Positions 1 to 35,765 of a DNA stretch of 35,765 bases are shown one piece after another. Position numbers and translations under genes: made by a program. The stretch's first letter is position 1, and each line of letters opens with the position of its first letter. Source of the DNA: a virus; the IMG/VR virus record IMGVR_UViG_3300007734_000626, positions 1 to 35,765 of that record. One strand, given 5' to 3'. The notes below the pieces were generated by a model, which had not been told where the DNA came from, ran no database searches, and was given only the letters and a program-made list of their open reading frames with translations.

Positions 1-127
1 CTCTTTTTCTAAACCCTAAAACTATGAAATAAAAAGGTTAAGCAGGTACTGTTAATGTTGTTAGCAATGCAGGTGTTACAAAGTTAGCAGGATCTTTCTC
101 TTTACCAGTGATTGTCAATGTATATCC
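1..127. repeat. Terminal direct repeat, left copy (circular genome overlap)
   Basis: These 127 bases are identical to 35639-35765. The copy at the right end continues the same reading of the tail tube gene, so the two ends overlap and the sequence closes into a circle of 35,638 bp. An overlap of exactly 127 is a typical largest k-mer of short-read assemblers, so this is more likely an assembly overlap than a physical terminal repeat (inference). Confidence 0.93.
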
Positions 128-565
128 AGACATATCTCCGAATGCTTTTCCTGTTGTTCCTTCTGCACCTGTTACATCCGCTCCGTAAACTTGACCCATC
201 AATTGGTAAGTTCCATTGTTATCTTTTACGATAACCATTAAACGATTCTGTAATAAGATATGCAATGCGTTTCTTCTTGCAGCAGTCATCTTACCTTTCA
301 AAGTGAAAGTAGCTGATTGGTCATAAAATAATGTACCATTCTCAACACTTCTTTGAGGTGTAGACATGAATTGACCATTCTCTTTCTCTAATTGGAATGT
401 CCAAAACTTTTTACCACTTGAACAAGTCATTGCAGTAATAACTCCTGATGTTGCTGTTATGTTTGCTTGTGGTACATTAGTAAACTCGGTGAGATAAATC
501 TCAGCTACGCCACCAATTGCATCAGCGCAATCAATTTCTACTCCGTTAATTATTATACAAGCCAT
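38..565 (-). CDS. Putative major tail tube protein
   Basis: A 175-residue protein directly downstream of the major capsid gene and last before the junction terminator. It is rich in Thr, Ala and Gly with alternating beta-type segments and ends in a conserved-looking GYTLTITGKEKDPANFV stretch, which resembles tail tube proteins of Bacteroidetes siphophages. The role would be the stacked-ring tube around the tape measure through which DNA leaves. The ATG at 565 lies 3 nt from an AATACTTATAA element, and a GC-rich hairpin (583-604) separates it from the capsid gene. A head decoration protein is the main alternative. The gene lies whole within the left end; its last part is repeated at the right end. 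Confidence 0.6.
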   Translation of the reverse strand: MACIIINGVEIDCADAIGGVAEIYLTEFTNVPQANITATSGVITAMTCSSGKKFWTFQLEKENGQFMSTPQRSVENGTLFYDQSATFTLKGKMTAARRNALHILLQNRLMVIVKDNNGTYQLMGQVYGADVTGAEGTTGKAFGDMSGYTLTITGKEKDPANFVTPALLTTLTVPA

Positions 566-568
566 TTG

Positions 569-579
569 TTATAAGTATT
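569..579 (-). promoter_or_regulatory. Late TATACTTATA-like element before the tail tube gene
   Basis: On the minus strand this reads AATACTTATAA and ends 3 nt before the ATG of the tail tube gene. It is a one-base variant of the element seen before four other late genes (2263, 2869, 10092, 35579). The function is unknown; promoter core or translation element are both possible. Confidence 0.4.
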
Positions 580-582
580 TAA

Positions 583-604
583 GGGAGAGGTGTTACCCTC
601 TCCC
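583..604 (-). other. GC-rich hairpin between capsid and tail tube genes
   Basis: GGGAGAGG (583-590) and CCTCTCCC (597-604) form a perfect 8-bp stem with a 6-nt loop. It lies right after the major capsid stop codon. On the minus strand it is followed by TTAAATAC and not by a T run, so it is not a classical terminator. It could be a 3' stabiliser or a partial stop that sets the capsid to tube ratio (inference). Confidence 0.6.
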
Positions 605-610
605 GATTAA

Positions 611-1576
611 TTAAGAATTTTTGTAAGTCACGATCTCAGATCCAAAGTTAATTTGACAACCTGCTTTCCATTTGATAGAACCTTTTACGTTCTGATCATC
701 TGCTGAGTACCAAAATTTAGCTTCTTCATATTCGTTCGCTAAGTCAGTTCCATAAACCATATTCTGAGGATAGCTACAAACGATACGATCGTTATATTTA
801 GTTTGAGATGTTGCAATAGTATTCAAACCATGAACAGCTACAACTGATAAGCCACTACCTGGTAATGTAATTGAACCAGTTTTGTATGCATCTGTAGTGT
901 TTACATTGAAGTTAAAATTATCAGCATCTTTAAGAGCGATGATTAACTTACGGAATGTATCCCATCCACAAAATGCTACTAATGGATACTCAGGTCTTGC
1001 CAATAAAGCTACCGGAATCTTAGCATAAACATCATCAAAGATAGCAATAACATTTGCAGTAGTGATAGCTGCTGTTGCTGTTGCGTACACTGGAGATGCT
1101 GCATCAATTACTTTCAACCAACCATCCATTTGTTTCAATACTTGGTTACCTGTTGAAGTGGTGTCACCTTGCCATACTAATTGCTCCATACCTGAAGTAA
1201 TGTTTTGAACAACTTGATCAACGATTAACTTCTCGAAAGGCAAAGAATCGTAGTTAGAACCTGCGATTAATTTCGTAGATAAAAACTTGCTTTCTAATGT
1301 CTCAGGACAGAAAGTATCTTGCCATTTTAATTTAGTTACTGTCAAAATTCTATCAGAGAATACTGAAGAACCTGATGCATTAAAAGAACATACACCACCT
1401 GCTTGAAAAGGAGCAGTATTTGTGAAGTTCATAATTGATTCAGCATTCTTAATACCTGCGATGATATTGATACCAGGATACTGTAATGTTGCAGCTTGTG
1501 TAATTGCTGCTGTAAAAATTCTGTCCGCATTCTCGCGAACATAATCTGTTAAATCGGAAACTGTAAATCCAGCCAT
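611..1576 (-). CDS. Major capsid protein (HK97-fold, putative)
   Basis: A 321-residue protein directly downstream of a protease and a scaffold gene, the standard place for the major head protein. It begins with a helical segment (MAGFTVSDLTDYVREN), and has a central part with the KLKWQDTFCPETLESKFL region and a C-terminal beta-rich part with WKAGCQINFGSEIV. Size and composition fit an HK97-fold coat protein of Bacteroidetes phages, but no single motif proves the fold. The start is ATG at 1576, preceded by an A/T-rich leader without a Shine-Dalgarno site. This is the only uncoupled structural gene in this run without the TATACTTATA element. Expected to be the most abundant virion protein. Confidence 0.75.
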   Translation of the reverse strand: MAGFTVSDLTDYVRENADRIFTAAITQAATLQYPGINIIAGIKNAESIMNFTNTAPFQAGGVCSFNASGSSVFSDRILTVTKLKWQDTFCPETLESKFLSTKLIAGSNYDSLPFEKLIVDQVVQNITSGMEQLVWQGDTTSTGNQVLKQMDGWLKVIDAASPVYATATAAITTANVIAIFDDVYAKIPVALLARPEYPLVAFCGWDTFRKLIIALKDADNFNFNVNTTDAYKTGSITLPGSGLSVVAVHGLNTIATSQTKYNDRIVCSYPQNMVYGTDLANEYEEAKFWYSADDQNVKGSIKWKAGCQINFGSEIVTYKNS

Positions 1577-1601
1577 TTCTTTAAATTTATTTAGTTAATA
1601 T

Positions 1602-2249
1602 TTATTTGTTTAATTCTTTTTCAATTCGTAATATATCAGCTTTGAAAGATGCTCTTTGATCCTTTACAGAGAATGGTTTATTTACCTTTTCTGTTGGTGC
1701 TACTGATGGTTCGTTAGAGATTGCCTTAACAATTCCAAACATTTCTTTGTTAATGTCTTTCAATGCTTTGTTCTCATCTACTAATGCTTTGAACATTGAA
1801 CTGAAATCTACCTTTATTGGTTCAAATCCTTCAAGTTCTAAAGAGAAGATATGCTCTTCAACTTGAGACTTAATAACACGCTTTGGTGCAGTCTTAACTT
1901 CCATCTCTCCTGTTGCAGGTGTTGTTGGTTCAGCTACTGCTACTGGTGCATTCGTTTCTCCTGCAGGTAGTTCTTCAGCTTTTTCATATTCTGCTACAAG
2001 GCCACCCATTACAACTAACTTAGATCCATCCTCCATTACATATTCTCCATCAGGCATCGGAAGGATTCCCTCAGGTGTTACTACATTAACCGGTACACCT
2101 TGTGCTAATTCCTCAGCATCATACTGAATGATAGTTACACCATCCATCAACTTAGCTTCTGTAAAAGATTGTTCTGTTGTTACAATAGGTTCTACATTGA
2201 ATTTCTCAATAAGACCTTTCAATTTTTCAATTCCTTCTTTTAGGTTCAT
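1602..2249 (-). CDS. Putative head scaffold protein
   Basis: A 215-residue, mostly charged protein between the XkdF-type protease and the major capsid gene. The N-terminal part is acidic with a short beta-rich stretch (about residues 25-90, PDGEYVMEDGSKLVVMGG). A Pro/Thr-rich linker follows around 100-120. The C-terminal part (about 150-215) has Lys/Glu-rich helices likely to form a coiled coil. Such architecture and position are usual for scaffolds that shape the procapsid and are then cut by the neighbouring protease. The assignment rests on context and composition, since scaffolds share little sequence. ATG at 2249, with a TATACTTATA element 13 nt upstream. Confidence 0.6.
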   Translation of the reverse strand: MNLKEGIEKLKGLIEKFNVEPIVTTEQSFTEAKLMDGVTIIQYDAEELAQGVPVNVVTPEGILPMPDGEYVMEDGSKLVVMGGLVAEYEKAEELPAGETNAPVAVAEPTTPATGEMEVKTAPKRVIKSQVEEHIFSLELEGFEPIKVDFSSMFKALVDENKALKDINKEMFGIVKAISNEPSVAPTEKVNKPFSVKDQRASFKADILRIEKELNK

Positions 2250-2262
2250 GTTGTTTTTTATA

Positions 2263-2272
2263 TATAAGTATA
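2263..2272 (-). promoter_or_regulatory. Late TATACTTATA element before the scaffold gene
   Basis: Exact TATACTTATA on the minus strand, 13 nt before the scaffold ATG at 2249. It is the same 10-mer as at 10092 and 35579. Confidence 0.45.
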
Positions 2273-2279
2273 GTTAAAT

Positions 2280-2864
2280 TTAGTATTGTGTAATTTCATT
2301 TAATATTTTTAAGAATTGCTCTTCAAAAGTCTCCTTATAAGGAACTAAATCAAACATACCCTCTACTGATACCCCTTTAAAATTACCGCTCTTTACAAAC
2401 TCATTCCACATATCATCATCCTGGAACTTGTAAGAGATATACCAGGTACCATCAGGAAGATCACTAAACATCTCCGGTGCTTTGATTCCCATTGATGCAT
2501 CTGATACCCATGAATTTTTCATGATGATACCATCTAACTTCTTAGAACCATCATGCATCTCGTTTACATTATTGATGTAGTTCTTGCTCATGAACTTCTC
2601 CTGCATGATGTTAATCTGCTCTTTGTCGAATATCACATAGAACTCACCCATCTTCTCGTTACGTCTGTATATCGGTAAGTCGGGAATCATTGCAGGTGAT
2701 ACGATAATCTTTCGTTCCTCGTTAATTGCGAACTGCTCTTTGTGGTCAAATGCAAACCAATTAACTTGAATTGCAGGTTGATCAACTAAGGCGATATAAT
2801 CTACTCCCGAATCCTCTTTGTCGGGATCAATAACCATTCTGTAAATCGGTAAATTTTTATCCAT
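2280..2864 (-). CDS. XkdF-like prohead protease
   Basis: A 194-residue protein of the XkdF-like family (named after the Bacillus PBSX phage element), which is considered a head maturation serine protease. Visible family features are the early PIYRMVIDPDKEDSGVDYIALVD segment type, a central GEFYVIFDKEQ, then NEMHDG (His104), KNSWV (Ser118), and the C-terminal DGTWYISYKF and FKGVSVEGMFDL. His104 and Ser118 are candidate catalytic residues by analogy, not proven. It is directly upstream of the scaffold and capsid genes, so it probably cleaves the scaffold during maturation. ATG at 2864 with a TTATACTTAA element 4 nt upstream; a 33-nt gap separates it from the tape measure stop. Confidence 0.8.
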   Translation of the reverse strand: MDKNLPIYRMVIDPDKEDSGVDYIALVDQPAIQVNWFAFDHKEQFAINEERKIIVSPAMIPDLPIYRRNEKMGEFYVIFDKEQINIMQEKFMSKNYINNVNEMHDGSKKLDGIIMKNSWVSDASMGIKAPEMFSDLPDGTWYISYKFQDDDMWNEFVKSGNFKGVSVEGMFDLVPYKETFEEQFLKILNEITQY

Positions 2865-2868
2865 ATTA

Positions 2869-2878
2869 TTAAGTATAA
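2869..2878 (-). promoter_or_regulatory. Late TATACTTATA-like element before the protease gene
   Basis: Minus strand TTATACTTAA, ending 4 nt before the ATG of the XkdF-like gene. It matches the core of the element before other late genes, with a changed right end. Confidence 0.4.
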
Positions 2879-2897
2879 ATATTTTATTGTTTGTGTA

Positions 2898-4769
2898 TTA
2901 TAAACTTGCTCTTTCTTCAATTGTATTCACTCTCTTCTGCGATTTCGTTATATCTGTCTCAACTACTACCGCTTTGATTGTTGGTTGAGAATTACCCATC
3001 GCTGACTTAATCGTTCCATCTGCATTCAATTGAGTACTTCCAGAACTTGGAGGTTCTAATGCTACCCCACCACTTGCAGAACCTAATGATGCCATTGCAC
3101 CACCACCACCACTTGTACTTGTAGAAGTATATTGTGTAGCTGCTATCTTTGCTATTGATGCTGCACCTGTTAATACTGTTGCTGCTAATGATGCAATACC
3201 GATAGGTGATGGTACTGGACCGATAGCTAATGGTGCTTGAGATAGTGATTTAATAGCTGCCATTGCAGTACTTAAAATTGCACCGGTTAAAGCTAATCCC
3301 TTATTAACCTTAAATTGTTGTCTTGCTGCTTTCTCTTCTTCCGCACTTCCTTTTTTAACATTAGCCATCTTAATTGAAAAGTAAAGATCTGCTAACCCTT
3401 GTAATGCTTCATTAGTTTTCTGTGCTATTTCTAATGATGCTGCTGCTTGTCCTAATCTTAGCTGTCTTTCTTTTTCTGCATATTTTTCTCTAATCAATTG
3501 TTTTGCTGCTTCATCATCTGCAACCAATGCTAACTCAGCATCCATCTGTATCTGAAGATTTTCTAATTGACCTGCATATGTTTGAGCATTCTGAAATTCA
3601 ATTAATTGCTTTCTTGATTCTAATCTGCTAAGTATCTTTTGTGTTTCAGCTTCAGCATCGGCATCTGCCTTTGCTTGTTTTTCTAATCTATCCTGCTCTT
3701 CTAATTGAGCAAATCCTTTTCTAACATTATGAAGCTGTTCTAAATCTTTATAAAGTTGTAACGCTCTTTCTTTTCTTTCTTTTTCTGCTTGATCATCTAT
3801 TTCTTTTTGTGTTTTAGCTTCATCTTTACTTATATTTACTTTTTCAGCACTTAATACTTTTAAAGCATTTTGTAAGTCTAATAAATCCTCTTTCTCTTTT
3901 GCAATCGCATCTAAATCCTCTTTTGATCTTTCTGCTTTATTTATTTGTACTGATTTTTCTAATGCATCAGCTTCTAATGTTCTACCTAATTTTCTATTAA
4001 TAGCAGCAGCAACATTCATTGTTGTCTCATACAAAGAATCATTATCCTTAACATCTTGTAGTTTTAACTTATGTAGTTTAATGCTTGTCTGAATTTCAAG
4101 TATCTGAGCAGCTATTAATTTTTCTTTAACTGCAATTATATCTCTTTCACTTCCTCCCTGAGCAGTTAATAAATCAATCTGTCTTGTACTTTGTCTATTT
4201 AATAATTCAGTAGATTTCTTCTGTTTGTCTAATTCTTTGGTTAAGTCAGATGTGGCAGATGATACACCATTCAACTGGTTATACAATGTATATGCTGCTG
4301 CACCAATCGCTAATAATGCAGTTAAAAATGCAGTAATAGGATTCGCTTTGATAATCAACCCTAACTCCTTAAACGCATCACCCATCCCCATTACTCCCTT
4401 AATACCATCGGCAAATGCGGATGCTGCTTGAACTTTAAGTAATGTTTTCTGTAACTCTTCCCCTTCTGCACCGAACAATGCAGCAGCACCTTGAGCAGCT
4501 TGAAATCCACTCGCTAAACCACCTACAACATTGCTAACTGCTTGTATCTTCCCTTCAGGATTAAACGCTTTAATCTCACTATTCAAATCGCCTATGTCAT
4601 CCTTAATCCCTCCTAATCTTTCTAAGGTCTTAACATATTCTTTTGATCCTGCTGTAAGTCCTTCTAAGGTCTTTTGCGTTTCTCTGAACTCTTTCTTTAA
4701 CTCAGATAAACTCTTAGCACCACCATCGGCATCTACATTTATCTTTATCGCTACTTCTTTGTCTGCCAT
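2898..4769 (-). CDS. Tail tape measure protein
   Basis: A 623-residue protein dominated by Lys/Glu/Gln-rich coiled-coil heptads (about residues 180-460), with two hydrophobic, Ala/Gly-rich stretches that could insert in a membrane: around 140-165 (ITAFLTALLAIGAAAYTLY) and around 490-545. The N-terminal 60 residues are also helical (LSELKKEFRETQKTLEGL). This is the usual layout of a tape measure protein, which sets tail length and helps DNA entry. At about 1.5 angstrom per residue the tail would be roughly 90-95 nm (inference). The start ATG at 4769 overlaps the stop of the preceding tail gene by one base (TAATG), implying translational coupling. Confidence 0.85.
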   Translation of the reverse strand: MADKEVAIKINVDADGGAKSLSELKKEFRETQKTLEGLTAGSKEYVKTLERLGGIKDDIGDLNSEIKAFNPEGKIQAVSNVVGGLASGFQAAQGAAALFGAEGEELQKTLLKVQAASAFADGIKGVMGMGDAFKELGLIIKANPITAFLTALLAIGAAAYTLYNQLNGVSSATSDLTKELDKQKKSTELLNRQSTRQIDLLTAQGGSERDIIAVKEKLIAAQILEIQTSIKLHKLKLQDVKDNDSLYETTMNVAAAINRKLGRTLEADALEKSVQINKAERSKEDLDAIAKEKEDLLDLQNALKVLSAEKVNISKDEAKTQKEIDDQAEKERKERALQLYKDLEQLHNVRKGFAQLEEQDRLEKQAKADADAEAETQKILSRLESRKQLIEFQNAQTYAGQLENLQIQMDAELALVADDEAAKQLIREKYAEKERQLRLGQAAASLEIAQKTNEALQGLADLYFSIKMANVKKGSAEEEKAARQQFKVNKGLALTGAILSTAMAAIKSLSQAPLAIGPVPSPIGIASLAATVLTGAASIAKIAATQYTSTSTSGGGGAMASLGSASGGVALEPPSSGSTQLNADGTIKSAMGNSQPTIKAVVVETDITKSQKRVNTIEERASL

Positions 4770-7585
4770 TATTCCTGTATTATTCTATAGGTTAAATAAA
4801 TAATTATATCACTATCCCCTGTTGATGGATTGCCTGTTTGTGATTTCAAATAAACTCCTTTATCTGATATTAACTGAGTATCTGCTGCACCACTAATAAC
4901 TTGTTGAGATGAAACACTTATTCTGCTCAATGTAGCATTCAGTACATTACTAAATGTATGTTGAACTCTCGTAGCAGTATCAGTCAATATATTCAATGAT
5001 GTATTCGTAGCATAGGCAGCAGTATTGAAATTTATCTTACATGATGCAGTAAGTACCTGAATATAATAACCTGCTCCTGGAGATGGTATCAATAAGTATG
5101 GTGTAGTAAACAATGTCAATACATCCGCACTCGGAATGGTTATTGTCTTTGTTTGGTTTAAGCTATCCTCATTCAATACCACACCATTGATATACATGGA
5201 ATTGCTTTCTGTAATCTCAGTATCGAATGTATTTATTAATGTTACATTACTTAATCCTCCTCCAATAATACATCCACTACTACCTAACAATGTTATACCT
5301 TCGCTGTTACCTATTACATTGCTATTCCCATTTACAATACAGCTTCTTACATTGTCACCATAGATGTTACCAGTTCCTCCAGTCATTGCTCTCGCTCCAC
5401 CTGTTACTCTGATGTTATCAATTGTTCCTGCATTCCATGTGTTAATGATGGGAGGAATCTCATTGGATGAACCGAATGCCGAACCAATACCGCCTACCAT
5501 GTAATGTAATGTAGGTGTGAATGTACCGCTATCTTTAATCTTTAAGAACTCGCATTTAGTTACATCATTCTTCAAAGGATCATAATCAAATACTTTATTA
5601 AGTCTGAAGTAATCATTCTGAAAGTAGAACTGATTCCTAAAGTCTAAATTACGGATATCCGATGGTCTCAAATAGAAATAAGCTGTAAGAATCTTACTAT
5701 CTCTATCTGTGATCTCATCAATTAACTTCTTATGGAATCTGTTGAAGATATTGTTATTCGTATAATAGAAAGTATTGTAGTATATCTCTTGAGGAACACC
5801 AAATGATAGGTCTAATGTTGGATTCAATGGTTCATCTACATGACCTGCATATAAGTACTGAGTAACAGTATGAACACCGCTTACTCTTCCATTATACTGA
5901 TATGCTACATTCGAAGTCTTTACCCCTCCATTATAAAGCAATCGGATGTTAAATGCTTTGCTCTTTACTATGTTCGAACTATCCACATCCCATATCCTGG
6001 AGATGATTCTATTACTTGCATTGTCACCGATTAATGGTGTAGCACTAAATATTACTTTGTTCTCACTTGTTCCGGTTAAGAACTCGTTATCTGTTACATA
6101 TCTAAATCTGCCGTATGTCTCAGAATAGGTATCTTTATATTTCTTATTGAAGTAATCTGTATCATCAGTATAGGTAAAGTTAAACTCTTTATTATCCAAA
6201 TCCCCCATTGGCTTGATGTCAATGGGTTTCGAATTGTCTAACTTATAAGACCAGTCTATATTAGTACCTGAACTATAGAAGTCATCCCTCGTCTCAATGA
6301 GTAGATTATTATCGTTATTAGGATCAAGGTCAATGTATAGATTAAACATCTTAATCACTGATAATAAGAAATCCTTCTGCTTTATCTTTAATGGAACAGC
6401 TTGATTCATAATACAAGTATCACCCTCAACAATACCTGTTACCGGAACAAGGTTTTTAAAGGTACCACCATTAACTCCTAATGTACCTGAAAACCCATCT
6501 ACTCCATAATAAACCTTACTAAATGCAGCAGTAATTTTAATCCTATCTCCTGCATTTAAAAATATATTTGTAATGCCGATAGTCATCACTGAAGATGCTG
6601 CTGTTGTAATATAATCATCAGCTATGGTAGACCATGTTGCACCTGCATTTGTACTCTTTTTTATTTTTAATCCGAAATATAAATTACCTACACTTGGTGT
6701 AACATTATCAACGTATGTAGCATTAGCACCAAAGCTAAAAAAACCACCTACTGCACAAATGAATTGACCGGTAACTGGATTGTATTGACCTGATGGATCA
6801 CTGATCTCATTGTTATAAATTACATCGAAGTCATCTGTTGATCCATAAGTATCTACTGCTGCATTAGTCTCAACTGTCTGTCTTGCTTCAAATAACTTAG
6901 GTGCTAATAGTGTATCTGTTAGCAATAGTTTAGAACCATTGGCAGGAACTATCAGCTTCTTAAAGTAATCACTATTAAAGAATGAACTCGTATAAGTATA
7001 ACCTACACTCTGAAATATTTTATCTATGTAAGTTCTAAGGAATAAAGCAGGTAACAAATGCTCTACATCTACCTTACTTAAATCGTTATCGAATCCATAG
7101 TCAATCAATGGATAGCAATACCCATTTACATAGGTATTAGTCCAGGATGCTACTTGTGTTGCATAATTGTAGGTATGATTATAAGAACTGAAATCTAAGG
7201 CAGTCAATTCGGCAGTTCCTAATGCATTGAATATGTTACCCACATTTCCTAAGATCATCACCTCATACTCAATCTTACTATCATCATTGATGGTAATCGA
7301 TAGCATCTGAATATATCCATTAATCTGATTCTCATCATCAATGGTCAATATACCTTTTACCTTTGCATTCGGATTGAAGCTGCCATCAGTAACATTCACA
7401 TCAAAGATATTGCCGAACAGCAGATTGTTGTTCTTTGTACCTGGTACCTTAATGGTCTTTGAGTAATTACTGTTCCTCTTCTCAGGGAATCTAATATCAG
7501 CAATGGAGAAGTTTAATGGTGTTGATACATCATCATACATATCAATGCTTCCACTACTCGGTAAGAATATCTTTGTTCTGCTCAT
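4769..7585 (-). CDS. Large tail/baseplate protein with beta-helix-like C-terminus
   Basis: A 938-residue protein coupled by one-base overlaps to both neighbours. The N-terminal third (SIADIRFPEKRNSNYSKTIK, then KVKGILTIDDENQINGYIQML) matches the style of a large tail protein conserved in Bacteroidetes siphophages, probably a baseplate or tail hub component. The region around 700-800 is Gly/Asn/Ile-rich with short repeats (NVIGNSEGITLLGSSGCIIGG), like a beta-helix or beta-solenoid found in receptor-binding parts. The C-terminus is beta-rich. No catalytic motif was recognised. It is likely involved in host contact together with the 398-residue gene upstream. The exact position in the particle is not known. 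Confidence 0.65.
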   Translation of the reverse strand: MSRTKIFLPSSGSIDMYDDVSTPLNFSIADIRFPEKRNSNYSKTIKVPGTKNNNLLFGNIFDVNVTDGSFNPNAKVKGILTIDDENQINGYIQMLSITINDDSKIEYEVMILGNVGNIFNALGTAELTALDFSSYNHTYNYATQVASWTNTYVNGYCYPLIDYGFDNDLSKVDVEHLLPALFLRTYIDKIFQSVGYTYTSSFFNSDYFKKLIVPANGSKLLLTDTLLAPKLFEARQTVETNAAVDTYGSTDDFDVIYNNEISDPSGQYNPVTGQFICAVGGFFSFGANATYVDNVTPSVGNLYFGLKIKKSTNAGATWSTIADDYITTAASSVMTIGITNIFLNAGDRIKITAAFSKVYYGVDGFSGTLGVNGGTFKNLVPVTGIVEGDTCIMNQAVPLKIKQKDFLLSVIKMFNLYIDLDPNNDNNLLIETRDDFYSSGTNIDWSYKLDNSKPIDIKPMGDLDNKEFNFTYTDDTDYFNKKYKDTYSETYGRFRYVTDNEFLTGTSENKVIFSATPLIGDNASNRIISRIWDVDSSNIVKSKAFNIRLLYNGGVKTSNVAYQYNGRVSGVHTVTQYLYAGHVDEPLNPTLDLSFGVPQEIYYNTFYYTNNNIFNRFHKKLIDEITDRDSKILTAYFYLRPSDIRNLDFRNQFYFQNDYFRLNKVFDYDPLKNDVTKCEFLKIKDSGTFTPTLHYMVGGIGSAFGSSNEIPPIINTWNAGTIDNIRVTGGARAMTGGTGNIYGDNVRSCIVNGNSNVIGNSEGITLLGSSGCIIGGGLSNVTLINTFDTEITESNSMYINGVVLNEDSLNQTKTITIPSADVLTLFTTPYLLIPSPGAGYYIQVLTASCKINFNTAAYATNTSLNILTDTATRVQHTFSNVLNATLSRISVSSQQVISGAADTQLISDKGVYLKSQTGNPSTGDSDIIIYLTYRIIQE

Positions 7586-8781
7586 TATAGTCTTTGTCTG
7601 TATCTATCGTAACTCAATGTATATTCTAACTGCAAATTGAATAGCTTCTCATTCACTACCTTTTTCTTCTCGAATGATGTATTGGTGATATTAATCGGGA
7701 TTAGATATAACCCATCATCTAATCTCACATCCGGTGAAGTAACTAACTGCTCTAACCATGCTAACTGATCCTCTGTTACCCAATCACTCTGAATACTTAT
7801 CTTATCTTTGATCTTTGTATGGTATTGTGAATACGCTCTGTCATTCGGACTGTTTACAAATGAGTAACTGCTACCATAAGAACCTAAGTCTTTCTTAAAG
7901 ATTGATCTCTCTATGTCCATTGTCTCCTTACTCACTAATGTGAAGTTAAACGTATCATATCCACCTAACTCATTCAAGAACTGTAATCTTCGTTTCTTAT
8001 ATCTTGAACAATTATCGATAATCTTATATTCTGCTTCTTTCGATATAGCAGCATTCGAACTGTTAAATGTCTGAACAGTATAATGATCTACCGAACCTGT
8101 TATTATCGGTTGTATTCCTAATGTGAACTGAGCATCGGGAATATTAAGGATGTTATAAGGCCCTGTAGGAATCCTAAGAAATCTGCTTGTAGTATATTTG
8201 TTATCTATTTTAAATGTAGCTATCAATGTATTTGCACTATTGTAAGTCACCACCTTAACATAGCTGGTATCTAAGTTATAGTTATTCCAATACAGCCATG
8301 CATTATCATCTACAGTCAATTGCATCCCATCTACTAACAAAGGATTCTGTGTTAAGAAATCACCGATATAAGTACCACTTGAGTAGTTACAGAATGTAGG
8401 ATAATCTAATACTGCATTCCATAAATACTTACCTGATATGGTTGTTAGATTCGGATATACAATTGTTCCACTTGATCCATATGCCTCACCAAACTTTACC
8501 TCGTATAATACATTACTATTGTTATTCGGTAGTATTCGATTGTCATCTGCTGAGACATCTACACTTACCCTGCTCTCCAGTAATGGTGATACGTTTACCT
8601 TACCGCTTAACTCTGTAGGATGGGGAGGAATCAACATACGATCTACCTTCACACTATTCACATAGATATCCGCTACGAACTTAAAGTTAGGTTGAGCCAC
8701 ATTGGTTGAGGTCACAATATACACCGCATCATTATACGCAGGGAATAAGTTAGCCGGTTGTTGTCTTACTGTTATTGCCAT
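7585..8781 (-). CDS. Tail protein, distal-tail-like (putative)
   Basis: A 398-residue beta-rich protein between the HK97 gp10-like gene and the 938-residue tail protein, overlapping each by one base. It starts MAITVRQQPANLFPAYNDAVYI. The C-terminal third has a recognisable block (CSRYKKRRLQFLNELGGYD followed by FNFTLVSKETMDIERS) seen in tail proteins of Bacteroidetes phages and prophages. A role as distal tail or baseplate ring protein is inferred from position before the large tail protein. I see no enzymatic motif. Translation is probably coupled through the whole run from 9347 to 2898. Confidence 0.6.
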   Translation of the reverse strand: MAITVRQQPANLFPAYNDAVYIVTSTNVAQPNFKFVADIYVNSVKVDRMLIPPHPTELSGKVNVSPLLESRVSVDVSADDNRILPNNNSNVLYEVKFGEAYGSSGTIVYPNLTTISGKYLWNAVLDYPTFCNYSSGTYIGDFLTQNPLLVDGMQLTVDDNAWLYWNNYNLDTSYVKVVTYNSANTLIATFKIDNKYTTSRFLRIPTGPYNILNIPDAQFTLGIQPIITGSVDHYTVQTFNSSNAAISKEAEYKIIDNCSRYKKRRLQFLNELGGYDTFNFTLVSKETMDIERSIFKKDLGSYGSSYSFVNSPNDRAYSQYHTKIKDKISIQSDWVTEDQLAWLEQLVTSPDVRLDDGLYLIPINITNTSFEKKKVVNEKLFNLQLEYTLSYDRYRQRL

Positions 8782-9347
8782 TATTCTAAATTAAAATCTA
8801 TTAGTATCTCTCTGCCTAATGCAGTCGATAAGTCTCTACTCATGTTATCTAATATGTTGTTGTCAAATGCTTCATCTACAAAGTTAGTCGGCTTGATACC
8901 CTTCTTTTTCAAGTTAACCCCCATTGCCCATGCCATTGAATCTAATCTGTTCTGCTTAGTCTTTTGTTTCAATGCTTTCTTTACTGTCTTATTCTTTAAA
9001 CTCTTTATTTGCTTTTCTTTCTTTAAGTTACTGATTCTCGGTGTTATTCCTCTGTTAGCTATGTGTTTCAACATTGCTTCCTTTGGTATTGGTTTCCCAT
9101 TCTTGTTATACTTGTATGGACTTCCTACCCTTCTCTCATATCCATCAACCCCCTTATCAACGAACTTCCAGTAATCAGCCATACTAATCTCCATCACCAT
9201 GTTGGTAGCAAACGATCTAATGTTAATCGATATGCTTTGAACTAATAAACCCTGTACGACCTTATCATTCTTCTCTAATGAATCAGCTATTGCATCAATG
9301 ATGATCTGCTTATAGTTCTCTAATATCTGTCTCGGACTATCTGCCAT
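8781..9347 (-). CDS. HK97 gp10-like tail/neck component
   Basis: A 188-residue basic protein with a GP10-like signature: an N-terminal helix (ILENYKQIIIDAIADSLEKN), an MADYWKFVDKGVDGYERR segment, and a C-terminal helix (FVDEAFDNN). In HK97-like phages gp10 family proteins act at the head-tail interface or as tail completion factors. The middle (about 95-140) is very Lys-rich. ATG at 9347; the -1 frame chaperone extension ends 11 nt inside this gene (stop at 9337-9339), so the two would be coupled. The stop overlaps the next ATG by one base. Confidence 0.6.
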   Translation of the reverse strand: MADSPRQILENYKQIIIDAIADSLEKNDKVVQGLLVQSISINIRSFATNMVMEISMADYWKFVDKGVDGYERRVGSPYKYNKNGKPIPKEAMLKHIANRGITPRISNLKKEKQIKSLKNKTVKKALKQKTKQNRLDSMAWAMGVNLKKKGIKPTNFVDEAFDNNILDNMSRDLSTALGREILIDFNLE

Positions 9348-10088
9348 TCTTCATCTGTTGATCTAACTGCTCCTTAATATATGTCTGCTTATCCTTATAG
9401 TAACTCAATGAATTTAAGAACTCAATAACATTCATCTCTAAGAAATACTCCCATTTCGTTCTATCGTTATTGCTTAGATTGTCTAAAGTATAATACCATC
9501 CCCAATGTTTGACAAAGCCAGGTCTCGAGATTTCTGTGCTGTCTTCATCTTCTGCATCTGCAATTCCAAAAAGTCGTTTGTACCTTTGATTAATCGCTGA
9601 TAATTCGACAAAAAAAAACCACTCAAACTGAATACCATCGGCATTGTCATATTCTCCTGGATGTACTTCGCTCTATCACTTACTATCGTATCTTTCTTCT
9701 TACCATACCAATTGATCTCCTCACACAATACCGCTAAGAATGTATGCAGGTTATCATTGATCTTATCTTTATCCTTTACTAATTCAGTTAAATCAATGTA
9801 CTGACCTGCTGATACACTACGCATATTAAGATTGAATCGGAATCGTTTCTTACCAATTCGAATCTTTGAATGTATCTTCTGTGATTTCGGTTTCTCTTTG
9901 ATGAATGTTAAACCTTGCAGCTTATCTTTCAGCTTGTTTAAGGGAATCTCATCGGTGTAGTAAGCTATTGACTTACCTGTTAATGTTGCCAGGATACCGA
10001 TTGACCTTTCGAGATCATCAGTATAATCCTCAGCAATCTCTTTGCAGAGATCCTGGTACTGCTTAATGTTTATATCTTTCCATTCCAT
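9337..10088 (-). CDS. Tail assembly chaperone, frameshifted long form (G-GT type)
   Basis: If ribosomes slip back one base on the T9 run at 9610-9618, the 201-residue reading frame is left after Phe159 and a -1 frame of 91 codons is read to the TAG at 9337-9339, giving a fusion of about 250 residues. The -1 frame is fully open and codes for a plausible protein (PGFVKHWGWYYTLDNLSNND, then KWEYFLEMNVIEFLNSL). The pattern YTLDNLSNNDRTKWEYFLEM looks like the T part of such chaperones. It is known that lambda-like phages make tail chaperones G and GT this way. The extension also fills the otherwise empty 9348-9482 gap. A homopolymer sequencing error would give a simple 250-residue gene instead. 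Confidence 0.6.
9483..10088 (-). CDS. Tail assembly chaperone, short form (G type)
   Basis: A 201-residue soluble protein beginning MEWKDINIKQYQDLC, downstream of terminase and upstream of the tail genes. Residues 60-100 are basic and the C-terminal half is helical. It contains GFFL at 157-160 encoded by GGT TTT TTT TTG, the slippery run. In-frame translation ends at the TAG at 9483. Position, size and the overlapping open -1 frame are the arguments for a G-like chaperone that wraps the tape measure protein during tail assembly. ATG at 10088, 3 nt from an exact TATACTTATA element, which may mark the start of a late transcription or translation unit. Confidence 0.6.
   Translation of the reverse strand: MEWKDINIKQYQDLCKEIAEDYTDDLERSIGILATLTGKSIAYYTDEIPLNKLKDKLQGLTFIKEKPKSQKIHSKIRIGKKRFRFNLNMRSVSAGQYIDLTELVKDKDKINDNLHTFLAVLCEEINWYGKKKDTIVSDRAKYIQENMTMPMVFSLSGFFLSNYQRLIKGTNDFLELQMQKMKTAQKSRDLALSNIGDGIIL
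9610..9618 (-). promoter_or_regulatory. Slippery T9 run, candidate -1 frameshift site
   Basis: Nine T on the coding strand (GGTTTTTTTTTGTC). It allows the tRNA pair on TTT TTT to re-pair one base back, which joins the open -1 frame ending at 9337. No strong pseudoknot was obvious by eye downstream. Polymerase slippage is an alternative. Confidence 0.55.
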
Positions 10089-10091
10089 AAC

Positions 10092-10101
10092 TATAAGTAT
10101 A
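10092..10101 (-). promoter_or_regulatory. Late TATACTTATA element before the tail chaperone gene
   Basis: Exact TATACTTATA on the minus strand, 3 nt before the ATG at 10088 and in the 34-nt gap after the terminase large subunit stop. Confidence 0.45.
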
Positions 10102-10122
10102 AGAATGAATCAATTTGTGCAA

Positions 10123-11340
10123 CTAAACAATATGATAAATACCGGAATGCTTATTTGTTTTGAGAGAATGGTATCCGATAGCTGTTGCCATTACAGCATC
10201 ATCATGGAATCCATTAGGTGCAGAGTACCTAACTGATTTAGTCTTTGGATTGTACTCGTATGTGAATAGTTCTAACTCCTTAATCAGCCAGTCTCTATCC
10301 AGTATCTTTACTTCTTTATTCTGATTCGCTACTACTAACTGCTCTATAATATCCTGCTTACTCTTTGATGTGGTAAGGAATGGTATAATCAAACCACTAT
10401 CATTCACCCGATCTCTAAGCTGCTCAAAGATAGGATCACCGATACCATTCACCTCAACAAATGTAGAACAGCTAAACTCGTTTATTCTCGCTATTACCTT
10501 ACTGATGATATTTGACCAGGTATCTTTATTCCATCTCTCAATGTAATGCATCTCTCCGGTCTCATTGAATACAGATAGAACAGTATAGTCATCCGCTCTC
10601 CCAATATCTAATCCTGCATACATCCGATTCGTTCTCTCAGACTTAGTAATCAATGTAAGGTCATTGAATAGACCTGCACCACCATCCACGAACTCGGCCA
10701 TGTACTCCTGCCTAAACACATGATCAGGTAGTGTTGATCTCGCATCATCTATCTCAGTCGGATTGATTAGGGGATTATCATAGGAGGTCATCTGAAAAGA
10801 CTTGTACTGACTATTCTGATTCTCCAGGTTGAATATCTGATGGAAGTGATTCTTACCCTTTGGTGTAGATATTAGTAGAACTTTCTTGCCACGAACAAGA
10901 ACTGTCGCACGAAGTACCTCAGTCCATGCCTCATTATCCATAAAAGCAAACTCATCACATACCAAATAGTCAAAGGTAAAACCACGAATATTATCATACC
11001 GCTCAGCACTAAAGAACTCAATACTGCTATTTTTGTGCGAACTAAAAGTAAGTTCAGTTCCGTTCTTACTCTTGAATACATGGGGATTCTCGGCAAAGGC
11101 ATTCTCTATATCTTTAAATACTTTCTTTGATTGTTTGTAGATTGGACTTACCCATCCGATCTTACAGTTAGGCACATTAAAGAACCAATATAGTACCTGA
11201 TTGACAGCCAACAAAGATTTGCCGAACTGTCTACCGATAGATAACACATAGTACTTATGATGTCCATTAGCTATCGATTCGTGAATCATCTGCTGATTCT
11301 GATGGGGACTGTACAGTTGAACCGAAAGCGGCTGTGACAT
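10123..11340 (-). CDS. terL: Terminase large subunit
   Basis: A 405-residue packaging motor. The ATPase part shows a Walker A-like GRQFGKS (36-42), Walker B YLVCDE (125-130) with catalytic Glu130, and the coupling motif STPKG (158-162). The nuclease part shows AGLDIGRADD (Asp245), VEVNGIGD (Asp302) and FHDDAV (379-383), the usual acidic triad of the RNase H-like fold that cuts concatemers. The protein acts at the portal vertex with the small subunit. ATG at 11340 is 74 nt inside the small subunit gene, so the two are coupled. Length is a little shorter than many TerL proteins but both domains are complete. Confidence 0.95.
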   Translation of the reverse strand: MSQPLSVQLYSPHQNQQMIHESIANGHHKYYVLSIGRQFGKSLLAVNQVLYWFFNVPNCKIGWVSPIYKQSKKVFKDIENAFAENPHVFKSKNGTELTFSSHKNSSIEFFSAERYDNIRGFTFDYLVCDEFAFMDNEAWTEVLRATVLVRGKKVLLISTPKGKNHFHQIFNLENQNSQYKSFQMTSYDNPLINPTEIDDARSTLPDHVFRQEYMAEFVDGGAGLFNDLTLITKSERTNRMYAGLDIGRADDYTVLSVFNETGEMHYIERWNKDTWSNIISKVIARINEFSCSTFVEVNGIGDPIFEQLRDRVNDSGLIIPFLTTSKSKQDIIEQLVVANQNKEVKILDRDWLIKELELFTYEYNPKTKSVRYSAPNGFHDDAVMATAIGYHSLKTNKHSGIYHIV

Positions 11341-11713
11341 TTGTTACAATAGATTTGTTTTCAGTTTCTACTTTATCAACATAATTATCAGGATCTAAAT
11401 TCTTTAATGCAAAGATAGCACCTCCAAATTTAAAACTTCTTAAATCTAACTCATAAGAATAAACTACAGCTTTCTTCGCTCTATTTAATATGTCCAAATA
11501 CTCTTCTCTTTTCATGTAGTTAGACCATGTACTTCTTGAATTAAAACCGATAAACAATTCTAATCCATTCTTAGCAATCTCGGTCTTTGTTTCTACACAC
11601 CAATTAAAGTACTCAATTACTTTTGCTTCTAACTCTTCAGGTGTTGCAAATATCCTTTCTCTTCCTCCGTTATTCCCTAAGGCATAGATGTTAAATTTTG
11701 GTGCTGGACACAT
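11267..11713 (-). CDS. terS: Terminase small subunit
   Basis: A 148-residue protein directly upstream of and overlapping terL. The N-terminal half contains FATPEELEAKVIEYFNWC and a helix-turn-helix-like GFNSRSTWSNYMKREEY, as in P22 gp3-like small subunits; the C-terminal tail is Ser/Asp-rich and probably disordered. It would bind the packaging start site and load TerL. ATG at 11713 lies 23 nt inside the preceding zinc-ribbon ORF (stop at 11691), so the run is tightly packed. Confidence 0.8.
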   Translation of the reverse strand: MCPAPKFNIYALGNNGGRERIFATPEELEAKVIEYFNWCVETKTEIAKNGLELFIGFNSRSTWSNYMKREEYLDILNRAKKAVVYSYELDLRSFKFGGAIFALKNLDPDNYVDKVETENKSIVTNVTAAFGSTVQSPSESADDSRIDS

Positions 11714-11870
11714 TCTGTTTAAGTTTTAATTTTATCATTGCCATACCTCTTCTAATAAGATTAGGTTTGCATTCTTTACAGATGAACTGAGAACATAACT
11801 CACACCATTCACATTCTTTAGGAATGATATTCTGATCCATTATAGCACATACTTTACAGATTGTTATCAT
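11691..11870 (-). CDS. Small Cys-rich putative zinc-binding protein
   Basis: A 59-residue ORF with seven cysteines in CxxC spacing: Cys5/8, Cys20/23/26 (CEWCELC) and Cys31/34 (CKEC), followed by a basic tail. This is a zinc ribbon or RING-like arrangement; function unknown. It sits between the 69-residue gene and terS and overlaps terS by 23 nt. Its first codons come from one copy of a 22-bp tandem duplication whose other copy encodes the end of the upstream gene, so the start may have been created by that duplication. Confidence 0.6.
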   Translation of the reverse strand: MITICKVCAIMDQNIIPKECEWCELCSQFICKECKPNLIRRGMAMIKLKLKQNVSSTKI

Positions 11871-11894
11871 GCTACTTTACAGATTGTTATCATG
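11850..11894. repeat. 22-bp tandem duplication, period 23
   Basis: The 22 bases at 11850-11871 recur at 11873-11894, separated by one C. The unit contains TTTACAGATTGTTATCATG on the plus strand. One copy supplies the stop end of the 69-residue gene and the other the start of the zinc-binding ORF, in different frames. Confidence 0.9.
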
Positions 11895-12086
11895 TTCGTA
11901 TTTTATTAGTTCAGAATGTCTGTTAAGTAAGAACTGACTGATGCAGGAAGGACATGATCTGTCTTGGCCTCTTACACCATAGTAATTAAATAACCCATCC
12001 AATCCTCCTAAACATTGTCCTGAAGTAACAAAGAGATTTATAACCCCTCTATACTTCTGACATTCATTGTATTGTTCCTCTGTCAT
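11877..12086 (-). CDS. Small Cys-containing phage protein, unknown function
   Basis: A 69-residue protein with five cysteines, three in CPSC-type spacing near the middle (DRSCPSCISQFL). The sequence GQCLGGLDGLFNYYGVRG precedes it. It looks like a small metal-binding or nucleic-acid-binding phage protein but no family was recognised. It lies after the glycosyltransferase cluster and before terS. The ATG at 12086 is preceded by AATATACTATAAT, a weak relative of the late TATACTTATA element, so the packaging genes may have their own start here. Confidence 0.6.
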   Translation of the reverse strand: MTEEQYNECQKYRGVINLFVTSGQCLGGLDGLFNYYGVRGQDRSCPSCISQFLLNRHSELIKYEHDNNL

Positions 12087-12148
12087 ATTATAGTATATTA
12101 TTTATTGATTTTGTGCAATATTTATGATACAATTATATAATCTCCCGT

Positions 12149-12991
12149 TCAATAGCATCCGTTTTTAACCCAACTAAATAAGTCAGAATAATCCTTTTCA
12201 ATCTCTATTAAGTCCAGGAACTTATCAGCGTTTTTATTTATAAATTTGCTCATTTGTCCATTATAATATCCTGCACTACCAATATGACCGCATACATCAT
12301 TACTCTCTTTATATTCAATAGGAATATTTACTTCAATTTCTTGAATCTTACTGTGATAATCAGATAAAAAGCTGTTTGGCATCCCTAAACAATAATGCTG
12401 AGTAATACTATCAACACCTTGCTTAGCGAAACAAGGATAAACGATGTGTGTTAAGAATGCCTGATCATTACCCTTTATGCTCCAATCATATCCCGATTCT
12501 TTTCTTATTAAATCTTCCCATGTTCTCACACCTACATTATCCATAAAATACTGAGGTCTGAATCCAATCATACCACCTAACAACGGTACATCATGACTAA
12601 CGCTATCGGTAATAGCATGAGCAGCTTTGTCTCTATTAATCCAATATTGAACAGCTTGTACTTCTCTATAGGTTGCAGGACTATCTAAATCTCTACAAAT
12701 GATGTGCGTATAGTTTTGATTAAATGCTGGTCTTAATCTCCAAAGCATTGCCAAAGTTAAAGGTACTTTATCCTGGTGAACTTCAATTTTAATCGGCAAT
12801 CTATCCAATAACCCTTTCCATCCTTCATAGGTTGATGTATCTGTTTGAAGTATTATATCCCATCCTGGAAACAATAACCGATTCATTCTGATATTAATCA
12901 TTAATCCTCGCAGATATGTATTGAAGTCAAAGCAGTCAGCATTACGCTCACGCTCATAACCGAATAAAGAATAACTTATTGCTCCTTTCAT
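12149..12991 (-). CDS. Glycosyltransferase-like protein (GT-A fold, last of the cluster)
   Basis: A 280-residue protein, the last of five consecutive sugar-transfer-like genes. The central part has LAMLWRLRPAF, then HIICRDLDSPAT with a DLD (101-103) that fits the DxD metal and nucleotide-sugar motif of GT-A enzymes. It is followed by HAITDSVSHDVPLLGGMIGFR, typical of capsular or LPS transferase-like proteins that recognise a folded acceptor pocket. The donor and acceptor cannot be read from the sequence. The start ATG at 12991 overlaps the end of the previous gene by 4 nt. About 60 nt separate it from the next gene. Confidence 0.65.
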   Translation of the reverse strand: MKGAISYSLFGYERERNADCFDFNTYLRGLMINIRMNRLLFPGWDIILQTDTSTYEGWKGLLDRLPIKIEVHQDKVPLTLAMLWRLRPAFNQNYTHIICRDLDSPATYREVQAVQYWINRDKAAHAITDSVSHDVPLLGGMIGFRPQYFMDNVGVRTWEDLIRKESGYDWSIKGNDQAFLTHIVYPCFAKQGVDSITQHYCLGMPNSFLSDYHSKIQEIEVNIPIEYKESNDVCGHIGSAGYYNGQMSKFINKNADKFLDLIEIEKDYSDLFSWVKNGCY

Positions 12992-13560
12992 TTGTTTGTT
13001 ATAAATTTATAGTGATATAATATATTATCAATGTAGTGTTCAGTCTTAATCAATCCACTCGCATAAAGTTTATGAGCAAAGTCAGTATCCTCACCATGAT
13101 TGATCTCGGGATATGTTATCTGATTAGCAATAGATTTCTTAATGCAGTTTAAGTGATTAGGGAATCGTTCATATTTGATTATGTTATCTGTTGTAGAGTA
13201 ACTCTTATATTTGATTGAATGCTCAAAAAATTCGGGATTCATGCCATCCCATGTAATAATACCTCTTAGTGAACAGCAATCAACCCCCTTTACTATTCCT
13301 TCCATTAATAAATCAATGTAGTTAATAGCAATATCATCATCATCATCAATAAAACAAATATATTCACCCTTTGCCATTTGAATAAGTTCATTTCTTTTAG
13401 TTCCGATACTTTTCTCACCATTATCATAAAGAGTAACTATTTCAATGAATCCGGTATAATTACCCTTCTCAACTTGATCAAGTATCTTATCTACTAATGA
13501 CATACATTGTTCTGCTCTACTTGATAGTGTAGGAATCAGAATTGATAATTTATAGTCCAA
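12988..13560 (-). CDS. Family 2-type glycosyltransferase
   Basis: A 190-residue GT-A protein with the classical start YKLSILIPTLSSR, then KRNELIQMAKGEYICFIDDDDD (the DDDDD at 72-76 contains the DxD-like site) and a late HGEDTDFAHKLY that fits the ED catalytic base motif of GT2 enzymes. The likely start is TTG at 13560, overlapping the previous gene by 11 nt; the first in-frame ATG (residue 20) would cut off the nucleotide-binding strand. At 190 residues it is a minimal catalytic domain with no membrane segment. It would act in the cytoplasm on a virion protein, glycan or lipid-linked acceptor (inference). Confidence 0.75.
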   Translation of the reverse strand: MDYKLSILIPTLSSRAEQCMSLVDKILDQVEKGNYTGFIEIVTLYDNGEKSIGTKRNELIQMAKGEYICFIDDDDDIAINYIDLLMEGIVKGVDCCSLRGIITWDGMNPEFFEHSIKYKSYSTTDNIIKYERFPNHLNCIKKSIANQITYPEINHGEDTDFAHKLYASGLIKTEHYIDNILYHYKFITNK

Positions 13561-14206
13561 AATTTATTCTTTTACGTTTGTTAAATGTTATCTCATCAGC
13601 TATCCATAATGCTCTATCTTCTGTCTTAATACTTAATTCATCTTGTTTAGCAAGTCCCCATGCAGGATGAAGATGTCTAAATAATTGAACATTATCACCC
13701 ATGTACTTATAGCATCCTAACTGCTTCGCTACAATGTCATTTTCAACATCTGACCATAAAGATATGTAATCGGGATGATAAATGTACTTAAATCTGTCAT
13801 AATAATTCCTGCCGACAATATGCATGGTGCAGACATTAGACTTCTGATTGCCATCGTTAAAGTGAAGATACTGATTAAAGTCATTGTAAAATTCAGCACG
13901 AATAACATCATCGAATCCTTTCTTCGTGAATATCATATCATCAGACATATTAATAAGAATATCCCAATCATAATCGAAGTCATTAAGGTCTCTATTGATA
14001 GCATCAATCTTATTCTTACTATTACCTACTACAAAGGTATAGTTACCATCTAATACCGGCAGAGGGAACATGCTCTGGTCATCTTTATCCACTGAGATAA
14101 GAATGTGATAATCCTCTCTATTAGCTATTTTATTCAATATAGAATCATACCCTCTAAGGAAATTAGAACGCCTTGATCTCGAAGTATATTTGAATAAAAT
14201 TCTCAT
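13550..14206 (-). CDS. Glycosyltransferase-like protein (GT-A type)
   Basis: A 218-residue protein beginning MRILFKYTSRSRRSNFLRGYDS. Around 85-95 it has WDILINMSDDMIF with SDD (88-90) at the position of the DxD site, after a Rossmann-like segment (YHILISVDKDD). A later ISLWSDVENDIVAKQLG resembles the acceptor-side region. It lacks the textbook first strand of GT2, so it is a divergent member. It overlaps the upstream gene by 4 nt (ATGA) and the downstream one by 11 nt, so the whole cluster is translated as a unit. Confidence 0.6.
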   Translation of the reverse strand: MRILFKYTSRSRRSNFLRGYDSILNKIANREDYHILISVDKDDQSMFPLPVLDGNYTFVVGNSKNKIDAINRDLNDFDYDWDILINMSDDMIFTKKGFDDVIRAEFYNDFNQYLHFNDGNQKSNVCTMHIVGRNYYDRFKYIYHPDYISLWSDVENDIVAKQLGCYKYMGDNVQLFRHLHPAWGLAKQDELSIKTEDRALWIADEITFNKRKRINFGL

Positions 14207-14820
14207 AATGGTAAAAATACACTTTTAATAGGTTCGTTAAAGAATTTATCCCAATTATTTTTAATGTGAATCTGTTTCTCTTCATCAGTTATACTACTCT
14301 TATGATTCGATGTTGAGTAATCATGAGCATAAATATAATCTTTTAAGTTAATATTTGTAGGATAATGCGTTCTTTGACCTGTTATTCTATTGGAATATTC
14401 TGCATGTTCAAACCCATATTGCATGAATTTTTCATTAAATGCACCTACCCTATCAATTACTTTTTTAGTCATAAACATAAATACACCTCCACAATCTAAG
14501 TAGTTTTTATCATCTATCTTTCTGTGGAATTTATCATCCATAAATAACAGATGCTCTGATCCTTCATTAATGCAGAAGTCTATCCATCCATCCTTAATCG
14601 GATAACAATCATCATCGAAGAGGAAGATATGGTCACAATTCTTTAAGGATTTGAGACATTCATTCTTTCTAAATGCTACACCTCTACGATCTTCATCGGT
14701 ATCTGTTGCTACATAAATCTTTACATTATTTGTAAAGGTATGTTTATAGATATGCTCTAAGCACTCTTTTAAGCACTCAGGTCGATTATAAGTAGTTATC
14801 CCTATTCCTATGCTAACCAT
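14203..14820 (-). CDS. Family 2-type glycosyltransferase
   Basis: A 205-residue GT-A protein. It starts SIGIGITTYNRPECLKECLEHI, the usual nucleotide-sugar-binding first strand, and has HIFLFDDDCYP with DDD at 69-71 as the metal site. GGVFMFMTKKVIDRVGAFNE and QYGFEHAEYS at about 110-145 match the acceptor-site block in which an E/H-rich loop supplies the catalytic base. No membrane segment. ATG at 14820 is 13 nt inside the end of the preceding GT-B-like gene. Confidence 0.8.
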   Translation of the reverse strand: MVSIGIGITTYNRPECLKECLEHIYKHTFTNNVKIYVATDTDEDRRGVAFRKNECLKSLKNCDHIFLFDDDCYPIKDGWIDFCINEGSEHLLFMDDKFHRKIDDKNYLDCGGVFMFMTKKVIDRVGAFNEKFMQYGFEHAEYSNRITGQRTHYPTNINLKDYIYAHDYSTSNHKSSITDEEKQIHIKNNWDKFFNEPIKSVFLPL

Positions 14821-15911
14821 CTATCAAATATCTGTTTGCGTTCTACATTCACTATCTTAATATCATACCTTGCCGATACATACTCAAATAGATTCTCTTT
14901 TAAATCTTCTACTTTGTTAGGATTCTTTACCAGGTACTTAATATTATCCTTCCATTTCTTATCGGCAGATACTAATACATTTTTCAAAGTAATATCATCC
15001 CGATAAGAAATCACATTGGACACGATCACCGCTTTCTTTTTAAAACCTGCTTCTATTAGTTTAAGCTGCGATTTGTTCCGGTTAAATTCTGTGCTAATCA
15101 ACGGAACTAATGCCACATCGATAGAATCGTATAGCTTACCATACTCTAAGATAGGCATTCCATTTAATCTCATATATGGTTCATCCATATCTTTGAACTC
15201 TAATACTCTATTCGACATTAATAACTCTCTATAGTTTAAGTTTAACAAGTGATACCCTCCAGTAAAGCATTGCTCAATGTACTTGTAATATGGATTCGGT
15301 GTTATGTCACCCTTTGCATCTTGGTTGAAGTTATAACCTGCTGTTAATAGCTGCCATTTACCTCTGATGGTTTCATCTTTATACAGCTTCATTAGTTCAG
15401 GATATAACATCTCAACATCAGCAATATGATGAACACCTGCAACATATCCGAATCTCATTCTATTATGTGTTGTCTCGATTGGATTCGGTTGCCATTGTTC
15501 CTCCTCCGTATTAATGGCATTGGCTAACACATAAACATTATGATTGTAATCTCTGATTCTACTTGCTAAGTAATCTGTTGTAGTAGTAACAAAGTCAGCA
15601 TCCTTTAATGCTTGTATAGTATTCTCAGCATATCCATTTCTCTTATACTGATCATAAAGACTGTGATTCTTTGGAAGTACCCAATAGTCATCAATATCGA
15701 AATGTACTTTTAGACCTAATCGTTTGTACCTGGAGACATCAGACTTGATCTCTCGCAGGAAGGATATACATTTAAACTTCTTTAAATAGTCATCAGTTAA
15801 TTCAGATTCATTATAAGTAAATTCTACATCGATTCCTAATGATGCAAAAGGAACTATCTGTCTATGGTATTGCAGACCTGTTATTCTGCTACTTGTTACA
15901 ACTAATATCAT
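14808..15911 (-). CDS. GT-B fold glycosyltransferase (GT1/GT4-like)
   Basis: A 367-residue two-domain protein. The N-terminal domain begins ILVVTSSRITGLQYHRQIVPF, then VHFDIDDYWVLP. A second Rossmann-like domain begins near MRFGYVAGVHHIADVEML and ends with the donor-binding region DVALVPLISTEFNRNKSQLKLIE, where Lys-x-x-x-Glu of the KSQLKLIEAG segment fits the E-x7-E type nucleotide-sugar site. This is the largest enzyme of the cluster and the first after the sigma-like gene, overlapping it by 23 nt. Donor and acceptor are unknown. Confidence 0.7.
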   Translation of the reverse strand: MILVVTSSRITGLQYHRQIVPFASLGIDVEFTYNESELTDDYLKKFKCISFLREIKSDVSRYKRLGLKVHFDIDDYWVLPKNHSLYDQYKRNGYAENTIQALKDADFVTTTTDYLASRIRDYNHNVYVLANAINTEEEQWQPNPIETTHNRMRFGYVAGVHHIADVEMLYPELMKLYKDETIRGKWQLLTAGYNFNQDAKGDITPNPYYKYIEQCFTGGYHLLNLNYRELLMSNRVLEFKDMDEPYMRLNGMPILEYGKLYDSIDVALVPLISTEFNRNKSQLKLIEAGFKKKAVIVSNVISYRDDITLKNVLVSADKKWKDNIKYLVKNPNKVEDLKENLFEYVSARYDIKIVNVERKQIFDRWLA

Positions 15912-16413
15912 ATTCTGTTTTGATTTTTTCTGTTATATTTTTAACCATGTACTGGACTGTCTTAAACGATATTCCCACCAATGCTCCTACCTTTCGATAA
16001 GTACCATGCTCAACGTATAGTTCTAATAGTCTAAATTCTGTCGGGAATCTCTTCTGTGCTATCTTCTTCTCTATCTTATTCATTAGTAATACCACATCAG
16101 AATGTATCTGATCAATGTTATCATCCTCGTATACTTCTCCTTTTGTTGTTGTTTCGCAGCTTCTATATTTCTTGTAGAAAGCCATGTGAGGTTGAGTATA
16201 TTGGTAGTACATGATCTTATAGCAGTATATCTCTAAAGTCTTTTTATTATAAAGATTAACCAGGTATTCAATATCCATATCAGCAACAATAATAAGCAGT
16301 TCAGATAAGAGGTCGTTATATAAGTCATCTCCTTTCGTGATGCGGATTGCAGATGATTTTACTGCTTTAGAATTGTAGATAAACAATAAGATATCGTTTC
16401 TTTTCACATTCAA
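15889..16413 (-). CDS. Sigma-70-like transcription factor, putative late-gene regulator
   Basis: A 174-residue protein of the size of an ECF sigma factor. The N-terminal half (DDLYNDLLSELLIIVADMD, then YYQYTQPHMAFYKKYR) resembles region 2, and the C-terminal part (GTYRKVGALVGISFKTVQYM) is a region 4-like helix-turn-helix. It is the first gene of the minus-strand half, divergent from the early genes, as expected for a late-transcription switch. The start is uncertain: TTG at 16413 or in-frame GTG at 16407; the nearby ATG is out of frame. TATCTTTG at the start itself looks like a host -7 box. Activators of the RinA/ArpU kind are an alternative. Confidence 0.65.
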   Translation of the reverse strand: MNVKRNDILLFIYNSKAVKSSAIRITKGDDLYNDLLSELLIIVADMDIEYLVNLYNKKTLEIYCYKIMYYQYTQPHMAFYKKYRSCETTTKGEVYEDDNIDQIHSDVVLLMNKIEKKIAQKRFPTEFRLLELYVEHGTYRKVGALVGISFKTVQYMVKNITEKIKTEYDISCNK

Positions 16414-16582
16414 AGATACCCAATAAATTAAGAAAAAACAGATATGTGCTAATTATTCCAAATTATTTTGAATTTTTTCTGCCTCATTATCAGTCAGTTA
16501 TAAATATTTTCATACACTTATGTCGGGCGTATGTAAATAAATAATATTTTTACAATCGTAATCAAAACAAACAAAAAAAACT
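16414..16582. promoter_or_regulatory. Divergent intergenic region between early and late halves
   Basis: The only place where the two halves diverge, so it should hold the early plus-strand promoter and the promoter of the sigma-like gene. It is very A/T-rich. On the minus strand TATCTTTG (16411-16418) fits the Bacteroidetes -7 consensus. On the plus strand AATATTTTTACAATCG (about 16543-16558) is a weak candidate. No gene was seen. A GTCGGGCGTATG island around 16520 interrupts the A/T-rich stretch. Confidence 0.5.
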
Positions 16583-16753
16583 ATGAAAGCTATAATCTTT
16601 AAAAACGAAAACAAAGCAAAGACTTACAAAGAAATATCTTTATCTAATCAAGGTGTTTATACAAAAGGAGAAGTAATTAGAACTGTAAAAACTGACAAAA
16701 TAGAAAATTTAACAAATGGAATGTATCAAACAACTTTTGAAGAAGTTAAATAA
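16583..16753 (+). CDS. Small early protein, unknown function
   Basis: A 56-residue ORF, first on the plus strand after the divergent region. Its start context AACAAAAAAAACTATG is the one used by recognisable genes of this phage (18488, 20976, 24005), which is the main argument that it is real. It is Lys/Thr-rich (MKAIIFKNENKAKTYKEISL) with predicted beta and helical parts. No family was recognised. Its last 38 nt overlap the next gene. First-expressed small phage genes often code for host takeover factors, but nothing in the sequence shows this. Confidence 0.55.
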   Translation: MKAIIFKNENKAKTYKEISLSNQGVYTKGEVIRTVKTDKIENLTNGMYQTTFEEVK

Positions 16754-16910
16754 AATAGAAAAAGAACTTGAAAAGGTAAGGGGCGCAAGTCCTTTATCTG
16801 ATGGGTGGCAAACTCAAAGACTTGCTAAAAAGCAAAGAAAATGGGATGAACTTGCAAAAGAAAAAATAAATATATTAATTAAAATAAATGAATATGAAAA
16901 TAAAAGTTGA
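16716..16910 (+). CDS. Small coiled-coil early protein
   Basis: A 64-residue, strongly charged helical protein (IKQLLKKLNKIEKELEKVRG at the N-terminus; a second helix LAKEKINILIKINEYENK at the C-terminus) with a short SPLSDGWQTQ linker: probably a coiled-coil hairpin. ATG at 16716 lies inside the previous ORF in another frame. Composition is very A/T-rich. No function can be assigned. Confidence 0.5.
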   Translation: MECIKQLLKKLNKIEKELEKVRGASPLSDGWQTQRLAKKQRKWDELAKEKINILIKINEYENKS

Positions 16911-17136
16911 GTATCACGAAAATATAGGAAAATTTATTTATACCTATAAATTTATAAGGAAAACTACAAATAAATTAGCTGAAGATGATATAATAAAGAC
17001 AAATGACCTTGTTAGATATTATTGTGATCATGGTGCTACAGTAATTGAAAATCAAGAACTAAGCAGATTATATGAAGAAAACGCTAATTTAAATAAAGAA
17101 ATAGAAAGATTAAAAGAATATATAAATAAAATTTAA
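16888..17136 (+). CDS. Small early protein with C-terminal coiled coil
   Basis: An 82-residue protein overlapping the previous gene by 23 nt. The N-terminal half is beta-like (KIKVEYHENIGKFIYTYKFI) and the end is a coiled coil (LSRLYEENANLNKEIERLKE). A second in-frame start at Met3 is possible. Unknown function; the tight overlap suggests one operon with its neighbours. Confidence 0.5.
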   Translation: MNMKIKVEYHENIGKFIYTYKFIRKTTNKLAEDDIIKTNDLVRYYCDHGATVIENQELSRLYEENANLNKEIERLKEYINKI

Positions 17137-17139
17137 CCT

Positions 17140-17286
17140 ATGATACTAATACAATCAACAGTTAATCCTGATCACAGATTCATAAGTTACTCTGCCTGGA
17201 TGAAATACATTAGAAACAGAAATAATCAAACCTTAACCAAAACAATTAAAAACTATGACAAAACAAGAAACACAAACCAAAATTAA
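17140..17286 (+). CDS. Very small ORF, possible gene
   Basis: A 48-residue ORF filling the gap between two better supported genes. The first half (MILIQSTVNPDHRFISYSAW, MKYIRNR) looks protein-like; the last 15 residues are low complexity Thr/Asn/Lys because they overlap the leader and start of the next gene by 32 nt. ACCTATG start context. No family recognised. Confidence 0.35.
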   Translation: MILIQSTVNPDHRFISYSAWMKYIRNRNNQTLTKTIKNYDKTRNTNQN

Positions 17287-17521
17287 CGAGTTAGTTACAC
17301 TACTTAATACATTAGATGTAGAAGGTGTTACAGCTAAAATCTTTGTACCGAATGATAACATTCTGAAGCTATTAGCCACAGATTACAATGTTAAAGTTTA
17401 TGAACCTTTTGAGATGTTCGGCAATGAAGAGAGAATGTTCTACTTCAGTAAGGATAAAGTAACTATCCATGTAAAGAGTAGTATGAAGTATAGAAAAGAA
17501 ACCCATTTAATTGAATACTAA
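17255..17521 (+). CDS. Small early protein, unknown function
   Basis: An 88-residue protein with a good AAAACTATG start context. It has an N-terminal helix (TQTKINELVTLLNTLD) and then beta-type segments (AKIFVPNDN, VKVYEPFEMFG, KVTIHVKSS), compatible with a small alpha/beta domain. The stop overlaps the ATG of the HTH gene (TAATG). No function recognised. Confidence 0.6.
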   Translation: MTKQETQTKINELVTLLNTLDVEGVTAKIFVPNDNILKLLATDYNVKVYEPFEMFGNEERMFYFSKDKVTIHVKSSMKYRKETHLIEY

Positions 17522-17697
17522 TGAGAGAAATAAACTACGGAAAAGTATTGGAGAAATCTATTAAGAAGAAAGGCATCAGTAAGAAAGCTATCTCATTAAT
17601 GCTAAACATCAGCAGAAGTACATTGTATTCAAGACTGAAGGATGGTGAGTTTACATTCTGTCAAATGATGACTTTAAGAGAGGAGAATCTGATATGA
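17521..17697 (+). CDS. Small XRE/Cro-like HTH regulator
   Basis: A 58-residue protein consisting of one helix-turn-helix domain: VLEKSIKKKGISKKAISLML (first helices), then ISRSTLYSRLKDGEF (recognition helix region). This is the layout of minimal Cro-type DNA-binding proteins. It is coupled to both neighbours (TAATG upstream, ATGA downstream). It probably controls early transcription by binding near the divergent region or the repeats at 20756-20946, which is inference. There is no partner CI-size repressor in the genome. Confidence 0.7.
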   Translation: MREINYGKVLEKSIKKKGISKKAISLMLNISRSTLYSRLKDGEFTFCQMMTLREENLI

Positions 17698-17858
17698 GTT
17701 ATGATGACTGGAAGTTAGATACCCCTCCCGAGAATGATACAAAATGTTATGAATGTGGGAAAGAATCTTCACAATACGATTTACACATATTAATGATAAA
17801 CTTTAAAGCCATCGATGTATGCGGAGATTGCTTAGATAAACTGACAATAAATGACTAA
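17694..17858 (+). CDS. Small zinc-ribbon protein
   Basis: A 54-residue protein with two CxxC pairs: CYEC at 18-21 and CGDC at 43-46, about 21 residues apart. This is a typical four-cysteine zinc ribbon. It overlaps the HTH gene by 4 nt (ATGA) and the next gene by 8 nt. Such proteins in phage early operons may bind DNA or host proteins; none can be named here. Confidence 0.6.
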   Translation: MSYDDWKLDTPPENDTKCYECGKESSQYDLHILMINFKAIDVCGDCLDKLTIND

Positions 17859-18138
17859 AATAGCAGAAGCAAACAAACAGCAACAGGTCTATGATTGCTA
17901 TATGAATGGCATGACACCTGAGAATACTGCACAGCATCTAAAGTTATCGTATAAGTATGTAAAGAATAAGTATGAGGACTTTACCATTCATTCAGCTACT
18001 TTGAGAGGCAATGATAAGAAAGATCGGATTGCTCAAATTTATGCAATTGAAAGAGAATTGTTCAGCATCATTGAGATGAATCCTAAAGACAAAAGAATTG
18101 ATCATTATACACAAATCTATAAAACTTTTTTAGTATGA
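17851..18138 (+). CDS. Small HTH-like early protein
   Basis: A 95-residue protein. Residues 10-45 (VYDCYMNGMTPENTAQHLKL, SYKYVKNKYEDF) read as a helix-turn-helix of the kind that follows sigma region 4. The C-terminal part is helical and charged. It may bind DNA; it has no catalytic motif. It overlaps the zinc-ribbon gene by 8 nt and the next gene by 4 nt (ATGA). Confidence 0.55.
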   Translation: MTKIAEANKQQQVYDCYMNGMTPENTAQHLKLSYKYVKNKYEDFTIHSATLRGNDKKDRIAQIYAIERELFSIIEMNPKDKRIDHYTQIYKTFLV

Positions 18139-18338
18139 AGAAAGACATCCAATGGTTACTACTTGTAATCTTAATTACCACCATCTATGCAGGAAGTTAC
18201 ATCAACAGATGCAAAGAATCAGCAGAGCAGATCAGAGATTTAAAGATTAAGTATGTTTTAAAGTATCAGCAGTATTGCGATTCAGTAACCACCTTTTGTA
18301 TTAACGAGTATGATATTGTAGGAAGATGCAAAAAATGA
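18135..18338 (+). CDS. Small membrane-anchored early protein
   Basis: A 67-residue protein with one N-terminal membrane segment (IQWLLLVILITTIYAGSYI, residues 5-23) after two lysines, then a helical Lys/Arg-containing domain with three or four cysteines (NRCKES, YCDSVTTFC, GRCKK). The start of the segment could also be an uncleaved signal. It may sit in the inner membrane with the Cys-containing part in the periplasm. No family was recognised. Confidence 0.55.
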   Translation: MKKDIQWLLLVILITTIYAGSYINRCKESAEQIRDLKIKYVLKYQQYCDSVTTFCINEYDIVGRCKK

Positions 18339-18463
18339 TAGAGGAATTAAAAGAGATTCAGAAGATATTCCCGAATGCTCACATCCGGTATAATGCCGAA
18401 ACAGATACACACTTTATCTCATATTTTAGTGTAAAATATTACAGTTCATTATTTATTAATTAA
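18326..18463 (+). CDS. Very small early protein
   Basis: A 45-residue ORF (MIEELKEIQKIFPNAHIRYN is its core, with a start at 18326 or the in-frame ATG at 18335). It overlaps the previous gene by 13 nt and ends just before the next promoter-like region. The predicted helix plus strand looks protein-like. Unknown function. Confidence 0.45.
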   Translation: MQKMIEELKEIQKIFPNAHIRYNAETDTHFISYFSVKYYSSLFIN

Positions 18464-18487
18464 TTACATTTACAAAAAACAAAAACT

Positions 18488-18964
18488 ATGGAAAAACAAC
18501 TAACACACTGGAAAAAATTACAGAATCCTTTATACTTAGGATCGTATGACTTTCAACCTGGCGAGGAACGTATTGTAACAGTCAAAGATGTTAAACGAGA
18601 AATGGTCAAAGGTCAGGAAGGAACTGAAGAACATACCATCGTATACTTTGCTGAAGGTTACAAACCAATGATCATGAATGCCACCAACAGTAAGATGCTG
18701 ACTAAACTATCTGAATCTCCTTATGTGGAGAAATGGATTGGAATATCCTTTAAATTAGTGGTAGTTAAGATTAAAGCATTCGGAGAGTTTATTGATGCAT
18801 TGCGTATTAAATCTGAGAAAGTAGTTAAGACATTGCCTGAACTTGCATTAGATAGTCCAAACTTCATCAAAGTAAAGGAAGCTATTAAGTCAGGTAAAGC
18901 TACAATTGAGCAGGTAGAATCTAAATATAAGTTAAGTGAGGAGGTGAGAAATGCGATTATTTAA
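18488..18964 (+). CDS. Conserved phage protein next to the recombination exonuclease
   Basis: A 158-residue protein starting at ATG in the AAAACTATGG context. It contains KKLQNPLYLGSYDFQPGEE, VTVKDVKREMVKG, KPMIMNATNSKML and IKAFGEFIDALRIK, blocks I recognise from a widespread phage family that sits beside YqaJ-type exonucleases and single-strand annealing proteins. Its biochemical role is not established. It overlaps the exonuclease start by 14 nt, so both are made together. It could help recombination or replication, by context only. Confidence 0.65.
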   Translation: MEKQLTHWKKLQNPLYLGSYDFQPGEERIVTVKDVKREMVKGQEGTEEHTIVYFAEGYKPMIMNATNSKMLTKLSESPYVEKWIGISFKLVVVKIKAFGEFIDALRIKSEKVVKTLPELALDSPNFIKVKEAIKSGKATIEQVESKYKLSEEVRNAII

Positions 18965-19568
18965 AATCAGATGCTCAGCCATTGGACAGATTATGTCCAA
19001 TGCTAAAACAAAAGGAGAATTATCAGCAGGATGCAAAACATACTTAGAGAACTGGTATGCCAATGATAAAGAAGAGATTCATTCAAAGTACTTTGATAAG
19101 GGGAACATGGTAGAGAACGAATGTATTGACTTGATGGCATCTGTCTTAGATAAGGGAATAGCATTTAAGAACGATGAACGTAAAGAAAATGAATACTTTA
19201 TCGGTACTTGTGATGTTCAGCTTGATGATTGCATTGTTGATGTCAAATCTGTATGGAATAGAAAAGGACTTCATGCAGCTTGTAATGGACTTGATAAGGA
19301 TTACGAATGGCAGTTAAGGGGATACATGGAACTTTACAACAAGCCGAAAGCTATCCTATTCTATGGACTATGCGATACACCGGAAGAATGTAACTATGGT
19401 ACTGAGGTGATTTATTCAGATATGCCATTGGAGGAGAGATGGGTAGCGTATAATGTGGAATCTGATTCCATTTTAGTCCAGGATATTATTGACAAGGTTG
19501 TCAAATGCAGAGAGTACCTGGAGGAATATGATAATAAAATTAAAAGTAAATTAGGTAAAATTAACTAG
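18951..19568 (+). CDS. YqaJ-like / lambda-exonuclease-type nuclease
   Basis: A 205-residue PD-(D/E)xK nuclease. Key residues are Glu55 in GNMVENECI, Asp88 in IGTCDVQ, and the Asp97-x-Lys99 pair in IVDVKSVWNRKG, followed by a WQLRGYMEL helix typical of YqaJ enzymes. Such exonucleases resect double-stranded ends for single-strand annealing recombination. It lies between its usual small partner and a DUF3127 protein, though no obvious annealing protein of the RecT/Erf kind is encoded. The central catalytic pair is DxK in place of the more common ExK. Confidence 0.85.
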   Translation: MRLFKIRCSAIGQIMSNAKTKGELSAGCKTYLENWYANDKEEIHSKYFDKGNMVENECIDLMASVLDKGIAFKNDERKENEYFIGTCDVQLDDCIVDVKSVWNRKGLHAACNGLDKDYEWQLRGYMELYNKPKAILFYGLCDTPEECNYGTEVIYSDMPLEERWVAYNVESDSILVQDIIDKVVKCREYLEEYDNKIKSKLGKIN

Positions 19569-19609
19569 TTTATATAAAATTATTTACTATATTTACATCG
19601 CAGTTCACT

Positions 19610-19720
19610 ATGAAAACATTAAAAAATCCTATCAACTTACATTGCCTATTATTGCATCCTGCAATGAGTGGACTGCCTTTGTTTGTTGGTAGGTATTTTT
19701 ATTATGATTGGAATATATAA
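19610..19720 (+). CDS. Doubtful tiny ORF before the GIY-YIG gene
   Basis: A 36-residue ORF (MKTLKNPINLHCLLLHPAMS at the N-terminus) preceded by a TATATTTACATCGCAG promoter-like stretch. It overlaps the GIY-YIG gene by 17 nt. Its GC content is closer to the neighbouring phage genes than to the homing nuclease, so it may be what is left of, or the leader for, the gene order before insertion. Weakly supported. Confidence 0.25.
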   Translation: MKTLKNPINLHCLLLHPAMSGLPLFVGRYFYYDWNI

Positions 19721-20360
19721 AATTACTTCTCCATCTAAAAAAATTTACATTGGACAAAGTATTGATATAAAAAAAAGGTGGCAATATTATTATAAATTAA
19801 ATTGTAAAGCACAGCAAAAGTTATATTACTCTTTACAAAAATATGGAGTAAATAATCATAAATTTGAAATAATTTCTTTATGTTTAAAAGAGGATCTAAA
19901 TGAATTAGAAATATATTATTCTGCTTTATTTAATTCAACTAACCAACGCAATGGATTAAATATAAAAGAATGTGGGAAAAATGGCACAGCATCTATTGAA
20001 ACAAGGCAGAAAATGAGTAAATCTGCTAAAGGTAGAAAACTTTCAAATGAAACAAAAAAAAAAATAGGTAAAGCTAATATAGGAAGAAACATAGGGAAAA
20101 TATGTAGTAAAGAAACTAGAAATAAATTAAGTGATTTTAATTTAGGTAAAAAATTATCTAAAGAAACTAGAAAAAAGATGAGTATTTCTTGTAAATATAA
20201 TGGAGCAAAGAAAGTTATAAATATAGAAACTGGAGATATTTATAATTCTATTAAAGAAGTTTCATTAATTTTAAATATAAAATTTACTACTCTTGTTGCT
20301 AAACTTTCAGGGCAAAACAAAAATAACACTAAATATAAATTAATAACTAAAAACAATTAA
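19704..20360 (+). CDS. GIY-YIG homing endonuclease with NUMOD repeats
   Basis: A 218-residue protein, taking ATG at 19704 as the start since the GIY strand begins right after it. The catalytic domain has GIYKIT (3-8), YIGQS (15-19), Arg25 and a later Glu. The middle has three NUMOD3-like DNA-binding repeats (SIETRQKMSKSAKG, SNETKKKIGKANIG, SKETRKKMSIS), and the end is NUMOD1-like (ETGDIYNSIKEVS). It is clearly more A/T-rich than the neighbours, a sign of transfer. Neither flanking gene is split and no intron was visible, so it is probably a free-standing homing gene. Confidence 0.9.
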   Translation: MIGIYKITSPSKKIYIGQSIDIKKRWQYYYKLNCKAQQKLYYSLQKYGVNNHKFEIISLCLKEDLNELEIYYSALFNSTNQRNGLNIKECGKNGTASIETRQKMSKSAKGRKLSNETKKKIGKANIGRNIGKICSKETRNKLSDFNLGKKLSKETRKKMSISCKYNGAKKVINIETGDIYNSIKEVSLILNIKFTTLVAKLSGQNKNNTKYKLITKNN

Positions 20361-20363
20361 AAC

Positions 20364-20708
20364 ATGGGAAATTTAACAATTAAAGGCAAAGTAAAGTTAG
20401 TCGGACAGACAGAACAGGTATCCGATAAATTCAAGAAAAGAGAATTGGTAATTACCACCAATGACAATCCAACGTATCCGCAGCACATATTAGTACAATG
20501 TACCAACGATAAATGTGTTATGCTTGATAATCTATCTGTAGGAACTGAAGTATCCGTAGAAATCAATTTACGAGGTCGGGAATGGATGAGTCCAAAAGGT
20601 GAAGTAAAGTATTTTAACACAATCGAATGCTGGAAAGTAGATGTAATTGGATTGGCACCGGTGATAAAATCATTACCTGCTCCAATAGAGGATGATCTCC
20701 CTTTTTAG
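20364..20708 (+). CDS. DUF3127 protein, SSB-like
   Basis: A 114-residue OB-fold-like protein (LTIKGKVKLVGQTEQVSDKF, KRELVITTND, then WKVDVIGLAP) ending in an acidic IEDDLPF tip of the kind by which SSB proteins recruit partners. DUF3127 proteins are common in Bacteroidetes and their phages and are thought to bind single-stranded DNA. It lies in the recombination/replication run and is followed directly by a terminator, so it ends the operon that began at 16583 or 18488. Confidence 0.8.
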   Translation: MGNLTIKGKVKLVGQTEQVSDKFKKRELVITTNDNPTYPQHILVQCTNDKCVMLDNLSVGTEVSVEINLRGREWMSPKGEVKYFNTIECWKVDVIGLAPVIKSLPAPIEDDLPF

Positions 20709-20727
20709 GTAATTAGCTGATAATAAG

Positions 20728-20755
20728 ACTGCTAATGAAAATTAGCAGTTTTTTT
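20728..20755 (+). terminator. Rho-independent terminator after the DUF3127 gene
   Basis: ACTGCTAAT (20728-20736), a GAAA tetraloop, and ATTAGCAGT (20741-20749) form a perfect 9-bp stem followed by T7. It ends the first early transcription unit. Confidence 0.92.
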
Positions 20756-20946
20756 GTTACACTTCCATTACACATTCATTACACATTGAAAACAGGTTAA
20801 AGTATTAAGAATCAATAAGTTAAGCTAAAATGTTACACATTGCACATTGTTTTCAAAACTTTTTTAAAAAACAGCACCTTCTCTTTTTAAAATTTGAAAT
20901 GATTAGACAAATAATGTGATAATGTGTAATAATTCGAATTTATAAT
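20756..20946 (+). repeat. TTACACATT repeat cluster, candidate origin or operator
   Basis: This gene-free stretch between the terminator and the primase promoter contains ATTACACATT twice (about 20770-20790), TTACACATTGCACATTG near 20832, and the inverted form AATGTGTAAT near 20921, plus GAAAAC/GTTTTC inverted pieces. Such clustered short repeats before a primase-helicase fit a replication origin (iterons) or repressor sites. No binding protein can be assigned; the XRE-like regulator at 17521 is one candidate. Confidence 0.5.
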
Positions 20947-20954
20947 TACATTTG
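20947..20954 (+). promoter_or_regulatory. Bacteroidetes-type promoter -7 box of the replication operon
   Basis: TACATTTG matches TAnnTTTG exactly and lies 22 nt before the primase ATG at 20976. The upstream -33 position (about 20922-20926) reads TGTG, a partial match to TTTG. Confidence 0.55.
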
Positions 20955-20975
20955 CATCTCCTCAATAATAAAACT

Positions 20976-23279
20976 ATGGTAACAATATTTAAAGATTTAT
21001 ATACAACATCAACCCCATTCTATAAGGATATCGCCTTTATTTTGGAACGGATTAAGACTGGTAAGAGTAAAGACCTGGTTATAGCCATTAGAAATGAAAA
21101 GAACAAAGAGAAGAGAGATGCATTAAAAATTAAACTTCCTGCGATCTTATTTAGTGGAACATTCAGCAATAGGAACGCAAAAGGATTAAAGGAACATTCG
21201 GGATATATCTGTTTAGACTTCGATAAGTATGAATCGGATAAGAAAATGATTGCAGATCGGAAGAAATTTGAGAAGGATGAATATACCTTTTCTGTGTTTA
21301 CTTCACCATCAGGCAATGGACTGAAAGTAATTGTAAAGATACCTCCAGTGGTAGAGAACCACAGAGATTACTTTATCGCATTAGAGAAGTATTACAACAG
21401 TGAGAACTTTGATATTGCTTGTAAGGATGTGAGCAGAGTATGTTATGAATCTTATGATGAGAAGATATACATCAACACGAAGTCTAAGGAATGGAACAAA
21501 TTTGATGAGATATTAGGATCATCCTTTATTGAAAATTCCCCTATAATAGTATTGGAGGATGAGAATGAGATCATAAGTAGATTGATAAAGTGGTTTGATA
21601 AGAACTATAGCATGACTGCCAATAGAAATACCAATCTGTTTATCTTAGCATCTGCTTTCAATGAATTTGGTGTATCACAGGATAGCTGTAAGTACTACTG
21701 CCAAAAGTTTATACAAAAGGATTTTACTGAGAAGGAGATAGAGAGAACCATCAGATCAGCATATTCCAAAGTATCAGCATTTAGAACGAAGTACTTCGAT
21801 GATGATAAGAAAGTTATGCAGCTTCGTAAAGACCTTAAAAAAGGTGTAGGGATTGATGAACTAAAAAAGCAATACAAAGGAATCGATGTTGAGACCATTC
21901 TTGAAAATACCCCTACCGATATATTTTGGTTTATAACGAAGAACAATAAGATCGGTATCGATAACTTTAAGTATAAGACCTGGTTAGAGCAGAATGGATA
22001 TTACAAGTATTATCCTGAAGGCAGTGAATCATTCATACTGATCAGAATTGAGAACAACATTATCGATACAGTAAACGAGGTTAAGATAAAGGATTTTGTA
22101 CTATCGTTCCTGCTGAAGCAAAAAGAATACGATGTATATCAGTACATGACTAATCTACCAAAATACTTTAAAGAAGATTTTCTCAACACTATTGATATAA
22201 TTGACATCAGATTTAAGGAAGATACGAAGGATAATGCATATCTGTACTTTAAGTCTAATGTAGTGGAGGTCTCATTGACCGGTATTAAAATAATCGATTA
22301 CATTGATTTAGATGGTTTTGTATGGAAGAAGCAGATCATTGATCGTGAATACAAAGAATCTATTTTTGAGGATTGCGTTTATAACAAGTTTATCTCATTG
22401 GTTGCAGATTGTGAGCAGGTGAGATACGATACAATAGTATCAGTAATTGGTTATCTGTTACATTCTCATAAGACATCAGCCAATAACAAAGCTATTATCA
22501 TTAATGATGAGACCATCTCAGATAATCCGAATGGAGGAAGTGGTAAAGGATTATTCTGCAATGCTCTAAAATTTGTTAAAAAGGTTGATACTATTGATGG
22601 TAAGCAATTCGATTTTAATAAAAACTTTGCCTATCAGACATTGAATGCAGATACTCAGGTATTAGTATTTGATGATGTGGAGAAATCGTTTAACTTTGAA
22701 AGTCTATTTAGTATTATAACGGAAGGTATAACCATTGAGAAGAAGAATAAGGATGCCATTAAGATACCAGTATCCCGAAGTCCTAAGATAGTGATCACCA
22801 CTAATTATACCATTGGAGGTGTAGGAGGATCATTCGATAGGAGGAAATTTGAGATTGAATTTAGCAGCTACTTTAATGCTACCCATACACCGGAACAGGA
22901 ATTTGGAGGATTGCTATTTGATGGATGGGATGATAACGAATGGAATATGTTCTACTCATTTATGATTAGTTGTTTACGTTACTACATGGAGAACGGATTG
23001 GTTAAGTATGAGCATAAGAACCTGGAGTTAAGAAAGCTATACAAAGAGACAGCGACAGAATTTATTGAATTTATGGATGATGCAATGTTGATACCAGGAG
23101 AAAGAATAAACAAAACAGATCTGTTCAATAGATTCATTACTGAGTATAAGGATTTTAACAAATGGCTAAAACAAAAAAGGTTTAAGATATGGTTAGATAC
23201 CTATGCAAATTATAAGAACTATACTACAGAGCATGGTACATCCTTAGATGGTAGATGGGTAATGTTTAAAAATAAATAA
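20976..23279 (+). CDS. Primase-helicase (VirE_N, PriCT and SF3-type helicase domains)
   Basis: A 767-residue replication protein, started at ATG 20976 because of its AAAACTATGG context; an earlier in-frame start is before the promoter box. The N-terminal 180 residues are VirE_N/BT4734-like (SGYICLDFDKYES, FTSPSGNGLKVIVKIP), which in related proteins replaces a primase core. A PriCT-like helical part follows (FTEKEIERTIRSAYSK). The C-terminal ATPase has GGSGKG (520-525), VLVFDDVE (Asp566, Asp567) and VITTNY (sensor Asn610), as in SF3/D5 helicases. It would start and drive replication, probably at the repeats just upstream. Confidence 0.9.
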   Translation: MVTIFKDLYTTSTPFYKDIAFILERIKTGKSKDLVIAIRNEKNKEKRDALKIKLPAILFSGTFSNRNAKGLKEHSGYICLDFDKYESDKKMIADRKKFEKDEYTFSVFTSPSGNGLKVIVKIPPVVENHRDYFIALEKYYNSENFDIACKDVSRVCYESYDEKIYINTKSKEWNKFDEILGSSFIENSPIIVLEDENEIISRLIKWFDKNYSMTANRNTNLFILASAFNEFGVSQDSCKYYCQKFIQKDFTEKEIERTIRSAYSKVSAFRTKYFDDDKKVMQLRKDLKKGVGIDELKKQYKGIDVETILENTPTDIFWFITKNNKIGIDNFKYKTWLEQNGYYKYYPEGSESFILIRIENNIIDTVNEVKIKDFVLSFLLKQKEYDVYQYMTNLPKYFKEDFLNTIDIIDIRFKEDTKDNAYLYFKSNVVEVSLTGIKIIDYIDLDGFVWKKQIIDREYKESIFEDCVYNKFISLVADCEQVRYDTIVSVIGYLLHSHKTSANNKAIIINDETISDNPNGGSGKGLFCNALKFVKKVDTIDGKQFDFNKNFAYQTLNADTQVLVFDDVEKSFNFESLFSIITEGITIEKKNKDAIKIPVSRSPKIVITTNYTIGGVGGSFDRRKFEIEFSSYFNATHTPEQEFGGLLFDGWDDNEWNMFYSFMISCLRYYMENGLVKYEHKNLELRKLYKETATEFIEFMDDAMLIPGERINKTDLFNRFITEYKDFNKWLKQKRFKIWLDTYANYKNYTTEHGTSLDGRWVMFKNK

Positions 23280-23280
23280 A

Positions 23281-23763
23281 ATGCTAAAAAAACTAATCGA
23301 ACTAAAACATTCAGAGGAATGCAAGAAGTATCCATCAATGCCACCTGCATACATTCCGCTAACTAAGTTCACCGATAAGACCGCCAATGGATTAACGAAG
23401 TGCGTAATTGCCTGGATTAATCTACATGGAGGTCAAGCTGAGCGGATTAACACTACCGGCAGGATGATTGATAAGACAAAGGTAGTATCTGATGCATTAG
23501 GACAGAAGAGAATGATAGGCAGTGTAGAATGGCAGAAGGGAACAGGAACGAAAGGAAGTGCGGATATAAGTTCAACTATACGAATGAATATAAATGGCAG
23601 AATGATTGGTGTATCTGTTAAATGGGAAGTAAAAATAGGCAAAGATCGGATGTCAGAACACCAAAAGAAATACCAATTGGAGATAGAAGGAGCAGATGGA
23701 TATTACTTTGTAGTAAAGTCCTTTGATGATTTTATGGAAAAATATTTGGAATTAACTAAATAA
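23281..23763 (+). CDS. VRR-NUC family nuclease
   Basis: A 160-residue protein, 1 nt after the primase-helicase. The C-terminal half shows the VRR-NUC signature: KGSADISSTI (Asp95), WEVKIGKDRMSEHQKKY with Glu116-x-Lys118 and Gln128, and the closing GYYFVVKSFDDF. VRR-NUC enzymes are PD-(D/E)xK nucleases that cut branched DNA; phage versions often replace a Holliday junction resolvase. The GSAD and EVK residues are all present, so it should be active. The N-terminal 60 residues are extra and unassigned. Confidence 0.85.
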   Translation: MLKKLIELKHSEECKKYPSMPPAYIPLTKFTDKTANGLTKCVIAWINLHGGQAERINTTGRMIDKTKVVSDALGQKRMIGSVEWQKGTGTKGSADISSTIRMNINGRMIGVSVKWEVKIGKDRMSEHQKKYQLEIEGADGYYFVVKSFDDFMEKYLELTK

Positions 23764-23785
23764 TCTGTCCTAATTATAGCATATA

Positions 23786-23819
23786 TTTGGGACTAATAAA
23801 GGATATATCCGTACATTTG
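23786..23819 (+). promoter_or_regulatory. Bacteroidetes-type promoter with long leader
   Basis: TTTG (23786-23789), a 22-nt spacer, and TACATTTG (23812-23819) match the -33/-7 host promoter. It serves the operon at 24005 with a leader of about 180 nt. In the leader there are two very short ORFs (11-12 codons, at about 23851 and 23893) and a GGTTATTACC palindrome; no gene was seen. Confidence 0.65.
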
Positions 23820-24004
23820 TGTTACAATTTAAAGGTTATTACCTTAATTCTATGTTTAAAATAACTAACATTAACCCTAATTATTAGCTATAATGTTGGC
23901 TATTATCAACAAAAAAGAGTATTTTGTGTAATATACACCACATTAACTATATGCAGATACATACAAAATATTACTAATATTACAAATTATATGCAATTAA
24001 AACT

Positions 24005-24643
24005 ATGAAAAAACTATGGACTGAATCAGAGTTACTGATTCTTAAAAAAGCATACCCATCTACTCAATCTGTTGTTATTGCTAAGAAATTAAACAGAAGC
24101 ATGGGATCAATCTATTCACAAGCTAAATTGCAAGGCCTAAAGAAAACCGAAGAGTTCAACAGATCCGAATCATCAGGCAGAATGAAGGATGGCGAAATTG
24201 GCAAAGCATCACGATTCCAAAAGAATCATGTATCGTTCAACACTGGAATGAAATGGGATGACTTTATGACTGTGCAAGGGAAAGCTAATTCATTGAGAAC
24301 AACATTTAAGAAAGGCAATCTTCCTCCAAACACATTACACGATGGAATGATAACTATTCGTGCTGATTCCAAAACAAAGCGAGTTTATAAGTGGATCAGA
24401 ATCTCATTAGGCAAATGGCAGATGCTGCATGTGTATAATTGGGAGCAAGTGAATGGTAAACTGCCGAAAGGTAAGATTCTCGTATTCAAAAATTCAACAG
24501 ATGATTGTTCACTTGACAATCTTATACTGATCACCAGAGCAGAAAATATGAAACGGAACAGCATTCAAAGATACCCGGAAGAAATTAAGCAGACAATCAG
24601 AGTACTAACTAAATTAAAAAAGACAATCAATGGCAAAAAATAA
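24005..24643 (+). CDS. HNH endonuclease-like protein with N-terminal HTH
   Basis: A 212-residue protein. Residues 1-45 (LWTESELLILKKAYPSTQSV, IAKKLNRSMGSIYSQAKLQG) form a Myb/SANT-like or HTH DNA-binding unit. The C-terminal part (LHVYNWEQVNGKLPKGKILV, FKNSTDDCSLDNLILITRAE) is an HNH_3 fold, but the second metal-site histidine (usually HxD or FxDG) is FKNS here, so catalysis may be lost or altered. Such genes start many Bacteroidetes phage operons and may be regulators or homing enzymes. ATG at 24005 is in the AAAACTATG context after a long leader; it overlaps the next gene by 14 nt. Confidence 0.75.
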   Translation: MKKLWTESELLILKKAYPSTQSVVIAKKLNRSMGSIYSQAKLQGLKKTEEFNRSESSGRMKDGEIGKASRFQKNHVSFNTGMKWDDFMTVQGKANSLRTTFKKGNLPPNTLHDGMITIRADSKTKRVYKWIRISLGKWQMLHVYNWEQVNGKLPKGKILVFKNSTDDCSLDNLILITRAENMKRNSIQRYPEEIKQTIRVLTKLKKTINGKK

Positions 24644-24869
24644 AATTCAAGACCTAAGAGATCATCTCTTTGAAACAATCGAATTGTTAAAGGATAACGA
24701 AACAAACCATATGACAGTGGAAAAGGCAAAAGCAATAGCAGGAATAAGTCAGGTAATTATTAACACTGCTAAACTTGAGATTGACTTTATAAAAGCTACA
24801 GATACAATGGAAGGTAACTATGTATCGACACAGTTTATAATACCTGAGCAGAAACAAAACTTAATTTAA
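24630..24869 (+). CDS. Conserved small phage protein, unknown function
   Basis: A 79-residue helical protein (KIQDLRDHLFETIELLKDNE, MTVEKAKAIAGISQVIINTA, KLEIDFIKAT). I recognise the pattern from many phages, where it follows an HNH/HTH gene as here, but the function is not known. It overlaps that gene by 14 nt. Confidence 0.65.
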   Translation: MAKNKIQDLRDHLFETIELLKDNETNHMTVEKAKAIAGISQVIINTAKLEIDFIKATDTMEGNYVSTQFIIPEQKQNLI

Positions 24870-24935
24870 CTTAATTCTGCATTATAACACAACCTTTGTT
24901 ACAATGCATTTAACCATTAATAACTAAAAAAAACC

Positions 24936-25277
24936 ATGAAAAAACTATTAATTTTAGCAGTATTATTTGCTTCTTGCAAGAAAGAAGAAAACAAAACAAC
25001 AACTACAAGTTCAACTTTACATTCAGTAGAAGTGGTAGGACATAGTTTATTTGATAGTAATGTAACTATTGATGGAGTAGATCAGGGACAGATTAATCAC
25101 ATTTATCAAATTAGTAATGGTCAATCATTTACTTTTATTGATAGGGGAGACGATGCCTTTAGTCCAATAACAATGACTACAACACAAGCATATATAAATG
25201 TAACAGTTTATGTCGATGGAGCTTCTGCCTATACTCATGGTGGTTATCAAGATGCACTATTTACTTACAATCCATAA
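24936..25277 (+). CDS. Phage-encoded lipoprotein with surface-export-like signal
   Basis: A 113-residue lipoprotein. MKKLLILAVLFASC is a signal peptide with lipobox LFASC and cysteine at 14. Directly after it comes KKEE, which resembles the K(D/E)(D/E) signal that sends Bacteroidetes lipoproteins to the cell surface. The remainder has a Thr/Ser-rich linker and a beta-rich domain with SVEVVGHSLFDSNVTIDG and YINVTVYVDGASAYTHGGYQ, possibly an immunoglobulin-like fold. It could block superinfection or the phage receptor, as T5 Llp does (inference). CDS spacing and a ACCATG start suggest it has its own weak promoter (AACCTTTG near 24895). Confidence 0.75.
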   Translation: MKKLLILAVLFASCKKEENKTTTTSSTLHSVEVVGHSLFDSNVTIDGVDQGQINHIYQISNGQSFTFIDRGDDAFSPITMTTTQAYINVTVYVDGASAYTHGGYQDALFTYNP

Positions 25278-25280
25278 GTA

Positions 25281-25472
25281 ATGTCAGACATAACGAAATG
25301 CAAGGGACAAGGATGCCCAATAAAAGACGAGTGCAAAAGATACACAGCTAAAGAATCAGTATCGCAATCTTACTTTATGGAATCACCTATTAAGGATAAT
25401 AAATGTGATATGTATTGGGGAGAGGATTCTGAAAATATATTTAATCATTTAAAAACAATAATGAAACTATGA
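25281..25472 (+). CDS. Conserved small Cys-containing phage protein
   Basis: A 63-residue protein with CKGQGCPIKDECKRY (Cys at 7, 12, 18) and a later Cys (NKCDMYWG). The pattern C-x4-C-x5-C-x3Y plus QSYFMESP is shared by many small Bacteroidetes phage proteins. It may bind metal. Function unknown. It starts 3 nt after the lipoprotein stop and overlaps the next gene by 4 nt (ATGA). Confidence 0.6.
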   Translation: MSDITKCKGQGCPIKDECKRYTAKESVSQSYFMESPIKDNKCDMYWGEDSENIFNHLKTIMKL

Positions 25473-25699
25473 CACCACAACAAAAAAGTAAGGATTTAAT
25501 TAATTCATTCTATTACTCACTACCAAACAACGGAAGCGAAACGGGATTAAATAGTACTACTGAACGATATAAAGAAGCTATACAATGTGCATTGATTGCA
25601 GTTGATGAAATAATCAATCATCATTCACAAGAACAAGGATTGTATAGAATTGATACATATTATTGGCAACAAGTCAAGTCGGAGTTGCAGTCTTTGTAA
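25469..25699 (+). CDS. Conserved small phage protein, unknown function
   Basis: A 76-residue protein with KSKDLINSFYYSLPN, ERYKEAIQCALIAVDEIINH and a closing YYWQQVKSELQSL. I recognise this composition (CALIAVDEII, YWxxVK) from small proteins of Bacteroidetes phages. No function known. Its stop at 25699 is the last base of the normal phage backbone before the cassette-like region begins at about 25704. Confidence 0.65.
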   Translation: MTPQQKSKDLINSFYYSLPNNGSETGLNSTTERYKEAIQCALIAVDEIINHHSQEQGLYRIDTYYWQQVKSELQSL

Positions 25700-25703
25700 G
25701 GTT

Positions 25704-25731
25704 GCGTATAACGTTTTGCAACTTGGCTTAG
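25704..25731 (+). repeat. TAACG-type boundary site 1
   Basis: GCGTATAACGTTTTGCAACT and onwards to TTAG. It is alignable with 26037-26064 and 26887-26914: shared GCnnnTAACGkTT and a CTT/GCT block. It starts 4 nt after the last backbone gene and precedes the 86-residue ORF. Confidence 0.6.
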
Positions 25732-25773
25732 TGCCGAAATTAACAGATAAACTAATTTAATAAAGATAAAATT

Positions 25774-26034
25774 ATGAGTACAGAAAATAGTTTTGAAGAA
25801 CACAATGATAAGGCATTGAGCCAAGATGCTGTTAGTTGCCGTTTTATTAGTGGTTTTCAAGATACAAGAACAAATAAAGAGGATTTCGCTTTAACACCTT
25901 ATTTATTTGGAGTATGGGTTAGTGAAAAATCTAAAGTTCGTGGATTTGGTATTTGTTGGGGTTATTACTCTATTTTTGTAGCGTTAGGTTTTAATATACC
26001 TAAAAATTACCCGATATTTAGAGTTATTAAGTAA
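25774..26034 (+). CDS. Orphan small protein in cassette-like region
   Basis: An 86-residue protein (MSTENSFEEHNDKALSQDAV at the N-terminus; an aromatic-rich end with RGFGICWGYYSIFVALGFN). No family recognised. It lies between boundary sites 1 and 2, with a 60-nt A/T-rich leader ending AAAATTATG. Codon and GC use are visibly different from the neighbouring backbone genes. It reads like a single-gene cassette picked up from elsewhere. Confidence 0.5.
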   Translation: MSTENSFEEHNDKALSQDAVSCRFISGFQDTRTNKEDFALTPYLFGVWVSEKSKVRGFGICWGYYSIFVALGFNIPKNYPIFRVIK

Positions 26035-26036
26035 TG

Positions 26037-26145
26037 GCAACTAACGGTTGGGGCTTAACGAAGTTTTTTGCCTTGCTCAAATGTTCAAATCAAGGCATAA
26101 TGCTTATAGGCAAAAAATTTTGTTTAAGCCCTTGTTATAAGCTGT
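26037..26145 (+). repeat. attC-like long imperfect hairpin (boundary site 2)
   Basis: From CTAACGG at 26041 to GTTATAA at 26134-26140 the sequence can fold on itself. Arms GGGCTTAACGAAG plus TTTTTTGCC (26051-26072) and GGCAAAAAATTTTG plus TTTAAGCCC (26109-26131) pair with a few mismatches and one bulge, and GCCTTG (26070-26075)/CAAGGC (26091-26096) offers an inner stem. Outer TAAC/GTTA bounds 97 nt apart recall integron attC sites, though the R boxes are not canonical. It directly follows the stop of the 86-residue ORF, as attC does in a cassette. Confidence 0.55.
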
Positions 26146-26200
26146 TTAAAAAAAGAAAAAAGAGGGGAGATTTTTTTATTAAATTTTTTAAGTTTTAAAA
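26134..26200 (+). repeat. Left inverted repeat flanking the methyltransferase
   Basis: Two blocks. The outer one (26134-26161) reads GTTATAAGC, then TTT, A7, G, A6; the inner one (26171-26200) reads T7-ATTAAA-T6 and so on to the A of the start codon. The inner 30 bases are an exact reverse complement of 26827-26856, and the outer 28 match 26869-26896 with two differences. Confidence 0.9.
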
Positions 26201-26832
26201 TGGATTTACGGAATATAGATTGTATGATAATGATGAAGGAGTTTCCCGACAAATATTTTGATTTGGCAATAGTTGACCCACCCTATGGAATTGGAATTGA
26301 CGGACAAAAAGAAAGTATTTGTAAGAACCCGAAACACAATAGAAAGGCACACGAACACAAAGGGTGGGATAATGCAATACCGACTGCTGAATATTTTAGG
26401 GAACTTGAAAGGGTGAGTAAGAACCAAATTATTTGGGGTGCAAACTACTTTGTTGAACACCTGAACAAAGGCACGAAAGGTTGGATATTTTGGTATAAAG
26501 GACAGGAAGGATTAACTATGAGTGATGGCGAACTTGCTTACAGTAGCTTTCAAGTTGCAACACGAATGATAAATTTGAATAGGGGATTGATTGCTCAAAA
26601 AGGTGGGAGCATACACCCGACACAAAAGCCAGTTGAATTATACAGGCATTTACTACACAATTACGCAGAGAAAGGACAAAAGATATTAGACACACATTTA
26701 GGAAGCGGAAGTATTGCGATTGCCTGTTACGATATGGGATGCGAATTAACGGCAAGTGAGATTGATAAAGAGTATTTTGATAATGCAACGAAAAGGATAA
26801 ATGAACACACGATGCAAACCTTTTTATTTTAA
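26200..26832 (+). CDS. Orphan DNA methyltransferase (N6-adenine/N4-cytosine, beta type)
   Basis: A 210-residue enzyme. The catalytic motif DPPYGIG is at 26-32, HPTQKP at 139-144, and the SAM-binding DTHLGSGS at 164-171. The order (catalytic site first, SAM site last) is that of class beta methyltransferases. The target domain between them is short, so specificity cannot be read. There is no partner restriction gene, so it probably protects phage DNA from host enzymes or changes expression. It is flanked by about 70-bp inverted repeats and lies in the cassette-like region, signs that it moved in as a unit. Its codon use fits its flanks less than the phage backbone. Confidence 0.9.
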   Translation: MDLRNIDCMIMMKEFPDKYFDLAIVDPPYGIGIDGQKESICKNPKHNRKAHEHKGWDNAIPTAEYFRELERVSKNQIIWGANYFVEHLNKGTKGWIFWYKGQEGLTMSDGELAYSSFQVATRMINLNRGLIAQKGGSIHPTQKPVELYRHLLHNYAEKGQKILDTHLGSGSIAIACYDMGCELTASEIDKEYFDNATKRINEHTMQTFLF

Positions 26833-26896
26833 AACTTAAAAAATTTAATAAAAAAATGTGCGGTGGCTTTTTTTCTTTTTTTAAATTGCTTATAAC
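26827..26896 (+). repeat. Right inverted repeat flanking the methyltransferase
   Basis: Inverse of 26134-26200. It begins inside the last codons of the gene (26827), has a central non-matching TGTGCGGTGGC, and ends GCTTATAAC at 26896, which runs directly into boundary site 3 (TAACG at 26893-26897). Confidence 0.9.
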
Positions 26897-26914
26897 GGTT
26901 TGCAGCTATGCGTA
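26887..26914 (+). repeat. TAACG-type boundary site 3
   Basis: TGCTTATAACGGTTTGCAGC followed by TATGCGTAG. It aligns with site 1 (25704) through the next 40 bases, including a shared GATAAACT before each following ORF, and with the left arm of site 2. Confidence 0.6.
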
Positions 26915-26953
26915 GTTGCGGTAAATTAATGATAAACTTAAATTTAAATACAA

Positions 26954-27205
26954 ATGAATACAGACAGAATTAAAGAGATACAATTAGAAACAGCTTACCC
27001 TGAAAGTGTAAGTGTGCAACAAGCTTTACTGAAAGTTTGGAATGAAACGGAACAAGAGCAATTACGCATAACTGCTGTTAGTGGGCGAAGCGAACAGTTT
27101 ATTTCTTTGATTAGAGAATTGATAAACGTAGGCATAATTGATGAAGATGATATAGAAGTAGAAACTTGGGTAAAAAACTATCTCAAAGAAATAAATTGCC
27201 ACTAA
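26954..27205 (+). CDS. Orphan small protein in cassette-like region
   Basis: An 83-residue helical protein (MNTDRIKEIQLETAYPESVS, VQQALLKVWNETEQEQ, FISLIRELINVGIIDEDDIE). No family recognised. Its leader is related to that of the 86-residue ORF at 25774 (same site and GATAAACT-type stretch), so both belong to the same sort of unit. After the stop at 27205 comes CTAATGGCTAACCGCCA, a fourth similar boundary. Confidence 0.5.
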   Translation: MNTDRIKEIQLETAYPESVSVQQALLKVWNETEQEQLRITAVSGRSEQFISLIRELINVGIIDEDDIEVETWVKNYLKEINCH

Positions 27206-27220
27206 CTAATGGCTAACCGC

Positions 27221-27245
27221 CATAAACTAAACTAAACAAGACTAA
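27221..27245 (+). repeat. Repeated leader, copy 1
   Basis: CATAAACTAAAC then TAAACAAGACTAA. It matches 27480-27503 apart from one inserted base. A third, partial copy starts at 27272. Confidence 0.8.
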
Positions 27246-27253
27246 GACCTAAT

Positions 27254-27271
27254 GTTCACGAATGCGTGAAC
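27254..27271 (+). other. Perfect hairpin between leader copies
   Basis: GTTCACG-AATG-CGTGAAC: a 7-bp stem and 4-nt loop. No T run follows, so this is more likely an operator-like palindrome or RNA processing signal than a terminator. Confidence 0.7.
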
Positions 27272-27298
27272 ACTAAACAAACAAGACTAATGAAAATA
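27272..27298 (+). repeat. 27-bp direct repeat including a start codon, copy A
   Basis: The 27 bases from ACTAAACAAACAAGACTAAT to GAAAATA are identical to 27485-27511. In this copy the shared ATG (27290-27292) leads to a stop after three codons, and the real ORF starts 8 nt further on. Confidence 0.9.
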
Positions 27299-27462
27299 TG
27301 ATAACTTACATAGCAAATACAATATTTATAATTTTTCTTTTGTTCTGTTTGTGGTTGATAATTTGTTTTATAATTTATAAAAATAAACCATCTAATGACT
27401 TAACTGGACAAAGTGAAAGACAAAAGAAAAATGATGATTACAACACTGATTATTATATATAA
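27298..27462 (+). CDS. Small membrane protein
   Basis: A 54-residue protein with one membrane segment (about residues 3-26, ITYIANTIFIIFLLFCLWLI and on to CFIIY) and a hydrophilic, charged tail (SERQKKNDDYN). It lies between the two copies of the repeated leader, in an A/T-rich patch. Not recognised; small membrane proteins of this type may be toxins, holins or exclusion factors, none of which the sequence decides. Confidence 0.5.
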   Translation: MITYIANTIFIIFLLFCLWLIICFIIYKNKPSNDLTGQSERQKKNDDYNTDYYI

Positions 27463-27484
27463 AAACTTAAAACAAGTCGCATAA

Positions 27485-27511
27485 ACTAAACAAACAAGAC
27501 TAATGAAAATA
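27485..27511 (+). repeat. 27-bp direct repeat including a start codon, copy B
   Basis: Identical to 27272-27298. In this copy the ATG (27503) is the start of the 55-residue ORF. Confidence 0.9.
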
Positions 27512-27670
27512 ACTGCAAAAAAAATTAAGAGAGAATTAGAAAAGAATTATGGATGGATGAATTTAGATGATAAAGATGGATATTATGCATTAATAAATGA
27601 ACTGATTAAAGACACATTAAAAGTAGTAGATAAAATATTAAAAGAGCAAAAAGGAATTTCAATTAAATAA
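27503..27670 (+). CDS. Small helical early protein
   Basis: A 55-residue, Lys-rich helical protein (MKITAKKIKRELEKNYGWMN, then YYALINELIKDTLKVVDKIL). The start codon lies in the repeated leader at a CAAGACTAATG context. No family recognised. A/T-rich compared with the DUF1599-like gene that follows after 4 nt. Confidence 0.5.
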   Translation: MKITAKKIKRELEKNYGWMNLDDKDGYYALINELIKDTLKVVDKILKEQKGISIK

Positions 27671-27674
27671 TATT

Positions 27675-27971
27675 ATGACAACCGAAGAACAAAAGCAGCA
27701 CATCACTAACTTTTTCAAGCGACAAAGGGAGATTCTAACAAGCAAAGGTAATGACTATGCAAATGAGGATAGACTATCTAATTTTAAGTTAGCAGGTACT
27801 ATCTGTCAGTTATCACCGGAACAGAATTGTCTATCGTTAATTGCTACGAAAGTCGCACGATTAGGTGTATTATTGAATGGTCAGATACCATCAAACGAAA
27901 GTATTAAAGATTCTATTATTGACCTGGCAAATTATTGTGTACTTTTGGATGAACTAATTGAGGATAAATGA
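27675..27971 (+). CDS. DUF1599-like (nucleotide modification associated) protein
   Basis: A 98-residue protein with KGNDYANEDRLSNFKLAG, LIATKVARLGVLLNGQIPSN and ESIKDSIIDLANYCVLLDEL. This Lys-Gly-x-Asp-Tyr ... Asn-Phe-Lys, Lys-x-x-Arg and Asp-x-x-Asp-x-x-x-Tyr pattern is that of DUF1599-type proteins, a MazG-related helical fold seen in phages and thought to be linked to nucleotide metabolism. The substrate is unknown. It overlaps the next gene by 4 nt (ATGA). Confidence 0.65.
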   Translation: MTTEEQKQHITNFFKRQREILTSKGNDYANEDRLSNFKLAGTICQLSPEQNCLSLIATKVARLGVLLNGQIPSNESIKDSIIDLANYCVLLDELIEDK

Positions 27972-28249
27972 AACGAGATTACATCTACATAGGAATAATA
28001 GCAATAGTTATATTCATGTACCTAACTAAAATGCCTGATCCGACAAAGAACGAGTATAAGACATACATCAAAGTAAAGGATAGTACTATTCGTGTCATCC
28101 ATGATAAGGAGATCATAAGAGAGAAATCAAAAGTAAACATTACTAATATTTTCAACACATCAGCCAATGAAGAGAACCACTATACCAATTCTGACAGTAA
28201 TCGCCTTATCTTTATCGATTCATTCCTACGCTCAAAAGGATACCGCTAA
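27968..28249 (+). CDS. Small N-terminally anchored membrane protein (spanin-like?)
   Basis: A 93-residue protein with an N-terminal membrane segment (YIYIGIIAIVIFMYLTKM, residues 5-22) and a hydrophilic rest (KVKDSTIRVIHDKEIIRE, NTSANEENHYTN). This resembles the layout of an inner-membrane spanin with a periplasmic part, and the following gene is embedded in its last third in another frame, as Rz1 is in Rz. It lies in the early operon and not with the lysis genes, though it ends right next to them. The assignment is therefore tentative. Confidence 0.5.
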   Translation: MKRDYIYIGIIAIVIFMYLTKMPDPTKNEYKTYIKVKDSTIRVIHDKEIIREKSKVNITNIFNTSANEENHYTNSDSNRLIFIDSFLRSKGYR

Positions 28250-28514
28250 GTATTGTTTCACCGGTGCTGAGATGAACGAATGGATAAAGTCAGCTATAAA
28301 CGAAAAAGCATATAAATCTGCATTTGATACCTTGCAGAATGTAGTTAAGATAGACGAATCAATTATAAACGATTTAAAGCAGTTAAATAATTCAGCTAAT
28401 AGTTTAATTGAGAAGCAGCACAAAAGTATCAGAAAACGCAAATTAACGATAGTTTTATGGCAATTTATTGCAGGTGCTATATCAGCTGGATGGATTTACA
28501 CTCTCATTCGGTAG
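28167..28514 (+). CDS. Exported helical protein with C-terminal membrane segment (spanin partner?)
   Basis: A 115-residue protein. It starts with a signal-peptide-like segment (MKRTTIPILTVIALSLSIHS, YAQ as possible cleavage), has a helical middle (FDTLQNVVKIDESIINDLKQ, LNNSANSLIEKQHKS) and a C-terminal membrane segment (LTIVLWQFIAGAISAGWIYT). It overlaps the upstream gene by 83 nt in a different frame, which suggests a functional pair. There is no lipobox, so it is not a classical o-spanin. Unrelated membrane roles are possible. Its 3' end overlaps the convergent minus-strand gene by 33 nt. Confidence 0.55.
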   Translation: MKRTTIPILTVIALSLSIHSYAQKDTAKYCFTGAEMNEWIKSAINEKAYKSAFDTLQNVVKIDESIINDLKQLNNSANSLIEKQHKSIRKRKLTIVLWQFIAGAISAGWIYTLIR

Positions 28515-28796
28515 ATTCTCCTCACTTGCCTTAACACTACGATCAAACCAATCCGAATGCATTTCTGATAGATCGGTATAGTTATCCTTTACTTTGATCC
28601 ATCCTTCATCATCCAGGTACAAAGCTGAGCATTTAACATAGTTATTTTCAACTAAATATGTTTCCTCAGATACCGAAAGAATCTTTGTGATAAAGATAAT
28701 TCTCTTAAATAAGCAGATATCCCTCCTGCTCAATAGATTATTCTTCTTAATAATGATCTGTGTGACCTCTAACTGAATATCGTTTATTACTCTCAT
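28482..28796 (-). CDS. Hypothetical protein, last gene of the late region
   Basis: A 104-residue protein with a basic N-terminal half (EVTQIIIKKNNLLSRRDICL, FKRIIFITKIL) and an acidic C-terminal half ending SEENLPNESVNPSS. No family recognised. Its start overlaps the stop of the metallophosphoesterase (TAATG), so it is translated after it. It converges with the early operon and overlaps it by 33 nt; no terminator is seen between the two. Confidence 0.55.
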   Translation of the reverse strand: MRVINDIQLEVTQIIIKKNNLLSRRDICLFKRIIFITKILSVSEETYLVENNYVKCSALYLDDEGWIKVKDNYTDLSEMHSDWFDRSVKASEENLPNESVNPSS

Positions 28797-29782
28797 TAGT
28801 ACACCTTACCATTAACTATCTTCTTATTGGATACAGCGAAGTTTTCGCCATCCATATCTACTACTGCGAATCCATGATTATGATTATTCACTTCCATATA
28901 ACGAGGTTCTAATTCACAAAGACATCCAGTAGAATAAGTTACTACTACATCCCCATCGTATACCTTTTCTGTTGCCTCACTTGTTCTATGAAAATGACCA
29001 CAAATAGCATGACGTTTTAATTTTAAAAATAGAGAACGTGCAGGATTAACCCCACCTGCTCCTCGCATCTTATCTCCATGTTCTACTAATAGTTTACCAA
29101 AATAACATTTAGTACCATGTTCAATGTAATGAACTCCATACTCTCTAACTCTTAATAAAGCATCAATCTTAAATTCTTGCATATCAAGTAACTCAGGTGC
29201 TTTAACTCTTAGGTATCGTTCCATTCTGTACTCATGATTACCTGGTATGTAATAAACTAATACTTTCGGAAATTCTTTTTGTAGCAATGCAAAGAAATTT
29301 CTTGCCATTTCTAACTCCTCTGCTATGTCTGTTACTCGTGGGTCTTTTTCGTGAAAACTTAACTGGTAAAAGTCTATCATATCTCCATTAATAAAGATAG
29401 TATCTATACCTTCCTTTTTACCATATTTTAATGCAGTCTCTAATGCTTTTACATCGTGGTAAGGAAAATGTATATCTGATAATAATAACACCTTCTTAAT
29501 CGATTTTGGCAATCTCCATACCTCTCTATCTACTGAATGCGATGCAGGTATTTTCCATACATTTTGATTCTCTATATTTATTGGTTTTAGGAATCTTTTA
29601 TCGGTTAATGTTTTTCGATTACTTTTACCCAAATGCCCTCGATAATATTGCACCTTTTTTCTACACTGGTCAAATGATGTAAATAGTTTAGGTTGTTTTT
29701 TGAAAGCTAAGTTAGCAATTGTTCTATCTCCGCTATCGGGAAACTTAATTAATAACTCTTTGATATAGTCGGATGCTATCAT
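28796..29782 (-). CDS. Metallophosphoesterase with N-terminal HTH-like domain
   Basis: A 328-residue protein of the calcineurin-like superfamily. Motifs in order: SDIHFP (Asp103, His105), NGDMID (133-138), PGNHEYRMER (181-189), VEHGD (His235) and CGHFHRT (262-265): all metal ligands are present. Residues 1-60 (ASDYIKELLIKFPDSGDRTI, FDQCRKKVQYYRGHLGK) form a helical, DNA-binding-like domain. ATG at 29782 is chosen over a TTG eight codons upstream because of its AAAACTA context. The substrate could be nucleic acid or phosphoprotein. Its place at the end of the late region, after the lysis genes, is unusual. Confidence 0.85.
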   Translation of the reverse strand: MIASDYIKELLIKFPDSGDRTIANLAFKKQPKLFTSFDQCRKKVQYYRGHLGKSNRKTLTDKRFLKPINIENQNVWKIPASHSVDREVWRLPKSIKKVLLLSDIHFPYHDVKALETALKYGKKEGIDTIFINGDMIDFYQLSFHEKDPRVTDIAEELEMARNFFALLQKEFPKVLVYYIPGNHEYRMERYLRVKAPELLDMQEFKIDALLRVREYGVHYIEHGTKCYFGKLLVEHGDKMRGAGGVNPARSLFLKLKRHAICGHFHRTSEATEKVYDGDVVVTYSTGCLCELEPRYMEVNNHNHGFAVVDMDGENFAVSNKKIVNGKVY

Positions 29783-29815
29783 TAGTTTTAGTTTTGGTTT
29801 AGGCAAATGTAGTCT

Positions 29816-30067
29816 TTATTCCTTTGGTTGGCTGTTTTTCTTTATTGCCTCGTATGTGGTCATGCCCAAAGCTACGGAAACGAACGCGAAATCTAATGCC
29901 AATATCTCACCAACGTACTCCCACTTATCACTCTGAAACCATTTGATATGTAGAACTACAACCATTATGATAATTACAAAAGCAGAAAGTTTACGAGCGG
30001 AATAACCACCGGAATTTGTTTTAAAAGAATCTAATAAATTATTAAGTATTTCCCTAAGTTTTTCCAT
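29816..30067 (-). CDS. Small two-segment membrane protein, putative holin
   Basis: An 83-residue protein with two membrane segments, about 29-44 (AFVIIIMVVVLHIKW) and 54-70 (GEILALDFAFVSVALGMTTY), an amphipathic N-terminus (MEKLREILNNLLDSFKTNS) and a charged C-terminus (EAIKKNSQPKE). This is the pattern of a small class II type holin, and it is directly downstream of the M15 peptidase. Holin genes vary too much to be certain. A gap of 87 nt separates it from the peptidase gene. Confidence 0.55.
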   Translation of the reverse strand: MEKLREILNNLLDSFKTNSGGYSARKLSAFVIIIMVVVLHIKWFQSDKWEYVGEILALDFAFVSVALGMTTYEAIKKNSQPKE

Positions 30068-30154
30068 ATCTTTGAATTTTCTATTACTAAAGCGAGTACC
30101 TGAATGAACAGGTTTCCTAATGGGATAACTTTATGGTAATTGTTATTAGCTTTT

Positions 30155-30565
30155 TTATTTTATTGTAAGTACCATATTTCTATTCTGACCTTGACTGAAA
30201 GAGATATGTATCCAGGTGTAATCGTATTCGTTTATTAATTGATCAAATACTAAGTTAGCTTTACACCAATCAAATAGCTTTTTGTTCTCAGCTTTACTTG
30301 CTGCACTTATATCGATTGCTTCACCTTTACAATGCTGACTTGTTGAACTTCCTCCTACCTTTTGATTCAGCAATGTGCATCTAAAGAATGAATTGATCTT
30401 AATCGGTTTGCCATACCATCTCCTTAGTGGTTCAAAACAAACAGATGCAACAATACGCATTGCAAACAACTGATTTTCTGTAGGTGTATTCTCAATACCG
30501 AATCGAATCGCTGTAGGGGATTGTGTACCTTCGTTATAAGTTATATGGTCTGATATATCATTCAT
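30155..30565 (-). CDS. M15-family peptidase, putative endolysin
   Basis: A 136-residue zinc peptidase of the Peptidase_M15_3 (D-Ala-D-Ala carboxypeptidase-like) kind. The motif SQHCKGEAIDI supplies His78 and Asp85, and TWIHIS supplies His120: the usual His-Asp-His zinc set. INSFFRCTLLNQKVGGSSTSQ precedes it, as in phage endolysins of this family. It cuts cross-links in peptidoglycan at lysis. No signal peptide, so a holin is expected to release it; a small membrane gene lies on each side. Overlaps the Lys-rich gene by 4 nt (ATGA). Confidence 0.88.
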   Translation of the reverse strand: MNDISDHITYNEGTQSPTAIRFGIENTPTENQLFAMRIVASVCFEPLRRWYGKPIKINSFFRCTLLNQKVGGSSTSQHCKGEAIDISAASKAENKKLFDWCKANLVFDQLINEYDYTWIHISFSQGQNRNMVLTIK

Positions 30566-30678
30566 CGCCCTTGTGCCTTGTATGGTTTATTGCTTTCCTT
30601 TTTATTGGGATGCTTTTTTGCTACACCTTTTTTCTTTGCCTTCGTTATGGTTATAACGGATTCAGTTTTCTTTTTCAT
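30562..30678 (-). CDS. Very small Lys-rich basic protein
   Basis: A 38-residue protein (MKKKTESVITITKAKKKGVA, then KKHPNKKESNKPYKAQGR); about 40 percent Lys/Arg. It is coupled to both neighbours by 4-nt ATGA overlaps, which supports that it is real and that its start is at 30678 and not further upstream. Such a basic peptide could bind nucleic acid or membrane. Function unknown. Confidence 0.6.
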   Translation of the reverse strand: MKKKTESVITITKAKKKGVAKKHPNKKESNKPYKAQGR

Positions 30679-30839
30679 TTGCCCTTCTTTAAAAATTCGC
30701 TTCTCCACTTCCAAACAGTATAGCCAATAGCTAACAGTAAAGAAAACAATTTTAAAGCATTTTCTATATCGGTAAATGTAATCGCAATAGCTACACAATG
30801 TAATACTGGAACATCAAAGTAATCTAATAATTTAGTCAT
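30675..30839 (-). CDS. Small membrane protein, putative holin or anti-holin
   Basis: A 54-residue protein. A first half (LLDYFDVPVLHCVAIAITFT) is moderately hydrophobic and a second segment (ALKLFSLLLAIGYTVWKW, about 28-45) is membrane-spanning, followed by a basic tail RSEFLKKGK. Size and position just upstream of the endolysin suggest a holin-like role. It overlaps the Lys-rich gene by 4 nt. It was found by reading the minus strand directly. Confidence 0.55.
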   Translation of the reverse strand: MTKLLDYFDVPVLHCVAIAITFTDIENALKLFSLLLAIGYTVWKWRSEFLKKGK

Positions 30840-30849
30840 AATGGAGAGG

Positions 30850-31026
30850 TTATTTTTTTAATTGATTTATAATATCATTTAATTCACTCGATAATCGGAT
30901 AGCTTTTTCTTCAAGGGATTCTACTTTTGTCGGGTCTTCGTAAACCATATAGATTTCACCTTCAGGTGTTTCTACTTTCCAACTATCTCTACCATCCCCT
31001 TGTAACTTGTATGTGTATGTATTCAT
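30850..31026 (-). CDS. Small protein after the tail fibre, unknown function
   Basis: A 58-residue protein starting MNTYTYKLQGDGRDSWKVET and followed by PEGEIYMVYEDPTKVESLEE and a final helix (IRLSSELNDIINQLKK). ATG at 31026 is preferred over an in-frame upstream ATG inside the fibre gene. It may be a fibre chaperone or a cap subunit by its place, but the sequence does not show this. Confidence 0.55.
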   Translation of the reverse strand: MNTYTYKLQGDGRDSWKVETPEGEIYMVYEDPTKVESLEEKAIRLSSELNDIINQLKK

Positions 31027-31027
31027 C

Positions 31028-32095
31028 TTAATATTTATTAAATAATCGTACGTTACTATAAACACCAGTCGGATTCGTTACCCATGCAGGTGCAACAATT
31101 TTAATGGTATATCTATCTGTTGTATTAGCTATTGTTATTGATGGTGTAAAGTTAAATACTCCTGTACCATTTGCTCCTGCATCCATTGTAATATTACCGA
31201 TTGAATTATCTGTTGATGTTGTTATATTTCTTAATGATACTGCAATTGTCTCACTTGTTCCATTACCTGCCATAAATGTAGTAAATACAAATCTCGTTAC
31301 TGTTCCCGTTCTTATAAATGTAAATTCCCTTCCTGCTGTTCCTGTACCTGGAGCAAGTTGAACATTCAATCCAAAGTTATAGGTTGTAGAATCGGCAGGA
31401 TTAAATGTAGTTCCACCTAAATTTATCCATTCTCCAACATTATCAAACTGCGTCTGTATCGCACTTGTTACCCCTTTCACATAACTTAATTCAGTTAATG
31501 ATGGATAGGTTGCTAATGGTAAACTTTTAATATTCTTACTCGCATCAAACGATGCTATTGTACTTGCTGTTTCTGAACTTAATATTATTGCAGGAGATGT
31601 AACTGTTCCGGTGAATGTTGGTGATGCCTTTGGTGCTAATGTACTCAAATCTTGGTCGCCAGTATTCGTTCCACTATTTGTTCCTGTAATATCAGAAGTC
31701 ATTGCAACTGTTCCATTTTTATCGGGAAAAGTATAAGTTCTTGCATCTGTATTACTATTTGTAAAAAATGATGTGAAAGTATTTAATACGTTTTTAAAAT
31801 TGATTTTAAATAAAGTAAGTCCTACATAACCACCTGTTGCATCTTTATTTGCAGTAGCTTCTTTAGTTCCTAATTGTGTCTGTATAGAACTTGTAGCATC
31901 TAAATAACTAAGCTGTGTTTCTGTTGTTGAACTTGTTTTGACCTTATTATTAGAATCTGTTACTAATACTTTACTCGCTACACTTGTGCTACCTAATAAT
32001 AAAATATCACCCGAAGATGTTCCAAAGTTTTTATTAAAAGCTGTGTTTTTTGCAAATGCAGGTTCTACTCCTGTAAGATTTATTGTTAATGCCAT
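31028..32095 (-). CDS. Tail fibre / receptor-binding protein (putative)
   Basis: A 355-residue, Thr/Ser/Asn-rich, beta-type protein. Typical fibre pieces are YTFPDKNGTVAMTSDITGTN and APKASPTFTGTVTSPAIIL. Two related segments, TQLSYLDATSSIQTQLGTKE (about 60-80) and TELSYVKGVTSAIQTQFDNV (about 200-220), show an internal duplication, as in repeating shaft units. The C-terminal 120 residues look like a separate globular, jelly-roll-like domain (GREFTFIRTGTVTRFVFTTF). It is the last structural gene before the lysis genes. It would decide host range. Confidence 0.7.
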   Translation of the reverse strand: MALTINLTGVEPAFAKNTAFNKNFGTSSGDILLLGSTSVASKVLVTDSNNKVKTSSTTETQLSYLDATSSIQTQLGTKEATANKDATGGYVGLTLFKINFKNVLNTFTSFFTNSNTDARTYTFPDKNGTVAMTSDITGTNSGTNTGDQDLSTLAPKASPTFTGTVTSPAIILSSETASTIASFDASKNIKSLPLATYPSLTELSYVKGVTSAIQTQFDNVGEWINLGGTTFNPADSTTYNFGLNVQLAPGTGTAGREFTFIRTGTVTRFVFTTFMAGNGTSETIAVSLRNITTSTDNSIGNITMDAGANGTGVFNFTPSITIANTTDRYTIKIVAPAWVTNPTGVYSNVRLFNKY

Positions 32096-32736
32096 TATGC
32101 AGTGATATTAAATGTTTCTGTTACAAAATTTGTCGATGTTCCACTCTGATTCAATACCCCATTTACATAGATCTGATATGTTCCTCCACAGCTTCCTGCT
32201 GTTACTGTATAACTTCCTCCTGCTGCTACTGTTGTAATTATTGTTCCGGTTGAACTGTATATCGTTACAACTGGACATACTGCACTCGGTGATACATTAC
32301 CTACATATGGCATTGCACATCGATCACTCGTAAATGGAAGTACAAAAGCTATGCTCATCTTCCATCCCGATACACTATCTACGAATCTCTCTGTGAAATC
32401 TTCTAATGTACTTACGTTATCCTGGAAGTTCCAATCGTATGAAGGATGCTTCAATTGTGCTAAGAAATCCTTTGCAATACTTAACTGATCCGATAGTACC
32501 TCTGTCTCGTTTACTTCACCATTCTTCACAGCATCCATAAACAACAAAGAGAACTTATAAGTCTCAGTCTTTGCAGATGTGCTTACATCCACACCTTCTA
32601 ATGTTACCCAATTTAATGGATATTGAATGTCACCACTTGCAGCTATTTCCCAAATATCACCGAATCCCCATGTATTAACCTGGAGGTGATTATTTGCTAT
32701 TTCTTGTAGCTGCTGAACTATTTGATTTAATGTCAT
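32095..32736 (-). CDS. Neck / tail completion-like protein with Ig-like C-terminus
   Basis: A 213-residue protein. Residues 1-135 (LNQIVQQLQEIANNHLQVNT, WKMSIAFVLPFTSDRCAMPY) resemble a tail terminator or head-tail joining protein common downstream of the portal and connector in Bacteroidetes phages. The last 75 residues (CPVVTIYSSTGTIITTVAAG, GSYTVTAGSCGGTYQIYVNG) form an Ig-like or beta-sandwich add-on that may be exposed on the particle. It is followed one base later by the fibre (TAATG). Confidence 0.55.
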   Translation of the reverse strand: MTLNQIVQQLQEIANNHLQVNTWGFGDIWEIAASGDIQYPLNWVTLEGVDVSTSAKTETYKFSLLFMDAVKNGEVNETEVLSDQLSIAKDFLAQLKHPSYDWNFQDNVSTLEDFTERFVDSVSGWKMSIAFVLPFTSDRCAMPYVGNVSPSAVCPVVTIYSSTGTIITTVAAGGSYTVTAGSCGGTYQIYVNGVLNQSGTSTNFVTETFNITA

Positions 32737-32800
32737 TCTTTTTCTTTATAAAATAGTCCTTAACTTTTTGCTCTACTTTCTTAGATATGTCTCTTTTCAT
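32690..32800 (-). CDS. Tiny basic ORF between connector and neck genes
   Basis: A 36-residue ORF (MKRDISKKVEQKVKDYFIKK, then KNDIKSNSSAATR) starting immediately after the connector stop (TAAATG) and overlapping the neck gene by 47 nt. Basic and helical. It could be real, but the only support is its placement. Confidence 0.3.
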   Translation of the reverse strand: MKRDISKKVEQKVKDYFIKKKNDIKSNSSAATRNSK

Positions 32801-33370
32801 TTAGCAGTTATTTAATTTGCCATAATCGATGTCTAATCCATAAGTATTCCCACCATCCCCTAAATACCACCCCTGAGTAAAATTATTAACCACAGGTTGA
32901 ACTGTATCGATACCATTACCTGCATCATTGTATAATGGATAGGTAGTATCATTCTCTAATAAGTACCTGGTAATACGATCAGAATAGAACTCTGCTCTAT
33001 CTTTAAAGAATGCCATCAATCTATCTAACTCAGCTACTCCGATGGTTTCAGCATTCTCAGAAGTGCGAGTAACTACTCCCTTGTTCATGATCTTATATTG
33101 CAGGATATATGCTCCATCATGTAACACCCAATACTTCAAAGCAGGTGAAATATATGTATCTAATAATGTCTTATACCCTGTGGTTGAATTGACAGTATTA
33201 GTTGATATTTTAGTCTTTAAGTCATTGTATAAAGCTGTACCTAATATTGATAAGATACGGATATCCTGAGTCTCTAAGATACTTGAACGCAATAACTTAA
33301 TATCTACATTCTCATCAATATAGGATGTATCTTTTATGTACTGCTCTGAAATGAATAATATTTCTGCCAT
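32801..33370 (-). CDS. Head-tail connector-like protein (DUF6712 type)
   Basis: A 189-residue protein right after the portal gene. The N-terminal part (ILFISEQYIKDTSYIDENVD, IKLLRSSILETQDIRILSIL, GTALYNDLKTKI) is typical of a family in Bacteroidetes phages that takes the place of gp6-like adaptor proteins, which dock under the portal. The C-terminal part has FFKDRAEFYSDRITRYLLEN and an Asn/Gly-rich tail. One base separates it from the portal stop. The role is inferred from fold type and place. Confidence 0.65.
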   Translation of the reverse strand: MAEILFISEQYIKDTSYIDENVDIKLLRSSILETQDIRILSILGTALYNDLKTKISTNTVNSTTGYKTLLDTYISPALKYWVLHDGAYILQYKIMNKGVVTRTSENAETIGVAELDRLMAFFKDRAEFYSDRITRYLLENDTTYPLYNDAGNGIDTVQPVVNNFTQGWYLGDGGNTYGLDIDYGKLNNC

Positions 33371-33371
33371 T

Positions 33372-35186
33372 TTAATTAGTTTTTATTACTACTTGTTTAA
33401 ATATGTGTCTACAAAATGGAACACTTACACCACCCTTATTCCACCATCCACCTCTCGATTCCCACACATCTAATCCCTGTTCATTGTTTAATGTTTCAAT
33501 CTCTGATCTTGAATATAGCTTATCTTTGTTCAGCATATCAACACAGAACTCTCTGCTATTCTTTTTGTCTGTTGCATCGAATCCTGCTCTCCATCCATAA
33601 CGATACTTAACTTCGATATTGTCAGTCTTTGAATCTTCACTTGCTTTCTCGCCCTTCTTTGTTGGTTCACTTCCCGAACTTAAATAACCCCTTTCAACTA
33701 ATGATGTAATAATTTCATTTACTTCGGCTGTGCTAATCTTTAATACTTTTGCAATACTATCGCTCGGTGTTAATACATCCTTTCCTAAAAGGTCTATAAT
33801 AGCTTTCTCATTAGTCAGTAATTCTTCAGCAAATTTCTCCTTTTTAAATGTCTCTATACAATCCTCATCACTCTGCCCTTCGTAATCTCTTTCGTATAAG
33901 ATGGTGCAATCAGATGCCTTTATACCGATTTTATCGAACCATTGATGTTCACACTTTTTTTTTTCAACTGACATTGCAGTTTTATAGCTATTGTCAATCT
34001 GTGGCAATCCCATCATATCAATAATCTGCTCAACTGGATACGCATCGTATACTTTCTGAATAATACTATCAGGTAGTAATGACTTTATCGGTGTTGATTT
34101 CTTAAAGTAGATATAATTAGCAATTCCAAAGAATGAAGAAAACTGATTAATAATATCCTCTAATATTGCTTGTCTAATAGAAATGTACGTTGATTGGAAT
34201 AACTCATACGCATCTAACATCTCATTCCTTTGCCCTAATGCTCCTTCTGTTGCTACTCCGAATAATACTGGACTAACGATGTTGTGCGATGTGAAGATCT
34301 CCTGATCTACTCGTTTACCTATCTCAATGAATTGTTTATCTAAATCATTCGGACTGAACGATTGTATTGTTGGAGCATTATCTTGAGATGCGTTGAACGT
34401 AATCACTAACCCACCTGCTTTATCTGTTCCGGTAGCTTTCTGCTTTATCTGTCTTTCAATCTGCTTCTTTGCCTCTTCTGTTGGAGGAACACCATTGTTA
34501 AACGATATAATCTGTCCCATTGAGAATCCCGATTTGATGTTATTCAAATGGAAGTTAGATATCTCAATGTCTGTCTCTATTGCGGATGTTGCTCCGATAT
34601 AATTCGGTATACCATATACATTCTTATCAACTCCATTCTTTGGTGACTTCAGCTTGAATACAAACAACTGACTACCCTTAACTTTGTTCTCATAATCGAA
34701 TGGTTCTAACTCTTTGAATCCAGTCTTTTCTTCTGTTTGTTTTGATTGCTTCCAATCGTTTGAATAGAAGTAAAGAGATTCATCTGCATTGGTTCTGATC
34801 TTACTAATTGGCATATATGCGAAATCAGCGATCTCTTTCCCCAATTTATCATAAATTATTTCGATTGCAATCGAATTAAATAACTCAAAATCCTTAATCA
34901 TATCATTGATAAAAGGTTTTAGCTTATTAATAAACTTCTGAGTAATTGCTTTCTGACTTACTGTAGATGTCTTATCATCAGTCACCAACCCACCACCATA
35001 GATGTAGTTAGTCTTACCATTGATAATAGCATTGTGTTTAGCACATCGCAGATATAACTCAATAAGATAATCGGGATAGTTATTATCCTCACCGAAGTAA
35101 ATGTACTCCTTATTTTTTACCTCTTTAAATTCGGGAACTTTGTGATTCTCAAACTTTATGTATAATACGTTACTGGTTTCGCTCAT
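33372..35186 (-). CDS. Portal protein with C-terminal extension
   Basis: A 604-residue protein. The N-terminal region (FGEDNNYPDYLIELYLRCAK, HNAIINGKTNYIYGGGL) and the central EIGKRVDQEIFTSHNIVSPV plus FGVATEGALGQRNEMLDAYE are typical of HK97-type portals of Bacteroidetes phages. After about residue 470 follows an additional part: a winged-helix-like segment (SIAKVLKISTAEVNEIITSL) and a last 75 residues with FDATDKKNSREFCVDMLNKD and GGWWNKGGVSVPFCRHIFKQ, like the Cys/His ends of minor head proteins. The portal is the dodecameric ring at the packaging vertex. It overlaps the upstream gene by 17 nt. Confidence 0.85.
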   Translation of the reverse strand: MSETSNVLYIKFENHKVPEFKEVKNKEYIYFGEDNNYPDYLIELYLRCAKHNAIINGKTNYIYGGGLVTDDKTSTVSQKAITQKFINKLKPFINDMIKDFELFNSIAIEIIYDKLGKEIADFAYMPISKIRTNADESLYFYSNDWKQSKQTEEKTGFKELEPFDYENKVKGSQLFVFKLKSPKNGVDKNVYGIPNYIGATSAIETDIEISNFHLNNIKSGFSMGQIISFNNGVPPTEEAKKQIERQIKQKATGTDKAGGLVITFNASQDNAPTIQSFSPNDLDKQFIEIGKRVDQEIFTSHNIVSPVLFGVATEGALGQRNEMLDAYELFQSTYISIRQAILEDIINQFSSFFGIANYIYFKKSTPIKSLLPDSIIQKVYDAYPVEQIIDMMGLPQIDNSYKTAMSVEKKKCEHQWFDKIGIKASDCTILYERDYEGQSDEDCIETFKKEKFAEELLTNEKAIIDLLGKDVLTPSDSIAKVLKISTAEVNEIITSLVERGYLSSGSEPTKKGEKASEDSKTDNIEVKYRYGWRAGFDATDKKNSREFCVDMLNKDKLYSRSEIETLNNEQGLDVWESRGGWWNKGGVSVPFCRHIFKQVVIKTN

Positions 35187-35577
35187 GTACTTTATATGTT
35201 ATATCCTGACCATTATAGGTTGAGTAAGATTCGTTTGTTCCGATTACCTTAGCCATTCCTATCTCTAATAAATTACCTGCATTAGCTTCAATCAGATTGG
35301 TGCTTGATGCTTGTTCGTATATCTTATAAGTCCAACTTCCCAATGGTAACAATTCAATTGTTCCGCTTGAGTAGTTTATTGTTCCGCTTGTTTCTGTTAG
35401 TATAAACTCATCATATCTCTCCTGGTGAGTACTGATGTTTGACTGCAAGAAAGTAACACTTACATCAGTTACATCATTAGTAAACACGAATAAATAATAG
35501 GGACTTGTTAAAGTCACTTTTTCCTGCAATGTGCAGATCAAATTAGTATTAGTATTCTTTCTGATTACAAACATCAT
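35170..35577 (-). CDS. Structural or assembly protein upstream of the portal, unknown
   Basis: A 135-residue beta-rich protein (FVIRKNTNTNLICTLQEKVT, LTSPYYLFVFTNDVTDVSVT, GSWTYKIYEQAS). It resembles small beta-sandwich phage proteins often seen next to portal genes in Bacteroidetes phages; no precise role known. It is the first gene of the second late unit, after the junction terminator. The start is ATG 35577 (or the next codon), 1 nt from an exact TATACTTATA. Its end overlaps the portal start by 17 nt. Confidence 0.6.
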   Translation of the reverse strand: MMFVIRKNTNTNLICTLQEKVTLTSPYYLFVFTNDVTDVSVTFLQSNISTHQERYDEFILTETSGTINYSSGTIELLPLGSWTYKIYEQASSTNLIEANAGNLLEIGMAKVIGTNESYSTYNGQDITYKVHERNQ

Positions 35578-35578
35578 T

Positions 35579-35588
35579 TATAAGTATA
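35579..35588 (-). promoter_or_regulatory. Late TATACTTATA element before the portal unit
   Basis: Exact TATACTTATA on the minus strand, 1 nt before the start codon at 35577 and 20 nt after the junction terminator T run. If it is a promoter, transcription would start at or just before the ATG. Confidence 0.5.
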
Positions 35589-35607
35589 AGAAAATGTCAT
35601 TTTGTGT

Positions 35608-35638
35608 AAAAAAAAAGAGCGAACCTTTCGATTCACTC
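35608..35638 (-). terminator. Rho-independent terminator at the circle junction
   Basis: On the minus strand GAGTGAA (35638-35632), loop TCGAAAGG, and TTCGCTC (35623-35617) make a 7-bp stem with one G-U pair, followed by T9 (35616-35608). It ends transcription coming from the tail tube gene and separates the two late units. Confidence 0.9.
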
Positions 35639-35765
35639 CTCTTTTTCTAAACCCTAAAACTATGAAATAAAAAGGTTAAGCAGGTACTGTTAATGTTGTT
35701 AGCAATGCAGGTGTTACAAAGTTAGCAGGATCTTTCTCTTTACCAGTGATTGTCAATGTATATCC
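35639..35765. repeat. Terminal direct repeat, right copy
   Basis: Identical to 1-127. It contains the last 90 bases of the tail tube gene and the gene-free stretch after it. It shows the molecule is circular or circularly permuted; see the left copy. Confidence 0.93.

Follow-up and report, generated by a model that had tools for sequence, protein, structure and literature searches.

A putative integron-like cassette array without integrase in a phage genome and related sites in Bacteroidota

Array of the window

The window, that is, the whole stretch of DNA that was analysed (35,765 nt), is a virus record of 35.8 kb in which portal, terminase and primase/helicase-like genes are present. Three units, with an 86-aa orphan ORF, a DNA methyltransferase and an 83-aa ORF, are located between the stop codon of a phage gene (25699) and small phage genes beyond 27290, the array spanning positions 25709-27206 (Table 1). 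The body of each unit is preceded by a hairpin of the form TAACG...TGTTA. The three hairpins were recognized, all on the + strand, by R1, a home-made covariance model built only from bacterial (chromosomal) sites, whose E-values are rough, and they were recovered by an anchored scan in which hairpins were sought between TAAC and GTTA. A cassette-like island with attC-like sites, as proposed at this place by a first-pass annotation, is thus confirmed. The annotation had also described a hairpin at site 2, whose self-pairing indeed exceeds chance, only 1 of 200 shuffles folding equally well; sites 1 and 3, which it had not described as hairpins, are hairpins too, with right arms lying within the following ORFs (25812-25834 and 27062-27080). 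Hence, the start codons of ORF 1 (25774) and ORF 3 (26954) lie in the loops of the respective hairpins.

Table 1. Features of the array in the window. R1, covariance model of bacterial sites (rough E-values); ↓, predicted joining point.
Feature	Position	Strand	Evidence or remark
Left edge of array	25697-25711	+	Box GGTTGCGTATAA after the stop codon of a phage gene; sequence
Predicted crossover TAA↓C	25711/25712	+	Tandem duplication in locus L105 and phage edges
attC-like hairpin 1, 126 nt, loop with start of ORF 1	25709-25834	+	R1 63.6 bits, E 7e-16; anchored hairpin scan
Cassette 1 (hairpin and following gene)	25712-26044	+	Complementary boxes GTTAGTTGCC/GGCAACTAAC, 25831-25840 and 26036-26045, 10 nt
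ORF 1, 86 aa, orphan	25774-26034	+	Start inside hairpin 1, read through right arm; no Pfam match
attC-like hairpin 2, 96 nt	26042-26137	+	R1 43.2 bits, E 9e-10; fold z = -3.0
Cassette 2, with DNA methyltransferase	26045-26895	+	Complementary boxes GTTATAAGC/GCTTATAAC, 26134-26142 and 26888-26896, 9 nt
Left copy, extended inverted repeat of cassette 2	26134-26201		Partner 26826-26896; 86% over ~70 nt
N6/N4 DNA methyltransferase, 210 aa	26200-26832	+	PF01555 3.6e-15; phrog_67 1.1e-36
Right copy, extended inverted repeat of cassette 2	26826-26896		Partner 26134-26201; 86% over ~70 nt
attC-like hairpin 3, 188 nt, long loop with start of ORF 3	26893-27080	+	R1 59.3 bits, E 1.5e-14
Cassette 3	26896-27205	+	Complementary boxes GTTAGTGG/CCACTAAC, 27077-27084 and 27199-27206, 8 nt
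ORF 3, 83 aa	26954-27205	+	Start inside hairpin 3; stop codon provided by TAA in the closing box (TAAC)
Right edge, TAAC followed by TAATGGCTAACCGCCATAA	27203-27225	+	Common to L005, L007, L043 and L052, last cassettes different

The boxes at the two ends of a cassette are complementary to each other across the gene in 3/3 window cassettes. Each hairpin belongs with the gene downstream and not with the one that ends ahead of it, so that the first-pass description of attC sites placed behind their cassette genes has to be reversed: in the phage, attC is located 5' of its own gene. The fourth, weaker site suspected at 27203 did not hold either, since it has no hairpin and corresponds to the closing R box joined to a right edge common to five phage lineages. 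A search of the region against Rfam gave nothing above threshold.

As to the cargo, the protein of cassette 1 gave no match in 345 Bacteroidota genomes, in a search that had no positive control. The N-terminal third of ORF 3 shows 76% DNA identity to an attC-less phage gene (L008:5098-5201). Relatives of the methyltransferase are found outside any cassette in other phages, window positions 26244-26788 being 85% identical in DNA to L009:791-1335 and 78% identical to L036:11101-11640; therefore, genes seem to move between cassette and plain phage context. The window methyltransferase may serve a counter-restriction role.

A PF00589 search of the whole window record, which is possibly incomplete, found no tyrosine recombinase, in agreement with the earlier remark that no integrase is visible in this phage. 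CALINs are defined by at least two attC sites with no integrase nearby; here there are three sites, assigned to attC with reservations, and no PF00589 match. Being devoid of a recombinase, the window would hold a CALIN-like array, probably loaded in trans.

The slot in related phages

Thirty-eight viral loci were retrieved through the neighbouring gene 27675-27971. The slot is empty in L006, is filled with ordinary genes in L008 and contains other cassettes in L005, L007, L043 and L052. The outcome that the annotation had named as adverse to it, relatives all carrying the same three genes, is hence not what was found: they carry other cassettes or none. The left edge, ending in AAGCTTGCCACTAAC, is common to L005, L007 and L052, and the right edge to five lineages including the window, while the hairpins and genes between both edges differ. 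Among the relatives, the cargo comprises C5 and N6/N4 methyltransferases and, in the L052:8914-9249 cassette, a Tad2-like anti-Thoeris protein (PF11195, 5.5e-19). No tyrosine recombinase was found in the related phage loci examined, which are fragments.

The slot is accompanied by a 20-nt leader, ACTAAACAAACAAGACTAAT(G), located ahead of each swappable gene of the phage family. It is found in the window at 27272-27291 and 27485-27504, and in degenerate form at 27226, with five further copies in L008, three in L010, and others in L005, L007 and L052, where two copies flank the array. The leader encodes the end of the preceding gene (..LNKQD) and a stop-start TAATG. It would represent a second, phage-level modularity, reminiscent of the leader modules that are mobile in T4-type phages. 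A palindrome, GTTCACGAATGCGTGAAC or a close variant, is located directly before the leader (window 27255-27272, L009:22-40, L010:3305-3325) and is possibly a regulatory site. By inspection of the sequence, a tRNA-like stretch (L008:6303-6420) is positioned between two conserved genes of the related phage.

Sites and recombinases of Bacteroidota chromosomes

When a bacterial genome collection was scanned once with a loosely defined site pattern, 34 loci were obtained, almost exclusively from Bacteroidota. They contain arrays of hairpins whose lengths are clustered at 124-128 nt. In 54 aligned sites the 24-pair structure has 94.3% of its cells paired, versus 72.6% after shuffling, and double changes amount to 238 versus 72, a value reached by 0/500 shuffles; sliding the arms abolishes the pairing signal. 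As in integrons, the sites are imperfect hairpins in which the structure is kept rather than the sequence, the covariation being beyond all shuffles and slides. R1 matches occur in 112 of 198 Bacteroidota genomes evenly drawn and, leaving aside the starting genome, in 2/95 Patescibacteria. When one chromosomal site was compared by BLASTN with the genomes of isolated phages, there was no match.

A further integron trait is that the two ends of a cassette are complementary, R'' with its own R': complementarity of at least 8 nt was found in 44/47 adjacent site pairs, versus 6.8% of the non-adjacent ones. The boxes themselves depart from integrons, GTTRRRY and RYYYAAC being fitted by 4/62 and 1/62 sites, respectively, as the annotation had anticipated on noting that the R boxes of the window fall off the strict consensus. 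The limits of the unit are disclosed by L105, in which 945 nt are tandemly duplicated; the hairpins of the copies are 99.2% identical and the bodies 100%, while the next hairpin is only 66% identical and the sequence ahead of the first TAAC is unrelated. A homologous cassette in L107 and L074 has the same start and end points. The unit is therefore delimited by TAA↓C on one side and by the next TAA on the other, which is also the case in integrons.

A tyrosine recombinase of ~350-480 aa adjoins many chromosomal arrays. The IntI-specific insert of the catalytic domain, which integron integrases carry, is absent in all 14 aligned Bacteroidota recombinases and present in a true IntI (L116). Most array-linked Bacteroidota recombinases have an extra N-terminal domain, with a weak likeness to DUF5710 (6/11 members, best 4.6e-4) and a non-significant one to HARP; an AlphaFold model computed from a single recombinase sequence was unusable (pLDDT 38). 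Against TIGR02249 the array-linked recombinases score about 193-215 bits, with a cut-off of 265. The main array-linked clade, IntI and Xer form separate, fully supported groups in a tree of 59 rows, in which part of the array-linked recombinases are not members of that main clade. Sites near recombinases are all on one strand per locus, with the recombinase on the opposite strand, beyond the array end, in 23/25 loci. A terminal box was found in 22/23 chromosomal loci, mostly at 67-103 nt from the recombinase stop in the main type, and is followed by a conserved TYGTwTATATG-like motif; box and motif constitute, from their sequence, a candidate attI. Hence, the chromosomes have an attI-like edge next to the recombinase at which the array starts, a trait that the window, having no recombinase, lacks. 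The right edge of the phage arrays is unlike the chromosomal attI. All 24 genomes with the strongest recombinase matches have sites (Fisher 6e-7).

The surmise of a captured cassette array, possibly belonging to another cassette system, is thus supported, the same sites being found between different single genes in related phages and in many Bacteroidota chromosomes, and beside a recombinase. The expected vicinity of an IntI was borne out in part: a recombinase does adjoin the arrays, but it is not a canonical IntI. IntI genes over the TIGR02249 cut-off were detected in 57/198 evenly drawn Bacteroidota genomes, which is more than the literature cited here suggests.

Orientation, movement and relation to known systems

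In bacterial contigs the classical order of integrons, with attC 3' of the gene, is found in 66/75 cassettes, the other 9/75 being reversed, whereas in viral contigs, window included, attC lies 5' of the gene in 97/105 cassettes (Fisher 7e-30, cassettes of one contig being non-independent). An arrangement in which chromosomal genes face the recombinase and cassettes are inverted was considered and dropped, because a count of ORF strands gave the opposite. ORFs starting within their own hairpin account for 39/102 viral ORFs when ATG starts only are considered, usually 60-80 nt in; cassette 3 of the window is counted among them, and cassette 1 is read likewise from its sequence. Many viral cassette ORFs stop at the TAA of the next box. 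Near-identical hairpins precede unrelated genes in L189 and L282, so that proteins of these contigs have a common attC-encoded start such as MIDRITEQPFCQTR. Different methyltransferase families in L189 and L282 show the same attC-encoded N-terminal peptide, M-D-ITEQPFCQTR, the hairpin being joined in frame.

Viral contigs L189, L184, L182 and L186 contain an array followed, on the same strand, by a simple recombinase of ~270 aa. The terminal box is located 20-52 nt ahead of the recombinase start in the first three, and in L186 a box was found 1.6 kb from the recombinase. The recombinase type with the N-terminal domain was found in none of the viral contigs, the best viral matches being 42-47% identical and covering the core only. 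Many of these contigs are metagenomic fragments and their viral labels are those of IMG/VR; a terminase was detected by one profile in 7/24 array-bearing viral records tested.

Matches to the bacterial model, covariation, box complementarity, turnover of cargo and linkage to a recombinase argue together for an integron-like reading. To judge from the sequence, the island, which occupies a single slot in the early operon of the phage, is very probably a three-cassette, integrase-less CALIN-like array of a Bacteroidota integron-like system, with reversed genes and its recombinase in trans. Its unit would extend from TAA↓CG to the next and comprise an attC-like hairpin, whose arms pair when single-stranded, and the gene that follows. 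A tyrosine recombinase, donated most likely by the Bacteroidota host, would bind the folded site and join cassettes at TAA↓C (G↓TTA on the other strand), by which the phage would gain or lose single genes, for instance the methyltransferase. With genes reversed relative to attC, each gene would have the hairpin as its 5' leader; in cassettes 1 and 3 the hairpin would also provide the beginning of the gene. We infer that the sites fold in the cell, that the recombinase acts in trans and that the cassettes are expressed. A shared cassette pool appears to serve the phage as a source of genes, in this case of a DNA methyltransferase. There is, moreover, a reasonable though lesser likelihood that Bacteroidota phages have their own variant of the integron, consisting of a simple recombinase that lacks the IntI insert and of cassettes that are reversed and self-starting, and fed by an overlooked Bacteroidota-wide non-IntI integron system. 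Single genes (methyltransferases, the Tad2-like protein) would then be swapped in complete, and unrelated proteins would gain the same attC-encoded N-terminus.

The array could instead have been loaded by a recombinase once encoded in this phage lineage, since lost or lying outside the record, rather than by that of the host. The reversed arrays of L189, L184 and L182, ending shortly before their own simple recombinase, would agree with such an origin, and so would the reversed orientation that viral arrays have in common, unlike the chromosomal ones, but with neither the window nor the related loci examined, which are fragments, yielding a tyrosine recombinase it is doubtful. That a canonical host IntI of the TIGR02249 type moves ordinary integron cassettes is unlikely, despite the number of genomes that have one and the finding that a variety of attC sites from phages can be recombined by IntI1 (Qi et al. 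2023, PMC9892861): the presence of IntI is not associated with that of sites (27/57 versus 85/141, p 0.11), the short loci in which IntI genes were checked yielded no site around them, the array-side recombinase belongs to a separate clade lacking the IntI insert, and the boxes misfit the consensus.

Two further explanations are still less probable. Ordinary module exchange by homologous recombination at repeated leaders, with the hairpins acting as terminators or regulators, would suit the leader that stands ahead of swappable genes and the two copies enclosing the array in L005, L007 and L052; it is nevertheless very improbable, as it leaves unexplained the covarying arms, the boxes complementary across genes, the sites in many bacterial genera and the linkage to a recombinase. 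The two mechanisms may also coexist, with the leader operating on the slot and attC on the cassettes. It is hardly credible that the methyltransferase alone is a transposon-like unit delimited by its ~70-nt inverted ends, because those ends terminate in the R boxes belonging to hairpins 2 and 3, there is no transposase, and cassettes 1 and 3 show the same arrangement of boxes with no long inverted ends.

CALINs that include methyltransferases have been described before in virulent phages, e.g., Polaribacter phage P12002L, and IntI1 recombined 5/6 of the sites tested (Qi et al. 2023, PMC9892861). The window is like them in having attC-type sites without an integrase and DNA methyltransferase cargo; it differs in that its boxes are non-canonical, its genes are reversed and its sites are members of a family that is found in Bacteroidota and is associated with a recombinase other than IntI. 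No site of the window type was found in P12002L. The main Bacteroidota clade resembles the Treponema integrons (PMC3607928) in that the recombinase gene is read toward attI and has the same direction as the cassette genes; gene followed by attC and a recombination boundary at the R' box are shared as well. However, Treponema has an IntI, while the Bacteroidota recombinase lacks the insert and has the extra N-terminal domain. NF040815 (site-specific tyrosine recombinase/integron integrase, recomb_XerA_Arch) ranks first or second among the families matched by the array-linked recombinases that were tested, at 197-226 bits, scores that straddle its cut-off of 220, and the N-terminal domain lies outside the model.

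The IntI insert has been described as essential for integron function (PMC8138268), and taxon-specific attC models include no Bacteroidetes (PMC8352920). Complete integrons are reported to be very rare in Bacteroidetes (IntegronFinder 2.0, PMC9024848), a rarity that contrasts with the presence of the sites in over half of the evenly drawn Bacteroidota genomes. No description of a Bacteroidota platform with a non-IntI recombinase, or of reversed, self-starting phage cassettes, was found in the searchable literature, a body outside which most subscription journals and preprints fall. If active, the system would be a second way, at the protein level, of recombining single-stranded cassettes; it would also imply a large and hidden reservoir of cassettes and enable phages to acquire counter-defence genes directly. 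In the VCR arrays of the Vibrio superintegron, near-identical hairpins likewise stand beside unrelated genes, within and between arrays. The viral hairpins differ from VCRs in being located 5' of the gene and in often encoding its first residues. Near-identical hairpins on unrelated genes bear on the question of the origin of cassettes.
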